This document shows positions 1-64,000 of a stretch of 64,000 bases of DNA, in pieces. Origin of the DNA: Candidatus Kapaibacterium thiocyanatum (lineage in GTDB: Bacteria > Bacteroidota > Ignavibacteria > Kapaibacteriales > Kapaibacteriaceae); contig MKVH01000002.1 in the NCBI GenBank assembly GCA_001899175.1, forward strand, positions 186,001 to 250,000, in the 5' to 3' direction. Below the pieces are notes generated by a model, which was given only the letters and a program-made list of their open reading frames with translations, did no database searches and was not told the DNA's origin. Made by a program: the position numbers and the translations under genes. Positions within the stretch are counted from its first letter, which is position 1, and every line of letters begins with the position of its first letter.

Positions 1-2996
1 TCACGGTACGGAACGAGAGCAGTAGTTACGGCACCACGTCCGTGCTGATCCAGCCAACCATACTCCCGGCCGTCCATCGTACGGCTTCCATGGCTGTCTA
101 CGAAGGCTCTGTGGTCCTGAAGCACGGTTCGGTCGATCTCGGTTTCGTTCGCAGGGATGGACCCGGTCCCGGGTGCCAGTTCATGGGAACGACGTCCGAA
201 GACGGACGGGGGACGATGCGTATCGAAGTCGATGCGAGTGCCTCCACTCCCGTCATCACGGTACGCCTGACGGTCGATACGAAGCCACGGGAAGGAGTGA
301 TCAAGAAGTGCGATGGCGAGCTCGGGACGACCTGGTACGAGCACTGGTTCTATCAGTACAAGGCCTCGTACGGTAACGGGCAGGATACGTTCAGGTATTC
401 GGAGTTCGCTTCGCAGAACGAATGGTATCACCGGCAGGAAACCATGCGTACGCAGTATCACGACGGTACCACGTTGTGGACGGTGGAGTCCGGCACGGCG
501 GTCGATGTGAGGATCGGTGCCTCGCCGAGAGTCGTTCTCTCACCGTCACGGACGATTCCGTTGATTCCCGGAGTCACGGTACCGACGACCTGGCGCGCCA
601 CCATTCTGTATGGTCATGACACGACGGCGATACGTTCCGCGGTCCTTGTCGTACGAGACAAGCAGTACTCGATGACCGCCGATGGCCCGACGTCGTTCAG
701 CGTCGAGGATGTCGATGTCGCAGGCGAAGCCACATGGCAGGATACCGCCGTGTCCGTGAGCGTGCGTGCCGAGATGAACGACAGCAGCATTCTTGACGAC
801 AGCTACTGGATCCCGTTCGTGAAGCAGCCTGCCTGGCTTGCGGGCGATGCCGTGATCACGCGAGGAGATACCGAATCACCGGACTATGTCCGTTACGATG
901 TGGAGAGGGGAATCCTTGGTGGAGCGACGTCACTGGCGATGAAGAAGAAGACGGTTACCTTCTACGATCGTGGCAACGTCCAGCCCGTTCTTGGATCGGC
1001 GTGCGGATTCGGCGGTGACGTCATGACGAGCGCTACGGGTGGCTCGTTCCACAACGAGAACGGATGGAACGGTATCGGCGGTTCGAAGGACGACATCTTC
1101 ACCATATCGATGAATCTTCCGGACAGGGTCGAATTCCACATGCCGGTCATCACGTTGTTCAGGCTAGGCGACAGGAAGCTGGAACTCGCCTACTATGCGG
1201 ACCCTTCCGAAGGTGCTACGGAAACGGCGATCGTACAACGGTCTCTCGGCTCGCTGTTCGGTTCGATGCTGGACAGTATCGAGCCGATGGTGACACCGGC
1301 CGAAATGGAAATGATAAAGGATGTGAATATCGATGCGAAGTACGATGCGACGCTGAGGATGAGGGCCTACTTCGAGCGTACGGCGATCGATACGGTCAGC
1401 CCCGGTGATGCGTCCGATATGAATATCGAGTACCGTCTCAAGGCGAACGGGTCGGTCGACGTCAACGACTACGTTACGCTGCATGCGATGACCGGTGCCG
1501 ACGTCACGTGGGCAGGGGTCTTCGGAACGGACAGTATCCGTATGAACGAGGTCGAAGGTGGATCCGATCGTTCGCTGGTCGTGGATGTTCTGGGCGAACT
1601 GACTACCGTGGCCACCGAATCGGCACATGTCATGGCAGGTCTGACACCCATCGTGCAACGTCCTGTTCGTGACGCCATACCTGCGATGCTGCTGAGCGAG
1701 AACGAACGCCTGATGGTCGCCTTCCGTCAGCGAGGCAGTGCACGTCCCGTCGTATCCACCGCGTCGATCGGAACGCGTGCCCTGGTATGGGCCGGACGGG
1801 AGGAAGGAACGGGCAAACCTGTCGTGGCGATAGGCATCCAGGCGAAGTCGTCGCCTTATGTCAAGCGGCTCGACATTCCGTCTGCCGCCTTCGCGCACCG
1901 TCCGTCCGCTGTCTTCGATGGTCAGAACAGGCTGATGGTCGTGTGGGAGTCCGCACCGACCGTTCCGGTTTCGCCCAGGCTGGTAGACGTCAAGGCCTTC
2001 CTTCCGTCGATCGGTCTTCGATGGGCCGTCATCGATGCGGAGAAGCAGATCATCGTCGACTCAGGGGTGATCGACGCATCGTCCGCCGTACAGCCTCAGC
2101 TGCATGCCGATGCGGACGGTTCGGTCCATGCATTCTGGAAATCGACGGGTATCACGTCGGCCATCATGCACGCGGTATGGAACGGCAGTACATGGTCGAC
2201 ACCTCGGTCCGTCGTGACCGGCGTCGCATCGCTGACGTCGTGGAATGCGGCCGTGCGGAGTGGGGATCAAGGTATCGTCACGTGGATCGCGGATGCCACG
2301 GCCTTCAGCTCCGTACCGGGTTCGGGAACGTGGTCGTCACCGCGGAATCACGGCCCTGCACGGAGCGTCGTACCTCTCCTGATGGAAGATGGCAAGCGCA
2401 CAGTCGTCCTCAGCATATCCGGGCGTGTCGCCATGGCGGATCACGATCAGCCAGCGTCGATCCGTCAGTTCGGCAACGATGAACTCGGTCCCGCGTTTGC
2501 GCATGCACAGGCGCGGATGAATGGCGACGTGCTGATGCTCGGTGCGATGCGTGGGGATGGCTTCGTCGTTGCACGGCACGACGGCGCCACGACAACGATC
2601 CTGTCCGACCTTCTGCCTCCCGTCGAGGAATATGTGCGGTGGGGCAGCATCCGCTGGGCAGATGACGGAACGATCGACTACGGCATGGCGACGGTCACCG
2701 ACAACACCGTAGCCGGGGATGAAGCGATGGTTCTACTCGGCCGTGCCTACCTCGGCAATACGACGAGCGTGATCGATATCGATACACGTTCCGCGAGCGG
2801 TGGATACGATGTGAGCCCAGGGCATCGCCTCGCCTTCGCTTCATCCGCCGGTACGTACGAGTGGTATGACGTCATGGGGCGGAGGGTCCACCGTATGGAC
2901 GTGGTGGAAGGAACGTCACCGATATGTCCGGAGCTTGCCGTCGGCACGTACTTCGTCGCTGGTCCTGGATACAGGGGAGCGGTCCTCGTCCGATGA
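1..2996 (+). CDS. Secreted T9SS cargo protein, N-terminus outside the window
   Basis: The reading frame is open back to base 3, so the gene starts upstream and 997 residues are visible; the GTG at 42 is only the first start-like codon and is probably internal. The protein is large, rich in Thr, Val and Asp, and has no obvious membrane segments. The second half has repeated short beta-strand units resembling a propeller or sialidase-like fold (for example around the segment ending in WNGSTWSTPR). The last ~80 residues look like a type A T9SS C-terminal domain: a YEWYDVMGRRVHRMD strand, then LAVGTYFV and a terminal AVLVR. Family knowledge: such domains are cut off by PorU after outer-membrane export. 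No enzymatic motif was recognised, so the function is unknown. Porters encoded in this window: porU and porV at 58470-63619. Confidence 0.75.
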   Translation, partial: TVRNESSSYGTTSVLIQPTILPAVHRTASMAVYEGSVVLKHGSVDLGFVRRDGPGPGCQFMGTTSEDGRGTMRIEVDASASTPVITVRLTVDTKPREGVIKKCDGELGTTWYEHWFYQYKASYGNGQDTFRYSEFASQNEWYHRQETMRTQYHDGTTLWTVESGTAVDVRIGASPRVVLSPSRTIPLIPGVTVPTTWRATILYGHDTTAIRSAVLVVRDKQYSMTADGPTSFSVEDVDVAGEATWQDTAVSVSVRAEMNDSSILDDSYWIPFVKQPAWLAGDAVITRGDTESPDYVRYDVERGILGGATSLAMKKKTVTFYDRGNVQPVLGSACGFGGDVMTSATGGSFHNENGWNGIGGSKDDIFTISMNLPDRVEFHMPVITLFRLGDRKLELAYYADPSEGATETAIVQRSLGSLFGSMLDSIEPMVTPAEMEMIKDVNIDAKYDATLRMRAYFERTAIDTVSPGDASDMNIEYRLKANGSVDVNDYVTLHAMTGADVTWAGVFGTDSIRMNEVEGGSDRSLVVDVLGELTTVATESAHVMAGLTPIVQRPVRDAIPAMLLSENERLMVAFRQRGSARPVVSTASIGTRALVWAGREEGTGKPVVAIGIQAKSSPYVKRLDIPSAAFAHRPSAVFDGQNRLMVVWESAPTVPVSPRLVDVKAFLPSIGLRWAVIDAEKQIIVDSGVIDASSAVQPQLHADADGSVHAFWKSTGITSAIMHAVWNGSTWSTPRSVVTGVASLTSWNAAVRSGDQGIVTWIADATAFSSVPGSGTWSSPRNHGPARSVVPLLMEDGKRTVVLSISGRVAMADHDQPASIRQFGNDELGPAFAHAQARMNGDVLMLGAMRGDGFVVARHDGATTTILSDLLPPVEEYVRWGSIRWADDGTIDYGMATVTDNTVAGDEAMVLLGRAYLGNTTSVIDIDTRSASGGYDVSPGHRLAFASSAGTYEWYDVMGRRVHRMDVVEGTSPICPELAVGTYFVAGPGYRGAVLVR

Positions 2997-3025
2997 AAAT
3001 TCCCCTGGGATTCCTCGCAAAAACA

Positions 3026-3058
3026 TTTGAAAATCTGACCGTTGCCCCCTTATCTTTG
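3026..3058 (+). promoter_or_regulatory. Bacteroidota-type promoter of tRNA-Gln
   Basis: TTTG at 3026-3029, 21 bases, then TATCTTTG at 3051-3058. This matches the Bacteroidota primary sigma consensus TTTG-N19-21-TAnnTTTG. Transcription would begin around 3063, some 8 bases before the mature tRNA 5' end. The promoter lies in the short gap after the upstream cargo gene. Confidence 0.75.
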
Positions 3059-3070
3059 TAGCTCTCTCGT

Positions 3071-3145
3071 TGGGGCGTCGCCAAGTGGTAAGGCAGCGGA
3101 TTTTGGTTCCGCCATCCGTAGGTTCGAATCCTGCCGCCCCAGCCA
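3071..3145 (+). tRNA. tRNA-Gln (anticodon TTG), CCA encoded
   Basis: Cloverleaf read by eye: acceptor TGGGGCG (3071-3077) pairs with CGCCCCA (3135-3141), discriminator G3142, and CCA at 3143-3145 is encoded. The anticodon stem GCGGA/TCCGC closes the loop TTTTGGT, giving anticodon TTG. The T arm contains GGTTCGAATCC. The three other tRNAs in the window do not encode CCA. The prs gene begins 25 bases downstream with no terminator between. Confidence 0.95.
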
Positions 3146-3170
3146 ACACGATTACGAGGCACATAGCAGC

Positions 3171-4118
3171 GTGGATTCGGACATCAAGATCGTTGCGGGT
3201 CGATCGAACCCCGACATCGCGGTAAAGATTGCTCACGCGACGCATCGTGAACTGGCTCAGGTCGCCATCCAGAATTTCAGCGATGGGGAACTGTGGGTCA
3301 AGTACGAAGAGAACGTACGTGGTGTCGACCTCTATATCGTGCAATCGACGTTCGCTCCGTCAGACAATCTGATGGAGCTTTTATTGTTGATCGATGCTGC
3401 GAAGCGTGCCTCGGCACGCCGTATCACGGCCGTCATTCCGTACTTCGGATATGCGCGCCAGGATCGCAAGGATCAACCCCGCGTTGCCATTACCGCCAAG
3501 CTTGTGGCAGATCTTCTGACGAGAGCCGGTGCGAACCGCATCATCACGATGGATCTTCACACGCCGCAGTTGCAAGGGTTCTTCGACATTCCGCTCGACC
3601 ACCTGTATTCTTCGCCGCTCAGCACGCAGGTGCTGCAGAATCTCGGACTGGAGAACGTCGCCGTCGCTTCGCCCGATGTCGGGGGAGTCAAGACGGCCCG
3701 CTCCTATGCCAAGATGCTCGGTGATGCCGACCTGGTCGTCGTGGACAAGCGCCGTCCCAAGCACAACGTTGCCGAAGTGATGAACATCATCGGTGAAGTG
3801 CGTGGAAAGAACGTAGTGATCGTGGACGATCTCATCGACACGGGTAGCACGTTCGTGCAGTGTGCTGAAGCGATCAAGCGGAACGGAGCGGAAACCATCG
3901 TCGGTGTCTGTACGCATCCGGTATTCTCCGGTAATGCCATCGAGAAGATCGCCGCGTGCACGGCATTGACAAAGTTGTACGTAACGGACACGATACCTCT
4001 TCGGAAAGAGCATCCGAAGATCGGGGTGATCAGCGTCGCAGGATTGTTCGCGGAGGCGATCATCCGCACGCACGAGAACCAGTCCATCAGCTCTCTCTTC
4101 GAAAAAGCCCAACCATAA
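3171..4118 (+). CDS. prs: Ribose-phosphate pyrophosphokinase (PRPP synthase)
   Basis: Makes PRPP from ribose 5-phosphate and ATP in the cytosol, feeding purine, pyrimidine, His, Trp and NAD synthesis. The protein is 315 residues, normal for class I enzymes. Visible motifs are the flexible catalytic loop YARQDRK near residue 95, ITMDLHTPQLQGFF near residue 125, and the PRPP-binding loop VIVDDLIDTGST near residue 218. The open frame extends upstream through the tRNA, so I chose GTG 3171, which gives the family's usual N-terminus (DIKIVAGRSNPD) and has GAGG at 3156-3159 in front. It follows tRNA-Gln by 25 bases, suggesting a joint tRNA-mRNA transcript, and is followed 10 bases later by rplY. Confidence 0.95.
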   Translation: MDSDIKIVAGRSNPDIAVKIAHATHRELAQVAIQNFSDGELWVKYEENVRGVDLYIVQSTFAPSDNLMELLLLIDAAKRASARRITAVIPYFGYARQDRKDQPRVAITAKLVADLLTRAGANRIITMDLHTPQLQGFFDIPLDHLYSSPLSTQVLQNLGLENVAVASPDVGGVKTARSYAKMLGDADLVVVDKRRPKHNVAEVMNIIGEVRGKNVVIVDDLIDTGSTFVQCAEAIKRNGAETIVGVCTHPVFSGNAIEKIAACTALTKLYVTDTIPLRKEHPKIGVISVAGLFAEAIIRTHENQSISSLFEKAQP

Positions 4119-4128
4119 GGTAGTCATC

Positions 4129-4713
4129 ATGAGTCAAATCGTTCTTTCGGCAGTAAAGCGTGAGCCGGGCCGCACGACGGCCAAGGCCCTGCGCCGCGAG
4201 GGATTGGTACCCGGCGTCTATTACGCAAAGAACCAGGACCCCGTGCACTTCAGCGTTCAGACGCTGGCCCTGCGTCCTATCATCTATACGGCCGAAGCCA
4301 AGATGGTGGCCCTGCAGGTTGAAGGCGGCAAGCCCCTGAATTGCATCGTCAAGGATGTGACGTTCGATCCGATTTCGGACAAGATCCTGCACTTCGACCT
4401 TCTCGGCGTCTCGGCAGGCCAGAAGATGTCCGTCGAAATGCCGATCCACCTGGTCGGTAACTCCATCGGCGTGCGTGATGGCGGTGCGGTCGAACACGTG
4501 ATGCACAGGGCTCACGTTATGGTCGATCCCACCAACATGCCCGAGCACATCAATGTGGATATCTCCGATCTCAAGATCGGTCATGCCATCCACATCAGCG
4601 ATGTGAGCATCCCGGGTGTCGAATTCACGGATCGTCCCGAAGCCGTCATCGTTACATGCACGGCTCCCAAGGGATCGGGCGACGCAGCAGCTACCGAAGC
4701 CGCAGCTTCCTGA
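4129..4713 (+). CDS. rplY: 50S ribosomal protein L25 (CTC/TL5 form)
   Basis: Binds 5S rRNA in the large ribosomal subunit. At 194 residues it is the long two-domain CTC/TL5 form: an N-terminal L25 beta-barrel (KREPGRTTAKALRREGLVPGV, shortened here to its ends KREP...VPGV, near residues 8-30) and a C-terminal beta domain (NMPEHINVDISDLKIG near residue 140), with a low-complexity Ala/Glu tail. The ATG at 4129 follows prs by 10 bases, so the pair is probably cotranscribed. prs-rplY adjacency is common in bacteria. A perfect hairpin terminator follows at 4755-4788. Confidence 0.95.
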   Translation: MSQIVLSAVKREPGRTTAKALRREGLVPGVYYAKNQDPVHFSVQTLALRPIIYTAEAKMVALQVEGGKPLNCIVKDVTFDPISDKILHFDLLGVSAGQKMSVEMPIHLVGNSIGVRDGGAVEHVMHRAHVMVDPTNMPEHINVDISDLKIGHAIHISDVSIPGVEFTDRPEAVIVTCTAPKGSGDAAATEAAAS

Positions 4714-4754
4714 TATCCCGTTCGGTCGACACCGAATCGAGAATGACAACATGA

Positions 4755-4788
4755 ATGCGGATCGCCCATCGTGGCGATCCGCATTTTT
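4755..4788 (+). terminator. Intrinsic terminator after rplY
   Basis: A perfect 12-bp stem, ATGCGGATCGCC (4755-4766) with GGCGATCCGCAT (4773-4784), 6-base loop CATCGT, followed by a run of five T (4784-4788). It closes the tRNA-Gln-prs-rplY unit. Confidence 0.9.
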
Positions 4789-4827
4789 CGTTATATCGTA
4801 GGACCTTTCATTCCTGGTGCATCGAAC

Positions 4828-6087
4828 ATGATCGTGGCCGATCTCCCGCAGAACGAAGAAGAACGCCTGCAGACGCTCTACGAATCGCAACTCCTCGACA
4901 CGGCGGAAGAAGAGGAATTCTCGGAAATCGTACAGCTTGTCTCGCAGATATGCGGAACACCGATCTCGTTGATCTCGTTCATCGACCGGAACCGTCAGTG
5001 GTTCAAGGCGAAGAAGGGTCTCGACGATTCGGAAACACCGCGAGACATGGCCTTCTGCTCGCATGCCATCCTCCAGGGTGGCGTCTTCGTCGTTCCCGAT
5101 GCCATGCAGGACATGCGGTTCGCGGATAGCCCCTACGTGCTGGGCGCCCCCTATGTCCGCTTCTATGCCGGTGTGCCCGTCTGCGCCTCGAACGGTCATG
5201 CCATCGGCACGCTGTGCGTGATCGGTCCCGAACCTCGCAGCTTGTCCGAAAGGGAAGAACGGGCATTGACGGTGCTCGCACGCCACGTCTCCCACCTCGT
5301 CGATCTCCGGATCGCCCAGAATCTCACGCAACGACTGGTGGCGGAACTGCACGACCGCAACGCGACACTGGAGCAACTCACGCGCGCTGCGACGCGACTG
5401 CTCTCCGTCATGGCACATGACGTCCGGAGTCCGCTGGCCTCCATCATCGCACTGATCGACGAGTTCTCCGACACACCGGATGTCATCATCGAACTGCTGC
5501 CCGAGATCAGACGCCAGGCCGTGATCGCGAAGGATATCCTCGACCAGACGCTTACATGGACAGGGACGATGCTGCGTGGCGATCGGCCCATGGCGCGGCA
5601 GACCGTAGACGTACGTTCGTTGTTCGATGAGGAAGTCGGGCTCCAGGATGCGGTCTTCAGGGAAAAGAACATCACCGTCGAGGCGATGGCGGAAGAAGGA
5701 GAGATCGACGTGGATCCATACCTGTTACGCTTCGTCGTCCATACGCTGCTCGGTAATGCCACGAAGTTCACGGAGAACGGAAGCATACGTCTCGATGCGC
5801 GTACGATCGGGAACGAACTCGTCGTGACCATTTCGGATACCGGAATGGGCATGCCCGCCGATGTGTTGCAGCGCCTCTTCGACTGGTCGCGTCGTCATGG
5901 TCGCCCGGGCACACGCAGCGAGCAGGGGGCAGGACTCGCCCTTCTTCTCGTCAAGGAATTCCTCGACATGATTCACGGCACGATCGAGGTACACAGCGAA
6001 GAGGGAAGTGGTACGACGTTCGCCATCCACGTTCCGTTATCACGGGATGAAGCCATGGCGCACGATGACGTTGACGACTTGTCGTAG
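4828..6087 (+). CDS. Soluble GAF-domain sensor histidine kinase
   Basis: A 419-residue two-component sensor without membrane segments, so it probably senses a cytoplasmic signal. Domain order: GAF domain about residues 25-165 (RNRQWFKAKKGL, then PYVRFYAGVPV, a common phytochrome-like GAF pattern), a helical linker, HisKA with the phosphoacceptor His197 in VMAHDVRSPLAS, and an HATPase domain with N-box Asn310 (LLGNATKFTENG), G1 box SDTGMGMP and G2 box GAGLALLLVKEF. The open frame extends into the rplY terminator, so ATG 4828 was chosen. No response regulator is adjacent; the partner must be elsewhere. The short acidic tail (DDVDDLS) is unremarkable. Confidence 0.85.
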   Translation: MIVADLPQNEEERLQTLYESQLLDTAEEEEFSEIVQLVSQICGTPISLISFIDRNRQWFKAKKGLDDSETPRDMAFCSHAILQGGVFVVPDAMQDMRFADSPYVLGAPYVRFYAGVPVCASNGHAIGTLCVIGPEPRSLSEREERALTVLARHVSHLVDLRIAQNLTQRLVAELHDRNATLEQLTRAATRLLSVMAHDVRSPLASIIALIDEFSDTPDVIIELLPEIRRQAVIAKDILDQTLTWTGTMLRGDRPMARQTVDVRSLFDEEVGLQDAVFREKNITVEAMAEEGEIDVDPYLLRFVVHTLLGNATKFTENGSIRLDARTIGNELVVTISDTGMGMPADVLQRLFDWSRRHGRPGTRSEQGAGLALLLVKEFLDMIHGTIEVHSEEGSGTTFAIHVPLSRDEAMAHDDVDDLS

Positions 6088-6123
6088 TCGATGGCTCGTG
6101 AGGTTCGTGTGGATGGTCGCGGA

Positions 6124-6642
6124 CTATGTCCGTGGTCGTATCGGAATCCAGATCTCCTCTTCCGATGCCGGATCCTCGCCCTTGTAGCCGATACCGAGAC
6201 GTTCGAAGTGCGGACGTGTATTGTCCAGGAGATAGTCCGAACGTGGCAGCCAATCCGTCATGATGTACTGGAACGACGGTGTGGCCGCACTCGGTGGACC
6301 TTGATAGACGAAGACCGCATAGAGGCCGCCGGTGAGCTGATACGCCTCCATTCCGTCGACGAGGTCCTCGCCGTCGGAGACTTCCACGGCGGCCCATTTC
6401 TCGAAGGCGATGCCCGGATGGAAGGCCGCGAAGTCGGTCGATGGATCGTAGATCTGCATGGAGATCATATCGCCGTTCAGACGATTGCCGATGCTGTTCC
6501 TGTGCGGCATGAACGATCTCCACAGTTCCGCCGTGCGATTGGTGGCGAACGTCATCGCCAGCCGCTTGCCGACGAGAGATACAGGATCGATGGTTTCGAT
6601 GCGTGGTTCGGGAGAGATGGAAGGCACGTGAGCGTTCTGCAT
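6124..6642 (-). CDS. GyrI-like / AraC effector-binding domain protein
   Basis: A stand-alone 172-residue protein resembling the GyrI-like small-molecule-binding domain (the effector half of AraC/BmrR-type activators). Supporting segments are the FEKWAAVEV strand, the GGLYAVFVYQGPPS turn and strand typical of the fold, and a C-terminal FERLGIGYKG...EEIWIPI strand, where the glutamates often contact cationic ligands. No DNA-binding domain is attached. It starts 4 bases after the stop of the DUF1801 gene and the two read as one operon. Stand-alone GyrI-like proteins often bind or hydrolyse toxic small molecules; the ligand here is unknown. Confidence 0.7.
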   Translation of the reverse strand: MQNAHVPSISPEPRIETIDPVSLVGKRLAMTFATNRTAELWRSFMPHRNSIGNRLNGDMISMQIYDPSTDFAAFHPGIAFEKWAAVEVSDGEDLVDGMEAYQLTGGLYAVFVYQGPPSAATPSFQYIMTDWLPRSDYLLDNTRPHFERLGIGYKGEDPASEEEIWIPIRPRT

Positions 6643-6646
6643 ATCG

Positions 6647-7051
6647 TTATCGGTGGGTACGTCGTGGTGCCGCGGTCCTCTTCAGTTGCTGCTTCTCCAG
6701 GTTCTCGGCCACACGGTATTTGACGATCTTCTTCACGAGTGCAACGGGAATGGGGCGGTCGAGTGGAAACTGTATGGCGCCCTTCGATGTCTTGTACGGC
6801 GCCAACTCGTCCTCGAACACGACGAGCGGTGATGCGGAAGGGTAGAAGCCGATGTGGTGCTTGTTGGCCGCATACCAGACCAGCATACCGTTCCATCTGA
6901 AGCCCGGCATGTTGTAGCTGATGACCTCTTCCGCATCGGGAGCGGCACTGCGGATGGCCTTGCGCAGGGTGTCGAGCAATCGTCGTACCTCCGCAGGGAC
7001 CAGCGCATGGTATTCGTCGATGGTTCCGAAGCCGGCGTTGGATGTTTCCAT
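6647..7051 (-). CDS. DUF1801 (YdhG-like) protein
   Basis: A 134-residue cytosolic protein of the DUF1801/YdhG family (sometimes called iron-chaperone or frataxin-like fold). Family features visible are the N-terminal TIDEYHALVPAEVRRLLDTLR helix region (residues 10-30), AAPDAEEVISYNMPGF near residue 40, the NKHHIGFYP strand, and KTSKGAIQFPLDRPIP near residue 90. The tail is basic (APRRTHR). It is first in a two-gene operon with the GyrI-like protein. A TAACTTCG box ends 4 bases before the ATG, making it a candidate leaderless gene. Biochemical role is not established for the family. Confidence 0.75.
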   Translation of the reverse strand: METSNAGFGTIDEYHALVPAEVRRLLDTLRKAIRSAAPDAEEVISYNMPGFRWNGMLVWYAANKHHIGFYPSASPLVVFEDELAPYKTSKGAIQFPLDRPIPVALVKKIVKYRVAENLEKQQLKRTAAPRRTHR

Positions 7052-7055
7052 GTGC

Positions 7056-7063
7056 CGAAGTTA
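7056..7063 (-). promoter_or_regulatory. Candidate -7 box, leaderless start of DUF1801 gene
   Basis: Reading the minus strand: TAACTTCG, then GCAC, then ATG. The box fits TAnnTTTG with one change (T to C at position 7). The expected transcription start coincides with the start codon. No TTG is found 19-21 bases upstream, so the call rests on the -7 box alone. Confidence 0.4.
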
Positions 7064-7132
7064 TGAAAAGCATGTGTTCGTGCTCGCGGAACCGTGCAGT
7101 GGTGCGGATCGGTGTGAAGATTAGCTTGCACA

Positions 7133-7241
7133 GGTGCCGGAATCTTGCGAATTTGCGTGCGAGTTGAGCGGTACTCTCTCCCCTGAGTGCCGCGCCCGAT
7201 GCTCAAGCCTGGAGTCCCCCTAATTCTCCGGGTTTTTTTTT
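7133..7241 (+). ncRNA. Candidate small RNA of about 110 bases, unknown family
   Basis: The gap between two minus-strand genes (7064-7318) holds a plus-strand structure. It has a stem GTGCCG (7134-7139) with CGGTAC (7069+100, i.e. 7169-7174), an inner stem CTTGC (7144-7148) with GCGAG (7159-7163), a pyrimidine-rich stretch, and a final hairpin followed by nine T. A weak promoter-like TAGCTTGC lies at 7122-7129. I do not see SRP, tmRNA or RNase P signatures; a short 6S-like RNA is possible but unproven. The 5' end is a guess. Confidence 0.3.
7208..7241 (+). terminator. Intrinsic terminator with no upstream gene
   Basis: Stem CCTGGAG (7208-7214) with CTCCGGG (7226-7232), one T-G pair, 11-base loop, then nine T (7233-7241). 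It points to the plus strand, while both flanking genes are on the minus strand, so it must end some other transcript (see the candidate small RNA). Confidence 0.6.
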
Positions 7242-7318
7242 GTTTTTCACCTGTCGGGGCTGCACGTCATTACGTGCGAAGATTCGCCGACAGTGCCTCA
7301 CTCCAGTACCGGCCGGCC

Positions 7319-9295
7319 TCAGTTCATCGGCTCCAGCCATCGATCATCGCTTTTGATGATGTCGATCAGAGCCGCCACCGCCTCCGCACTCGGAACATTG
7401 CGACGTACGATCTCCTGACCGCGATACAGCGTGATCCTGTCCGGACCCGATCCCACGTATCCATAGTCGGCATCGGCCATCTCGCCGGGACCGTTCACGA
7501 TGCATCCCATGATACCGATCTTGATGCCCTTGAGGTGATCGGTCTTCTCGCGTATCATCTGCGTCGTCTCCTGCAGGTCGAACAACGTCCGGCCGCATGA
7601 TGGGCAACTGATGTATTCCGTCTTCGTCATCCGCGTCCGCGCTGCCTGAAGGATGCCGAAGGCAAGGCGATTGCATGCGCCGAGATCGTCGTTGCTTCTG
7701 CCGGACAGCATCACGCCATCGCCATATCCATCGACGAGCAGCCCGCCGAGATCGGTAGCGGAATACAGTTGCAGTTCGTCGTCCGTCGTCTCCACACATT
7801 GTCTGCGCAGGACGACGGGAACGGTGATGTTCCGTGCGACGAGCCGTTGCACGAAGGAGCGGAGGGCAGGCATAGGTCTGGCCGACGTACTCTCGGCGAG
7901 CACCACGGCCGTTGGATCCGTTGCGATCGCATCGAGGAAGCCTTCGGGCACGGCATCCGTATCGCAGCGAATCATGTTGATGACCGAGTGCCGTATGCCA
8001 CTGCTGGCGTAGTCCGCCGCGCGGTGCAGCGGTACCTTGTAGAAGGTGTCGTTCTGCATGGCCCATACATCGGCGTCGAGGATCTCGCGCACGCCGTTCG
8101 GCATCATGAAGGGTACGGGCGACGAACCGCTGTAGATGTAGTCGCAGCCCTGATCGGTCATCGACCATTTGTCGGGAACCGGGTCATGGATATGACCGAG
8201 AGGAGCAAGGTCCTCCATCGTCGTGATATCACCTGCAGAGACGTCGGCGATCACACGCGGCACGAAGTCATGGCCGATGTTGGCCACGGTACGTGCCGGA
8301 CGCCGTACGTAGGATTCGCGTGGAATGGCGAATGTGGGCGTCTCGCCGTCGACGATCACGGTTCCGGTGTTACCGTGGGCAGCGTTCTCGTAGCGTCGTG
8401 CCAGCGCTGCTGCGACGGGAAGCTCAGCTTCGGGTTCTTCCGTGAGCGAGACGCGGATGGTATCGCCGAGGCCGTCTTCGAGCAAGGTGCCGATACCGAC
8501 GGCGCTCTTCACGCGTCCGTCCTCGCCATCGCCTGCTTCCGTCACACCGAGGTGGAGGGGATAGGGATGGAGGCCTTCCGTCCTGAGGCGGGAGACGAGG
8601 AGTCTGTATGCCTGGACCATGACGAGAGGATTGCTGGACTTCATCGACAGGACGATGTTGTCGTAGCCTTCGTCATCGGCGATACGCAGGAATTCGAGAG
8701 CCGATTCCACCATGCCTGCGGGGCTGTCGCCGTACCGATTGACGATGCGGTCACTGAGCGAGCCGTGATTGGTACCGATGCGCATGGCCGTTCCGTATTC
8801 CTTGCAGATGCGTACCAGCGGCACGAATCTGTTGCGGATACGGTCGAGTTCCGCAGCGTAGGATGCATCGTCGTATTCGATGACGGCGAAGTTCTTCTTG
8901 TCGACGTAGTTGCCGGGATTGATGCGGACCTTTTCGACCACTCGCGCTGCGATCTCCGCTGCATTGGGCGTGAAGTGGATGTCCGCCACCAGCGGCGTCG
9001 TATAGCCACGTTCACGAAGTCCCGTGCGGATCGCTTCCAGATTCTTCGCTTCCCTGATGCTGGGCGCCGTGATGCGCACGAGTTCGCAGCCTGCTTCGAT
9101 CATGCGTATGGACTGGGCGATCGTCGCCTCCGTGTCCATCGTATTCGTCGTCGTCATCGACTGCAGGCGTATCGGATGCATCGAGCCCATACGGAGATCG
9201 CCGATACGGACTTCGATGGTCTCGCGTCGGCGATAGGTCGTGAGTGAATCGCAGTATGGTTGCAGCATGACGTCGGTCGTGGACATCGGGGTCAC
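7319..9295 (-). CDS. ispG: IspG, 4-hydroxy-3-methylbut-2-enyl diphosphate synthase (long form)
   Basis: Penultimate step of the MEP isoprenoid pathway: converts MEcPP to HMBPP with a [4Fe-4S] cluster. At 658 residues (655 if ATG 9286 is used) it is the long form with a large insert domain, as in Bacteroidetes, Chlamydia and plants, rather than the ~370-residue enterobacterial type. Visible motifs: the TIM-barrel start RIGDLRMGSMHPIRLQSMTT near residue 32, PLVADIHFTPNAA and KVRINPGNY, SLTEEPEAE before the insert, and the C-terminal cluster region with CPSCG and GIMGCIVNGPGE. GTG 9295 overlaps the rhomboid stop codon as GTGA, implying coupled translation. Confidence 0.95.
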   Translation of the reverse strand: MTPMSTTDVMLQPYCDSLTTYRRRETIEVRIGDLRMGSMHPIRLQSMTTTNTMDTEATIAQSIRMIEAGCELVRITAPSIREAKNLEAIRTGLRERGYTTPLVADIHFTPNAAEIAARVVEKVRINPGNYVDKKNFAVIEYDDASYAAELDRIRNRFVPLVRICKEYGTAMRIGTNHGSLSDRIVNRYGDSPAGMVESALEFLRIADDEGYDNIVLSMKSSNPLVMVQAYRLLVSRLRTEGLHPYPLHLGVTEAGDGEDGRVKSAVGIGTLLEDGLGDTIRVSLTEEPEAELPVAAALARRYENAAHGNTGTVIVDGETPTFAIPRESYVRRPARTVANIGHDFVPRVIADVSAGDITTMEDLAPLGHIHDPVPDKWSMTDQGCDYIYSGSSPVPFMMPNGVREILDADVWAMQNDTFYKVPLHRAADYASSGIRHSVINMIRCDTDAVPEGFLDAIATDPTAVVLAESTSARPMPALRSFVQRLVARNITVPVVLRRQCVETTDDELQLYSATDLGGLLVDGYGDGVMLSGRSNDDLGACNRLAFGILQAARTRMTKTEYISCPSCGRTLFDLQETTQMIREKTDHLKGIKIGIMGCIVNGPGEMADADYGYVGSGPDRITLYRGQEIVRRNVPSAEAVAALIDIIKSDDRWLEPMN

Positions 9296-10209
9296 AATTG
9301 TTTGCTCACTTCGAAGAGAATGCGCTTTTCACGTTCGGAGAGGTTGTGGTATCCGAACTGGGAGATCTTGTCGAGGATTTCGTCGATCTGTTCCTGCGTG
9401 ATCGGTTCGCCGTCGATCTGGAAGCGCGTCGGTGTGATCGTCGTACGCTTCGGTGCCTGGGGTTGTGCCTGTGGCGGGGATGGGCGACCGGACGGAACAT
9501 CGCGGTACTCCACTTCCACGAGTTCCGGTTCGCGTCGTTTGCGGGGGCCACTGCTCTTTCCGCCGATACGTTCGAGGAAGGACATCAGCGGTTCGCCGAA
9601 CTTCAGGAGGAGGAAGCCGCCGAGCGCCCCACCGAGGTGGGCGAAGTGGGCTATGTTGTCACCGGTGTTGCGGATGCCGACGAACAGCTCGATACCCGCA
9701 TAGATCATCACGAAGTAACGGGCAGGGATCGGGAAGAAGATGGGGAACATCATGACCGGCCGATCCGGGAAGGTCATGCCGAAGGCGAGAAGGACTCCGA
9801 AGATGCTGCCGCTGGCACCGAGGGTCGGACCGGCGACCGGCGTCAGCATAGGGCTCACGAACAGATGGACCAGACCCGCTATGGCACCGCAGAGCAGATA
9901 GTAGATGGCGAAGCGCTTCGTGCCCCAGATGTTCTCGAGTTCCATTCCGAACATCCACAGGGCGAGCATGTTGAAGAAGAGATGCATGAAGCCTCCGTGC
10001 AGGAACTGATAGGTGATCAGTTGCCACGGCATGAATCCGTTGTCGAGGGGCAGCAGGGCGAACCACCGGATGATGACGTCATCGAGTGGAATGCCTCCTA
10101 CCGTCATACCGAGCAGGAACATGCTCGTGAGGAGGAAGATTCCGACGTTCGCGAACAGGAGGAAGCGAATGAAGGGAGGGAAGAAGGCGAAGCCGCGGCC
10201 TGGAGGCAT
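9292..10209 (-). CDS. Rhomboid-family intramembrane serine protease
   Basis: A 305-residue inner-membrane protease. About six hydrophobic segments lie in residues 12-205. The catalytic Ser133 is in GASGSIFG and His191 in HFAHLGGALGG; the HGGFMHLFFNM stretch (71-81) is the conserved HxxxHxxxN oxyanion region of rhomboids. The C-terminal ~100 residues are cytosolic, proline-rich, and end with an acidic/basic helix. The open frame runs 31 codons further upstream, but MPPGRGF (ATG 10209) matches the family N-terminus. Its last bases overlap the ispG start (GTGA), so these two are one operon. The substrate is unknown. Confidence 0.9.
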   Translation of the reverse strand: MPPGRGFAFFPPFIRFLLFANVGIFLLTSMFLLGMTVGGIPLDDVIIRWFALLPLDNGFMPWQLITYQFLHGGFMHLFFNMLALWMFGMELENIWGTKRFAIYYLLCGAIAGLVHLFVSPMLTPVAGPTLGASGSIFGVLLAFGMTFPDRPVMMFPIFFPIPARYFVMIYAGIELFVGIRNTGDNIAHFAHLGGALGGFLLLKFGEPLMSFLERIGGKSSGPRKRREPELVEVEYRDVPSGRPSPPQAQPQAPKRTTITPTRFQIDGEPITQEQIDEILDKISQFGYHNLSEREKRILFEVSKQL

Positions 10210-10270
10210 GATGTAGGCTCGTTGTTGGATGTTGTTTGTGGTCCGGCGCGATCCCTGCGTCGCGTGCGCG

Positions 10271-10302
10271 GTGGCACCATGCGTTGACGCGCATGATGCC
10301 AC
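10271..10302. repeat. Imperfect inverted repeat upstream of the rhomboid gene
   Basis: GTGGCA-C-CATGCG (10271-10283) pairs with CGCATG-A-TGCCAC (10290-10302), with one mismatched base pair and a 6-base spacer. It sits about 60 bases before the rhomboid start. It has no T run, so it is either a processing hairpin in a pgk-rhomboid transcript or an operator. Confidence 0.4.
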
Positions 10303-10373
10303 ACGTTCACGTTGCCGTTGTACGATACCACCAATGCGTGTGCAAGGACGATTCCGGAAGCGTCACATTGCCG

Positions 10374-10401
10374 TCGAAGGACCAACGAACGAGTCCTTCG
10401 A
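10374..10401 (-). terminator. Hairpin just past pgk, weak terminator
   Basis: A perfect 9-bp stem, TCGAAGGAC (10374-10382) with GTCCTTCGA (10393-10401), only 5 bases beyond the pgk stop. There is no T run on the minus strand, so termination efficiency is uncertain. Confidence 0.4.
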
Positions 10402-10406
10402 AAGGT

Positions 10407-13242
<2,836 letters not shown>

Positions 13243-13251
13243 GGCAGTACG

Positions 13252-13986
13252 CTAAAGAAGGTGATCCGGGATGTCGGCGTTGTTGTAGACATTCTGCACG
13301 TCGTCGTTGTCTTCGAGCATGTCGAGGAGCTTGATGAGATTCTTGACGATCGCCGGATTCGTTACCTCGACGGTCATGTTCGGCTCATAGGTGAAGCGTG
13401 CTTCCGCTACCGTCAGGTTCCGGGACATCAGGGCGTTGTTGCACGCACCGAGCATGTCCGTGCTGCAGTGGATCAGGGCACCGTCGTCGATCATCTCCAC
13501 GTCGTCCGCACCGGCTTCCAGCGCGATGTCGAAGAGCGCTTCCTCCGTCTGCGAGGTTTCGACACGGAGCTCGCCCTTGTGGGTGAAGTTCCACGCCACG
13601 GAGTTCGATTCACCGAGGTTGCCATCGCATTTGCTGAAGGTGGCACGCAGTTCGGCCACCGTGCGGTTGCGGTTTTCCGTTGTACACTCCACGATGACGG
13701 CGACGCCGCCCGGACCGTATCCTTCGTAGGTGATCTCTTCGTAGGTCACCCCCTCGATCTCACCGGTACCGCGCTGGATAGCGCGCTTGATGTTGTCGTT
13801 GGGAACGGACAGTGCCCGTGCATTCTGGATGGCCATCCGGAGCCGCGAGTTGCTCTCCGGGTCACCGCCACCGAGACGTGCGGCAACGATGATTTCCTTC
13901 GATGCCTTCGTGAATGCCTTGCCGCGGCGGGCGTCGACCGCAGCCTTCCGATGTTTGATGTTCGCCCACTTGCTATGTCCAGCCAT
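13252..13986 (-). CDS. yebC: YebC/PmpR-family protein
   Basis: The 244 residues match YebC/TACO1 throughout: MAGHSKWANIKHRKAAVDARRG-type N-terminus (residues 1-22), LRMAIQNARALSVPNDNIKRAI near residue 50, and YEGYGPGGVAVIVE near residue 85. Annotated in databases as a transcriptional regulator; more recent work links the family to easing ribosome stalling. Cytosolic. It heads the yebC-ruvC operon. A TACCTTTG box ends exactly 4 bases before the ATG, so the mRNA is a candidate leaderless transcript. Confidence 0.95.
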   Translation of the reverse strand: MAGHSKWANIKHRKAAVDARRGKAFTKASKEIIVAARLGGGDPESNSRLRMAIQNARALSVPNDNIKRAIQRGTGEIEGVTYEEITYEGYGPGGVAVIVECTTENRNRTVAELRATFSKCDGNLGESNSVAWNFTHKGELRVETSQTEEALFDIALEAGADDVEMIDDGALIHCSTDMLGACNNALMSRNLTVAEARFTYEPNMTVEVTNPAIVKNLIKLLDMLEDNDDVQNVYNNADIPDHLL

Positions 13987-13990
13987 GACG

Positions 13991-13998
13991 CAAAGGTA
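13991..13998 (-). promoter_or_regulatory. Candidate -7 box, leaderless start of yebC
   Basis: On the minus strand TACCTTTG (a perfect TAnnTTTG) is followed by CGTC and then the yebC ATG. No convincing TTG was found 19-21 bases further upstream. Confidence 0.5.
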
Positions 13999-14002
13999 CG
14001 GC

Positions 14003-15415
14003 TTATCGTACGAACGCCCCGGTATGCGTCAGGGTGCCGTTCGACAGGACGAGCATGTAGGTGCCGTGGGCCAGCGACGATACGTCGAACGTCGTGCTCG
14101 GCTCCAGGGGACGTGTGTCGAGAGTCCTGCCCATGAGGTCGACGACGCGGATGGTCCAGCCCTCCGACGCGATGGCTTCCGCATGGATGGTCAGTGACGT
14201 CGTCGCCGGGTTGGGACCGTAGGTGAAACCGCCGACGTTCGGCTGGTCGTCCACGCCCAGCGGTATGTGATAGGCGGGATTCTCGATGACGACGATGCGG
14301 TCCGCATTCGCCGTTCCGGGGACCTGTACGGCGACGTAGATACGTCCTTCGGGGCTCGTGATCACATCACGGACACGTTCGACGCCGCGAGCGGGACCGA
14401 GTCCGATGAGGTGGTCGTCGTCGAGGATCATGTTGTTGTCGGCCGGCTTCGTTTCATCCCTGTTGACGACGTCACCCGACGTCGTGACCTTGGCGACGGC
14501 GAGGCCCCTTCCGAGCTGCGTACCGACGATCAGCGATCGCCTGAATGAGGGGATGGCGGGTGAGTCATACCATGTGATCGCCGACGGTGAATCGTCGAAG
14601 GTGACGAGAGGGCAGACGGACGTATCGACCGGTGTGCGGCAATAGCCTTCCTGCCCGAACCAGCCGTAGTGGCGTCCGGCCTGCAGCATGTTGATTTCAT
14701 CGTAGGCACGCGCGCCGCATTCGACGGCATAGAGAGCCATCGGCAGATGTTCGTCGGATGTCGGAACGAAGCACGTGCCGAGCGGATTGCGATGGCCGAA
14801 CGTATAGATGTAGCCGGCCGATGCGGCTGGATTGCGGGCGTCATAGTACGGATTCGAGGTCACCGGACGCCCGTCGAGCGTCAGGCGGAGGATCTTGCCG
14901 TTGAGCGTGTGGATGTCGGACGGCGTCGGTGTATCGAAGGAAGCCACGGTGAGCATCATTGTGCGGTCGGGCAGGACGCGAAGCGAACCACCCATGCTGA
15001 CCGGAACGTCCGGAATGGTCAGGAGCGGGGTGCCTTCGACGAGGAAGACGCCGTCGTAACGATACCGCTCGAGGATCAGTCCTCCCGAGGATGTCGTGCG
15101 CGTCGTGAAGACGAACGGACTGCCGTGATCGAAGTCGGGGTGCAGCGCGATGCCGAAGAGGTTGCCTCCGGGGATCATCAGTACGCGTCGTACGGTGCCG
15201 CGTGCGCGATCGACGATGGCGACGCCACCCCGTTCACGTTCAGTGATCCAGAGATTGTTCGAAGCATCGAGAGCCAGAGCCTGGGGCCGGCCGATCGACG
15301 TGGTGAGCGTCGATATGTTCAGTGTCGTTCCGTCGGACAGTCGTACGGAATGCTGGGCTTGGAGAGACGCCGCAGTCAGTACGAGAAACACGACGGCAAG
15401 TATCCTGGAAACCAT
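14003..15415 (-). CDS. PQQ-dependent sugar dehydrogenase-like protein with T9SS signal
   Basis: A 470-residue exported protein related to the soluble glucose/sorbosone dehydrogenase (six-bladed propeller, PQQ) family. Residues 1-20 are a signal peptide ending in LQAQ. Propeller signatures are RPQALALDASNNLWITERE, GIALHPDFDHG, LNGKILRL, and YTFGHRNPLGTCF near residue 205, the last being characteristic of the family. The final ~75 residues form a T9SS C-terminal domain (YGPNPATTSLTIH, VVDLMGRTLDTRPL, LAHGTYMLVLSNG). ATG 15415 fits the signal peptide best. A secreted or cell-surface oxidase of sugars is inferred; PQQ binding and the substrate cannot be verified by eye. Confidence 0.8.
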   Translation of the reverse strand: MVSRILAVVFLVLTAASLQAQHSVRLSDGTTLNISTLTTSIGRPQALALDASNNLWITERERGGVAIVDRARGTVRRVLMIPGGNLFGIALHPDFDHGSPFVFTTRTTSSGGLILERYRYDGVFLVEGTPLLTIPDVPVSMGGSLRVLPDRTMMLTVASFDTPTPSDIHTLNGKILRLTLDGRPVTSNPYYDARNPAASAGYIYTFGHRNPLGTCFVPTSDEHLPMALYAVECGARAYDEINMLQAGRHYGWFGQEGYCRTPVDTSVCPLVTFDDSPSAITWYDSPAIPSFRRSLIVGTQLGRGLAVAKVTTSGDVVNRDETKPADNNMILDDDHLIGLGPARGVERVRDVITSPEGRIYVAVQVPGTANADRIVVIENPAYHIPLGVDDQPNVGGFTYGPNPATTSLTIHAEAIASEGWTIRVVDLMGRTLDTRPLEPSTTFDVSSLAHGTYMLVLSNGTLTHTGAFVR

Positions 15416-15439
15416 GGTGGTACTCCCGCAGATGTTGTC

Positions 15440-15447
15440 CAAAATTA
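15440..15447 (-). promoter_or_regulatory. Candidate -7 box of the sugar dehydrogenase gene
   Basis: The minus strand reads TAATTTTG, a perfect TAnnTTTG, 24 bases before ATG 15415. No TTG is present at the expected upstream spacing. Confidence 0.4.
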
Positions 15448-15468
15448 TCCAGTAACTACGAGAATCGA

Positions 15469-18186
15469 CTACGTAATTACATTACGCGCGACGACGATCG
15501 ACATGCGGTCGAGGAGTGCGGCATACAGGGGCGAGAGACGGAGCGTCGGCTCGTGTCCGACCAGGATGAACTGTTCCCGCGCGCGGGTGAGGGCTACGTT
15601 GAGCTTCCGGTCGATGGTCGTGCCGTCGATATGGACGTCGGAGCGGATCGCTTCGAGCTCGGTGGCCGACGTCACGGCCGTCGAATAGATGATGACGTCA
15701 CGCTGACTGCCCTGATACCGCTCCACGGTATCGATACTGCATCTGGCACGAAGGTCGGGAGGAAGCAGATCGCCGATCATGTTGATCTGGGTGCGGAATG
15801 GAGTGATAATGCCGAGGGAGATACCGGTACCCTGCGCGTCGGATGTTTCGAGGATGGCCCGTGCGATGCGTGCCGTCGTTTCGGCTTCCGTCCGCGATGG
15901 TGTGTCGGCACTGCCGACGTTCGTCGGTACGAAGCTCAACCGGTCTCCGAGAAGTCCGGCGACGAAGGTGTCGTCGGACGTCATCCACGGTCCTTCCCGT
16001 TCCTGCCAGGGCAGGAGGGTGACGAGACGTCCGCCGTAGAACAGGTCCGATGCCACGTCCTGGATGCGCCGGTGCATACGGCCTTGACGGCACAGACGGC
16101 CGACGACATGATCCCATCCGTTGACGGTACATAGACGTATCATGCGTTCGAAGTACGACATGCCGAGCGAGTCGAGGGAGAGCGGAGCGAAGAGGGGAGA
16201 TGATACGCCGAGTCCCGACGCCGGCTGCGTCACGACGGCAGGAAGCTGGCATTCGTCGCCGATCAGGATCGTACGGCCGACTCTCGACATGATGCCGACG
16301 AGCTGTGGTTCCAGCACCTGGCTCGCTTCGTCGACGATCGCCGTCGTCCACGATGCGAGCTCGAACAACTCCGGCGCATTGAGAGCGCCGCTGACGGTCG
16401 CCACGATGCAACGGCACGAGGTCAGGCGTTCCGCCATTTCCGACGCTTCGAGGGTCGTGGCCAGGGTCCGGAGGAGCCGTTCGGGCGGCAAGGCCCCGTC
16501 CTTGCCGTACCGGAGGAAGGCCCCGGGTGGCAGGGTACGGTCGAGAGCATGACCGATTTCGTCGGCCGCCCTGTTGGTATAGGCAAGGAGGAGGACGCGC
16601 TCGCCCGGATCCGTCATCAACCGTTCCGTGAGCGTGCGCAGGATGGTCGACGTCTTTCCGGTGCCGGGCGGACCCTGGATCAGGAAGTAGTCGTCGCAGG
16701 CGAGGGCGCGGTCGATGATGTCCACCTGCTCCGGATAGAGGCCGGCTATTCCGGACGGACGTGGCTGGCGGGACGATGGAAAACGTCGACCGATCAGGAC
16801 CGATCGTTTGTCGGCAGGAGATTCCGCCCAGGCATAGAGCGAGGCATATTGTGGACGCAGGGTGGCGTCCGACGCGTCGGCTTCGATGGACCAGGTCCTG
16901 TCGACCGGATCGGCATCGATGGCGGCATGTTTGTTCCGGAGACTGACGTCGATATGGGCTGCATCGACGGCCTTGACCGTCGCCTTGTAGATGAGATGCG
17001 ATCCGGTATGGGCGATGACGAGATCCCCGTTCCGTAGTGAGCAGTCCTGGTCCGCATTCCGCCGCAGAAAGCGCAGGTGCATCCGGGAGAAGTCGGAATT
17101 CTCCCGGTCCAGACACAGACCTTCGAGCGTTGCCGATGCCGTCCGCCCCGTGCCTTTTCTCAGTGCCTGGTGTTCCCTCGCCAGGAAGGATATCCAGGCC
17201 TGCAGATAGGTGCGTTCGGTGACGTCCAGGTTCTTCCCGTAAATGTCCTCGAAGGCTTTCACCGTCTGGATGGTATATGAGGACGACTTCGCAAACTCTT
17301 GAGAATTAATATTCTTGAGCGCATCAAACCTGCGCTCGGCAAGATCGCGGTCGGTGTGAACGATGGCGTTGCGGATGTTGAGGAGCGTCCGTCGCATTTC
17401 CAGGTCGGGAACCACCTCCAGTTCCTTGATTCCCTTGTCGCTCGCATAGAGGATGTCGATGTCGATATGACGCGACGGATACACCTCTTCCAGGAGCATG
17501 GAATAGGCCGTGACCTGAAGGACGTGTTGCGGCCGGGCGATCAGGCCTGACGGCAGGGAGCCACATTTCAATTCAATGAGTTGCAGTCGTTCCTTGTCGT
17601 CGATCAGAAGGTCAAGGCGTCCTTGTATGCCCAGGCGGTCGGACATCAGGGACGGTTCCGCGTTGATGCGCCGTTCCCGAAGGCGTTCGGCGATCGGACG
17701 CAGTTGATCCAGGACTCTCAGGACTTTCGATCTGAAGTCCTGTAACTCCGAGCGTTGCGACAAGAGTACGATGGGCAGGGGGCGTACATGTTCCGCCTCG
17801 GCGAGAAGCTCCGTGACCGGTACGTCCGGATGCTCCAGCATGAGATCGAAGGCACTGTTGGCAACGGAGCCGACCATCATCGGAAGGGATGGCGTGGTAC
17901 GCCGGAACCTGTTCAGGAGCGTCATGGCGGGCTGGATCACACCGTCCGATACCGACGAGGCGATGTCGGTGACGTCGATGAGCGTATCCGGTTCGAGCAC
18001 GAGCATGGGCTCGTCCGCATCATCGAATCCGATCGTGTCACCCGTGCGCAGCCGCCTGTAGGTGGACTGCCATCCGGGTGGGACGACGATCTTCGATTCC
18101 ACGCCCGAAGGTTGTTGTATCGCAATGGTTTGCGCGGCATCGTCGAGACAGGTGACGGTGCCGCGCATCGAGGGAGAGGAGGTCAT
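15469..18186 (-). CDS. Dna2-like fused PD-(D/E)XK nuclease and SF1 helicase
   Basis: A 905-residue DNA-processing enzyme. An N-terminal nuclease-like domain has GRLDLLIDDKERLQLIELKCG near residue 185-207, where the Asp and the ExK form the PD-(D/E)XK core, followed by RPQHVLQVTAY. The C-terminal superfamily 1 helicase has Walker A QGPPGTGKTS near residue 500, VDEASQ (Walker B), GDECQLPAVV (motif III), ERYQGSQRDVIIYS (motif V) and LNVALTRAREQ (motif VI). I see no CxxC...C set typical of the iron-sulfur cluster in Dna2/Cas4 nucleases. ATG 18186 begins 5 bases after the recJ stop; the longer upstream frame is antisense-free but overlaps recJ and was rejected. Probable role with RecJ in DNA-end or flap processing. 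Confidence 0.8.
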   Translation of the reverse strand: MTSSPSMRGTVTCLDDAAQTIAIQQPSGVESKIVVPPGWQSTYRRLRTGDTIGFDDADEPMLVLEPDTLIDVTDIASSVSDGVIQPAMTLLNRFRRTTPSLPMMVGSVANSAFDLMLEHPDVPVTELLAEAEHVRPLPIVLLSQRSELQDFRSKVLRVLDQLRPIAERLRERRINAEPSLMSDRLGIQGRLDLLIDDKERLQLIELKCGSLPSGLIARPQHVLQVTAYSMLLEEVYPSRHIDIDILYASDKGIKELEVVPDLEMRRTLLNIRNAIVHTDRDLAERRFDALKNINSQEFAKSSSYTIQTVKAFEDIYGKNLDVTERTYLQAWISFLAREHQALRKGTGRTASATLEGLCLDRENSDFSRMHLRFLRRNADQDCSLRNGDLVIAHTGSHLIYKATVKAVDAAHIDVSLRNKHAAIDADPVDRTWSIEADASDATLRPQYASLYAWAESPADKRSVLIGRRFPSSRQPRPSGIAGLYPEQVDIIDRALACDDYFLIQGPPGTGKTSTILRTLTERLMTDPGERVLLLAYTNRAADEIGHALDRTLPPGAFLRYGKDGALPPERLLRTLATTLEASEMAERLTSCRCIVATVSGALNAPELFELASWTTAIVDEASQVLEPQLVGIMSRVGRTILIGDECQLPAVVTQPASGLGVSSPLFAPLSLDSLGMSYFERMIRLCTVNGWDHVVGRLCRQGRMHRRIQDVASDLFYGGRLVTLLPWQEREGPWMTSDDTFVAGLLGDRLSFVPTNVGSADTPSRTEAETTARIARAILETSDAQGTGISLGIITPFRTQINMIGDLLPPDLRARCSIDTVERYQGSQRDVIIYSTAVTSATELEAIRSDVHIDGTTIDRKLNVALTRAREQFILVGHEPTLRLSPLYAALLDRMSIVVARNVIT

Positions 18187-18191
18187 CGTAC

Positions 18192-19889
18192 CTATTCCGG
18201 GCGCAAGTCCTTGATCCGGATCTGCGGAGTCGTCATGCCATTGAACTGATTCTCCTCCAGCGTATAGACGAGGGAGAACGAGCGGCCGTTGGCACATTCG
18301 GCGATCTTGTGACCGAGATTGAATCCGATGGCATCGATGGCGAAGTTCTTCTGCAGGGCCCGGAACTTCAAATGGTTGTTGCCCACGATCTTGACGCCGT
18401 TCGCACTCACCACTTCCTTCGTATAGAAGACCGGTCGGTGGTTGCTGTACCCATATGGGGCGAAGCGCGACAGGTACTTGAAAAACGAAGGCGATAGCTC
18501 GTTGAGTTGAAGCTCTGCGTCGACGACGATCTCCGGTGTCAGCATGTCCTTCGTCAGGTTTTCGCGGGCGATCAGATCGAAGCGGCGCCGTAGTTCGGGA
18601 ACGTTGTCGATCGGCAGCGAGAGGCCTGCAGCATGTTTGTGTCCGCCGAACTCGATCAGAAGATCCTCGCACTGCTTCAGGGCATTGTGGATATCGAAGT
18701 CCTTGATCGATCGTGCCGATCCCTTGGCTGCGCCGTCGAAGGTGGTCAGCATAACGGTCGGAAGGTGGAATCGTTCCACGAGACGGGAAGCGACGATACC
18801 GATGACGCCGGCATGCCAGCCGTCGAGGTGCAGGACGAGGGAACGTCTGTCCCCACCCTTCAGTTGCTCCTCCGCGATGGCGGCCGCCTGTTCGAAGGTC
18901 TCTTCGTCGATGGCTCGACGCTTGCGGTTATCGTGTTCCAGTTCCTGTGCGATATGGAATGCCGCCAGTTCATCTCCTTGCGTCATCATTTCCACCGCAC
19001 GTCCCGGATCGCCGAGGCGTCCGGCTGCGTTGATCCTGGGCGCCAGGCCGAAGATGATGCTGGAGTTCGTGATGGCACCGAGGTTGAGGCCGGCGCAATC
19101 GATGAGGCCCTTCAGACCCGGTCGTGGGAACGTATTGAGCAGTTCCAGTCCGAAGTAGGAGACCGTACGATTCTCGCCCGACAGCGGTGCGATGTCCGCG
19201 GCTGAGGCGATGGCCACGAAATCCAGGTAATCGTATGCCTGCTCGGGTACACCCTGACGTTCGCAGAGCGCCTGGATGAGCTTGAAGGCGACGCCACAGG
19301 CGGCGAGATCCTTGAAAGGATATGTACAGCCGGGCTTGATGGGATCGAGGATGGCGTGAGCGGCGGGAAGTTCTTCGGCGGCCTGGTGGTGGTCGCAGAT
19401 GATGACGTCGATGCCGAATCCGTTCGCAGCTTCGACTGCCTTGACGGCCGTAATTCCTACATCGACGGTAACAATCAGGGTGGCGTCCTTGTCATGTGCA
19501 AGGGTCACGCTATTGGGTGTGAAGCCGAACCCCTCGTGAAGACGGTTCGGAATGTGGTAATCGACATGAGCTCCACGACTACGTAGGTAGTGGAGCATCA
19601 TCGCCGTGCTCGATGTGCCATCCACGTCATAATCCCCGTGGATCCAGATCAACTCCTTGTCGGAGATGGCCTGTTCGATACGATCCACCGCTTTCTCCAT
19701 TCCATCCATGAGCCAGGGAGAATGGAGATAGTCGAGACTAGGCTGGAAAAATCGTTGAACGGTGTCCACGGTTTCGATGCCACGACCCACCAGGATTCGG
19801 GCTATCGAAACCGGAACTTTCAACTCTTCGGATATCTTTTGGACGGCTTGTTCATCGATGCGTTCTCGGAAGATCCACCGATAGTTCAA
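18192..19889 (-). CDS. recJ: Single-stranded-DNA-specific exonuclease RecJ
   Basis: A 5'-3' ssDNA exonuclease in recombination and repair. Its DHH/DHHA1 structure is clear: HGDYDVDGTSSTAM near residue 85, VTVDVGI, the DHH triad in IICDHHQAAEE near residue 165, NAAGRLGDPGRAVEM, and the DHHA1 signature FGGHKHAAGLSL near residue 430. With TTG 19889 as start it has 565 residues, a normal length, and begins NYRWIF. That start lies about 23 bases downstream of a good promoter and has AGCAGG in front; the frame upstream of it would run through the promoter. The Dna2-like gene follows after 5 bases, giving a two-gene repair operon. Confidence 0.95.
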   Translation of the reverse strand: MNYRWIFRERIDEQAVQKISEELKVPVSIARILVGRGIETVDTVQRFFQPSLDYLHSPWLMDGMEKAVDRIEQAISDKELIWIHGDYDVDGTSSTAMMLHYLRSRGAHVDYHIPNRLHEGFGFTPNSVTLAHDKDATLIVTVDVGITAVKAVEAANGFGIDVIICDHHQAAEELPAAHAILDPIKPGCTYPFKDLAACGVAFKLIQALCERQGVPEQAYDYLDFVAIASAADIAPLSGENRTVSYFGLELLNTFPRPGLKGLIDCAGLNLGAITNSSIIFGLAPRINAAGRLGDPGRAVEMMTQGDELAAFHIAQELEHDNRKRRAIDEETFEQAAAIAEEQLKGGDRRSLVLHLDGWHAGVIGIVASRLVERFHLPTVMLTTFDGAAKGSARSIKDFDIHNALKQCEDLLIEFGGHKHAAGLSLPIDNVPELRRRFDLIARENLTKDMLTPEIVVDAELQLNELSPSFFKYLSRFAPYGYSNHRPVFYTKEVVSANGVKIVGNNHLKFRALQKNFAIDAIGFNLGHKIAECANGRSFSLVYTLEENQFNGMTTPQIRIKDLRPE

Positions 19890-19918
19890 GAAAAACCTGC
19901 TAATTTGTAAAACTGCCT

Positions 19919-19949
19919 TAAAGATAAGTGATTTAGGTCGATATGTCAA
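19919..19949 (-). promoter_or_regulatory. Bacteroidota-type promoter of recJ
   Basis: On the minus strand TTG (19949-19947), 20 bases, then TATCTTTA (19926-19919), one change from TAnnTTTG. It fixes the recJ start downstream at TTG 19889. Confidence 0.65.
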
Positions 19950-19974
19950 CTTCCGTTCACACTGCCGGAACAGC

Positions 19975-21042
19975 GTGTCCAACCGTCATAGCATAAGCCA
20001 GGATGAGGACGGCGACGAGCTGCATTCCTATCGTGGAAGAACCCGTGAACGGGCGAAGGAACTGGAGCGTACCCGGACGAGGATCAAAAGCGGCAAGTCA
20101 TTGGCCGACGGGGTGTTGCAGGGAACGGTCATGACGGCGATGGGGCCGCACTGGTTGGTAGCCGTCGGATCTGTCGTCTACGTCTGCACCGTCTCGGGTA
20201 CCGTCGAATGTCCACATACGAGTACGATCGTGACCGTCGGAGACATCGTCTGGCTCGTCCCGGATCCTGCCGGAACGCAGCACGGAGACCCTGCAGCGAC
20301 CATCGTACGGGTGGAGGAACGGCGTACGCTACTGTCTCGCAAGGCCGCCGGCCGTGCCCAGCGCGAGCAGGTCGTCGTGGCCAACGTGGACCAGCTCTGC
20401 ATCGTGATGGCGGCTGCACTGCCCACCTATAACAAACGCCTCATCGACCGGTATCTGATCGCCGCCGACAAGGGAGACCTGCGCCCGATCATCTGCATCA
20501 ACAAGATCGATCTGATGCCCGAAGACGTCTTGGGCGATCTTCATGACGACTTCTCGACCTATCTGGCGCTCGACATTCCGGTGATCTTCGTGAGTGCGGC
20601 GAAGAATAGGGGACTCGACATGCTGAGGGCGGAACTCGGGCACTGCTCCACGTTGCTCAGTGGTCCGAGCGGTGTGGGGAAGTCCTCCATCATCAATCTG
20701 CTGTCCGACGCACGCCAGCAGGTAGGCGCCATTTCGGAAAAGTACCTGAAAGGTCGTCATACGACGACGGCTGCGACGAGCATCCCGTTACCGGACGGAG
20801 GATGGGTCGTGGACTCGCCGGGCTTGCGCGAATTCGCCATATGGGAGCTGACGGCCGACGAATTACCGTACTATTTCGAAGAATTCGCTCCGTTCGCGCA
20901 AGAATGCAGGTTCAATCCCTGCTCGCATACGCACGAGCCCGGATGCCGCGTCAAAGCTGCCGTGGAAGCGGGCGAGCTCGACCCCGAACGTTACGAAAGC
21001 TACCTCAATATCCTCGATACGATCATGCTCGAACGTCCCTGA
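19975..21042 (+). CDS. rsgA: Ribosome small subunit GTPase RsgA
   Basis: A circularly permuted GTPase that assists late 30S maturation, 355 residues. Order of motifs: OB-fold N-terminal domain (residues ~45-120), CINKIDLM (G4), FVSAAKNRG (G5), SGPSGVGKSSIIN (G1), RHTTTAATSIPLP (G2), DSPGLREF (G3), and the zinc module CRFNPCSHTHEPGC near residue 310. The start is GTG 19975; the first ~45 residues are charged and variable, so a later start cannot be excluded. Divergent from recJ. I found no clear promoter box in the 85-base divergent gap on this strand. Confidence 0.95.
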   Translation: MSNRHSISQDEDGDELHSYRGRTRERAKELERTRTRIKSGKSLADGVLQGTVMTAMGPHWLVAVGSVVYVCTVSGTVECPHTSTIVTVGDIVWLVPDPAGTQHGDPAATIVRVEERRTLLSRKAAGRAQREQVVVANVDQLCIVMAAALPTYNKRLIDRYLIAADKGDLRPIICINKIDLMPEDVLGDLHDDFSTYLALDIPVIFVSAAKNRGLDMLRAELGHCSTLLSGPSGVGKSSIINLLSDARQQVGAISEKYLKGRHTTTAATSIPLPDGGWVVDSPGLREFAIWELTADELPYYFEEFAPFAQECRFNPCSHTHEPGCRVKAAVEAGELDPERYESYLNILDTIMLERP

Positions 21043-21110
21043 TTCGAAATTCGATCGTCGTGATTTCGCTCTTTTTCTTAATTTCGTGGCCCCACAAAAA
21101 GCTGCTCCGG

Positions 21111-21197
21111 GGAGAGGTGCGAGAGTGGTTGAATCGGGCGGTCTCGAAAACCGTTATAGGAGCAATCCTATCGAGGGTTCGAATCCCTCCCTCTCCG
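21111..21197 (+). tRNA. tRNA-Ser (anticodon CGA)
   Basis: Acceptor GGAGAGG (21111-21117) pairs with CCTCTCC (21190-21196), discriminator G21197. The anticodon loop CTCGAAA gives CGA. The long variable arm (ATAGGAGCAATCCTAT) is typical of tRNA-Ser. CCA is not encoded. A TAATTTCG box at 21079-21086 may be the promoter of this tRNA pair. Confidence 0.93.
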
Positions 21198-21207
21198 CAG
21201 CAGGTTT

Positions 21208-21291
21208 GGGCGAGTGCTGAAATTGGCAGACAGGCGGGTCTCAGAAGCCCGTGTTCGAAAGGACGTGTGGGTTCAAGTCCCACCTCGCCCA
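21208..21291 (+). tRNA. tRNA-Leu (anticodon CAG)
   Basis: Acceptor GGGCGAG (21208-21214) pairs with CTCGCCC (21284-21290), discriminator A21291. The loop CTCAGAA gives anticodon CAG. A long variable arm (GTGTTCGAAAGGACGT) is present. CCA is not encoded. Only 10 bases separate it from tRNA-Ser, so the two are one transcript. Confidence 0.93.
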
Positions 21292-21299
21292 CTGACGTG

Positions 21300-21330
21300 A
21301 AACGCGAACTACGGTTCGCGTTTGCTGTTT
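21300..21330 (+). terminator. Terminator after tRNA-Ser/tRNA-Leu
   Basis: A perfect 10-bp stem, AAACGCGAAC (21300-21309) with GTTCGCGTTT (21314-21323), 4-base loop TACG, followed by T-rich GCTGTTTG. Confidence 0.75.
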
Positions 21331-21355
21331 GTAGCCTAACCGAAGGGGATCTGAT

Positions 21356-22264
21356 ATGCCAGGTCGTATCGCCACGGAACTGCAACGCCACATCGATCGC
21401 ATGCGCATCAGGGAGGGGAAACGCCTCGATCTCGGCAAGCATGCCACATCCTATACGGGATCCCTGTTCGACAAGTCCACGGCCGTTACCGTGATGGCCA
21501 AGGACCTCGAACGTCTGGCCAGGCTGCAGGACATTCTCTATGCCGACGACAGGCATTCCATCCTGATCGTGTTCCAGGCCATGGACACGGCAGGAAAGGA
21601 CGGTGCCATCAAGCACATCATGTCGGGCCTGAATCCGCAAGGTGTGAAGGTTGCCTCCTTCAAGCACCCGAGTACGATGGAGCTGGACCACGACTTCATC
21701 TGGCGTCATTACCAGCAACTGCCGGCCCGCGGCGAGATCGGGATCTTCAACCGGTCGCATTACGAGAACGTCCTCATTTCCCGTGTCCATCCCGAGTTGG
21801 TCCTGGCCGAACATCTGCCCGATATCTCGTCCGTGAGCGATATCAAGCCTTCGTTCTGGAAACGCCGCTATCATGTCATCAGGCAGTTCGAGAACATGCT
21901 GTGCGAGAACGGTACCATCGTGATCAAGTTCTTCCTCCATCTTTCGAAGGAGGAACAGAAACGACGTCTGATTGCACGTATCGACGATCCGAACAAGAAC
22001 TGGAAATTCTCCGTCGCCGACGTCCAGGAACGTGGATACTGGGACGATTACCAGAAGGCCTACGAGAAAGCCATCGAGGCGACATCCACTGACAGGGCAC
22101 CGTGGTACGTCATACCGGCAGACGACAAGTGGTTCGCCCGTCTGGCCATGACGACGATCATCCATCATGAGTTCAAGCGATTGAACCTGCAGTATCCCCG
22201 CGTCAATGCCGCCGTGCGGAAGGCGCTGATGGAAACCAGGGCAGCACTGGAAGCCGAGCAATGA
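21356..22264 (+). CDS. Polyphosphate kinase 2 family protein
   Basis: Transfers phosphate between polyphosphate and nucleotides in the cytosol. The 302 residues match the short PPK2 type: Walker A AMDTAGKDGAIKH near residue 80, FKHPSTMELDHDFIWRHYQQLP near 100-120, Walker B FNRSHYENVL near 135, and the lid with WKRRYHVIRQFE and KFFLHLSKEEQKRR. The arrangement resembles class III PPK2 (AMP and ADP phosphorylation), but class cannot be fixed by eye. GGAAGGGG-like AAGGGG precedes ATG 21356. Its stop overlaps the next gene's start (ATGA). Confidence 0.9.
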   Translation: MPGRIATELQRHIDRMRIREGKRLDLGKHATSYTGSLFDKSTAVTVMAKDLERLARLQDILYADDRHSILIVFQAMDTAGKDGAIKHIMSGLNPQGVKVASFKHPSTMELDHDFIWRHYQQLPARGEIGIFNRSHYENVLISRVHPELVLAEHLPDISSVSDIKPSFWKRRYHVIRQFENMLCENGTIVIKFFLHLSKEEQKRRLIARIDDPNKNWKFSVADVQERGYWDDYQKAYEKAIEATSTDRAPWYVIPADDKWFARLAMTTIIHHEFKRLNLQYPRVNAAVRKALMETRAALEAEQ

Positions 22265-23304
22265 AACGACTGGTTGTTCTCATCATCATGTTCGGCGCGT
22301 TCCCGAGCGCCGTCTATGCCCAATTGCCATCATTCCCCTTCGATATCCGCAGCCTCATCCAGCAGGCGGATCGCCGCACGCTTCGCGAGCGTGCCGATGA
22401 ACTGATCACGAAGCGCAACGACTATGCCGGCGCCATTCCCTGTCTGGAGAAATGGCTCAGTGCCGTGCCGGGTGACGCGGAAGCCGCGATGCTCCTGAGC
22501 ACGTGCTATGACAGTGTAGGCCGTACGGCCGATGCACGACTCGCCATGAACCTGGCCCTCGCGGATGGTCTGAAGACCCGTGAGCAGGCCGACCGCGACT
22601 TTCCGCCGTTATTCCATAAACAGGTACGATGGGGACGTTCCAGGGTCCTGTATCCCGCCGTGATGAAGAAGGGTGAGCAATACCGTCTCGTCCTGCTTCT
22701 CCACGGCAACGGTCATACCCCGGAATTCATGCTGAGCTGGGCGAAGACGCTCGGACTCGACAAGGCCATCTTCATATGTCCCGAAGCGCCGTACATGAAG
22801 GTCCGGGAAACGGTCACCTCGCAACGCGAACGGTATTCGGCAGCGGGGGAATCGCTCGGAATGCCGGACTCGCTCTTCGGCGAGATCATCGATCTTTCCG
22901 CCGAATGGTATCACGATGTCGCCATGGATGCGATGCAACGCCTGCCGGTTGCGCGTAACCTCAAGCCCATCATCGTCGGATTCTCGCAGGGTGGATTCTA
23001 CGCACACGTCCTGGCCACGCGCCATCCCGAAGCCTATGCCTCCATCGTCTCCATCTGTGCCAGTATGTATACGGCAGGACACGTAACGGAGAAGTACGAC
23101 CGGCTGCGTACATACGGAGTCGACGCCCTCGTCCTTCACGGTACGAAGGACGACGTGGTGCCGCTGCAGACGGGGGAGTTGATCCACAGCGCTATGGAAG
23201 CCGCCCGCGTCCAGCACGTCTACATGCCGTTCGACGGGGGGCACTGGCCCTCTGCCGAGGCTACCGTCATGATCCGCCGCTGGATGATCGAACACGACAG
23301 ATAG
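22261..23304 (+). CDS. Exported alpha/beta hydrolase with TPR-like N-terminal part
   Basis: A 347-residue protein with a signal peptide (residues 1-20, ending VYAQ). Residues ~45-105 are helical and TPR-like (YAGAIPCLEKWLSAVPGDAEAAMLLSTCYD). Then comes an alpha/beta hydrolase domain of the carboxylesterase/phospholipase type: LLLHGNGHTP near residue 145, nucleophile Ser242 in GFSQGG, Asp in HGTKDDVVP, and His in DGGHWPS. All three catalytic residues are present. It overlaps the PPK2 gene by 4 bases, so the two are translationally coupled; the functional link is unclear. Substrate unknown. Confidence 0.8.
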   Translation: MKRLVVLIIMFGAFPSAVYAQLPSFPFDIRSLIQQADRRTLRERADELITKRNDYAGAIPCLEKWLSAVPGDAEAAMLLSTCYDSVGRTADARLAMNLALADGLKTREQADRDFPPLFHKQVRWGRSRVLYPAVMKKGEQYRLVLLLHGNGHTPEFMLSWAKTLGLDKAIFICPEAPYMKVRETVTSQRERYSAAGESLGMPDSLFGEIIDLSAEWYHDVAMDAMQRLPVARNLKPIIVGFSQGGFYAHVLATRHPEAYASIVSICASMYTAGHVTEKYDRLRTYGVDALVLHGTKDDVVPLQTGELIHSAMEAARVQHVYMPFDGGHWPSAEATVMIRRWMIEHDR

Positions 23305-23355
23305 AATCGTGCGAGGATTGTCGCTCCCATGCCGGTCTCTTGTGTGCAACAGTGT

Positions 23356-23363
23356 TATATTTG
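23356..23363 (+). promoter_or_regulatory. Candidate -7 box of nuoD
   Basis: TATATTTG, a perfect TAnnTTTG, 24 bases before ATG 23388. The upstream TTG is not at standard spacing (nearest at 23340). An AAGGAA ribosome-binding site lies between the box and the start codon. Confidence 0.45.
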
Positions 23364-23387
23364 GGCGCCTTACACTAAGGAAATCCA

Positions 23388-24677
23388 ATGTCGCTCCCAG
23401 TATCGCAATCGGCCACCATCGAACGGGTGGAAAAACTTCGTCAGAGCAAGATCCTCCGCGAGGTGATGGACAAGGACACCGTGGCAATGTTCGAGGATCC
23501 CCTCGAGAACGACATGGTGTTGAACATGGGGCCGCAGCACCCTGCCACGCACGGTGTGTTGCGCGTACTGCTCCGCCTCGACGGTGAAACGGTTCTCAAG
23601 TGCGTTCCGGAACTCGGCTATCTGCACCGCGGATTCGAGAAGATCGCCGAGAACATGACCTATCACGAATTCATTCCGCATACGGATCGTCTGGACTATC
23701 TGTCGCCGATGTCGAACAACGTCGGTATCGCCATGGCGATCGAACACGCAGCCGGTATCGAAGTGCCCGAACGTGGCATCTGGGTACGGATGCTCGTGAC
23801 GGAACTCGCCCGCGTCTCGTCCCACCTCATCGCCATGGGCGCCACGGCGATGGACGTCGGGGCCATGACGCTCTTCCTCTGGACGTTCACGGAACGCGAG
23901 AAACTCTACGACCTGTTCGAACGCATCTGCGGTGCCCGCTTCACGACGAGTTTCGCACGTATCGGCGGCGTCGCCAACGACGTCCCGGACGACGTGCTCC
24001 GCGATATCCAGAAGTGGCTGAATGCCTTCCCGGAATACATGGTGAGCTTCGAGAAGCTCGTGAACCGCAACCGGATCTTCATCGATCGTATGGCCGGCGT
24101 AGGCCACATCACGGCCGAGAAGGCCATCGCTCTCGGTCTGACCGGACCGACACTCCGGGGCTCAGGCGTGAATCGCGACCTTCGTCGCGACAAACCCTAC
24201 ATGTACTACGATCAGATGGACTTCGACGTGATCACCGGCAACGACGGTGACTGCTATTCGCGTTACCAATGCCGTGCCGCCGAAGTGAAGGAATCGATCA
24301 AGATCCTTCACCAGATCATGGACAAGCTGGTCGCGACGCCGCGTACGCCCGTCCTCGCGGACGATCCGAAGTACGTGCTCTCGCGCAAGGCCGCCATCTA
24401 CACGAAGATGGAAGAGCTGATCAACGACTTCATGCTCATCAACTTCGGAACGATGCCGCCGAAGGGCGAGACCTATACGGCAATCGAATCGCCGAAGGGC
24501 GAGCTTGGCTTCTTCATCGTCTCGGACGGAACGGGGCAACCCTGGAAGCTGAAGATCCGTTCTCCCTCGTCGTCGAACCTGCAGGCCCTGAAGTTCATGG
24601 CCGAAGGCGCGATGGTGTCCGACGTCGTGGCCATCATCGGTTCCATCGATCCCGTGATGGGCGAAGCAGACAAGTGA
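23388..24677 (+). CDS. nuoD: NADH-quinone oxidoreductase subunit D (isolated)
   Basis: The 49-kDa-type subunit of respiratory complex I, at the quinone-binding junction of the peripheral arm. It has 429 residues. Conserved segments are NMGPQHPATHGVLR near residue 48, YLHRGFEK near 77, TDRLDYLSPM near 97, GPTLRGSGVNRDLRRD near 255, and the C-terminal ending IIGSIDPVMGE. The normal nuoABC and nuoEFG partners are absent on both sides: neighbours are a hydrolase and a TrmH-type methyltransferase. It has its own promoter box, AAGGAA Shine-Dalgarno and terminator, so it is a single-gene unit. Confidence 0.95.
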   Translation: MSLPVSQSATIERVEKLRQSKILREVMDKDTVAMFEDPLENDMVLNMGPQHPATHGVLRVLLRLDGETVLKCVPELGYLHRGFEKIAENMTYHEFIPHTDRLDYLSPMSNNVGIAMAIEHAAGIEVPERGIWVRMLVTELARVSSHLIAMGATAMDVGAMTLFLWTFTEREKLYDLFERICGARFTTSFARIGGVANDVPDDVLRDIQKWLNAFPEYMVSFEKLVNRNRIFIDRMAGVGHITAEKAIALGLTGPTLRGSGVNRDLRRDKPYMYYDQMDFDVITGNDGDCYSRYQCRAAEVKESIKILHQIMDKLVATPRTPVLADDPKYVLSRKAAIYTKMEELINDFMLINFGTMPPKGETYTAIESPKGELGFFIVSDGTGQPWKLKIRSPSSSNLQALKFMAEGAMVSDVVAIIGSIDPVMGEADK

Positions 24678-24704
24678 CATTCCGATCGTAAGCGACGATC
24701 ATGT

Positions 24705-24738
24705 GCAATGGGTGGCTCGTCCACCCATTGCCGTTTTT
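24705..24738 (+). terminator. Intrinsic terminator after nuoD
   Basis: A perfect 11-bp stem, GCAATGGGTGG (24705-24715) with CCACCCATTGC (24721-24731), 5-base loop, then CG and five T. It lies 28 bases after the nuoD stop. Confidence 0.9.
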
Positions 24739-24766
24739 GCATATCCATCTTCCGTTCCGAAGCGTC

Positions 24767-25366
24767 ATGCCTCCTACCGATACCATCACACCCGAACGTG
24801 CGGCCCGCCTCGAGGAAGTGCTGCGCCGTCGTCAGCCCGATCTCACCGTTGTCTTCGAGAACGTCCACGACCCGCATAACGTCAGTGCCGTTCTCCGTTC
24901 CTGCGACGCCGTCGGTGTGTTCGAAGCGCATGGCGTCTACCATAGTGGAGAGCAGTTCCCGAAACTCGGCGACAAGAGTTCGGGCAGTGCGAGGAAGTGG
25001 ATCGATCTCCACAAGCACGACAGTATCGACGACTGCTATTCGGAACTCCGCGCACGTGGCATGAAGATCTATACGACGCACATGGCGAGCGGTAGCGTGT
25101 CGCTCTACGATCTCGACCTGACGCAACCCATCGCCTTCGTCTTCGGTAACGAGCATAGCGGCGTGAGCCAGGAAGCACTCGCCAGGGCCGATGGCAACTT
25201 CCTCATTCCGCAGATGGGTATCGTCCAGTCCCTGAACATCTCCGTCGCCTGTGCCGTCAGCCTCTACGAAGCATTTCGTCAACGCATGAATGCCGGTATG
25301 TACGAAGCCCTTCGACTCGACGAGAAGATATTTCCGGTGCTGCTCGACGACTGGTGCCATCGATAG
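24767..25366 (+). CDS. SpoU/TrmH-family RNA 2'-O-methyltransferase
   Basis: A 199-residue SPOUT-class enzyme that resembles TrmH (tRNA Gm18). Motif 1 is FENVHDPHNVSAVLRSCDAVG near residues 30-50, with Asn and the catalytic Arg; motif 2 is FVFGNEHSGVS near residue 128; motif 3 is IPQMGIVQSLNISVACAVSLYE near residue 150. KSSGSARKWIDL also occurs in TrmH proteins. I chose ATG 24767; the longer frame starts inside the nuoD terminator. Without a search, assignment to tRNA rather than rRNA is an inference. Confidence 0.85.
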   Translation: MPPTDTITPERAARLEEVLRRRQPDLTVVFENVHDPHNVSAVLRSCDAVGVFEAHGVYHSGEQFPKLGDKSSGSARKWIDLHKHDSIDDCYSELRARGMKIYTTHMASGSVSLYDLDLTQPIAFVFGNEHSGVSQEALARADGNFLIPQMGIVQSLNISVACAVSLYEAFRQRMNAGMYEALRLDEKIFPVLLDDWCHR

Positions 25367-25410
25367 GATGCGCCTGTATATTCTTTACTGATACTATCGA
25401 TGTCCCTTTT
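25358..25410 (+). terminator. Possible long-loop terminator after the TrmH-type gene
   Basis: CATCGATAG (25358-25366) pairs with CTATCGATG (25394-25402), followed by TCCCTTTT. The loop is 27 bases, which makes this weak. The rest of the gap to 25533 shows no recognisable signal. Confidence 0.3.
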
Positions 25411-25532
25411 CTGTCGCTGACGATTCCGGAGTGCGGATTCGCATGGTCTGCTTGTCATGAGGGATGAAACTTTTACGTCCCTTCGTTGTTGATAAGCCTG
25501 CTGCATCCTGTGCCTAGTAATGACGAAACCAG

Positions 25533-28019
25533 ATGATTACGAGAATTACGTTGCTCGTGGCGACGCTGATCGCTGCGATCGGGGTTTGCCGTGCCCAGAT
25601 CGAAACGGTGATCGATACGGATTGCAGCCCTGCGTTCACGCGTGGTAACGGACGCGGTGGCCGGATCGTCTACGATTCACGTCGGGATGCTCTGCTGGCG
25701 AGTGCCATCGATCTCGGGAATACACGCTCGGTCGACGGTGGAGCGACGTTTCGGTCGATGATGAACGGTATCCCTTCGACCGCGACCTCCATCTTCTCGA
25801 CGCTGTTGATAGAGAACGATCGTGACTACGTCTTCGTCGGATGCGGTGATGACGGATGGAGTGTCTATCGCAGCGTGGATGGCGGAGAGACGTTCCAGGG
25901 AACGGAGCTTCCCCGAAAGCCCGGAAATCCCGTCCTTCAGCTCGACCATCGACACGACATCATCTGGTTCGTACTCGATGGAGTACTCGGGATGAAGGGA
26001 GGCACCGAATGGAGGACATTGCCAGCCCCCTCGGGGCTCGGCATACGCGTCAGTCGTATCCTTTCGAAGCGTGATCTGGCTGTTTTCGATGGTCAGGCAT
26101 GGTACCGATACGATATCGAACGTGGTACATGGGGGCCGCTCGATCTTCCTGCCCAGCAACCATGGCAGGGGACGCGACTGGACGATGGTCGTCTGCTCTG
26201 GTCGGTAGCCGGCAGACTGATGGTCGGTACCGGCATGAGCGGACAGAAGCGATATATCGACAGTGTCTACGTGCAGGGAGAGGAACGACACCGGCCATGG
26301 ATAGCATCCGGTATCGCCACCTTCGGCGACCATATCGTTCTCGTCGATTCGAACGGCATCGTCGGACGATGGGACCAGGACAGTATCGTCGTCATCAACC
26401 ATGATACGTTCACGCGTATCCCGGGTGGACGCCGGAACGTCAGTCTCGGTCATCAGTCGCTGGGCGGTACCGATATCCTGACCATGACCTACCATGCAGA
26501 GGGGCCGCAACGGATGATCGATATCGTCGTGGCCGATATCGTGCATGGGAAAACGATACGGACCGTCTCCATGTCCTATCCCTATCCGTACGAGAACCCT
26601 TTGGAGGCCAGCGTACTGATGCTCAACGATTCGACCATCATCGTCAATGGTCATCAAGGGGCATTGACACGGATTCCGGCAGGTAGCGGACCACGGAGCA
26701 CGATGTGGTCCGTCGAGGACGAACCCGCCGTGCGCCCGAAGACGGCGATGCTCGATGGTCACGTACTGGATGATGGTAGCCTGCTCGCTCATACCGAGCA
26801 TGGTCGCTGGTTGCACAGGCGACCGTCTGCGGAAGCAACGACCATTCCGTTCGATAACGGCTACGTGATGTTCAGGGGCAGCAACCATGGTCTGGAAATG
26901 GAATCGCTGTGTGCGAGAATCCCTACCGGGTTCTCGTTCATGAAGGTCGATGGAGATTCCGCCATGCTGGCCGGTATACAGGGCATACGCGTTTCATTGG
27001 ATGACATGACCCAAACCGTGCTTCGCGATTCTCTTACGACATACGCCTATCGGGAACCCGGGGGCGGTCGCACGTTCATGGGTACCTATGATGTACGATG
27101 GACGAGCGACAAGGGCAGGACGTGGCTCGCGAGCCGTACGGGATTGCCGGACAACAATGGTGGACCACTACCCTGCATCAGCGGTATTCTCAGGACGCAA
27201 CGTGGAACGATGGTACTCGGTCTCCGAGGATTCGGTCGGCGTCTGATGGAAGGAATGGAGGCCGACTCCGTGCCCGGCGGGATATACTATTCGACGGACG
27301 ATGGATCGTCGTGGTTACGTTCTACCGGGCTGGGGGAACGCAGCTACATCCAGAACATCGCGGAACTCGCCAATGGAGATCTGATCGCCGTCGTATCACA
27401 TGTTACGATAAGGATCGCTACGATCGGTGTACGCCCGGTGCTGCAGGACGCTCTCATGCGTGACAATGCCCTCATGCACAGCACGGATGGTGGCAGGACG
27501 TGGGACAGGTTGTTCGAGGCCGCGGATTCCAGGCCGTTCGCGGGCATCCGCGGGTCGGTCATACGACTGACGTCGGGTGATATCGTGGTCCAGGTATCCG
27601 ATACGGAGATTCTTCGGAGCACCGATGCAGGGACCACATGGAGTGCCGAGAGAAATGCGCCGGCGACACTTGCGTCGGTTCTCGCCATCGATGCCGACGC
27701 ATCGGACCGCCTCTACTTCTTCACGGATCATGGCGTGTTCCGTCAATCGACTCCGACATCCGTCGAGGACATCGCACCGCAGAACGTATCGATGGACGTT
27801 CGTCTTGTCGATGGTGTCCTGCATGCTACGTTCGGCGTAACCGATATGACAGGCACGGCGATCGCGATCGTCGATCTTCAAGGGCGTACGATGCGGTCGT
27901 TCACGGCTAGTCGGGATGAATTCTCGGTGCCGGTCACCGATCTGCCGCCCGGACTCTACGTCATCACGGCATCGGGGTGGTGGGGCAGAGCGTCGAAGTC
28001 CATCGTGGCAGTACATTGA
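25533..28019 (+). CDS. Secreted T9SS cargo with Asp-box (BNR/sialidase-like) repeats
   Basis: An 828-residue exported protein. Residues 1-21 are a signal peptide ending CRAQ. Repeated Asp-box-like motifs mark a beta-propeller of the sialidase/Vps10 type: SVDGGATF, SVDGGETF, TSDKGRTWLAS, STDDGSSWLRS, STDGGRTWDR and STDAGTTWSA, with a gap in the middle third. Catalytic sialidase residues are not apparent, so it is likely a binding or structural propeller. The last ~75 residues are a T9SS C-terminal domain (IVDLQGRTMRSF, VTDLPPGLYVITASG, SIVAVH). It is monocistronic between the TrmH-type gene and the DUF2975 operon. Confidence 0.8.
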   Translation: MITRITLLVATLIAAIGVCRAQIETVIDTDCSPAFTRGNGRGGRIVYDSRRDALLASAIDLGNTRSVDGGATFRSMMNGIPSTATSIFSTLLIENDRDYVFVGCGDDGWSVYRSVDGGETFQGTELPRKPGNPVLQLDHRHDIIWFVLDGVLGMKGGTEWRTLPAPSGLGIRVSRILSKRDLAVFDGQAWYRYDIERGTWGPLDLPAQQPWQGTRLDDGRLLWSVAGRLMVGTGMSGQKRYIDSVYVQGEERHRPWIASGIATFGDHIVLVDSNGIVGRWDQDSIVVINHDTFTRIPGGRRNVSLGHQSLGGTDILTMTYHAEGPQRMIDIVVADIVHGKTIRTVSMSYPYPYENPLEASVLMLNDSTIIVNGHQGALTRIPAGSGPRSTMWSVEDEPAVRPKTAMLDGHVLDDGSLLAHTEHGRWLHRRPSAEATTIPFDNGYVMFRGSNHGLEMESLCARIPTGFSFMKVDGDSAMLAGIQGIRVSLDDMTQTVLRDSLTTYAYREPGGGRTFMGTYDVRWTSDKGRTWLASRTGLPDNNGGPLPCISGILRTQRGTMVLGLRGFGRRLMEGMEADSVPGGIYYSTDDGSSWLRSTGLGERSYIQNIAELANGDLIAVVSHVTIRIATIGVRPVLQDALMRDNALMHSTDGGRTWDRLFEAADSRPFAGIRGSVIRLTSGDIVVQVSDTEILRSTDAGTTWSAERNAPATLASVLAIDADASDRLYFFTDHGVFRQSTPTSVEDIAPQNVSMDVRLVDGVLHATFGVTDMTGTAIAIVDLQGRTMRSFTASRDEFSVPVTDLPPGLYVITASGWWGRASKSIVAVH

Positions 28020-28069
28020 GTAGTGGCGTTCGCGCGTGACGGTGGTGGAATCCACTTCCATGGTGAAAA

Positions 28070-28098
28070 AACGATTTATCGATAAACGATAAATCGTT
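28070..28098. promoter_or_regulatory. Perfect palindromic operator of the DUF2975-XRE operon
   Basis: AACGATTTATCG (28070-28081) and CGATAAATCGTT (28087-28098) are perfect 12-base arms around a 5-base spacer ATAAA. It lies between the two boxes of the operon promoter. The probable ligand is the XRE-family regulator encoded second in the operon, which would be autorepression; this is inference. Confidence 0.7.
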
Positions 28099-28105
28099 AT
28101 GTTTG
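28075..28105 (+). promoter_or_regulatory. Promoter of the DUF2975-XRE operon
   Basis: TTTA at 28075-28078, 19 bases, then TATGTTTG (28098-28105), a perfect TAnnTTTG. The palindromic operator covers the spacer and the start of the -7 box. Transcription would start near 28110, leaving a leader of about 38 bases. Confidence 0.65.
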
Positions 28106-28147
28106 GTACATGACGTTTCACCACTGCATTCTGCACGAGGTACCAGC

Positions 28148-28699
28148 ATGACGACCGATACAGTATCACCGAACAATGCGACACGTACGACACGCATCCT
28201 GGCGACGATGCGCGTAATTGCATGGATCGTCTTCATCAGTCTGATGGTCGAAACCGGGTTGTTTCTCGTGACCTATGTGATTAGCTGCTACAGTCCGGAT
28301 ATCGTATCGAAGATGTATCGTGGAATGGAGTTGTATGACCTGATGGCATTCGACTTCCGGCACTATTCGGCTACAGCCATCATGCGGATCACATACACGG
28401 TCTTGAAGACGTGGGCCGCATATCTCACCGTTTCTGTGCTGGACGACGTGAAGCTGGCCCACCCTTTCACACTCTCCATCGCGCGGTTGCTGGAGCGGAT
28501 CAGCATCACGTTGCTGATAGCCGGTGGTGTAGCCATAGTGAACAATGCCCACGACCGATGGTTGACGGAGAACCTGGGAATTCACTCGTGGGAAATGTCG
28601 ATCGAAGGCTTCCTGGTGACGGCCGGCCTGGTCTACGTCATCGCGAAGATCTTCCGGCGTGGCGTGGAGCTCCAATCCGAACACGATCTCACGATATGA
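28148..28699 (+). CDS. DUF2975 membrane protein
   Basis: A 183-residue membrane protein with four hydrophobic segments, roughly residues 19-40, 75-95, 115-135 and 150-170. It matches the DUF2975 pattern in size and layout: a first transmembrane segment, an extracytoplasmic stretch of ~25 residues, and three further segments. The pairing with a small XRE regulator immediately downstream is typical of this family, including the Bacillus YozG-type pairs. ATG 28148 places the start after the promoter. The role is unknown; it may act as a membrane partner of the regulator. Confidence 0.75.
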   Translation: MTTDTVSPNNATRTTRILATMRVIAWIVFISLMVETGLFLVTYVISCYSPDIVSKMYRGMELYDLMAFDFRHYSATAIMRITYTVLKTWAAYLTVSVLDDVKLAHPFTLSIARLLERISITLLIAGGVAIVNNAHDRWLTENLGIHSWEMSIEGFLVTAGLVYVIAKIFRRGVELQSEHDLTI

Positions 28700-28702
28700 C
28701 CC

Positions 28703-28921
28703 ATGCCGATAACCGTGCACCTCGATGCGATGATGGCGAAGCGGAAGATGTCGCTCAATGAACTGTCGGAGAAGGTCGGCCTGACGCTCGCCAATCTGTC
28801 CATTCTCAAGACAGGGAAGGCGAAGGCGGTACGCTTCTCCACACTGGAGGCCATCTGCGAGGCCCTGGACTGTCAGCCCGGAGACATCCTGGCATATACC
28901 GAAGAGGAGATGCCGGAGTGA
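28703..28921 (+). CDS. XRE/Cro-family regulator (YozG-like)
   Basis: A 72-residue protein consisting almost entirely of a helix-turn-helix: LDAMMAKRKMSLNELSEKVG, LTLANLSILKTGKAKAVRFSTLEAI and CEALDCQPGDILAY, which fit the HTH_26 pattern. It starts 3 bases after the DUF2975 stop. The operon promoter contains a perfect 12+5+12 palindrome, the likely binding site. It converges on the glycosyltransferase gene with 7 bases between the stops. Confidence 0.85.
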   Translation: MPITVHLDAMMAKRKMSLNELSEKVGLTLANLSILKTGKAKAVRFSTLEAICEALDCQPGDILAYTEEEMPE

Positions 28922-28928
28922 CCGGGAG

Positions 28929-29951
28929 TCAGGCGGCGCGGCCGTCCGATATCTTCTGACGGAAGAAGAAGCCCGGAAACGCCTTGCGTTCGTCGCGTCC
29001 CAGCAGCTTGACGTTCACGAAGCTCTTCAGGAATCCGTAACCATATCCGAACAACTGGAAGAACGTGGCGACGATGGCCCATCCCGAGATCACGAGGCTG
29101 CGGGTCTTCACCATCGCCTCGATGAAGATCATGGCGACGAGGAAGGCGAGCGGGAGCAGGAAGAGGGGAGTCCATGCGATGGAGAGTACGAGCAGGGCGA
29201 TCGTTCCGAGAAGGAAGAGCGATGGCAGTGTGTAGACGATCTTCGATCGTTCCGGATGCCATTTCATGAGGATGATTCGTACTACTCCGAATTTATACAC
29301 CTGCTTGAGGAACTTCGAAAAGTCGATACGGCGTTTGTGATAGACGTAGGCATCGGGAATCAGACCGACGCGGAAGCCTGCGTCCATGATGCGATAGCTG
29401 AGGTCCGGGTCCTCTCCCGGATGGATGTCGCCGAATCCACCGACGGTCTCGTAGACCTTGCGCGTGAAGCCCATGTTGAAGCTTCGCGGCTGATACGTAT
29501 CGAGATTGTTCTGCTTGCCCCGTACACCGCCGGTCGTGATGAAGGACGTCATGGCGTAGTTGATGGCCTTCTGGACGATCGTGAACGACGAATGGGCGTT
29601 GTCGGGCCCGCCGTACGTATCCAGCGGATGGATGGAGAGAAAACGCTCGACCTCCGCGAAGTAGTCGTCGGGGATCAGGCAATCCGAGTCGAAGAAGACC
29701 ATGTAGTCTCCCTGCGCACGCTCCATGCCGAAGTTCCTGCTGTCGCCGGGCCCCGTGTTCTTCTTGAAGAAGTACCGGATATCGAGACGATCCGCATAAC
29801 GCCGGACGATATGTTCGCTCGTCTCCGTCGAACCATCCTCGACCAGGACGATTTCGAAGTTCGTATAGGTTTGTCGAGCCAGGCTTTCCAACAGCTCATC
29901 CACTTCATTCGGACGGTTGAATACCGGTACGATCACGGAGTATTTCTTCAT
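28929..29951 (-). CDS. Family 2 glycosyltransferase, membrane-anchored
   Basis: A 340-residue GT-A enzyme. The N-terminal catalytic domain has VIVPVFNRPNEVDELLES near residue 5, VLVEDGSTETSE near 40, NTGPGDSRNFGMERAQGDY near 70, the metal-binding DSD in MVFFDSDCLIPDD near 92, and GGFGDIHPGEDPDLSYR near 180, where ED is the likely base region. Two or three hydrophobic segments follow in residues ~240-305 and anchor it to the inner membrane. ATG 29951 begins MKKYSV; the longer frame is unsupported. The acceptor and donor are unknown, and no other polysaccharide genes are next to it. Confidence 0.88.
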   Translation of the reverse strand: MKKYSVIVPVFNRPNEVDELLESLARQTYTNFEIVLVEDGSTETSEHIVRRYADRLDIRYFFKKNTGPGDSRNFGMERAQGDYMVFFDSDCLIPDDYFAEVERFLSIHPLDTYGGPDNAHSSFTIVQKAINYAMTSFITTGGVRGKQNNLDTYQPRSFNMGFTRKVYETVGGFGDIHPGEDPDLSYRIMDAGFRVGLIPDAYVYHKRRIDFSKFLKQVYKFGVVRIILMKWHPERSKIVYTLPSLFLLGTIALLVLSIAWTPLFLLPLAFLVAMIFIEAMVKTRSLVISGWAIVATFFQLFGYGYGFLKSFVNVKLLGRDERKAFPGFFFRQKISDGRAA

Positions 29952-30141
29952 TGGGCGATGTCGGTGAGCTTGGTTTCGGAAGGCCATCAATTTAGCGAGC
30001 CCCGCGTGGGCCACCAAAGTGGTTCGGTGACAGGATCGCGGCATTCACGCATGCAGATCATAGCTGGGTCGTATCGCCATGCCACTCGATCAGGAATGGA
30101 ATGGTCCTGGTCGTATCGGTGCGATCCTTTCTTCTCGGAAA

Positions 30142-30173
30142 TTTGCGCAAGTAAATGCTTGCATATATATTCG
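30142..30173 (+). promoter_or_regulatory. Leaderless promoter of the ArsR-SRPBCC operon
   Basis: TTTG at 30142-30145, 20 bases, then TATATTCG at 30166-30173, then CGGC and the ATG at 30178. Both boxes are present at standard spacing, and the expected transcription start falls on the ATG. An inverted repeat occupies the spacer. Confidence 0.65.
30147..30162. promoter_or_regulatory. Inverted repeat between the boxes, likely ArsR operator
   Basis: GCAAG (30147-30151), TAAATG, CTTGC (30158-30162). It lies inside the promoter spacer, where a bound repressor would block polymerase. The likely ligand is the ArsR-family protein encoded directly downstream. Confidence 0.5.
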
Positions 30174-30177
30174 CGGC

Positions 30178-30507
30178 ATGATTGAAGCACGAAGAGATGC
30201 CTTTCAGGCAATAGCGGATCCCACGAGGCGAGCGATCATCGGTATGGTTGCGAGAGAACCCGTGAACGTCAGTGCCATCGCGGAGCGGTTCGACGTGAGT
30301 CGTCAGGCCATATCACTGCATCTGAAGATCCTGACCGAATGCGGTCTGGTAACGATGAGACAGCAGGGCCGCGAACGTATCTGTGAAGCGAAACTGGAAA
30401 CGTTGCGTGAAGTGAACGAGTGGGTACGGCAGTACAGGCAATTCTGGGAAACGAAACTGGGTGCATTGGACAAGTTCTTGAACAAGACCAGGACATCAGG
30501 AACATGA
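30178..30507 (+). CDS. ArsR-family winged-helix regulator
   Basis: A 109-residue regulator. The winged helix covers residues ~5-90: RDAFQAIADPTRRAIIGMV, NVSAIAERFDVSRQAISLHLKILTECGLV and RQQGRERICEA. It lacks the cysteine metal site (ELCVCDL) of arsenic or cadmium sensors, matching instead the SRPBCC-associated subgroup. Its stop overlaps the next start (ATGA at 30504-30507), so the two proteins are co-translated. The start ATG 30178 is only 4 bases after the -7 box. Confidence 0.9.
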   Translation: MIEARRDAFQAIADPTRRAIIGMVAREPVNVSAIAERFDVSRQAISLHLKILTECGLVTMRQQGRERICEAKLETLREVNEWVRQYRQFWETKLGALDKFLNKTRTSGT

Positions 30508-31418
30508 ACAGGAAAGAAGTGGTCGTCGAACGTACCTTCCATACCTCCGTCGAAGAGGTGTGGAAAGCTCTTACGGACAAGGACCAGTTGAAGGAATGGT
30601 ATTTCGAGGTTTCGGATTTCGAACCTGAGCCAGGCTTCGAATTCCGGTTCTATGGAGAGAACGAGGGGATACGATTCCTGCACATATGCACCGTCGTCGA
30701 AGTAGAGCGGGGGCGGAGGCTATCCTATACCTGGCGGTATGAAGGGTATCCCGGCGAGTCTCTCGTAACGTTCGAGCTGGTGAGCGAAGGCACGGAACGA
30801 ACCCGTCTGACAGTGACCCATCGTGGTCTGGATACATTCCCTGCAGACAGTCCTCATTTCGTCGTGGAGAACTTCAATGCCGGCTGGAACGGCCTGTTCG
30901 GACAGTTGCTTCGCCATCTCGAAGAACGACGTGCACCTGTTCCATCATCCGATGACTACGGCTGCGAGATCGATCTGAATGCAACGATCGAGAGCATCTA
31001 CGATGCGTTGACGAACCGGATACCACTATGGTGGACGGAGCAGTTCGAAGGATCGGCTGACCGACAAGGTTCGATATTCACCGTTCGTTTCGGTGACAGG
31101 GTTTTCAAGACGATGAACGTGACGGAACTATCGTCGAACGCCAGGGTGGTGTGGTTCGTAGTCGACGCGAAGCTGGATATTCCCGGAGTGGACGATCCGA
31201 CCGAATGGATCGGAACCACCATCGTATGGGACATCCTCCGGCAGGAGGACCATGCTCGTGTACGCCTCGTGCATATCGGTCTTCGTCCGATCGTCTCATG
31301 CCATGAGATATGCGCCGACGGTTGGCGGCAGTTCATCGCAAGTCTGAAGTCGTATGTCGAATCGGGAGCGGGTGCTCCGTTCAGAACGCAGGATAGCAGC
31401 AAGGATGTCGGCCGATAA
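30504..31418 (+). CDS. Tandem SRPBCC (AHSA1-like) domain protein
   Basis: A 304-residue protein with two START-like domains. Domain 1 (about residues 1-140) begins VERTFHTSVEEVWKALTDKDQLKEW and has FEPEPGFEFRF; domain 2 (about 155-290) begins DLNATIESIYDALTNRIPLWWTEQFEG. AHSA1-type domains bind hydrophobic ligands or Hsp90-like partners. Pairing with an ArsR-type regulator in one operon is common in soil bacteria. Domain 2 may be less conserved than domain 1. No signal peptide. Ligand unknown. Confidence 0.82.
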   Translation: MNRKEVVVERTFHTSVEEVWKALTDKDQLKEWYFEVSDFEPEPGFEFRFYGENEGIRFLHICTVVEVERGRRLSYTWRYEGYPGESLVTFELVSEGTERTRLTVTHRGLDTFPADSPHFVVENFNAGWNGLFGQLLRHLEERRAPVPSSDDYGCEIDLNATIESIYDALTNRIPLWWTEQFEGSADRQGSIFTVRFGDRVFKTMNVTELSSNARVVWFVVDAKLDIPGVDDPTEWIGTTIVWDILRQEDHARVRLVHIGLRPIVSCHEICADGWRQFIASLKSYVESGAGAPFRTQDSSKDVGR

Positions 31419-31422
31419 CGAT

Positions 31423-31456
31423 GACGGCCGATGCAACGTGTGTCGCATCGGCCGTC
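31423..31456. repeat. Strong inverted repeat between convergent genes
   Basis: GACGGCCGATGC (31423-31434) pairs perfectly with GCATCGGCCGTC (31445-31456) around a 10-base loop. It starts 4 bases after the SRPBCC stop, between two convergent genes. No T run follows on either strand, so it may be a bidirectional barrier or mRNA-stabilising hairpin. Confidence 0.55.
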
Positions 31457-31514
31457 GAGTCCTTCATCCATCGGTCGATACCATCATCAGCGATGATCGG
31501 TGCCGTCACCGTCC

Positions 31515-33368
31515 CTATTGATAGAAGACGCTGCTTCTCAGCGCCTTCTGCGCATCCGTGGCATTGGGGTCGACTTCGAAGACATTACGGTCCTTGCGTT
31601 CACCCATGACCGGAACGCCGGTAAGCGTGACTTCCTCACCACCACGACTGACCGTGACGGTCATATAGTCGTTGGTGCTGGGTCGGACCAGTCGTTCCCA
31701 CGTAGGCCGATCGACTTCCATGAAGGGTTTGCCATCGACCTTGACGAGGGCATCGCCGTCCTTGATGCCGAGCGGATTCTTTTCACCCGGATGGAGGACG
31801 AACTTCGATGCCGATTCTTCCTGTACGAAGTCGCCATGGATATCGAACGTCAGTGCCTGTACCGTCCGAACGGAGTCGAACTTCCAGCCGATGCGGGCCA
31901 GCATGTCCTGGACCGGAATGCGTTCGGTGCCTTCGATGTATCTGCGGCAGTAATCGACGACGGCAGGCGACGTCACCCGGCCTATCTCGGCGAACAGTGA
32001 ATCGTCCTCGAAGGCGCGTGTGCGGCCGTACTTCGCGGACAGTGTATAGATCAGGTCGCGTATGCCTTGCTTGCCCTTGCTTTCGGAGCGCAGAAGGATG
32101 TCCAGGAGGAAGCCGTTGAGCGCCCCGTATTCGTAGATGAGCGGATACCAGTGCTGGTTCTCCGGCGTGAGGACGTTCTTCGAGAACGACGTCAGCGAGA
32201 ACTCCTTTGGAAGGACGTTGAGCGATCGGGCCTTCACCTTCATGAGGTTCATGAAGGCCTGTTCCGTGATCGTGGAATCGTGCAGTTGTGCCAGATGCGC
32301 GAAGTATTCCGTCACACCTTCATAGAGCCAGAGATGCTTGGACATCTTGGGATTGCGGAAGTCGAACTTCTCGATCTCCTCGCTGTGGAGCGTGAGGGGA
32401 ACCAGGATGTGCAGGAATTCATGGGCGGCCGTCTCGTCCACTCCCTGCGTCATCGGCGTCTTCTGCCAGAAGTAGAACGAGCTGTACGAATGCTCGAGGG
32501 CACCGAAGTAGGCGGTCTTCTTGCTGACGGCATTCGTGTCGCCGTTCCAGAGATAGAAGAGGAAGGCATATCTGTCGACGGGCATCGTCGGAAGGAACTT
32601 TCCGATGCTCTGCGTCACCCTGGCCAGAGCTGCTGCATAACGCTGTGCATACCGTTCCGAGCCGCGATGGGCGAGGGCGACGAGAACCTTGACACCTGCG
32701 ACGGTGAACGTCGCTGTGTCGGGCCTGGAATACAGGACAGGAGAATCGACGAGTTCGTCGTAGCTCGTCACACCGTATTCATCCGTGGAGTCGTTGAGGG
32801 CCTTGATCGTCAGTGCCGTACCGCCATAGAGCCATCGTGGCTTATCGACCTTGACCGTATATGGACGCTTCTGCATACCGTCGATGTAACCCACGAAGCC
32901 GCTATGGTTGATCACGAACAGGGAGTCGGCTTCGATGTCCGTACCAGCAGGCGGGAAGATGTCGGGATGGGACGTGTCACGGTCGTCGAAGGAATCGTCG
33001 ACATCGTACGTGACCTTCGCCAGACGTCGTGCCTGCGTGATGACGAACTGGGAATCCGCACTGCGTCGCACCTGGATCTGGACGCCCTTGTCGTCGAAGG
33101 CCTGGAAGTTATGGACGAAGCGCCACCAGTTGTGCTGCTCGTACGTACCGGGCGTCGTGGCCGGGAAGACGAAGGTCGCTTCGTTGGTGGACACGGCCGG
33201 TGTGCGTACTTCGACGTGGACACGGTCATTCGTGACGTTACGCAGGCTGATGTGTACCTGATAGTTCTCGGCTGCGAACATGCCGATACTGCCCAGACAG
33301 AGCAGGATCGCGGCTGCGACAGGAAGCCGGCTGAATACCGGACGACATGAGGCGATGTGTGGGGTCAT
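31515..33368 (-). CDS. M61-family metallopeptidase with PDZ domain
   Basis: A 617-residue exported peptidase of the glycyl-aminopeptidase (M61) family. Residues 1-30 are a signal peptide. An N-terminal beta domain (to ~230) includes YQVHISLRNVTNDRVHVEV and FVFPATTPGTYE. The catalytic zinc motif HEFLH occurs in ETAAHEFLHILVP near residue 317, with the downstream Glu in LWLYEGVTEYFAHL near 350. A C-terminal PDZ domain (~500-590) includes NPLGIKDGDALVKVDGKPF. The protein ends without a T9SS domain, so it is probably periplasmic or outer-membrane associated. Monocistronic. Confidence 0.88.
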   Translation of the reverse strand: MTPHIASCRPVFSRLPVAAAILLCLGSIGMFAAENYQVHISLRNVTNDRVHVEVRTPAVSTNEATFVFPATTPGTYEQHNWWRFVHNFQAFDDKGVQIQVRRSADSQFVITQARRLAKVTYDVDDSFDDRDTSHPDIFPPAGTDIEADSLFVINHSGFVGYIDGMQKRPYTVKVDKPRWLYGGTALTIKALNDSTDEYGVTSYDELVDSPVLYSRPDTATFTVAGVKVLVALAHRGSERYAQRYAAALARVTQSIGKFLPTMPVDRYAFLFYLWNGDTNAVSKKTAYFGALEHSYSSFYFWQKTPMTQGVDETAAHEFLHILVPLTLHSEEIEKFDFRNPKMSKHLWLYEGVTEYFAHLAQLHDSTITEQAFMNLMKVKARSLNVLPKEFSLTSFSKNVLTPENQHWYPLIYEYGALNGFLLDILLRSESKGKQGIRDLIYTLSAKYGRTRAFEDDSLFAEIGRVTSPAVVDYCRRYIEGTERIPVQDMLARIGWKFDSVRTVQALTFDIHGDFVQEESASKFVLHPGEKNPLGIKDGDALVKVDGKPFMEVDRPTWERLVRPSTNDYMTVTVSRGGEEVTLTGVPVMGERKDRNVFEVDPNATDAQKALRSSVFYQ

Positions 33369-33404
33369 TTGTTGCCGTGATGCGAAGGATGTTTGAATTG
33401 CGGA

Positions 33405-34592
33405 TTACCTAACGGCGGTAAGCTCCAGAAGTTTCGGTCGTGCTCCCCAAAGCTCTGCCGTCGCCAGGACCTTGTCGTACTGCCGGACATCAAAAGTACC
33501 GCTGCGGCGTTCGGCTTTCAACAGGACGTTCTTCATGGTGTGTTCGAGGGAGATGAACTCTTCGAGGTGGGCCTGGTAGCCGAAGGCCTGGAGGATATCG
33601 CGCCGCATGGTATCCGTCAGCAGATCGCCGAGGCGCTCGCGGGTGATCCCGTCGTCCAGCAGCAGGCGTGCTCCCTCGGGGACTCGATCCCGGTGCAGTT
33701 GGGTCTGTACGTAGTGGTGGCAGCACGGAGCCACGAGCATCGCACCCGCGGAGGACTTCAGCCCGGCCATGAGTGCGGCGTCGGTAGCCGTATCGCAGGC
33801 ATGGAGGGCTATCAGGATGTCGCAGGGTCCGGCGGCAAGGTCCTCGAGGCGGCCGACGTCGAACCGTGCGTTCACGAAGCCGAGACCGGAGGCGACGGTA
33901 CGGCAGTGATCGATCACTGCCGGATTGCTGTCGATACCGAGCAGATGGACATCCAGGCCCAGGCCCTTCAGGACATGATAGAGGGCGAGGCTGAGGTAGG
34001 CCTTGCCGCAGCCGGCGTCGATGATGGTCAGGGGACGCGAGCGAACCGTCAGGGCGTCCAGCGTCAGGGCGATCGTGATCAGATGGTTGAGCTGCCGGAA
34101 CTTGTCGGCCATGGGTGCCCGTATGACGCCGTCGGCGGTCGCGAGATCGAGCGCATGCAGCAGTGCGGCATCGCGTTCCGGCAGGAGCGGATGCTGCTTG
34201 GTGCGGTCCCCTGCCGGATCGCTCCAGTCGAGACGGGATGGCGGACGTTCCTTCACGGTGAAGCGCTCCGGCTTCCTGGCCGAACGCATGATATGAAGGT
34301 CCCGCCCGGGGGTCTGGATCAGCACCTGCCGGTAGGGCAGTTCGGCGAGGCGTGCGGCGATGACGCCGATGTCGTCGCCCATCTTCGTGAAATGCTGCCG
34401 GTCCGTCTGGGACTCGCATCGCACGACGTTCCCGGTACGTTTGAGGGTGATCTTCCTCGGCATGACGGGGGCACCGAACATCGCCGCGTCCGTGGTCGCC
34501 CACCCATGATCGTGGGCTGGCGCGGAGAACGTGGCCACGAGGGGATCGGAGGCGGCAACGAGGTGGGGCAGGGTCGGGGTCGGGTCCAGCAT
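33405..34592 (-). CDS. SAM-dependent methyltransferase (Methyltransf_32/METTL25-like)
   Basis: A 395-residue protein. The C-terminal Rossmann methyltransferase domain has motif I IIDAGCGKAYLSLALYHVL near residue 195, GIDSNPAVIDHC near 225 and IALHACDTATDAAL near 262, a signature of the METTL25/RRNAD1-like Methyltransf_32 family, plus APCCHHYVQ near 285. The N-terminal half (to ~170) is unrelated and includes FTKMGDDIGVIAARLAELPYRQ. The substrate may be RNA, but that is inference from human relatives. ATG 34592 was chosen; the frame upstream overlaps alaS antisense. It is divergent from alaS across a 78-base gap; TATCTTGC lies 3-4 bases before the ATG on the minus strand. Confidence 0.82.
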   Translation of the reverse strand: MLDPTPTLPHLVAASDPLVATFSAPAHDHGWATTDAAMFGAPVMPRKITLKRTGNVVRCESQTDRQHFTKMGDDIGVIAARLAELPYRQVLIQTPGRDLHIMRSARKPERFTVKERPPSRLDWSDPAGDRTKQHPLLPERDAALLHALDLATADGVIRAPMADKFRQLNHLITIALTLDALTVRSRPLTIIDAGCGKAYLSLALYHVLKGLGLDVHLLGIDSNPAVIDHCRTVASGLGFVNARFDVGRLEDLAAGPCDILIALHACDTATDAALMAGLKSSAGAMLVAPCCHHYVQTQLHRDRVPEGARLLLDDGITRERLGDLLTDTMRRDILQAFGYQAHLEEFISLEHTMKNVLLKAERRSGTFDVRQYDKVLATAELWGARPKLLELTAVR

Positions 34593-34670
34593 TCCGCAAG
34601 ATAGCCGCGTTGCCGGAAACAGGTGGCAGACGTAACTTGCAGGTTCATTCCAACCGATCATCGATAGTCC

Positions 34671-37205
34671 ATGACCTCCCAAGAGATCCGCCAGTCCTTC
34701 CTCGACTTTTTCGCCGCACGAGGCCATCGCGTCGTGCCGTCGGCGCCCGTGATTCCACATGGCGATCCTACGCTGCTGTTCACCAATGCGGGCATGAATC
34801 AGTTCAAGGATGTCTTCCTCGGTACCGGCAAACGCGACTACAGCCGTGCCGTCGATACGCAGAAGTGCATTCGCGTCTCCGGCAAGCACAACGACCTCGA
34901 AGAGGTGGGGTACGATACGTATCACCACACGTTCTTCGAGATGCTCGGCAACTGGAGCTTCGGTGACTACTACAAGGAAGAGGCACTGTCCTGGTCCTGG
35001 GAGCTGCTCACGGAAGTGTGGAAGCTGCCGAAGGAACGCCTCCATGCCACGGTCTACCGTACGGACGACGAAGCCTATGAAATCTGGAAGCGATTCCTTC
35101 CCGAATCGCAGATCCATCGGTTCGACGAGAAGGACAACTTCTGGGAGATGGGCGATACGGGGCCTTGCGGACCGTGTTCCGAAATCCATTTCGACCGCAC
35201 GCCCGACTGTACGGGCGGCCCGCTCGTGAACGCCGGTGTCCAGGAAGTCATCGAAATCTGGAACAACGTCTTCATCCAGTACAACCGTCGTGCCGACGGT
35301 TCGCTGGAAGAACTGGCCTCCAAGCACGTGGACACGGGGATGGGCTTCGAGCGCGTCACGGCAGTGATGCAGGGCAAGATGTCGAACTACGATACCGATG
35401 TCTTCCAGCCGCTCATCGGCTATACGTCGGCCCTGTGCGGACGTCCCTATCGTACCGAACTCGACGATGCGGACGGGGTGGCCATGCGTGTCATCGCCGA
35501 TCACGTCCGTACGCTTTCCTTCGCCATCGCCGATGGCGCCATTCCGGGTAATGAAGGCAGGGGATACGTCCTGCGTCGCATCCTGCGCCGTGCGGCGCGA
35601 TATGCACGGAATCTCGGAATGACGGAGCCGGTGCTCTACAAGCACGTCGGTATCCTCTGCGACACGATGGGCGACGTGTTTCCCGAGCTCGTGAAGCAGC
35701 GGTCGATGATCGAACGCGTGATGAAGGCGGAAGAGGAATCCTTTCTCGCCACGCTCGAACGCGGCCTCGTGCGCTTCGAAGCGCTGGCGAACGAACATGC
35801 CGGTACGATTCCGGGTTGGGATGCATTCGAACTGTACGACACCTATGGCTTCCCGCTGGACCTCACGCAGCTTCTCGCCCGTGAGCGCGGAATGGACGTC
35901 GACGTCGCCGGGTATGAAACGCAACTCGAAGAGCAACGCGCACGTTCGCGTGCGGCACGAAAATCCCATGTCCAGGAAGTGACGTCGTCGACCATCGACG
36001 CCGTGTCACATTTCACTGGCTACGAGCACGATGTGGAAGAGGCGAAGGTGCTCTATGTCGAGGACAATCGCATCGTCCTCGACGCGACACCGTTCTACGT
36101 CGAAATGGGTGGTCAGGTCGGCGACACCGGAACCATCGTCGTCGGTGGTGCGGAGTATCGGGTCGAGGATGTACGCAAGAGCGGCGATGCCATCGTCCAT
36201 GTCTGCGAAGTGCAGGTCGACGCTGCCGTAGGAGATACGGCATTGGCGAAGCTGGACGCCGGCCGTCGCCGGGACATCGCACGAGAGCATTCGGCCACGC
36301 ACATCCTGCACGAGGCGCTTCGCCGCGTTCTGGGGTCGCATGTCCAGCAGGCAGGATCGCTCGTCGCTCCCGATCATCTGCGCTTCGACTTCTCGCATTT
36401 CGAACGGGTCCATCCCGACGAGCTCGATTCCATCGAGCGGATGGTGAACGAAAAGATCTTTGAAAGCATAGGCATCTATACCGAAGAACTTTCGATCGAG
36501 AAAGCACGCACCATCCCGAACGTGAAGATGTTCTTCGGTGACAAGTACGGTGACAAGGTACGCGTCGTCTTCATCGACGAGAAGTTCTCCGTCGAGTTGT
36601 GCGGTGGCACGCACGTACGTAACACCAGCGAGATCGGACTCTTCAAGATCGTCAGCGAAAGCAGCGTGGCCAGCGGCATCCGTCGTATCGAAGCCATCGC
36701 CGGACGCACCATACCGTCGTGGCTCAAGGACCAGCAGGCTCTGGCCCGCGTCCATGAACGCGAACGCGACGACCTGCAGGATCGCATCCGGCAACTGGAA
36801 CGGGAGCTCGCTTCGCTCCGCACGGCTGAACTCGCCAATGCCATTCCGTCGATCATCGCCGGGGCGCAGTCGCTGGACGGCTTCCGCGTCGCGACCGGTA
36901 CGGTCGCTGCAGAGGATCCGGAACAACTGAAGTCGCTCGGCGACGAGTTGCGTTCGGCACTCAAGACGCAGGGCGTCGGTGTCCTGGCCAGCGTCAACGA
37001 CGACAAGGTCCAGCTCGTCTGCGTCGTGACCGACGATCTCGTTCCACGCATCAAGGCAGGTGCCATCGTCGGAGCGATCGCGAAGGAACTCGGCGGCGGC
37101 GGCGGCGGCAAACCTCATATGGCTACGGCCGGTGGACGTGATGTGGCAGGACTTCCGGCAGTGATGGAGCGCATACCGTCGATCATTACACAGACCATTT
37201 CTTGA
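34671..37205 (+). CDS. alaS: Alanine--tRNA ligase
   Basis: Charges tRNA-Ala, with editing of mischarged Ser/Gly. The 844 residues are slightly below the bacterial norm (~875). Class II aminoacylation domain: RQSFLDFFAARGH, NAGMNQFKDVFLG, EVGYDTYHHTFFEMLGNWSFGDYYKEEA (residues ~65-105), and IRVIADHVR-type motif in MRVIADHVRTLSFAIADGAIPGNEGRGYVLRR near 275. Editing domain: zinc ligands in HSATHILHEALR near residue 542 and CGGTH near 645. The C-terminal DHHA1-like region ends at GGGGGGKPHMATAGG. ATG 34671 has weak ribosome-site context. Confidence 0.97.
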   Translation: MTSQEIRQSFLDFFAARGHRVVPSAPVIPHGDPTLLFTNAGMNQFKDVFLGTGKRDYSRAVDTQKCIRVSGKHNDLEEVGYDTYHHTFFEMLGNWSFGDYYKEEALSWSWELLTEVWKLPKERLHATVYRTDDEAYEIWKRFLPESQIHRFDEKDNFWEMGDTGPCGPCSEIHFDRTPDCTGGPLVNAGVQEVIEIWNNVFIQYNRRADGSLEELASKHVDTGMGFERVTAVMQGKMSNYDTDVFQPLIGYTSALCGRPYRTELDDADGVAMRVIADHVRTLSFAIADGAIPGNEGRGYVLRRILRRAARYARNLGMTEPVLYKHVGILCDTMGDVFPELVKQRSMIERVMKAEEESFLATLERGLVRFEALANEHAGTIPGWDAFELYDTYGFPLDLTQLLARERGMDVDVAGYETQLEEQRARSRAARKSHVQEVTSSTIDAVSHFTGYEHDVEEAKVLYVEDNRIVLDATPFYVEMGGQVGDTGTIVVGGAEYRVEDVRKSGDAIVHVCEVQVDAAVGDTALAKLDAGRRRDIAREHSATHILHEALRRVLGSHVQQAGSLVAPDHLRFDFSHFERVHPDELDSIERMVNEKIFESIGIYTEELSIEKARTIPNVKMFFGDKYGDKVRVVFIDEKFSVELCGGTHVRNTSEIGLFKIVSESSVASGIRRIEAIAGRTIPSWLKDQQALARVHERERDDLQDRIRQLERELASLRTAELANAIPSIIAGAQSLDGFRVATGTVAAEDPEQLKSLGDELRSALKTQGVGVLASVNDDKVQLVCVVTDDLVPRIKAGAIVGAIAKELGGGGGGKPHMATAGGRDVAGLPAVMERIPSIITQTIS

Positions 37206-37223
37206 TTTTGAAAGGACACGTAC

Positions 37224-37601
37224 ATGGCCAATTCATACGAAGCACTCGGTACGCTGCACGCAGTATTCGATACGCAGCAGGTGAAGGACACCTTCCGCAA
37301 GCGTGAGTTCGTCATCGAGATGCAGGACGGACAATATCCCCAGCACATCAAGTTCCAGGTGACGCAGGACCGCTGCGCACTGCTCGACAACTACAAGGTC
37401 GGCCAGGAAGTCAAGGTGCTCTTCAACCTGCGTGGACGCCCGTTCACGGGCAAGGATGGACAGACGCTGTACTTCACCAACCTCGAAGCATGGCGGGTCG
37501 AAGCCGCCCAGCCGGGCGGAGTCGCTGGACAGGACTTCTCGCAGATTCCTCCCGCCGCGGCGTCCAGCTCGGCAGCGGAATTCGACGACGTTCCGTTCTG
37601 A
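37224..37601 (+). CDS. DUF3127 protein with SSB-like acidic tip
   Basis: A 125-residue protein of the Bacteroidota family DUF3127. The N-terminal ~90 residues form a small beta-rich domain (GTLHAVFDTQQVKDTFRKREFVIEM, YPQHIKFQVTQDRCALLDNY, GQEVKVLFNLRGRPF) resembling the OB fold. The tail is Ala/Ser-rich and ends EFDDVPF, closely matching the DDIPF tip with which single-stranded DNA-binding proteins recruit repair enzymes. AAAGGA precedes ATG 37224. It is just downstream of alaS; the operon link is uncertain. Probable nucleic-acid-binding protein, inferred. Confidence 0.8.
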   Translation: MANSYEALGTLHAVFDTQQVKDTFRKREFVIEMQDGQYPQHIKFQVTQDRCALLDNYKVGQEVKVLFNLRGRPFTGKDGQTLYFTNLEAWRVEAAQPGGVAGQDFSQIPPAAASSSAAEFDDVPF

Positions 37602-37632
37602 TATCGTTTCCGCATCGTATCGATACACGGAG

Positions 37633-37656
37633 GGGAGCGATCGTACGATCGTTCCC
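37633..37656 (+). terminator. Probable terminator after the DUF3127 gene
   Basis: GGGAGCGATCG (37633-37643) pairs with CGATCGTTCCC (37646-37656) with one G-T pair and a 2-base loop, 32 bases past the stop. The following T-rich tract is broken (TTGCCGTTT). The rest of the gap to purD holds the purD -7 box and nothing else I recognise. Confidence 0.45.
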
Positions 37657-37849
37657 TTGCCGTTTCATGGATGCGGAGCATACGACCGTCGATGCACGTA
37701 TACGACGGTGGGTCGGAGGTCCGGCGCCGGCTATCGTGTCGTCGTCCTCATCGCCGACCCATACTACGGGACCGGAAGCATCATCATCGCCATGATCCGC
37801 ATGGATCGTCGTGATACTCTACCGGTCAGACATCTCCATCTTGTCCTCG

Positions 37850-37857
37850 TACCTTTG
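37850..37857 (+). promoter_or_regulatory. Candidate -7 box, near-leaderless start of purD
   Basis: TACCTTTG, a perfect TAnnTTTG identical to the yebC box, followed by TCTCC and GTG 37863. No TTG was found at the expected upstream distance. Confidence 0.5.
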
Positions 37858-37862
37858 TCTCC

Positions 37863-39164
37863 GTGAAAGAACACATCCTTCTTCTTGGTTCCGGTGGACG
37901 TGAGCATGCTCTTGCCCGTGCACTGAGGAATTCCGCTACCTGTGCGGAATTGTGGTGCGCACCGGGCAATCCCGGTACGTCGCACATCGCCACCAACGTC
38001 GATCTGTCCATCGCCGATCATGGGGCCGTCATCGAATGGTGCAAGGCCAACGGTATCACGCTCGTCGTCGTCGGTCCCGAGCAACCGCTCGAAGCGGGCA
38101 TCGCGGATGCATTGAAGAATGCAGGTATCGATGTCTTCGGACCTTCCGCGTCCGCGGCCCGCATCGAATCGTCGAAGGGTTTCGCGAAGGACTTCATGGC
38201 GAGACACGGCATTCCCACGGCGAGCTATCGTCGGTTCGACATCGCCGAGCGGGATGCCGCACTGGCCTACGTGGCGGCTCATCCGCTGCCTGTCGTCGTC
38301 AAGGCCGATGGCCTTGCGGCGGGGAAGGGCGTCGTGGTCGCCACCACGACCGGCGAAGCCGAAGCGGCCGTGCAGGAGATGTTCGGAGGTACGTTCGGAA
38401 CCAGTGGCGCATCCATCGTCGTCGAATCCTTCCTCGAAGGCGAGGAAGCCAGTCTGTTCGCCATCACCGATGGCGAACGATACGTCGTTCTCGCATCGGC
38501 ACAGGATCATAAGCGCATCGGTGACGGCGACACCGGCAAGAACACGGGTGGGATGGGGTCGTACGCACCGGCTCCGCTCGTGACGGACGGTGTCCTGTCG
38601 TGGGCCGAAGAGCATATCATCAGGAGGGCCATCGACGGAATGAAGGCGGATGGACATCCCTTCGTAGGATGTCTCTATGCGGGACTCATGGTGAAGCCCG
38701 ACGGTACGTCGAACGTCGTGGAATTCAACTGCCGGTTCGGAGACCCCGAAACGCAGACCGTCATGACCATCGTCGACGGCGACGTCGCTGCGTTGTTCGC
38801 CGGAGCTGCGCGCGGTGCCCTCGATTCCACGCATATCCGCAATGTCGCCGACGGCTGTGCCTGTACCGTCGTTCTCGCCTCGGGGGGATATCCCGATGCC
38901 TTCGACAAGGGCATGGTCGTGTCGGGTCTGGACGAGGCCGCTGCACTCGAGAACGTCATCGTCTATCATGCCGGTACACGCGAACAGGACGGTTCGATCG
39001 TCACCAGCGGTGGCCGGGTCTTCGGTGTGACGGCCAGGGGAGCGACGCTCAGCGAAGCCCGCGACCGCGCATACGAAGCCGTCGACCTGATCCAGTACAC
39101 CAACCGGTATTTCAGACACGACATCGCCATGAAGGGCATCAATCGCAGCAAGGAACAGGAATGA
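37863..39164 (+). CDS. purD: Phosphoribosylamine--glycine ligase
   Basis: Second step of purine biosynthesis, an ATP-grasp ligase joining glycine to phosphoribosylamine. The 433 residues are normal. Motifs: ILLLGSGGREHALARAL near the N-terminus, VVVGPEQPLEAGI, SSKGFAKDFMARHGIPTA, the ATP-grasp loop KADGLAAGKGVVV near residue 145, SAQDHKRIGDGDTGKNTGGMGSY (residues ~213-235) and FNCRFGDPETQ near 284. The start is GTG 37863, 5 bases past a -7 box. Its stop overlaps the epimerase start as ATGA. No other purine genes adjoin it. Confidence 0.96.
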   Translation: MKEHILLLGSGGREHALARALRNSATCAELWCAPGNPGTSHIATNVDLSIADHGAVIEWCKANGITLVVVGPEQPLEAGIADALKNAGIDVFGPSASAARIESSKGFAKDFMARHGIPTASYRRFDIAERDAALAYVAAHPLPVVVKADGLAAGKGVVVATTTGEAEAAVQEMFGGTFGTSGASIVVESFLEGEEASLFAITDGERYVVLASAQDHKRIGDGDTGKNTGGMGSYAPAPLVTDGVLSWAEEHIIRRAIDGMKADGHPFVGCLYAGLMVKPDGTSNVVEFNCRFGDPETQTVMTIVDGDVAALFAGAARGALDSTHIRNVADGCACTVVLASGGYPDAFDKGMVVSGLDEAAALENVIVYHAGTREQDGSIVTSGGRVFGVTARGATLSEARDRAYEAVDLIQYTNRYFRHDIAMKGINRSKEQE

Positions 39165-40078
39165 AGGTCTGTGTGACCGGCGGTGCCGGGTTTATCGGCT
39201 CGCATCTCACCGATGCCTATCTCGCCGCAGGGCACGACGTCGTCGTGCTCGACAACTTCGTGACGGGTAAGGAAGTCAACGTCGCATCGTCGTCGGCTCG
39301 TGTCGTGCGCATGAGCCTCAATCATCCTGATCTCGATGCGTTCTTCGATGACGAGCGGTTCGACATCGTCAATCATCATGCGGCGCACATGGAGCTGCGC
39401 GTCAGTCTGGACAGCCCGCTCCACGATGCGGAGTCCAACATCCTCGGTTCGATCAGGGTGATGGAAGCGGCGCGGCGCAACGGTGTCCAGCACCTCGTTC
39501 TCGCATCCACGGGCGGAGCCGTCTACGGTGTGCAGGACTACTATCCTGCCGACGAGAACCATCCCACGCGACCGGAATCGCCCTATGCCGTGGCGAAGCG
39601 CTCGATGGAGCTCTATGCGGACTATTACCGCACCGTGCAGGGTATGAGCATCACCACGATGCGGTATACGAACGTCTATGGTCCGCGCCAGAACCCGTTC
39701 GGAGAAGCGGGCGTGATCGCCATCTTCCTCCAGAAGTGGATCGACGGGGGAACACCCTATATGTACGGTGACGGGGAACAGACCAGGGACTACATCTACA
39801 TTTCCGATGTCGTCCGGGCCAACATGATCGCCACGGAGCGCCGGCTGCAGGGCATCTACAACTGCTGTACGGGCATCGAAACGTCGCTGAACACCATCGT
39901 GGACAACATGCGCAAGGCATATCGGGGGGAGACGCCCATTCACCGGACCGACGCCAAGGCCGGAGATCTGCGCCGGAGCGTCTGCTCGTCCATGAAGCTC
40001 CAGGAGGCTACGGGATGGCATCCTGCAGTCGGCGTCGAAGAGGGAATCGGCAAAACCGTCGCCTGGTTCACACGATAG
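39161..40078 (+). CDS. NAD-dependent sugar-nucleotide epimerase (GalE-like SDR)
   Basis: A 305-residue extended short-chain dehydrogenase. The cofactor loop is VTGGAGFIGSHL at residues 4-15, followed by VVLDNFVTGK near 30. The active site is LVLASTGGAVYG near 112 with the YxxxK pair in SPYAVAKRSMELY near 145. NVYGPRQNPFGEAGVIAIF and YGDGEQTRDYIYISDV are typical of UDP-glucose/UDP-glucuronate 4-epimerases. It overlaps purD by 4 bases. The N-terminus here is short because the longer frame (from 38600) lies inside purD. Exact sugar unknown. Confidence 0.85.
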   Translation: MKVCVTGGAGFIGSHLTDAYLAAGHDVVVLDNFVTGKEVNVASSSARVVRMSLNHPDLDAFFDDERFDIVNHHAAHMELRVSLDSPLHDAESNILGSIRVMEAARRNGVQHLVLASTGGAVYGVQDYYPADENHPTRPESPYAVAKRSMELYADYYRTVQGMSITTMRYTNVYGPRQNPFGEAGVIAIFLQKWIDGGTPYMYGDGEQTRDYIYISDVVRANMIATERRLQGIYNCCTGIETSLNTIVDNMRKAYRGETPIHRTDAKAGDLRRSVCSSMKLQEATGWHPAVGVEEGIGKTVAWFTR

Positions 40079-40269
40079 ACGTCCCTGTGCAAAACTTTCT
40101 TTACACTAAATGTCCGCCCGGTTCCACGAATGGACGGACGGTCTAATTCGGTGTAAGTGGGCTGAAACAGACATATTACGGCGATGGTTCGGCGTAAGGT
40201 ACTGGGGGAGAACGGGCATCCGGCGGGAACCGGTATTGCGCATATGAAGGCACGGAATCGCATCCGGGC

Positions 40270-40300
40270 TTTCAGGTTACCTCCCGGCCTCGTATTTTTG
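40270..40300 (+). promoter_or_regulatory. Promoter of the cytochrome oxidase cluster
   Basis: TTTC at 40270-40273, 19 bases, then TATTTTTG (40293-40300), a perfect TAnnTTTG. It leaves a leader of about 50 bases before ATG 40357. The remaining gap 40079-40269 has an imperfect TTACAC...GTGTAA pairing (40109-40157 region) but nothing else I recognise. Confidence 0.5.
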
Positions 40301-40356
40301 GTCGTTTTTGTGCCATGGCCGTCATGAACGACAACGACTATCAAGGATAACCCTCC

Positions 40357-40914
40357 ATGCAGGCATTGGGTACCGGTGGACGAATGGGCGCGACGATGCG
40401 CATTCTGATGATTGTTGCCACGGCAGGACTTCTGGTGTCCTGTAACGTGAGCGGCTTTTTCACGAGCTACGGCGACGATCCGGCATGGGTCGACCCCGAT
40501 GCGAAAAAAGCCGATGCAGGCGGAGGCGATCAGGCTGGGGGCCCGGGCAAGGCCGTATATGGCCGTATCTGTGCTTCGTGCCATCTGGGCAACGGCAAGG
40601 GGGTACCTGCCAATAACATTCCGCCGCTCGCAGGATCCGAGTTCGCCCAGGGCGATCCGACCGTGCCGATCCGTATCGTCCTTCACGGATTCCGTGGACC
40701 GATCGTACGTGGCGGCGCCAACATCAATGGACAGATGGCTGCATGGCAGGATCAGCTCTCCGACCAGGACATCGCCGACGTGCTGACGTACGTACGCAGT
40801 TCCTTCGGCAATTCGGGAGCAGCGATAACGGCCGACGAGGTGAAGGAAGTTCGTGAGAAGACGGCTTCCCGCGTGGTGCCGTTCACGGAAGCCGACCTGC
40901 AACAGCCCCTGTAA
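40357..40914 (+). CDS. Lipoprotein c-type cytochrome
   Basis: A 185-residue monohaem cytochrome c, probably anchored by lipidation. The signal ends in lipobox LLVSC near residue 29. The haem motif is C72-A-S-C75-H76, and a methionine ligand candidate is in NINGQMAAW near residue 128. The domain is class I (PPLAGSEF, LSDQDIADVLTYVRSSFG). AAGGA 10 bases upstream supports ATG 40357; ATG 40396 would also give a lipoprotein signal. First gene of the cox cluster, so it likely carries electrons from alternative complex III to the oxidase, in the manner of Rhodothermus-type chains. Confidence 0.85.
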   Translation: MQALGTGGRMGATMRILMIVATAGLLVSCNVSGFFTSYGDDPAWVDPDAKKADAGGGDQAGGPGKAVYGRICASCHLGNGKGVPANNIPPLAGSEFAQGDPTVPIRIVLHGFRGPIVRGGANINGQMAAWQDQLSDQDIADVLTYVRSSFGNSGAAITADEVKEVREKTASRVVPFTEADLQQPL

Positions 40915-40960
40915 GGCCAAACACAACACACGGAAACAACGATACACGGAGCTTCTGGTC

Positions 40961-41815
40961 ATGAACGATATCCTGCGCGTCTTCGATATGCTCTCCTGGT
41001 TCCCGGAGAACATCAGCACCTTCGGTGCGGATCTGGACGCCCTGTTTGCAGTGATCTACTACCTCTGCGTCGGGATCTTCTTCCTTACGTTCGGTCTGAT
41101 GATCATCTTCCTCATCAAGTACCGTTTCAGGCCGGAGCGCCGCGGCTACAACTACCACGGCAACAACATCGTGGAAGTGACCTGGACCATCCTGCCGACG
41201 ATCCTCTTCGCCAGCCTCGGTGTGTATTCCGACGATATCTGGGAACAGACGAAGTATTCCAAGCGCGTGCCCCAGGCCGACGTGGAAATGCTCGTCCTCG
41301 GCAAGACCTACGGATGGTACTTCCTCTATCCTGGTGCCGACGGACAGTTCGGCCGTAATGCCCACAACACCCGCCAGTGCCGCGAGCTGATGAGCGCAAC
41401 GAATCCCTTCGGTATGGACAGCACCGATCCCAAGGGCTTCGACGATATCGTGACCGAAAACCAGTTCCGCATTCCCGTCAACGCCAACGTCGTCATCCGC
41501 GGCTCGTCCATCGATGTGCTGCACAGCTTCTTCCTGCCGAACATGCGCGTGAAGCAGGACGTCATTCCGGGAACGTGGATGAACATCTGGTTCAATGCCT
41601 TCAAGACAGGGAAGTACGAGCTGGCCTGCGCCGAGCTCTGCGGCGGTGGCCATTACGCCATGCGCGCAGAATACCAGATCCTGTCCAAGGCCGACTACGA
41701 CAAGTGGCTCGATCAGAAGGATGTAGAGGTCAAGGCCGCCCGTGCGCCCCAGGCGCCTGCACCGGCGACGCCGGAAACGGCAGATTCGACCAAGCCCGTT
41801 GCCTCACTCCGCTAA
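40961..41815 (+). CDS. coxB: Cytochrome c oxidase subunit II
   Basis: CuA-bearing subunit, 284 residues. Two N-terminal transmembrane helices (residues ~25-50 and ~70-90, with TWTILPTILFASLG) are followed by the periplasmic cupredoxin. CuA ligands are all present in C223-A-E-L-C227-G-G-G-H231-Y-A-M234, with His in the IDVLHSFFLPNMRVKQD loop near residue 187 and the aromatic YGWYFLYPG near 110. There is no fused cytochrome c domain, so the separate lipoprotein cytochrome upstream fills that role. The tail is Ala/Pro-rich. ATG 40961 follows that cytochrome by 46 bases. Confidence 0.95.
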   Translation: MNDILRVFDMLSWFPENISTFGADLDALFAVIYYLCVGIFFLTFGLMIIFLIKYRFRPERRGYNYHGNNIVEVTWTILPTILFASLGVYSDDIWEQTKYSKRVPQADVEMLVLGKTYGWYFLYPGADGQFGRNAHNTRQCRELMSATNPFGMDSTDPKGFDDIVTENQFRIPVNANVVIRGSSIDVLHSFFLPNMRVKQDVIPGTWMNIWFNAFKTGKYELACAELCGGGHYAMRAEYQILSKADYDKWLDQKDVEVKAARAPQAPAPATPETADSTKPVASLR

Positions 41816-41845
41816 CAACGAATAACGAAACGAGGAATCGTCATC

Positions 41846-43708
41846 ATGAGCACAGCAACACTACACGCGCCCGAGTCCGCCTCCGAGGAGCACGGACATG
41901 AGCACCATGCGCTCCCGTGGTACAGGCAGTATCTGTTTTCGACGGACCACAAGGTCATCGCGAAGCAGTTCATGCTCGTATCGCTGTTCTTCCTCTTCGT
42001 AGGCGGGGCCTTCGCGCTGTTCATTCGCTGGCAGATCGCCTATCCGGGCAAGCCCGTTCCCGTGATCGGCTCCATCCTGCCGGATACGTGGGTGACGGAA
42101 CCGGCGAGCGGCGTCATCACGCCCGAGTTCTACGCCCAGTTGCTGTCCATGCACGGCACGATCATGATCTTCTTCGTCATCATCCCGCTCGCGGTCGGGA
42201 TGTTCGGCAACTTCTGCATACCGCTGATGATCGGTACGGACGATATGGCGCTGCCGCGACTCAACATGTGGTCGTTCTGGCTGATGCCGCCCGCCGGTCT
42301 CATCATGATGGCCGGATTCTTCACCGAAACCGGATACGGCGGGGCGGGGTGGACGTCCTATCCACCATTGTCGGCCGTCACGACGCTGCCACCGATGGTG
42401 TTGAGCGGACAGACCCTCTGGTTGATATCGCTCTTCCTCGTCGGTTTCTCGTCCATCATGGGCGCCGTCAACTACGTCACGACGGTCCTGAACAAGCGCG
42501 CCAAGGGAATGAAGCTGTTCGACATGCCGCTGACGGTATGGGGTATCTTCATCACGGCCATCATCGTCACGCTCGGAACGCCCGTTCTCGCGAGCGGTCT
42601 GGCGATGCTGTTCATGGACAACTTCTTCAAGACGAGCTTCTTCCTGCCCGACCACCTCGTGACGGCTTCGTCCCACGGCTTCAACGTCGGTACGGGCCAG
42701 CCCATCCTGTGGCAGCACATCTTCTGGTTCTACTCGCACCCTGCCGTCTACATCATGATCCTGCCCCTCATGGGCATCGTGAGTGACGTGCTGTCGACCT
42801 TCTCGCGCAAGCCGATCTACGGATACAAGGCAATGGTGTTCGCCATCGGAGGCATCGCCTTCCTCGGCTTCATCGTCTGGGGGCACCACATGTTCCAGTC
42901 GGGCATGAATCCGCTCCTCGGTACGACGTTCATGCTCTCGACCATCGTCATCGCCGTTCCGTCGTCCATCAAGGTCTTCAACTGGCTGGGTACGCTCTGG
43001 CGTGGTAACATCAAGTTCTCGACGGCCATGCTCAACGCCCTGGCCTTCGTCTCGATGTTCATCATCGGCGGTCTCTCGGGGATATTCATGGCCTCGGCAC
43101 CCGTCGACATCTACATCCACGATACGTACTTCATCGTGGCCCACATCCACTACGTGCTCTTCGGCGGATCGCTCTTCGGCATCTTCGCCGGTATCTACTA
43201 CTGGTATCCGAAGATGTTCGGCAAGATGCTGAACGAGTCATGGGGACGGAAGCACTTCTACTGGACGTTCATCACGTTCAACTTCACGTTCTTCCCGATG
43301 CACATTCTCGGCGTGGGCGGTCACATGCGCCGTATCTACGATCCGAATGTCTACGACTTCCTCAAGGGTCTGGCTGGCGTGAACGAATTCATCACGATTT
43401 CGGCCATCGCCCTCGGCTTCTCCCAGCTCATCCTGATCTTCAACATCCTCTACTCGCTCAAGTTCGGCAAGAAGGCCCCGCGCAATCCGTGGCGCGCCAA
43501 CTCGCTCGAATGGGCAGCTCCGGCACATCCCGGCCACGGCAACTTCGATCGCGACATCACGGTGTATCGCGGACCGTACGAGTACAGCGCCGCGGGCCGC
43601 GAGCTGGATTACTGGCCGCAGTGGGAGCCGGGCAAGTCGGTATCGGTGCATCACCATACCATCGTAGTGGACGACCAATCCGAGAACAACGTCTTCGGAG
43701 CGCACTGA
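41846..43708 (+). CDS. coxA: Cytochrome c oxidase subunit I (A2-type)
   Basis: Catalytic haem A/CuB subunit in the inner membrane, 620 residues, about 12 helices plus a C-terminal extension. CuB site: H298 and the cross-linked Y302 in WFYSHPAVYIMIL, and H347/H348 in WGHHMFQSG. The haem ligands lie in HDTYFIVAHIHYVL near residue 428-440. The helix VI motif is Y296-S-H-P rather than GHPEV: the Glu of A1-type D-channels is replaced, matching the A2 family (Rhodothermus caa3, Thermus caa3). The start MSTATLH has AACGAGGAATCG upstream. Second in the cox operon after coxB. Confidence 0.97.
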   Translation: MSTATLHAPESASEEHGHEHHALPWYRQYLFSTDHKVIAKQFMLVSLFFLFVGGAFALFIRWQIAYPGKPVPVIGSILPDTWVTEPASGVITPEFYAQLLSMHGTIMIFFVIIPLAVGMFGNFCIPLMIGTDDMALPRLNMWSFWLMPPAGLIMMAGFFTETGYGGAGWTSYPPLSAVTTLPPMVLSGQTLWLISLFLVGFSSIMGAVNYVTTVLNKRAKGMKLFDMPLTVWGIFITAIIVTLGTPVLASGLAMLFMDNFFKTSFFLPDHLVTASSHGFNVGTGQPILWQHIFWFYSHPAVYIMILPLMGIVSDVLSTFSRKPIYGYKAMVFAIGGIAFLGFIVWGHHMFQSGMNPLLGTTFMLSTIVIAVPSSIKVFNWLGTLWRGNIKFSTAMLNALAFVSMFIIGGLSGIFMASAPVDIYIHDTYFIVAHIHYVLFGGSLFGIFAGIYYWYPKMFGKMLNESWGRKHFYWTFITFNFTFFPMHILGVGGHMRRIYDPNVYDFLKGLAGVNEFITISAIALGFSQLILIFNILYSLKFGKKAPRNPWRANSLEWAAPAHPGHGNFDRDITVYRGPYEYSAAGRELDYWPQWEPGKSVSVHHHTIVVDDQSENNVFGAH

Positions 43709-43739
43709 CGCGGAGTCGGTGAAACCAGGGCATACCATC

Positions 43740-44924
43740 ATGAACACTTCCGACAACGACCGATCGATCACGAGGCTGCACTGGATCAGTGTAGCCTTGT
43801 GTATGCTGACGTTCGGACTGATCGTCTGGGGTGGTCACGTCAACACGACGCGATCGGGGATGGCGTTTCCTGACTGGCCGACGTCCAATGCCGCGCCCAT
43901 GCTCACCTATGCACCGTCGGAATGGCTTACCGTTCCCGACCGGTTCTGGGAGCACGGACACCGGCTCTTCGCGAGCGTCGTCGGTCTCGTCACCGTTCTC
44001 GTGCTGCTGGTCTCGTATCGCTCCATTCCGCGTGAACGACGCGCGGGCAAGAGCATCATGGCGCTCGACGGCTTCATATTCCTCGTCGTGGCCACGGCCC
44101 TCGTAGGCATCAACTCCATGCCGGGTGGGTTCATGGAAGCCGTCATGACCCTGCTTGCCGTCTGCCTCGCGGCCTTCCTCGTCCGCGCTTCGCGCGAGAA
44201 GGATGCCGTACGCGTGCACTGGCTCGCCCAGGCGGCCTTCGTGGGCGTCTGCCTGCAGGCCTGCTTCGGCGGATATACCGTGCGCAACAATCTTCCCGAC
44301 TGGACATCGACGACGCACGGCATGCTCGCCGAGATCTATTTCATGATCGTCATCGGCATCGCCCTGCTCACCAGCAAGGCATGGCGCAATCAGCAGCGTG
44401 GTGGCCGTATTGCGACGGCCGGACGTACGACGACCATGATCGTCTGTACGACGTGGGCCCTGACCTTCGTGCAGTTCTTCCTCGGCGCATTGACGCGCCA
44501 TACCGATGCCTGGGGTGTGAGCACGAGCTTCCCGCAGTGGAGCGACGAAGGGTTCTTCCCGTCGTCCGAGCTCCTGCAGTACGCCCAGGTCGTCATCCAT
44601 CTCACACACAGAACGACGGCCTATGTCGTGGCGCTCCTCGTCGTGATCCAGTGGGTCATGATCTGGCGCCGCCGCAGCGACTTCCGTCGTGTCGCACTCA
44701 CGTCGACGGCGGCCCTGGTCCTCGTCTTCGTACAGATACTGCTCGGTGCCGCCATCCTGTGGACGGCGCGCGGCGAGCTGGCGACGACGCTCCACGTCAT
44801 GACCGGCGTGGTGTTGCTCGCACTGAACACCATAACCATGTATACGATGTTGCGATTCCACGTCGCCCCGTCGGGCCGTGCGGATGTCATGCATTCCGTG
44901 GCCGTAGGGCAGGGGAGTCGATGA
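43740..44924 (+). CDS. ctaA: Haem A synthase (CtaA/Cox15)
   Basis: Oxidises haem O to haem A for the oxidase, inner membrane, 394 residues and eight hydrophobic segments. Histidine ligands are in RFWEHGHRLFASVVG near residue 80, TSTTHGMLAEIYF near 190 and VVIHLTHRTTAYVV near 290; LHVMTGVVLLALN is in the last helix. ATG 43740 is preferred over GTG 43719, which would add only 7 residues. Followed 3 bases later by ctaB: haem A biosynthesis is encoded with its client oxidase. Confidence 0.92.
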   Translation: MNTSDNDRSITRLHWISVALCMLTFGLIVWGGHVNTTRSGMAFPDWPTSNAAPMLTYAPSEWLTVPDRFWEHGHRLFASVVGLVTVLVLLVSYRSIPRERRAGKSIMALDGFIFLVVATALVGINSMPGGFMEAVMTLLAVCLAAFLVRASREKDAVRVHWLAQAAFVGVCLQACFGGYTVRNNLPDWTSTTHGMLAEIYFMIVIGIALLTSKAWRNQQRGGRIATAGRTTTMIVCTTWALTFVQFFLGALTRHTDAWGVSTSFPQWSDEGFFPSSELLQYAQVVIHLTHRTTAYVVALLVVIQWVMIWRRRSDFRRVALTSTAALVLVFVQILLGAAILWTARGELATTLHVMTGVVLLALNTITMYTMLRFHVAPSGRADVMHSVAVGQGSR

Positions 44925-44927
44925 GGC

Positions 44928-45878
44928 ATGTCGACGCACGACCACGATATCGCCGCCGGAGTGTTACCTGCAACGGACGCCGTCATGGAAAAGACGGCAT
45001 CCGATGGAATACTGCGGCAGTACTACGAGCTGACCAAGCCCGGCATCAGCCAGATGGTGGCGTTGTCGACGCTCGCGGGCTACTACCTGGCGATACCGAC
45101 GGATGTGATGACGGCGGTGCGTTCCATGGATTCGTGGCTGCACTTCGGTGCCACGATGGTCGGCACGCTCGCCATCAGCAGCGGAAGCTGCGTGATGAAT
45201 CACGTGATGGAACGCGAGCACGATGCGCGGATGAAGAGAACGTCCACGCGACCGCTTCCCAGCGGACGTATCACGGCAGGGGCGGCGACGGTCTTCGGAA
45301 TGGCTCTCACCATCGTCGGTGCGGCCCTCCTGTGGAACGTCAACATGCTGACCTTCCTGCTCGCTGTGGCCACGTGGGCCTTCTATCTCGCGGTCTATAC
45401 GCCGATGAAGCGGACGTCGTCGCTGGCCCTTCTCGTAGGAGGCATTCCTGGCGCACTGCCCTTCGCAGGTGGTTGGACGGCCGTACGGGGAACGATGGAC
45501 GCTCCTGCATGGGTGCTCTTCGCAATCCTCTTCTTCTGGCAGATGCCGCACTTCCTGGCGCTGTCGTGGATGTATCGCAACGACTATCGCGAAGGCGGTT
45601 TCGTCCTTCGCGCATTGCAGGACGACAGCGGGAAGGTACTCGGTGTGCAGATGACGCTCTACAGCGTCTGCATGCTCGTATCCATCCTGTTCCCGACCAT
45701 TCTCGGTGTCACGGGCTGGCTCTATGCGGCCGGGGCATCGCTACTGGGACTATGGCTTACGGCCGAATCGGTGCGCTTCGTGCGTATTGGTGATCATGCG
45801 GCGGCGCGACGTGTCCTGTTGACGTCCTATGCCGTTCTCATGGGCGTGCTGTTCCTCATGTTCCTCGACAAAGCATAA
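44928..45878 (+). CDS. ctaB: Protohaem IX farnesyltransferase (CtaB/Cox10)
   Basis: Adds a farnesyl group to haem B to make haem O, inner membrane, UbiA fold, 316 residues. Hallmarks: LTKPGISQMVALSTLAGYYL near residue 35, the first Asp motif in NHVMEREHDARMKRTSTRPLPSG (residues ~90-115), YTPMKRTSSLALLVGGIPGALPFAGGW near 150, and the second Asp-containing loop SWMYRNDYREGG near 205. Its first ~30 residues are hydrophilic. Three bases separate it from ctaA. Note that ctaB lies between ctaA and coxC. Confidence 0.95.
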   Translation: MSTHDHDIAAGVLPATDAVMEKTASDGILRQYYELTKPGISQMVALSTLAGYYLAIPTDVMTAVRSMDSWLHFGATMVGTLAISSGSCVMNHVMEREHDARMKRTSTRPLPSGRITAGAATVFGMALTIVGAALLWNVNMLTFLLAVATWAFYLAVYTPMKRTSSLALLVGGIPGALPFAGGWTAVRGTMDAPAWVLFAILFFWQMPHFLALSWMYRNDYREGGFVLRALQDDSGKVLGVQMTLYSVCMLVSILFPTILGVTGWLYAAGASLLGLWLTAESVRFVRIGDHAAARRVLLTSYAVLMGVLFLMFLDKA

Positions 45879-45904
45879 ACGACCAATCATTACACAGGTG
45901 GACC

Positions 45905-46519
45905 ATGTCGATCGCGTTGAATCTCTCGCATGAGCCGGTAACCAAGATACCGAACGGAAAGCTGGCCATGTGGGCGTTCCTGGCTTCCGAGCTCATGTTC
46001 TTCTCGGGCTTCTTCGGAGCATTCATCGTTCTGCGCAACAGCAACTACGAGCTGTTCGGTCAGGGTTCGCACCACCTGAGCGTGCCTCTGGCGCTGACGA
46101 ATACCTTCATCCTCATCGCCAGTTCACTGACGATGGCGCTGGCCATCCTCAACCTCGAGCGTGGCAACAGAAAGAACTTCCAGTTGTTCCTCGGCCTCAC
46201 GATTCTCGGAGCCTTCGGCTTCCTCATCGTCAAGACCTTCGAATACAGCGCCAAGTGGCATGACGGTCTGTTCCCGGGACAGGAGAACCACACGATCTTC
46301 TTCTCCTTCTACTTCCTGATGACCGGCTTCCACGCCCTGCACGTCATCGGCGGTATCATTCCGATGCTCTACATGTTCTCGAAGTCGTTCTCGAAGAACG
46401 GATACGACTATCCCGTCAAGGTCGAAGTTCTCGGTCTCTACTGGCACTTCGTCGACCTCATGTGGATCTTCATCTTCCCGGCCCTGTATCTCATGATTCC
46501 GTACCACGCCGGACACTAA
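45905..46519 (+). CDS. coxC: Cytochrome c oxidase subunit III
   Basis: A 204-residue inner-membrane subunit with five helices, the short bacterial form lacking the first two helices of mitochondrial COX3. Conserved segments: WAFLASELMFFSGFFGAF near residue 25, SLTMALAILNLERGNRKNF near 75, FYFLMTGFHALHVIGG near 135, and VEVLGLYWHFVDLMWIFIFPALYL near 175. Placed between ctaB and coxD with intergenic gaps of 26 and 9 bases. Confidence 0.95.
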   Translation: MSIALNLSHEPVTKIPNGKLAMWAFLASELMFFSGFFGAFIVLRNSNYELFGQGSHHLSVPLALTNTFILIASSLTMALAILNLERGNRKNFQLFLGLTILGAFGFLIVKTFEYSAKWHDGLFPGQENHTIFFSFYFLMTGFHALHVIGGIIPMLYMFSKSFSKNGYDYPVKVEVLGLYWHFVDLMWIFIFPALYLMIPYHAGH

Positions 46520-46528
46520 GGAGCAACT

Positions 46529-46846
46529 ATGTCATCGCACGAACACGGTAATCCGATCAAAGAGTACATGAAGGTGTTCTACACCCTCTGTGGACTGACG
46601 TTGCTGACCGTCGGCGCTGCGGCATTGCCGTTCCCGCATTCGGTACTGGGCATCCCCGGAGACGTGGCTCACGTAGGTGTGGGTATCATCATCGCCCTCA
46701 TCAAGGTCGTGGCCGTGATGTACATCTTCATGCATCTCAAGTTCGACAACCCGTTCATCCGTTTCTTCGTTTATGTTCCCGTATTCCTGTTCTGCGTGCT
46801 GACGTTCGCGCTGAACTTCCTCGAGTCGTGGGCATACACTCGCTAA
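46529..46846 (+). CDS. coxD: Cytochrome c oxidase subunit IV
   Basis: A 105-residue three-helix subunit of the caa3/bo3-type SU IV family (pattern YTLCGLTLLTVGAAAL, VGIIIALIKVVAVMYIFMHLKFDNPF, VFLFCVLTFALNFLESW). Inner membrane, assists assembly and stability of the oxidase. Its 3' end overlaps the sco gene start by 19 bases. Confidence 0.85.
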   Translation: MSSHEHGNPIKEYMKVFYTLCGLTLLTVGAAALPFPHSVLGIPGDVAHVGVGIIIALIKVVAVMYIFMHLKFDNPFIRFFVYVPVFLFCVLTFALNFLESWAYTR

Positions 46847-47412
46847 CGGTCGTGGCCCTCGTGGCCACGGTGCTGGCGGCCTGTACTCCGAAGGCGGCAG
46901 AGCGGCAACCGGCCGCGGACCCCGAAGGCGTGCATGCACCGATGCGCAAGGCGCCTGTCGTACGTGGGACGGACGAGAATGGGCGCGAGTTCTCATCCAC
47001 CGTATTGAACGGGAAGTGGTGGATCGCATCGTTCTTCTTTACGACGTGTCCGAGCGTCTGCCCGGCACTCAATACCGTGCAGGCAGGCCTGCAGAAGGAG
47101 TTCGGCGACCGCGTCCGGTTCGTGTCGATAACGACCGATCCGGAGACCGACACGCCGGAAGAGATGAAGCGATACGGAGAAGGATTCGGGGCGAAGCAGG
47201 GCATCTGGCACTTCGTGCGGATGTCGGCGGACTCGGTCCGCGAGCTGTCGGTCAAGGGATTCGCGCTGATGGACCCGGTCGAACCGGAGATGCACAGCAC
47301 GCGCTTCGTTCTCGTGGATGGAGAACAGCGTATCCGGGATTACTTCGACAGTGCGGATACGGCGCGGGTCGCGCAATTGAAGACGATACTATCTCAGTTG
47401 AAAGCCGACTGA
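46828..47412 (+). CDS. SCO1/SenC copper-delivery lipoprotein
   Basis: Thioredoxin-fold protein of 194 residues that loads or reduces the CuA site of CoxB. Lipobox ATVLAAC with Cys19, copper-binding C74-P-S-V-C78 in FFFTTCPSVCP, and the conserved His in EMHSTRFVLVD near residue 150. GTG 46828 lies within coxD, giving a 19-base overlap. In an operon with the oxidase genes, consistent with its function. No second sco copy is visible in the window. Confidence 0.93.
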   Translation: MGIHSLTVVALVATVLAACTPKAAERQPAADPEGVHAPMRKAPVVRGTDENGREFSSTVLNGKWWIASFFFTTCPSVCPALNTVQAGLQKEFGDRVRFVSITTDPETDTPEEMKRYGEGFGAKQGIWHFVRMSADSVRELSVKGFALMDPVEPEMHSTRFVLVDGEQRIRDYFDSADTARVAQLKTILSQLKAD

Positions 47413-47434
47413 GGCGAACAAACGACAAGGGATC

Positions 47435-47866
47435 ATGGACTGGTTACCGGCAGTGAATGCCACGTTGAATGGGATAAGCACGGTACTGTTGCTGACTGGC
47501 CTGCGCTTCATCAAGCGCAAGGAGATCGCGAAACACAGACTGTGCATGCTGACGGCCTTCGTCGTCTCGATCGCATTCCTCGCATGCTACCTGCTGCACA
47601 AGGTCCATCTCTATCAGACGACCGGATCCTACAACACGACGTTCAAGGGTACGGGCGGCTGGCGCATCTTCTACTTCATCCTGCTGTTCACGCACGTCGT
47701 GCTGGCGGCAGTGGTACCGGTCCTGGCCAGCATCACGCTGTTCCGCGGACTGAAGATGAAGGTGGAGAAGCATCGACGGATAGCACGTATCACGTTTCCG
47801 ATCTGGCTCTACGTATCGGTGACCGGCGTGCTGGTGTACTTCATGTTGTATCAATTCTTCGCCTGA
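47435..47866 (+). CDS. DUF420 membrane protein, oxidase-assembly-associated
   Basis: A 143-residue inner-membrane protein of the DUF420/YozB family with four helices: NATLNGISTVLLLTGLRFIKRKE, HRLCMLTAFVVSIAFLACYLLHKVHL, WRIFYFILLFTHVVLAAVVPVLASITLF and the last WLYVSVTGVLVYFMLYQ. Conserved histidines (H39, H55, near H89 and H115) suggest haem or metal handling. The family is found next to cytochrome oxidase genes such as ctaG. Role not established. Confidence 0.8.
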   Translation: MDWLPAVNATLNGISTVLLLTGLRFIKRKEIAKHRLCMLTAFVVSIAFLACYLLHKVHLYQTTGSYNTTFKGTGGWRIFYFILLFTHVVLAAVVPVLASITLFRGLKMKVEKHRRIARITFPIWLYVSVTGVLVYFMLYQFFA

Positions 47867-47880
47867 CAGCGGAGGCAGCG

Positions 47881-48135
47881 ATGATGACGCGATTGATCGT
47901 TTCGGCATTCGGATTGTTCCTGCTCGCGAGCTCCTATGCCATGGCCTGTCCGGCATGCAAGGACAGCTACGTCAAGGGATCGCAGAATGCTTCGGTCGGA
48001 GAGTCCTACTCGTGGTCGGTACTCTTCATGCTGGCCGTACCGATGACGATACTAACGGTGTTTACCGTCGTCATCGCACGGCGTATCAAAGCGGTGCAAC
48101 GTGTCGGTTCGGACGGCTCCGGCCACGTTGAATAA
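47881..48135 (+). CDS. Small exported CPAC membrane protein, unknown
   Basis: An 84-residue protein at the junction between the cox and act clusters. Residues 1-21 are a signal-like helix ending SYAMA, followed directly by C23-P-A-C26-K, a polar stretch of ~20 residues (VKGSQNASVGESYSW), a transmembrane helix (~47-67) and a positively charged C-terminus (IARRIKAVQR) on the cytosolic side. The mature CxxC site would be periplasmic and near the membrane. Possible roles are copper handling or disulfide chemistry for the oxidase or ActA; these are inferences from context. It starts 14 bases after DUF420. The act promoter overlaps its last codons. Confidence 0.7.
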   Translation: MMTRLIVSAFGLFLLASSYAMACPACKDSYVKGSQNASVGESYSWSVLFMLAVPMTILTVFTVVIARRIKAVQRVGSDGSGHVE

Positions 48136-48158
48136 CTGCGGTTTTTTCAGGATATTTG
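48128..48158 (+). promoter_or_regulatory. Promoter of the alternative complex III operon
   Basis: TTG at 48128-48130, 20 bases, then GATATTTG at 48151-48158, one change from TAnnTTTG. TTG lies inside the last codons of the upstream CPAC gene, so act genes can be transcribed apart from cox. The leader to ATG 48184 is about 20 bases. Confidence 0.55.
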
Positions 48159-48183
48159 CGCGACTTTTTCCAAAGGGTAGTGA

Positions 48184-48933
48184 ATGTTCTCACGCCGGTT
48201 TGATTTAGGTGTCAAGGTCGGTGGCGCTGTTGTCGCGACGGTTGCGGCAGCGGTGTTTCTCGTAGGCTACTTCGGCTTCCGCAATGACGTGGCCGACGTC
48301 GGTTATCGACCCGAACAACCCGTTCCGTTTTCGCACAAGCTGCATGCGGGCAATCTGCAGATCAGTTGCCAGTACTGCCATACGGGTGTCGAAGTATCGG
48401 CACACTCGCCCGTACCCAGTACGCAGACGTGCATGAACTGCCACACGCTCGTGAAGTCCGACAGTCCGAAGCTCAAGCTCGTACGCGAGAGCTTCGAAAC
48501 GGGAACTCCGATCGAATGGGTGAGAATCCACAAGGTGCCCGACTACGCGCACTTCAACCACAGCCGCCACATCCGTGCGCAGATCGACTGCAAGTCGTGC
48601 CACGGCCCCATCGAAGAAATGGGTGTGGTGTCGCAGTACAAGCCCTTGACGATGGGATGGTGTCTCGACTGTCACCGCAATCCGGAAGATCGTATCGTGG
48701 GAGCCCGGCCGATATCGGGGATCTTCACCGGTGTGATGCACGACGTCAAGAACCTGAAGGACAGTGCCTATCTCTACACGCCTATCAAGGCACAGGTGGC
48801 CGAGGCGAAGCCTCTCACGGAACCGGCATTCGGGGCGTATCAAAGTCCCGTACCGGCACACCAGGTCGACGGTATCCCTCATCCGAAGCAGGCCGGTCTC
48901 GGACCGGAGAACTGCTCGTCGTGCCACTATTGA
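48184..48933 (+). CDS. actA: Alternative complex III subunit ActA, pentahaem cytochrome c
   Basis: A 249-residue membrane-anchored multihaem cytochrome. An N-terminal helix (residues ~12-32) anchors it; five CxxCH motifs follow: CQYCH, CMNCH, CKSCH, CLDCH and the C-terminal CSSCH (about residues 61, 80, 139, 161 and 244). Five haems match the ActA subunit of Rhodothermus alternative complex III. Periplasmic. Passes electrons from ActB to ActE and the soluble/lipoprotein cytochromes. First gene of actABCDEF. Confidence 0.92.
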   Translation: MFSRRFDLGVKVGGAVVATVAAAVFLVGYFGFRNDVADVGYRPEQPVPFSHKLHAGNLQISCQYCHTGVEVSAHSPVPSTQTCMNCHTLVKSDSPKLKLVRESFETGTPIEWVRIHKVPDYAHFNHSRHIRAQIDCKSCHGPIEEMGVVSQYKPLTMGWCLDCHRNPEDRIVGARPISGIFTGVMHDVKNLKDSAYLYTPIKAQVAEAKPLTEPAFGAYQSPVPAHQVDGIPHPKQAGLGPENCSSCHY

Positions 48934-48967
48934 TCTCCCTCTGAAAAAACATCTTCTAGGTTAGCAT

Positions 48968-51900
48968 ATGTCTGATCGTTCGCTCCACGCTTCGAACGCG
49001 ACCACCTGGAAAAGCATCGAAGATCTTGCCGCCGGCAACAAGGCCGGCGAGCAAGGCGAGTTCGCCGAAGGCGCAACGACTGCGCCCGTGATGGACACGC
49101 CCGTCAGCCGTCGTGGGTTCATGACGCTGATGTCGGCATCGATGGCTTTGACGGCTGCCGCGTGCAGGCGCCCGGAACAGAAACTGGTCCCTACCGTCAA
49201 GTCCCTGCAGACGCCGACACCAGGCCTGCCCGTCGACTACGCCACGGTGTATTCGCATCGCAACGCGGCATACGGCGCCCTCGTCCGCAGCAGGGAAGGG
49301 CGTCCGATCAAGGTGAAGGGCAACGAACTCCATCCGAGCAACAGGGGTGGGGCGTCGTCGGAAATGCAGGCCACCATGCTGTCGCTTTATGATCCCGATC
49401 GTATTCGCCGCACGCGAATCAACAAGGGAATGACGACGTACGAGAACGCCGTGACCAGGATCGCCGACGCCGCGCGTGAAGCCCAGGCGGCAGGGAAGAA
49501 GGTCGCCGTTCTCATCGACGATCACGCATCGCCCTCCTATGCGGCGCTCATGAACGAGATCTCGACGGCGATGCCGTTCATCACGTTCGTGACGATGCCC
49601 GCCATCGTTTCCGACAATGCCGCCACCGCCAACAAGGCCGTTCTCGGCATCGACGGCGAACTTGTGCCCGATATCTCGAAGGCCAAGGTCATCGTTTCCG
49701 TCGAAGCAGACATTCTCGGTACCGACAAGCTCGCACTGTATCACACCGGACGTTTCTCGGAGAACCGCGTTCCTACCTCGGAAAAGCCCGAGATGTCCCT
49801 TCTCATCATCGCCGAGGCACAGTATTCGCTGACGGGTGCCAATGCCGATGAGCGCGTGAAGCTGCATCCGTCGCAACTCGAAGCCTATCTCGCAGTCATC
49901 GAAAAGAACGTCGTCACGACCGGTGCCATCGGTGCCGAGCTCGCATCGGCGGCCGAAGGCGCGACGGTCGCCGCTGCCGAGCGTGCGGCCGCCGCGCTGA
50001 AGACCGCTCACGGACATGCCGTGGTGCTTGCAGGCGCCCATCTCTCGCCGCGTGCCCATGCCATCGCCCTCAACATCACGAACGCACTCGAGTCCGTAGG
50101 CACGGGCAAGGTCATCGACCCGGCCTGCGTCCTTCCGTACAGCCATGCGAAGTGGCCCGCCATCGAAGCCCTGCGCAACGAGATGCAGAATGGTGCCATC
50201 CACACCGTGATATTCAGTGACGTCAATCCCGAATTTTCCGCCGATCGCGCATTCCGCACGGCCCTCGCCAAGGTGCCGAACCGGTTCGCGGTCAATCTGT
50301 ACGAAGATGAAACGGCACGACTCGCCACGCTCAGCATTCCGGCTACGCACTGGCTGGAATCGTGGGGCGATGCGGTTTCATGCGATGGTACGCTCACGGT
50401 ACAGCAGCCACTGATCGCACCGCTGAACGAAGGCATCCTGTCCATCCAGGACACGCTGATCGCCGTCGCGAAGAAGATAGATCCTGCCTTCCTCGGCGAG
50501 ACGGCTTCGTACTACACGTATGTCCAGAATCGCTGGCTCTCGCAGGTCGGTGGACAGCAGGCCTGGAACAAGGTACTGCAGGACGGTGTCCTCGCACCGT
50601 CGGCCACGGCCGTTTCCACCGCCGTCGTCAACGCCGCTGCCGGTTCGGCACTGCCTGCGCGGGTCGCTCCTGCCGGCATGGTCGTCATCGCCACCCCCTC
50701 GCTCGCCATCTATGACGGCAAGCTCGCGAACAACGGCTGGCTGATGGAACTCGCCGACCCCGTCACGAAGATCACCTGGGACAACGTCGCATTGATCAGC
50801 CCCAGGACGGCCGTCTCCCTGGGTCTCTGTCCGAGCGACGCGCCCAAGGACGTCGTCAAGGCCAACGAGAAAGTCATCGTCGTCACGACTGCCGACGGTT
50901 CGGTCGAGCTGCCTGTCTGGGTTCAGGTAGGTATGGCCGACAACGTGATCGCCACCCAACTCGGCTATGGCCACACGACCGGTGGTATCGTCATGACGGG
51001 TGTGGGCTCCAACGCCTATCCCGTGGCGCCTGCGGGCAACACCGTCGCCTACGTCGCGGCCAAGGCTTCCGTCGAAGAAGGCAAGCGTCATCGCATCGCC
51101 ACGACGCAGAACCACCATACGCTCGACGATGGTCATGGCGAACGTGAAGTGGCCAAGGCCATCACGTTCGGCGACGTCAAGGACAAGAAGTTCGAATCGT
51201 TGCATACGCACTTCCCGGACCAGGGGACGGACGGCAAGTTCCTCATTCCGCTCTCCGTCACGCCCGACTATCAGTACAAGGGGCATCGGTGGGGGATGGT
51301 GATCGACATGAGTGCCTGTACGGGATGCTCGAGCTGCGTCATCGCCTGCCAGAGCGAGAACAATATCTCCGTCGTAGGCAAGGAGCAGGTGCTCAAGGGA
51401 CGTGAAATGCAATGGATCCGTCTCGACCGGTACTATGCCGGCGACATGGAGAATCCGCATACGATCAACGAGCCCATGCTCTGCCAGCATTGCGAGAACG
51501 CACCGTGCGAGAACGTCTGCCCGGTTGCCGCAACCACGCACTCGCCCGAAGGTCTGAACGAAATGACGTACAACCGTTGCGTCGGTACACGGTACTGCCT
51601 CAACAACTGTCCGTACAAGGTTCGCCGCTTCAACTTCCTCAACTTCAACACCGAACAGCGTTCGCCGCTCGATCTGGTCTTCAATCCGGACGTGACGAAC
51701 CGCATGCGCGGTGTGATGGAGAAGTGCACGTTCTGCGTGCAGCGTCTGCACGAAGCCAAGTATCACGCCAAGGATCAGGGCCGTACGCGGGTCCTGGACG
51801 GCGAGGCCGTCGTGGCATGCCAGGAAGCATGCCCGGCTGGTGGTATCATCTTCGGCGACATGAACGACAAGACCAGCCGTGTATCCAAGGCTATGCAGAA

Positions 51901-52015
51901 CGAACGCGGTTTCAAGGTTCTCGAAGAGCTCAACGTCCGTCCGTCGGTTACCTACCTCGCCAAGGTACGTAACGTGGCAGGCACGGCAGCGGCGAGCACT
52001 GGACATCATTCCTAA
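48968..52015 (+). CDS. actB: Alternative complex III subunit ActB, molybdopterin-oxidoreductase-like iron-sulfur protein
   Basis: A 1015-residue Tat-exported subunit. A twin-arginine signal (SRRGFMTLMSAS, residues ~42-53) precedes a molybdopterin-oxidoreductase-like domain that in this family no longer binds the cofactor. The C-terminal part (after ~780) is a four-cluster ferredoxin domain: CTGCSSCVIAC, CQHCENAPCENVC, CVGTRYCLNNCP, and CTFCVQR with CQEACP. Family knowledge: three [4Fe-4S] plus one [3Fe-4S]. It accepts electrons from quinol through ActC and passes them to ActA. Placed 34 bases after actA. Confidence 0.93.
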   Translation: MSDRSLHASNATTWKSIEDLAAGNKAGEQGEFAEGATTAPVMDTPVSRRGFMTLMSASMALTAAACRRPEQKLVPTVKSLQTPTPGLPVDYATVYSHRNAAYGALVRSREGRPIKVKGNELHPSNRGGASSEMQATMLSLYDPDRIRRTRINKGMTTYENAVTRIADAAREAQAAGKKVAVLIDDHASPSYAALMNEISTAMPFITFVTMPAIVSDNAATANKAVLGIDGELVPDISKAKVIVSVEADILGTDKLALYHTGRFSENRVPTSEKPEMSLLIIAEAQYSLTGANADERVKLHPSQLEAYLAVIEKNVVTTGAIGAELASAAEGATVAAAERAAAALKTAHGHAVVLAGAHLSPRAHAIALNITNALESVGTGKVIDPACVLPYSHAKWPAIEALRNEMQNGAIHTVIFSDVNPEFSADRAFRTALAKVPNRFAVNLYEDETARLATLSIPATHWLESWGDAVSCDGTLTVQQPLIAPLNEGILSIQDTLIAVAKKIDPAFLGETASYYTYVQNRWLSQVGGQQAWNKVLQDGVLAPSATAVSTAVVNAAAGSALPARVAPAGMVVIATPSLAIYDGKLANNGWLMELADPVTKITWDNVALISPRTAVSLGLCPSDAPKDVVKANEKVIVVTTADGSVELPVWVQVGMADNVIATQLGYGHTTGGIVMTGVGSNAYPVAPAGNTVAYVAAKASVEEGKRHRIATTQNHHTLDDGHGEREVAKAITFGDVKDKKFESLHTHFPDQGTDGKFLIPLSVTPDYQYKGHRWGMVIDMSACTGCSSCVIACQSENNISVVGKEQVLKGREMQWIRLDRYYAGDMENPHTINEPMLCQHCENAPCENVCPVAATTHSPEGLNEMTYNRCVGTRYCLNNCPYKVRRFNFLNFNTEQRSPLDLVFNPDVTNRMRGVMEKCTFCVQRLHEAKYHAKDQGRTRVLDGEAVVACQEACPAGGIIFGDMNDKTSRVSKAMQNERGFKVLEELNVRPSVTYLAKVRNVAGTAAASTGHHS

Positions 52016-52048
52016 CGCAGTACAACGAACAGTTCACAGGATGTCGAC

Positions 52049-53482
52049 ATGAGTGTCGTCCAGGAACAGGAAAAATTTCGGAACGCTTCAGCGCACGACG
52101 AGCCGGTGCGCGAGCCACTCGTGCTTGGAAATCCAACCATTCACGACGTCACGGTTCGCATCGCCAGCATCGTCGAGACGAAGATCACCACCAAGTATCT
52201 CTTGACGCTGGGCTTCACGCTCACGTTGGCAGGGTGGGGATTGTTCGCGCTCTACTACACGGTAACGAAGGGTATCGGCGTTTGGGGTCTCAACAATCCC
52301 ATCGGCTGGGGTTGGGACATCACCAACTTCGTGTTCTGGATCGGTATCGGCCACGCCGGTACGCTGATTTCGGCCATCCTCTTCCTCTTCCGTCAGAAGT
52401 GGCGTACGGCCATCAACAGATCGGCGGAGGCCATGACGATCTTCGCCGTGGTCTGTGCCATGACGATGGTGTTGACGCATACGGGGCGGCCGTGGCTGTT
52501 CTACTGGCTGCTGCCGTATCCCAACCAGATGCAGATGTGGATCAACTTCCGGTCACCGCTGGCGTGGGACGTGTTCGCCGTGAACACGTACTTCACGGTG
52601 TCGGCGCTGTTCTGGTTCGTCGGTCTCATTCCTGACCTCGCCACGCTGCGGAACTACGTCAAGAACGACGTCGCGAAGAAGATCTACGGCGTGCTCTCGC
52701 TGGGATGGACGGGCTCGACGCGCCACTGGCACACGTACGAAATCGCCTACATGATCCTGGCCGGTATCTCCACGCCGCTCGTACTCTCGGTGCACTCCGT
52801 CGTGAGTTTCGACTTCACGGTAGGTATCCTGCCTGGATGGCACACGACGATCTTCCCTCCGTACTTCGTTGCCGGTGCCATCTTCTCCGGCTTCGCAATG
52901 GTGATGACGCTGCTCGTGATCGCTCGCGAGATCCTCGATCTCAAGCAGTTCATCACGCTCAAGCACCTGGACAACATGAACAAGATCATGCTCGCGACGG
53001 GTATGATGGTGGGCTACGCCTACGGGATGGAATTGTTCATCGCATGGTACTCGGGTAATCCGTACGAGCTGTGGGTCTTCATCAACCGTGTGTCCGGCGA
53101 CTATGCATGGGCATACTGGACGATGGTCACGTGCAACGTCGTTTCGCCCCAGGTCTACTGGTTCAAGAAGCTGCGTCGCAACATCCCCCTCATGTTCATC
53201 ATCTCGATCTTCATCAACATCGGTATGTGGTTCGAGCGCTTCACGATCATCGCGACGTCGCTGCACCACGACTTCCTCCCCGCATCGTGGGGATACTATT
53301 CGCCGACGTGGGTCGAGATTTCCATCTTCGTGGGAACGTTCGGCATCTTCCTGACCCTCTTCCTGCTCTTCTCCAAATTCGTTCCGGTGATCGCCATCGC
53401 CGAAGTGAAGAGCATTCTGCCCGGTGCCCAGCCGAAGCATCACCATCATGGTGAAGGGCATCACGTGGGACAGGGACATTGA
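52049..53482 (+). CDS. actC: Alternative complex III subunit ActC, NrfD-like quinol-binding protein
   Basis: A 477-residue polytopic inner-membrane subunit with about ten hydrophobic segments; NrfD/PsrC family. Typical segments are [25 protein letters not shown] near residue 90, [13 protein letters not shown] near 150, [23 protein letters not shown] near 265, and [22 protein letters not shown] near 390. Quinol oxidation takes place here, next to ActB. The tail is rich in His ([14 protein letters not shown]), which could bind metal but is more likely disordered. Followed by actD after 34 bases. Confidence 0.93.
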
Positions 53483-53516
53483 TCAACGAAACGAACGCTA
53501 GAACAAGGAACGCGAC

Positions 53517-54053
53517 ATGAGTGCAACTCCCATCGGCGTCATCGGAGAATTCACCGATCCCAACGCCATCACCGAAGCGGCCACGAAGATCCGTGACGCT
53601 GGATACAGGAAGTGGGACATCCACACGCCGTATCCGGTACACGGCCTGGACAAGGCCATGGGTGTAAAGCGGACGATCCTGCCGTACTTCTCCTTCCTGG
53701 GACTGTTGGGCGGTCTGTCCACGGCTCTCGGCCTCCAGTGGTGGACGGGTGCCTACGACTACAAGCTCAACATCGGCGGCAAGCCGTTCTTCGCATGGCA
53801 GTTCTCGATTCCGGTGGACTTCGAACTGTCCATCCTCGGAACAGCCATCCTTACGGTCGTCGGCCTCTTCCATCTCTGCCGTCTGCCAACCTGGTACAAC
53901 GACTATCAGGAAGACGCCAGCTTCAAGAAGGCTACGGACGATACGTTCGTGGTGACGATCGATGCCGATGACGACCGTTTCTCCGCCGAGGGTACGCTGG
54001 ACTTCCTGCACCGCCTGGGTGCATCCAACGCCCACCTCGTGACAGCTCCGTAA
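53517..54053 (+). CDS. actD: Alternative complex III subunit ActD (DUF3341)
   Basis: A 178-residue subunit. Two transmembrane helices (~60-80 and ~100-125) divide an N-terminal GVIGEFTDPNAITEAATKIRDAGYRKWDIHTPYPVHGLDKAMG-like domain (residues 6-48; the TPYPVHGLDKA segment is diagnostic for DUF3341) from a cytosolic C-terminal domain (DDTFVVTIDADDDRF). No cofactor motif. Structural role in the complex. Order actC-actD-actE matches known ACIII operons. Confidence 0.93.
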   Translation: MSATPIGVIGEFTDPNAITEAATKIRDAGYRKWDIHTPYPVHGLDKAMGVKRTILPYFSFLGLLGGLSTALGLQWWTGAYDYKLNIGGKPFFAWQFSIPVDFELSILGTAILTVVGLFHLCRLPTWYNDYQEDASFKKATDDTFVVTIDADDDRFSAEGTLDFLHRLGASNAHLVTAP

Positions 54054-54082
54054 TTGACCACTACCACGATCGACCGCAGATC

Positions 54083-54685
54083 ATGAACTCATCTAAACGC
54101 AAGCTTCCGATTATCTGGATCGTGCTCGGCCTGGCCGCTATGGTCTTCGTCGTGCTCGTTCTCTGGGGCAAGATCACATGGTTCAGCACGGAGCGACCGG
54201 TGGAATTCCTGTCCAACATGGACCACCAGTTCAAGGCCATCCCGCAGTCCGCCAACGCCTTCTTCGCCGATCGCAAGAGCGTTCGTGAACCCGTCGAAGG
54301 TACGGTTGCCCGTGGCCAGAACGTCTATCCGCTCGCCCAGGGCGATCTGGACAAGGTCGATTCGACGAACGTCAATCCCGGTCTGCCGAAGACGCCCTTC
54401 GTCCTCGCCCGTGGTCAGAACCGCTTCAACGTCTTCTGCTCGCCGTGTCACAACTACGATGCAAAGGGCGAATCGCGCGTCGCCAAGCGCGGCGAATGGG
54501 CCGGTATTCCGAACCTGACGCGTCCCGAAACGTCCGCACTGACGGATGGGCGCCTCTATCATATCATCTCGGCAGGGCAGAACCTCATGCCCAGCTATGC
54601 CGACAAGATCTCGCCGACCGATCGCTGGGCGATCGTGTATTACCTGCGGTCCCTGCAAGGGGCTGAATCCACGAACGCACAATAA
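54083..54685 (+). CDS. actE: Alternative complex III subunit ActE, monohaem cytochrome c
   Basis: A 200-residue cytochrome with an N-terminal membrane anchor (residues ~8-28) and no lipobox. One haem motif, CSPCH near residue 119, with a probable Met ligand in GQNLMPSYADKI near 170. The region VARGQNVYPLAQGDLDKVD near 75 is characteristic of ActE. Likely the electron exit to the lipoprotein cytochrome encoded before coxB. Placed 29 bases after actD and 15 bases before actF. Confidence 0.92.
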   Translation: MNSSKRKLPIIWIVLGLAAMVFVVLVLWGKITWFSTERPVEFLSNMDHQFKAIPQSANAFFADRKSVREPVEGTVARGQNVYPLAQGDLDKVDSTNVNPGLPKTPFVLARGQNRFNVFCSPCHNYDAKGESRVAKRGEWAGIPNLTRPETSALTDGRLYHIISAGQNLMPSYADKISPTDRWAIVYYLRSLQGAESTNAQ

Positions 54686-54700
54686 ACGGGAACAGTGAAC

Positions 54701-55918
54701 ATGTCTCAGGTCAATCTTGGATCGACGCCACTCATCGCCAAGGTCCAGCGTCTTGGTCTCATCCTGCTGGTCGTAGGAGTCATCGGCTCCATCGCGACGT
54801 ACGCGGTGAGCGGGCTCGAGCGTTTCATGGCCGACTACATCCTCGGCTTCTGGTACTTCGCCGGTATCAGCGTGACGATGATCTTCTTCTCGGCGCTGCA
54901 GTACCTGACGCGTGCCGGCTGGAGTTCGTCCATCCGCCGTATCGCCGAGAACTTCACGGGCTTCATCCCGTGGATGGCCGTCGGCTTCCTGCCGATCGTC
55001 GCCCATATCTTCATGTCGCCCCATCCCATCTACGAATGGGTTCACGGTGTTCATGAGGATCCGCTCCTCATGAAGAAGGAAATCTATCTCAACACGACAT
55101 TCTTCGTGGTCCGCCTCGGTCTCTATGCACTGCTGTGGTTCGCCATGTACAGGCATATCGTGGGGAACTCCATCAAGCAGGATACGGCCAACGACATGGA
55201 GCCGACGAAGCGTAACTGGAAGCGCGCCGCGCCGTGGGTGCTCGTCTACGCTCTCACGATTTCCTTCTGCTCCTTCGACCTTCTGATGTCGCTCGAACCG
55301 CACTGGTTCTCCACGATCTTCGGCGTCTATACGTTCGCCGGCCACTTCGTGGCGGCCATCGCCTGCATCACGATCATGACCGTCGCCCTCTACAAGGCCG
55401 GTCATCTGCGCGAGTACATCACGGAAGAGCACTTCCATGACCTCGGCAAGCTCATGTTCGCCTTCTCGGTGTTCTGGACGTACATCGCGTTCTCGCAGTA
55501 CTTCATCATCTGGTATGCGAACCTTCCCGAAGAAACGATCTACTTCACCTCGCGTATGGAAGGTGGCTGGGAGTATTTCTTCTATGCCCTCATCCTCGTG
55601 CACTTCATCATCCCGTTCGCCGTCCTTCTGCGCCAGGATGTGAAGCGCAAGACGACCGTCCTCGTACTGGCCGCCGTCATCATCCTCGTGTCGCACTTCA
55701 TCGACCTCGCATGGATCATCATGCCTGCCGTCGCGAAGGTCGTGGCCCATGGTTCGGGCGCCCATCATCCGCAGGTGATGTTCTCGTGGCAGGAATTGAC
55801 GGTATGGCTCTTCTTCGCCGGACTGTTCCTGTTCACGACGGCTCTCAACTACAAGAAGAACAATGCCGTTGCCATCAACGATCCGCTGTTGCACGAAGGC
55901 GTCGAATACACGTCCTGA
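54701..55918 (+). CDS. actF: Alternative complex III subunit ActF, NrfD-like membrane protein
   Basis: A 405-residue polytopic subunit with about ten hydrophobic segments, paralogous to ActC. Segments seen: YILGFWYFAGISVTMIFFSALQYLTRAGWSS (residues ~45-75), FTGFIPWMAVGFLPIVAHIF near 85, SFCSFDLLMSLEPHWFSTIFGVYTFAGHF near 190, and FAFSVFWTYIAFSQYFIIWYANLPEETIYF near 255, the last being characteristic. ATG 54701 is preferred over GTG 54695. The final act gene here; I find no small actG between it and lpd. Confidence 0.92.
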   Translation: MSQVNLGSTPLIAKVQRLGLILLVVGVIGSIATYAVSGLERFMADYILGFWYFAGISVTMIFFSALQYLTRAGWSSSIRRIAENFTGFIPWMAVGFLPIVAHIFMSPHPIYEWVHGVHEDPLLMKKEIYLNTTFFVVRLGLYALLWFAMYRHIVGNSIKQDTANDMEPTKRNWKRAAPWVLVYALTISFCSFDLLMSLEPHWFSTIFGVYTFAGHFVAAIACITIMTVALYKAGHLREYITEEHFHDLGKLMFAFSVFWTYIAFSQYFIIWYANLPEETIYFTSRMEGGWEYFFYALILVHFIIPFAVLLRQDVKRKTTVLVLAAVIILVSHFIDLAWIIMPAVAKVVAHGSGAHHPQVMFSWQELTVWLFFAGLFLFTTALNYKKNNAVAINDPLLHEGVEYTS

Positions 55919-55960
55919 GTGCGGCGTTTCGCGAATCCCAAACCAGAGTCCCAGAACACA

Positions 55961-57364
55961 ATGAATCAGCATACGTTCGACGTCGTCGTCATCGGTGGCG
56001 GCCCCGGTGGTTATCCTGCCGCCATTCGTGCACAACAGCTCGGCAAGACCGTCGCCTGCATCGAGCGCGACCGTCTGGGTGGCGTCTGCCTCAACTGGGG
56101 GTGCATTCCCTCGAAGGCCCTGCTCAAGAACGCCGAGTACATGAACTTCCTGAAGCATGCCGATGACTACGGCTTCGGCATCAAGAACGTGGAAGTCGAC
56201 TTCCCGAAGGTGATCCAGCGCAGCCGTGGTGTCGCTGATCGCATGAGCCAGGGTGTGAACTTCCTCTTCAAGAAGTACAAGGTCACCCAGATCAAGGGTC
56301 ATGGCTCGATCAAGAATACTACGACGGTCGAAGTCAAGGACGAGAAGGGGAACGTGACGGACGTGATCACGTGCAAGAACATCGTGATCGCCACGGGCGC
56401 CCGCCCGCGCACGATTCCCGGTATCGATGTCGATCGCGAGACCATCCTCACGAGCACGGAAGCCATGCTCCAGCAGAAGGTTCCGGGTTCGCTCATCGTC
56501 ATGGGTGCCGGTGCCATCGGCGTGGAGTTCGCGTACTTCTACAATGCCTACGGCGCCAAGGTCACCATCATCGAAATGCAGGATCGCGTCCTTCCCGTCG
56601 AAGACGAGGAAGTGTCGAAGGAACTGCGCAAGACCTTCGAACGCGAAGGCATGACCATCGTCACGGAAGCCAAGGTCCTGAGCGCGAAGAAGAAGGGCAA
56701 GGGTGTCGAGATCATCATCGAGAAGAAGGATGGCTCGAAGGAAACGCTCAACGCCGATCTCGCACTCAACGCCATCGGCGTCCAGGCCAACATCGAGAAC
56801 ATCGGCGTTGAGAACGTCGGCATCAACGTCGAGCGAGGCTGGATCAAGGTCGATCAGTTCTGCCGCACGAACGTGCCCGGCATCTATGCCGTGGGCGATA
56901 TCGCCGGGGCACCGTGGCTTGCACACAAGGCCACGGCCGAAGGTATCGTCGTCGGTGAACACATCGCCGGACATCACACGGACGGCGTGGACTACAAGAA
57001 CATTCCCGGATGTACCTATTGCCAGCCCCAGGTGGCCAGCATCGGTCTTACGGAAAAGAAGGCCAAGGAAGAAGGCTACGAAGTCAAGGTCGGCAAGTTC
57101 CCGTTCACGGCCAGCGGCAAGGCACACGGCATCGGCAAGCCCCAGGGCTTCGTCAAGCTCGTCTTCGACGCGAAGTACGGTGAACTGCTCGGTGCTCACA
57201 TGATCGGTCCGGACGTCACGGAGCTGATCGGCGAGCTCGGCCTGGCACGTACGCTGGAAGCGACGGGCCAGACGATCTTCAAGACGATCCACGCTCACCC
57301 GACGCTCAGCGAAGCCGTGATGGAAGCCGCAGCGATCGCCTACAACGAGTCCGTGAACTTCTGA
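55961..57364 (+). CDS. lpd: Dihydrolipoyl dehydrogenase
   Basis: FAD-dependent E3 component that reoxidises dihydrolipoyl groups of the pyruvate, 2-oxoglutarate or glycine-cleavage complexes. It has 467 residues. FAD loop VIGGGPGGYPAA at residues 10-21, redox pair C43 and C48 in GGVCLNWGCIPSKAL, NAD loop VMGAGAIGVEFAYFY near 185, YAVGDIAGAPWLAHKATAEG near 310, and the C-terminal His-Glu dyad in HAHPTLSEAVMEA. ATG 55961 was chosen. It follows actF by 42 bases, and lipB follows 13 bases later. None of the E1/E2 genes are nearby. Confidence 0.95.
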   Translation: MNQHTFDVVVIGGGPGGYPAAIRAQQLGKTVACIERDRLGGVCLNWGCIPSKALLKNAEYMNFLKHADDYGFGIKNVEVDFPKVIQRSRGVADRMSQGVNFLFKKYKVTQIKGHGSIKNTTTVEVKDEKGNVTDVITCKNIVIATGARPRTIPGIDVDRETILTSTEAMLQQKVPGSLIVMGAGAIGVEFAYFYNAYGAKVTIIEMQDRVLPVEDEEVSKELRKTFEREGMTIVTEAKVLSAKKKGKGVEIIIEKKDGSKETLNADLALNAIGVQANIENIGVENVGINVERGWIKVDQFCRTNVPGIYAVGDIAGAPWLAHKATAEGIVVGEHIAGHHTDGVDYKNIPGCTYCQPQVASIGLTEKKAKEEGYEVKVGKFPFTASGKAHGIGKPQGFVKLVFDAKYGELLGAHMIGPDVTELIGELGLARTLEATGQTIFKTIHAHPTLSEAVMEAAAIAYNESVNF

Positions 57365-57377
57365 CGTACGAACGATC

Positions 57378-58013
57378 ATGATCGCAGTCGAACGATGGGG
57401 TCTGATCCCTTTCGACGAAGCTTGGGAACGCCAGCGAGAGCTGGCGTTTCGCGTTGAACGGGGTGAGGCGCCGAATACGCTGGTACTGTGCCAGCATCCT
57501 ACGGTGATCACCGTAGGCCGCAACGGCACGGATGCCAATATCCTCGCCGCAGGGCCCCTGCTGGAAGCCCAGGGCGTCTCCGTGGTCCCCATCGACAGGG
57601 GAGGCGACGTCACCCTGCACAATCCCGGTCAACTCGTGGGATATCCCGTCTTCAACCTGACGACCCTCAAACCGGACCTGCACTGGTATCTGCGGACGGT
57701 GGAGGATGCCATCATCGACACCGTAGCTGCCTACGGTATCATCGGTGGCAGGGTGGACGGTCTGACAGGGGTATGGGTGGATAGCCAGCGCAAGGTCTGC
57801 GCCATCGGAATCCACTGCCGGAAGTGGGTCGTGTATCATGGCTTTGCCCTTAATGTTGTCAACGACTTGCGAGAGTTTCAGTATATCGTTCCGTGTGGTA
57901 TTTCGGACCGTGCCGTGACGTCGATCGCCGCCGAAGCGGGTCGGCCGGTGACGATGGACGAGGTGGAGGCGACGGTCGTCGATGCGTTCCACCGCAGGTT
58001 TACGATGTCGTAG
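57378..58013 (+). CDS. lipB: Octanoyltransferase LipB
   Basis: Moves octanoyl from acyl carrier protein to lipoyl domains, the first step of lipoate assembly. The 211 residues match the LipB family, with catalytic Lys139 in SQRKVCAIGIH and Cys173 in YIVPCGISD, both at the E. coli-equivalent positions (K135, C169), and the lipoate-binding RGGDVTLHNPGQLVGYP near residue 74. ATG 57378. It pairs with lpd in a lipoate-related two-gene unit. lipA, the partner radical enzyme, is not in the window. Confidence 0.94.
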   Translation: MIAVERWGLIPFDEAWERQRELAFRVERGEAPNTLVLCQHPTVITVGRNGTDANILAAGPLLEAQGVSVVPIDRGGDVTLHNPGQLVGYPVFNLTTLKPDLHWYLRTVEDAIIDTVAAYGIIGGRVDGLTGVWVDSQRKVCAIGIHCRKWVVYHGFALNVVNDLREFQYIVPCGISDRAVTSIAAEAGRPVTMDEVEATVVDAFHRRFTMS

Positions 58014-58215
58014 TGCATCGGCCCACCCATCGGCCCGGTTTCACCTGTTTTCGGGACAAGGCATTGTAAATCAAGGGCCTTGACTAGAGGGCAGGAGCGG
58101 AGGTCGCGATACTCACGTCGAGGTCCGGTAGTTGTGGATAAGGATGTGGATAACTGCATCCCATCGCAAAATCAGAGTCTTACGGCTGCAATACCGCGAT
58201 AAGGCAAAAAAGCGG

Positions 58216-58246
58216 TTGACTGGCATCGGAGTGAGGCGTAAGTTTG
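58216..58246 (+). promoter_or_regulatory. Bacteroidota-type promoter of tRNA-Gly
   Basis: TTG at 58216-58218, 20 bases, then TAAGTTTG at 58239-58246, a perfect TAnnTTTG. Transcription would start near 58251, about 11 bases before the mature tRNA. The preceding gap (58014-58215) shows nothing else recognisable. Confidence 0.75.
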
Positions 58247-58261
58247 TACCAGTTCTTTGCT

Positions 58262-58335
<74 letters not shown>

Positions 58336-58369
58336 GACGACGCGAGTCGTCACTTCCTCTTTATGCTGC

Positions 58370-58413
58370 ATGCCTTGCCGTCTCATTCCCCCCTGATGGC
58401 GAGGCATTTTTTT
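58370..58413 (+). terminator. Terminator after tRNA-Gly
   Basis: ATGCCTTGCC (58370-58379) pairs with GGCGAGGCAT (58398-58407) with one T-G pair, followed by seven T (58407-58413). Confidence 0.75.
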
Positions 58414-58419
58414 ATGCCG

Positions 58420-58427
58420 TAACTTTT
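58420..58427 (+). promoter_or_regulatory. Candidate -7 box of porU
   Basis: TAACTTTT, one change from TAnnTTTG, right after the tRNA-Gly terminator. No TTG at the standard spacing. A transcript starting near 58432 would carry the short upstream frame and porU. Confidence 0.3.
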
Positions 58428-58449
58428 TCGCGCCGATCCATACAATACC

Positions 58450-58470
58450 ATGAACGTAGGCCGTCTGTAA
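58450..58470 (+). other. Candidate six-codon upstream frame before porU
   Basis: ATG at 58450 encodes MNVGRL and stops at TAA 58468-58470. The stop overlaps the porU ATG (58470-58472) as TAATG, a form used for translational reinitiation. It could also be chance, because the frame is very short. Confidence 0.3.
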
Positions 58471-61400
58471 TGGCCACACACAACCATGGTTCATCAGTGA
58501 GCATCGATAGCTCCGGGGTTCGCATGCAGCGATTCACGCCTCAACGCATTGCAGCATCGTTACGCCATCTCGTCGTTCTTCTTCTCGCATCGTCGATCGT
58601 ATATGCGGTACCGCTTCCGCGCGGGCTGACGATCGACAGGTCGACGGAGAAGGTCTTCACGTTCTCCTATGAGCCCGTCATCGACAGGTGGGATACCGTG
58701 ATGGTAGATGGCAGGGAGATGCTGCGTCCCCGTATCGCCGATGCCGGCATACGGCAGTCCACGGACGGCCGCACGGTCCAGTGGGTCGTCAGCTTCGATC
58801 TGACCGTGCCCGGACAGGGTGCATGGACAGTGGACAGGGAGACGGCCATGGTGGCGACCGTGACATCGAGACCGCTGGCCCTCGCACCGGATCGCGATCC
58901 CTCAGGCCGTATACTCCGCACGAGCGCCATCGTTCCCGAACATTTCACGGTGACGTACACCGGTATCGCCCGCAACCGCCACATCGCGACGGTGGAATTC
59001 GTCGTGGCGCAGTCGGACGGTGGCACGACGAAGCTCTACACGCAGCACCATCATACGATCGGGTTCACGCAACCGGCCGGAACGGCTCGGAACGTAACGA
59101 CGAATGCCATCGGTGACGTCGCCGACTTCACGCTCAATCATGGCGACGTGCCGTGGAGGGTCAGTGTGGCCGTGAATAACGTCATGGCCAAGGGTGGCGA
59201 CGGAATCCAGGCGTCCGAGCGTCTCGACAATGCCTTCCGTATCACGATCGACCGTGAAGGGATCTACCGTATCACGGCCGACGAGCTCCGCAAGAACAAC
59301 ATCCCCGTCGATGCCGCCACTGCCCGAACCATCAAGATCTTCGGAAGGGGAGGGCTGGAACTCGACGAACGTGTGGCGGCCGCCACGCAGAGCGAACTCA
59401 TCGAACAGGACATCATCATCCGCACGAAGGCCGGCGGTGAGATCGACGACATCCTGTTCTATGCATCGGGTCCGGCGGGCTTCGTCAACAGGTCCGGCGC
59501 CATCAGGCACTACATCCATCACTACGCCACCACGAGCGGCTACCTGCTGACCTACGGAGGCTCGGACGGCCATCGTGCGCAGGTACGGCCTGCAGCGACG
59601 GGAACGCCCGCCCGCATCACGACCGTCACCGGCCGGCTGTTCCAGGAGGACGAGCTCGTCAACGCCTACAGTTCCGGGTCCGGACGTCGCTGGTACGGTC
59701 GTACGATCGAGAACGGCGGAGCTATCACCATCACGACCCTGCTGCCAGGTCTCGTACGATCGGGAGCCGTCGACTATCAGTTCTCCGTCGCCCATCGCGG
59801 ATCGGTCTCCGGTCTCGCCACGATGTCCGAGAACGGCACTCCTATCGCCCAGCGGGTCATTCCGCCCGTGGCGGAATACATGGACACGCGCAACGCCCAG
59901 GTATCCGGTACCTTCGATGCGTCGAAGATTCCGGCCGACGGCCGCAGCGTCCTGAAGTTCGCCTACGCATCCGACGACAAGGCATCGACGGGCCTGGTCG
60001 ACTATTTCGAAATCCATTATCCCCGTGCCCTTCAGGCGGCGGATAACGAATTCGAGTTCTGGAGCGATTCCCTCGATGCAGGCATCTATGAATGGGTCGT
60101 CAATGGCTTCTCGGGCGACGTCCTCGGATTCGACGTCACCGATCGCACCCGGCCGAAGCAGATCGAGAACATCGCCGCGACGGGTGGTATGTTCGGTATC
60201 CGCGAGACCATCGGCGACACGAACGAACGTCGGCGCTACTACATGTCGGGAGCGTTCCGTACGACGTCCCTGCAACGCATCGAGTATCCCAACCTGCGTA
60301 CGGTACCGCGGAGCGGCGAACTCATCGTCATCACCCATCCGTCCCTGCTGCAGTCCGCCCGCGACTACGCTACCTATCGTCAGGCACAGGGCGAGCATCG
60401 CGTGGCCGTCGTGACGACGGAAGAGATCTTCAACGAATTCAGCTACGGTATACAGGATCCTACGGCAATCCGTGACTTCCTCGGTACGGCATTCTCCAGA
60501 TGGACGCCTGCTCCGCGCTACGTCCTGCTCTGGGGCGACGGACACTACGACTACAAGAATCTCTCGACGTCGGCGGTGAACTACATTCCGCCGTACGAAT
60601 CCGACGAAGCTGATGGATTGTCGGACGGGCTCATCACCTATACGTCGGATGACTTTTTCGTTTGTCTGCTCGGTGAGGATGCACGTCCGGAAATGGCCAT
60701 CGGTCGTATGCCCGTGACGTCGGAAGAGATCGGACGCCGTCTGCTCGGCAAGATCGACCGCTACGAACATTCGTCGTCCGAGGACGACTGGCGCACGCGT
60801 ATCACGCTCATCGCCGATGACGGTCCTACCAGCGATGGCCAGACCGACCGTGCCCTGCACCTGTCGCAGAGCGAGGACCTCAACTACGGCTTCGTTCCGC
60901 AGGAATTCCAGGCCCGCAAGATCTACATGGTGGAGTATCCCACCGAGAACGTCGCCCGTGGACGTCGCAAGCCCGCCGTCGAGCAGGATATGCTGTCGGT
61001 GATCAACACGACGGGAAATCTTATCCTCAACTGGATCGGTCACGGCAATCCGCGCGTATGGGCGCATGAGAATATCTTCGTGCGCGAGACGACAGTTCCG
61101 CAGATGACGAATACCAACAAGCTCTTCTTCCTCACGGCCGCCACGTGCGACTTCGCGCGATTCGACATGACGGAGAACCAGTCGGGTGCCGAAGAGCTCG
61201 TGTTACTGGACAAGGGTGGCGCCATCGGCGTCTTCAGTGCGGCACGTGTCGTGCTCGCCATCTCCAACGCCGAGATCACGCAGAAGTTCTACAGCGAAAT
61301 GTTCAGACGCGAAGGGGACGGACGCTTCCCGCATCTCGGCGACATCATGTATCGCGTCAAGCAGGCGCGCAGCAATCCGAACGATCAGAAGTTCTTCCTG

Positions 61401-62516
61401 CTCGGCGATCCCGTCATGCGTCTGCTCGTTCCCGATCGCAAGGTGACGTTCTCCACGATCAACGGGCAGGATATCACCGATTCGAGCCGCATTCTCCTTC
61501 CGGCCCTGTCGAAGGTTCACGTCACGGGCCATATCCAGGCGCTCGGGGCGGCGGCGACGGACACTTCCTTCAATGGTGCCGTCACCGTTTCGCTCGTCGA
61601 TGCCGAATCGAAGGTGACCGTGCAGGACAACGACAAGTATCAGACGATCAACATCTTCAAACGTCCAGGTGCAGCACTTTCACGTACGAGTGCGAAGGTG
61701 GAGAACGGTATCTTCACGGCCGAATTCGTCGTGCCGAAGGATATTTCGTTCTCCGCACAGGCGGCGACGCTCTACGGCTATGGCGTCGATGCCGACAGGA
61801 CGTATGCGATGGGAGCCACGAACAAGCTGACGGTGGATGGTGTGGCCGACATCACCTACAACGACACCGATGGTCCGGACATGAAGATCTTCATGGATTC
61901 GCGCTACTTCAACTCGGGAGAGATAGTACGGCCGAATCCCATCCTCATCGTCGATCTCCAGGATGCCACGGGCATCAACACGACGGGCATCGGTATCGGT
62001 CATAACCTCGAAGCCGTGTTCGACAAGGGGCTGCTCATCGAGAACCTTACGAATACGTTCTCGACGTCGCTCGAGAACAGCAGGGCGGGTACCGCATCCA
62101 AGCAGATCTTCGGCCTCGGCCCTGGCCTGCACACGGTGCATGTCCGTTCATGGGACGTGCTGAACAATACCAGTGAGGTCATGACCCTGTTCAGGATCGC
62201 CGACGCGGGCGAAGGTGTGGTGACGGGCGGGATGCAGAACTATCCCAATCCGTTCGCCGACGCGACGAGGATCCGGTTCAAGCACAATATTTCGCAGCCC
62301 TTTACGGCATCAGTACGGATATTCGGTCTTGAAGGACGTCTCGTCTTCGAACGTCCGATGGAACTTGCGGATATGCAGACCGCGGAAGTGACCTGGGACG
62401 GGCGCGACGACAGCGGTTTCCAATTGGGCAGCGGGATCTACGTTTGTGTCGTTCGGGTAACGGCTGCGGATGGCACCGTTTCGGATGTCAGCGGTAAACT
62501 GACCCTCATTCGTTAA
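58470..62516 (+). CDS. porU: T9SS sortase PorU (C25-family peptidase)
   Basis: A 1348-residue outer-membrane-associated protease that cuts T9SS C-terminal domains and attaches cargo to anionic lipopolysaccharide in Porphyromonas. A signal segment (MQRFTPQRIAASLRHLVV..., residues ~19-45) is followed by beta domains. The gingipain-like C25 domain has GELIVITHPSLLQSARDYA near residue 615, ILNWIGHGNPRVWAHE near 855 (catalytic His in GHG) and FFLTAATCDFARFD near 885 (catalytic Cys). The end is a T9SS-type domain (MQNYPNPFADATRIRF, SGIYVCVVRV, KLTLIR). ATG 58524 is an alternative start. porV follows 35 bases later, the P. gingivalis porU-porV order. It should process the cargo at 1-2996, 14003-15415 and 25533-28019. 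Confidence 0.88.
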   Translation: MATHNHGSSVSIDSSGVRMQRFTPQRIAASLRHLVVLLLASSIVYAVPLPRGLTIDRSTEKVFTFSYEPVIDRWDTVMVDGREMLRPRIADAGIRQSTDGRTVQWVVSFDLTVPGQGAWTVDRETAMVATVTSRPLALAPDRDPSGRILRTSAIVPEHFTVTYTGIARNRHIATVEFVVAQSDGGTTKLYTQHHHTIGFTQPAGTARNVTTNAIGDVADFTLNHGDVPWRVSVAVNNVMAKGGDGIQASERLDNAFRITIDREGIYRITADELRKNNIPVDAATARTIKIFGRGGLELDERVAAATQSELIEQDIIIRTKAGGEIDDILFYASGPAGFVNRSGAIRHYIHHYATTSGYLLTYGGSDGHRAQVRPAATGTPARITTVTGRLFQEDELVNAYSSGSGRRWYGRTIENGGAITITTLLPGLVRSGAVDYQFSVAHRGSVSGLATMSENGTPIAQRVIPPVAEYMDTRNAQVSGTFDASKIPADGRSVLKFAYASDDKASTGLVDYFEIHYPRALQAADNEFEFWSDSLDAGIYEWVVNGFSGDVLGFDVTDRTRPKQIENIAATGGMFGIRETIGDTNERRRYYMSGAFRTTSLQRIEYPNLRTVPRSGELIVITHPSLLQSARDYATYRQAQGEHRVAVVTTEEIFNEFSYGIQDPTAIRDFLGTAFSRWTPAPRYVLLWGDGHYDYKNLSTSAVNYIPPYESDEADGLSDGLITYTSDDFFVCLLGEDARPEMAIGRMPVTSEEIGRRLLGKIDRYEHSSSEDDWRTRITLIADDGPTSDGQTDRALHLSQSEDLNYGFVPQEFQARKIYMVEYPTENVARGRRKPAVEQDMLSVINTTGNLILNWIGHGNPRVWAHENIFVRETTVPQMTNTNKLFFLTAATCDFARFDMTENQSGAEELVLLDKGGAIGVFSAARVVLAISNAEITQKFYSEMFRREGDGRFPHLGDIMYRVKQARSNPNDQKFFLLGDPVMRLLVPDRKVTFSTINGQDITDSSRILLPALSKVHVTGHIQALGAAATDTSFNGAVTVSLVDAESKVTVQDNDKYQTINIFKRPGAALSRTSAKVENGIFTAEFVVPKDISFSAQAATLYGYGVDADRTYAMGATNKLTVDGVADITYNDTDGPDMKIFMDSRYFNSGEIVRPNPILIVDLQDATGINTTGIGIGHNLEAVFDKGLLIENLTNTFSTSLENSRAGTASKQIFGLGPGLHTVHVRSWDVLNNTSEVMTLFRIADAGEGVVTGGMQNYPNPFADATRIRFKHNISQPFTASVRIFGLEGRLVFERPMELADMQTAEVTWDGRDDSGFQLGSGIYVCVVRVTAADGTVSDVSGKLTLIR

Positions 62517-62551
62517 TTTAGAACCTTACACGGTACTCTCGAGGAGACTTT

Positions 62552-63619
62552 ATGACGATGATGAAAAGGGGCGCGGCGGTCGTGTCTATGTTGTTCGTGA
62601 CCGCGGCGTGCATGTACGGCCAGGCCGGCGGCTCGGCCGTTCCCTTTCTCCTGATCAGTCCTGATGCCAGAGCGAGCGGCATGGGGGATATCGGGACAGC
62701 CATCGCCGACAATGCCAATGCGGTCCACTGGAATCCCGGTGGTCTCGGCTTCCAATCATCACGTCAGATAGCCCTGAGCTTCTCGAAATGGCTGCCGCAG
62801 TTCAACGCCGACCTGTTCTACTCCTACGGTACGTACAGCCAGTACATCGACGCCATCGACGGTACCATCGCCGGATCGCTGATCTACATGAACCTCGGTG
62901 AGTTCACGCGTACGGCGGAAGACGGCAGCGCTCTCGGCAAGTTCCGCTCCAACGAATTCGCCATCGGCGTTTCCTACGGTACGCTGATCACGGACGACCT
63001 CGGCGCCGGTGTACAGATCAAGTATATCCAGTCCAACCTCGCGCCCGCGGGTATCGGCCAGGCCGGTGCCGGTGTGGGGGTCTCGGGTGCCTTCGACCTC
63101 GGCTTCCTCTGGAAACCCACGAAGCTGAACTTCCTGGGCATGAACCTCGACAACGTCCTTCGTCTCGGCGTGAACCTCCAGAACGTCGGTCCGAAGATGA
63201 CCTACCTCAACGAGTCCGATCCGCTGCCGACGACCCTGCGCATGGGTGCGGCCTTCAAGCTCGTCGAGGACGAATTCAACGACCTCCTCATCTCGTTCGA
63301 CATTTCGAAGCTGCTCGTACGCCGGGACTCCCTCGGTTCGGATCCCATTCCGACGTCCTTCGTGACGTCGTGGGGCAAGGGCGGTCTGGAATCCGGTATC
63401 GGTATGGAGTACCTCTACGACCAGATCGTGGCCCTGCGCGGCGGGTTCTTCACCGAACCCAAGGTGGCCGGTAACCGGCAGTATTTCACGCTCGGCGCCG
63501 GTGTGCGGTACGAACTCTTCCAGCTCGACTTCAGCTACATCCTGACCATCGAGGAGAACCATCCACTGGCGAATACGCTCCGGTTCTCGCTCCTTGTCGA
63601 CTGGGGTCAAGAGCAGTAA
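62552..63619 (+). CDS. porV: T9SS outer-membrane protein PorV
   Basis: A 355-residue FadL-like outer-membrane beta-barrel that shuttles T9SS cargo to PorU. A signal peptide (residues 1-28) is followed by the PorV signature VPFLLISPDARASGMGDIGTA (residues ~30-50) and NANAVHWNPGGLGF. Alternating hydrophobic strands run to the C-terminus (YELFQLDFSYIL, NTLRFSLLVDWG). The terminal sequence lacks a canonical F/W but ends in a strand as barrels do. Operon with porU (35-base gap). Confidence 0.92.
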   Translation: MTMMKRGAAVVSMLFVTAACMYGQAGGSAVPFLLISPDARASGMGDIGTAIADNANAVHWNPGGLGFQSSRQIALSFSKWLPQFNADLFYSYGTYSQYIDAIDGTIAGSLIYMNLGEFTRTAEDGSALGKFRSNEFAIGVSYGTLITDDLGAGVQIKYIQSNLAPAGIGQAGAGVGVSGAFDLGFLWKPTKLNFLGMNLDNVLRLGVNLQNVGPKMTYLNESDPLPTTLRMGAAFKLVEDEFNDLLISFDISKLLVRRDSLGSDPIPTSFVTSWGKGGLESGIGMEYLYDQIVALRGGFFTEPKVAGNRQYFTLGAGVRYELFQLDFSYILTIEENHPLANTLRFSLLVDWGQEQ

Positions 63620-63644
63620 TACCAGAAAAACAGCCTGCAATTAC

Positions 63645-63688
63645 GTATGGGTACCGTTCTTTTTGGATGGTACCCATATGTATTTTCC
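63645..63688. repeat. Inverted repeat after porV, possible terminator
   Basis: ATGGGTACC (63647-63655) pairs perfectly with GGTACCCAT (63669-63677), 13-base T-rich loop, then ATGTATTTT. The trailing T run is short (TATTTT), so it may be a weak terminator or a regulatory hairpin between porV and the PAS gene. Confidence 0.4.
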
Positions 63689-63716
63689 ACCTGAGACTTC
63701 CATAAGGTGGATCACG

Positions 63717-64000
63717 ATGGAATATGGCTTTTCGACGCAGCAGATGACACGACTGCTGGATATGGCGGCTGATATGTTTTGTCTGATCGATGCGCAGGGG
63801 ATTGTCACCGCTACGAATCCGGCATCGTCTCGAATACTCGGTATCGCTCCCGAAACGCTGGTGGGACGTCACTACAGTGACTGGATCGTCGATGCCGACC
63901 TCGTCGGTACGACGACCGCACTGAATGCCATCGCCGAAGCGGGCCAGGTCATCAGCTTCGTGAATCACGGCAGACATGCCGACGGCAGCGTCGTGCGGCT
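63717..64000 (+). CDS. PAS-domain protein, 5' part only
   Basis: Starts at ATG 63717 with AAGGTGG 6-7 bases upstream and runs off the window after 94 codons, so no stop is seen. The visible part is a PAS domain: TRLLDMAADMFCLIDAQG, TATNPASSRILG, PETLVGRHYSDWIVDAD and ISFVNHGRHADGS. PAS domains of this type usually precede histidine kinase, GGDEF or PAS repeats; the output domain is unknown. It follows porV by 97 bases. Confidence 0.75.
   Translation, partial: MEYGFSTQQMTRLLDMAADMFCLIDAQGIVTATNPASSRILGIAPETLVGRHYSDWIVDADLVGTTTALNAIAEAGQVISFVNHGRHADGSVVR

Follow-up and report, generated by a model that had tools for sequence, protein, structure and literature searches.

Two adjacent genes of the window, which is the whole 64-kb stretch of DNA analyzed here, encode a DUF2975 membrane protein and a small XRE regulator, and a perfect palindrome lies just upstream of the pair (Table 1). 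The DUF2975 assignment comes from a profile search (PF11188, 35.1 bits against a cut-off of 27), and all of the aligned orthologues (61/61) fit the same profile at E <= 0.01. The protein was modeled as four long helices (pLDDT 92.5). A fold search with this model returned no solved structure with E < 0.5, so there is no known mechanism to borrow. The XRE gene starts 3 nt past the DUF2975 stop codon. Its product scores 84.9 bits against the HTH_26 profile PF13443 (cut-off 22), and because the domain spans residues 6-67 of 72, the regulator is without a sensor domain. The XRE model, of modest confidence (pLDDT 69.8), resembles the DNA-binding XRE proteins CylR2, SinR and P22 c2 in a fold search. 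XRE is far better conserved than its partner, being 64-80% identical among relatives, whereas the 61 DUF2975 orthologues are only 12-42% identical to the protein of the window. As for the neighboring genes, the BNR-repeat gene upstream had no match in five relatives searched, and a 45% homologue of the downstream glycosyltransferase is found in a genome of the same genus (G001), in another context.

Table 1. Positions of the genes and proposed regulatory features in the window, with the basis for each
Feature	Position	Strand	Basis
Perfect 12+5+12 palindrome, proposed XRE operator	28070-28098	.	Arm comparison; conserved core in orthologues
Candidate -33 element TTTA, part of the left arm, 19 nt ahead of the -7 box	28075-28078	+	Sequence
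Left conserved half-site TTATCG (consensus TTATTG)	28076-28081	.	Orthologue alignment
Right conserved half-site CGATAA (consensus CAATAA)	28087-28092	.	Orthologue alignment
Candidate -7 box TATGTTTG, fits TAnnTTTG	28098-28105	+	Consensus match
Gene for the 183-aa DUF2975 membrane protein (four long helices in the model, conserved tail at the C-terminus)	28148-28699	+	PF11188 profile
DUF2975 C-terminal 15 residues, candidate XRE docking tail	28652-28696	+	Orthologue conservation
XRE regulator gene, HTH_26, 72 aa	28703-28921	+	PF13443 profile

The palindrome reads AACGATTTATCG-ATAAA-CGATAAATCGTT, with two 12-nt arms (28070-28081 and 28087-28098) that are 100% complementary and 5 nt apart, which confirms the description given in the initial annotation. 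First-order simulations lead one to expect about 0.05 repeats per 64 kb with perfect 12-nt arms and a loop of up to 12 nt; the window has four such placements, and the remaining ones are GC-rich, unlike the one at 28070-28098. A chance origin of the palindrome was considered and rejected. No second copy was found in the 64-kb window, even with three mismatches (expected 0.00), and no further copy in the 3.27-Mb genome with three mismatches across the 20 inner arm bases. Another perfect inverted repeat of the window, at 4754-4785, has 13-nt arms and a 6-nt loop.

In Flavobacterium, the sigma-A -7 box of housekeeping promoters has the consensus TAnnTTTG (PMC9723704), which was applied here to the window. 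The candidate -7 box that fits it lies 42 nt upstream of DUF2975, and base 28098 is both the last base of the palindrome and the first of the box. The palindrome had been thought to touch the -7 box and to fill the spacer between TTTA and that box; the contact holds, but TTTA lies within the palindrome rather than in front of it. A sigma-70 promoter scan of the region returned nothing, which would be no surprise in an organism with TAnnTTTG-type promoters, and we describe 28070-28105 as a putative promoter from the consensus match and from conservation, with a start site predicted near 28110.

The conservation of the site was examined in operons with the same gene pair. Scanning the contigs of related genomes with the DUF2975 protein recovered no relatives, and the loci were instead recovered by XRE alignment. 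Among 99 related genomes, counting that of the window, eight have a close XRE relative, and a DUF2975-like gene precedes XRE in six of the remaining seven. From the window and the upstream regions of these six relatives, a core was derived by eye that reads TTATYG-N5-CRATAA, or nearly so, and stands just before a TAnnTTTG-like box. It was then tried on loci gathered later, 80 of them from named genomes (nearly all Bacteroidota, with a few Bacillota) and others from the phylum. The core was found within 150 nt upstream in 82 of 112 DUF2975-XRE operons, the first seven included, compared with none of 560 dinucleotide-preserving shuffles, although the operon counts are not fully independent because several loci share genera. 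Operons of Geobacillus (L061) and Exiguobacterium (L084) are among those of Bacillota that have it. A slightly relaxed core was found in the 1.1 kb upstream of XRE at 96 of 113 loci and downstream of XRE at none of 110. With one mismatch allowed, between -800 and -500 from XRE, the site is present in 99 of 112 operons and in 2 of 110 downstream controls. Most orthologous operons thus share a conserved inverted repeat at the putative core promoter. The initial annotation had named beforehand, as the result that would speak against an operator, the absence of the palindrome from orthologous operons; of about 110 such operons, most retain it with its sequence conserved. A scan of the upstream regions that presupposed no motif gave a matching result, with 8-bp inverted repeats of spacer 5 the most enriched (48 perfect cases against 1.8 in shuffles), and with spacers 7, 9 and 11 next because longer palindromes have a common centre. 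There is no recognizable site in 13 of the 112 operons. Some of these have mis-called starts, and some may use other operators.

The aligned sites have the consensus TTTATTG-TTTWT-CAATAAA, followed most commonly by 8 nt after the core and then by TAnnTTTG. The TAnnTTTG box was found in 62 operons; it follows the core after 7-9 nt in 57 of them and after 5 nt, the spacing of the window, in three. In the orthologues, the TTG of the left half-site typically lies 19 nt before the -7 box, which is the expected -33 position, and operator and promoter therefore interlock. The window copy departs from this pattern: a C-G pair replaces the T-A pair in both half-sites (TTATCG/CGATAA), the repeat extends into a long perfect palindrome, the -33 element (TTTA) is weak, and the gap of 5 nt, compared with the usual 8, makes for an atypical promoter geometry.

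A perfect palindrome upstream of a gene could also be an intrinsic terminator or RNA hairpin, serving the upstream BNR-repeat gene or acting on the minus strand. This is consistent with the strong hairpin predicted for either strand (z -3.6 and -4.4), with a terminator scan that flagged the + strand, and with six T after the hairpin on the minus strand. However, the stem is AT-rich with no clean U-run on the + strand, and the palindrome precedes the conserved -7 box rather than following it. Moreover, the orthologous sites keep their sequence and not merely their pairing, with half-site columns that are 90-100% one base, although conservation is built in at the positions by which the sites were selected. 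Two positions outside the selected pattern, -1 (T, 90%) and +17 (A, 88%), indicate that conservation extends past the search pattern. The flanking pairs have no covariation above chance except for the first pair, and this lack of covariation beyond the first pair favors a site recognized as DNA over an RNA hairpin. Sequence-level conservation in front of a -7 box led us to reject the terminator reading as very improbable. On the minus strand at 28064-28098, the TTTTTT after the hairpin could be a weak terminator for antisense transcription.

Evidence as to which protein binds the site comes from its distribution and from its variation with XRE. Of 21 genomes scanned for the exact typical operator, TTATTGTTTWTCAATAA, 10 have it; each holds a single copy, which always lies at the module, 0.5-1 kb upstream of an XRE gene among the loci gathered from the phylum. 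In the window's genome, the core has one exact place (expectation 0.2), and its four one-mismatch places are at chance level. The initial annotation had looked to further genomic copies to define a regulon; the regulon search over the window's genome found no other exact site, so no wider regulon was seen and the operator appears to be private to the DUF2975-XRE operon. The operator also varies with the type of regulator. In a divergent XRE subtype, QSKELAE replaces SLNELSE, and all five loci of this QSKELAE subtype (L005, L007, L009, L111 and L124) have AATTATTG...CARTAATT or CGATAATT. The change is symmetric, the flanking pair nearest the core being A/T instead of T/A on either side, and was found in 5/5 of the QSKELAE subtype versus 2/97 of the others (Fisher p 2.5e-7, with kinship ignored and the five loci coming from three families). 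At three of these loci (L005, L007 and L009, from one related family, with a QSKELAE-type XRE), the module adjoins a gene for an ABC transporter ATPase, with a permease-like gene as well in two.

A palindrome by itself names no binder, and the site could belong to another, global regulator that happens to control the operon. With one site per genome, always at the module, and an operator that covaries with XRE subtype, we consider this extremely improbable and rejected it. Three observations, namely one operator per genome at the module, the sole exact fit in the window's genome and the covariation with XRE subtype, point to the XRE of the operon itself as the probable binder.

Conservation points to a protein-binding site and cannot, alone, separate repression from activation, so the choice between them turns on the position of the site. 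XRE could bind the palindrome and activate its own promoter, or do both depending on concentration, like the controller proteins of restriction-modification systems. C.BclI and C.AhdI, of the same fold family, are among the structural matches of XRE, and the weak -33 element of the window is also consistent with activation. Controller proteins of this kind typically have a tandem pair of palindromes. The operon described here has a single palindrome and no tandem pair, and the site overlies the -33 region and runs up against the -7 box instead of standing upstream of it; activation is therefore unlikely. Bound here, an XRE dimer would occupy the -33 region and reach the -7 box, which makes steric repression the simplest reading.

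Taken together, orthologue conservation, position, covariation with XRE subtype and the single exact genomic site support the proposal of the initial annotation that the palindrome is an XRE autoregulatory operator. We consider it highly probable that it serves a self-contained two-gene module, in which an XRE dimer represses its own promoter and DUF2975 is the likely input. The dimer would bind with one subunit per TTATYG half-site, across the 5-bp spacer, covering the -33 region, touching the -7 box and excluding RNA polymerase. The resulting negative feedback would keep expression of DUF2975 and XRE low, and the module would repress little else.

Since XRE is without a sensor domain, relief of repression would most likely come from DUF2975, possibly by way of its conserved C-terminal tail. 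Among the 61 orthologues, conservation is highest in the final 15 residues of the protein (F-[KR]-[KR]-G-x-E-x-Q-x-E-N-[DE]-L-T-[VI]), with a mean information of 3.2-3.9 bits compared with 1.4-2.7 in the rest. A conserved tail beside a still more conserved small regulator suggests a docking site, while conservation so near the stop codon could partly serve XRE translation instead. As a more speculative extension, DUF2975 and XRE might form a minimal transmembrane signaling pair that needs no phosphorelay. DUF2975 would sense a membrane or envelope condition and, through docking at the tail, draw XRE away from the one operator that is private to the module, in a circuit that mainly sets the level of one membrane protein; we put this forward tentatively, for Bacteroidota and some Bacillota, as a possibility that may well prove wrong. 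DUF2975 is a widespread membrane family, and a private switch with a conserved tail makes it a small testable circuit of one site, one repressor and one membrane protein. The operator consensus is also a quick means to annotate DUF2975-XRE operons in many genomes, and since about 100 other bacterial genomes have the site in front of this gene pair, the neglected module of membrane protein and regulator is readily testable.

The gene pair has been known since 2009 as YoaS-like/Xre. We take yoaS-yozG of Bacillus subtilis to be such a pair and YoaS to be a DUF2975 protein, as a DUF2975 match in that species in a control search suggests. Makarova et al. counted 32 cases of a YoaS-like membrane protein paired with Xre (PMC2701414), a conserved membrane-protein/Xre pair that is very probably the same module as DUF2975-XRE; we found no operator or mechanism described for it there. 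The operator sequence was found in none of the openly accessible papers searched.

A toxin-antitoxin reading would keep the operator as proposed and differ only on DUF2975, which would be a membrane toxin with XRE as both antitoxin and autorepressor. The two-gene operon with its toxin-first order, the autorepressor site and the patchy distribution of XRE among relatives (8/99) are all consistent with this. On the other hand, conservation is much stronger in XRE than in its partner, which is a predicted membrane protein (four-helix model), and Makarova et al. set YoaS-like/Xre aside as not toxin-antitoxin, since membrane components were not known from any type II system (PMC2701414). A DUF2975 gene without an adjacent XRE in one genome (G005, locus L010) argues against obligatory toxicity, and overall a toxin-antitoxin function seems unlikely. 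That gene is a second, more canonical DUF2975 copy; frames of an IS3-type transposase follow it, and an XRE may have been displaced there.

Among solved structures, the best sequence match to XRE is VanUg (3tyr; E 1.2e-6, with 33% identity in the fold match). An identification of XRE as VanU was nevertheless rejected, since it scores 31.3 bits against NCBIfam NF000090, for which the equivalog cut-off is 150. A four-helix membrane protein whose gene is paired with that of a small, sensorless XRE protein recalls the layout of CylR1/CylR2 of Enterococcus faecalis, likewise a two-gene unit with a membrane protein of several helices and a small XRE protein (PMC3709268). The CylR2 repressor sits on the promoter, and the signal is thought to pass through the membrane protein CylR1 (PMC3709268). 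The XRE model matches CylR2 (1utx, 2xiu) with a TM-score of 0.75 on the query, although the two proteins are only about 20% identical. The likeness of DUF2975 to CylR1 is one of layout, CylR1 having three predicted helices versus four modeled in DUF2975, and CylR2 controls a divergent biosynthetic operon, whereas the site in the window appears to serve only the module's own promoter. A second parallel is with the Aca autorepressors of anti-CRISPR operons. These have other partner genes and operators and are tied to phages and mobile elements, but they too are small HTH proteins encoded second in the operon, with an inverted repeat in the core promoter, and their repression has been demonstrated by reporters (PMC9410906).
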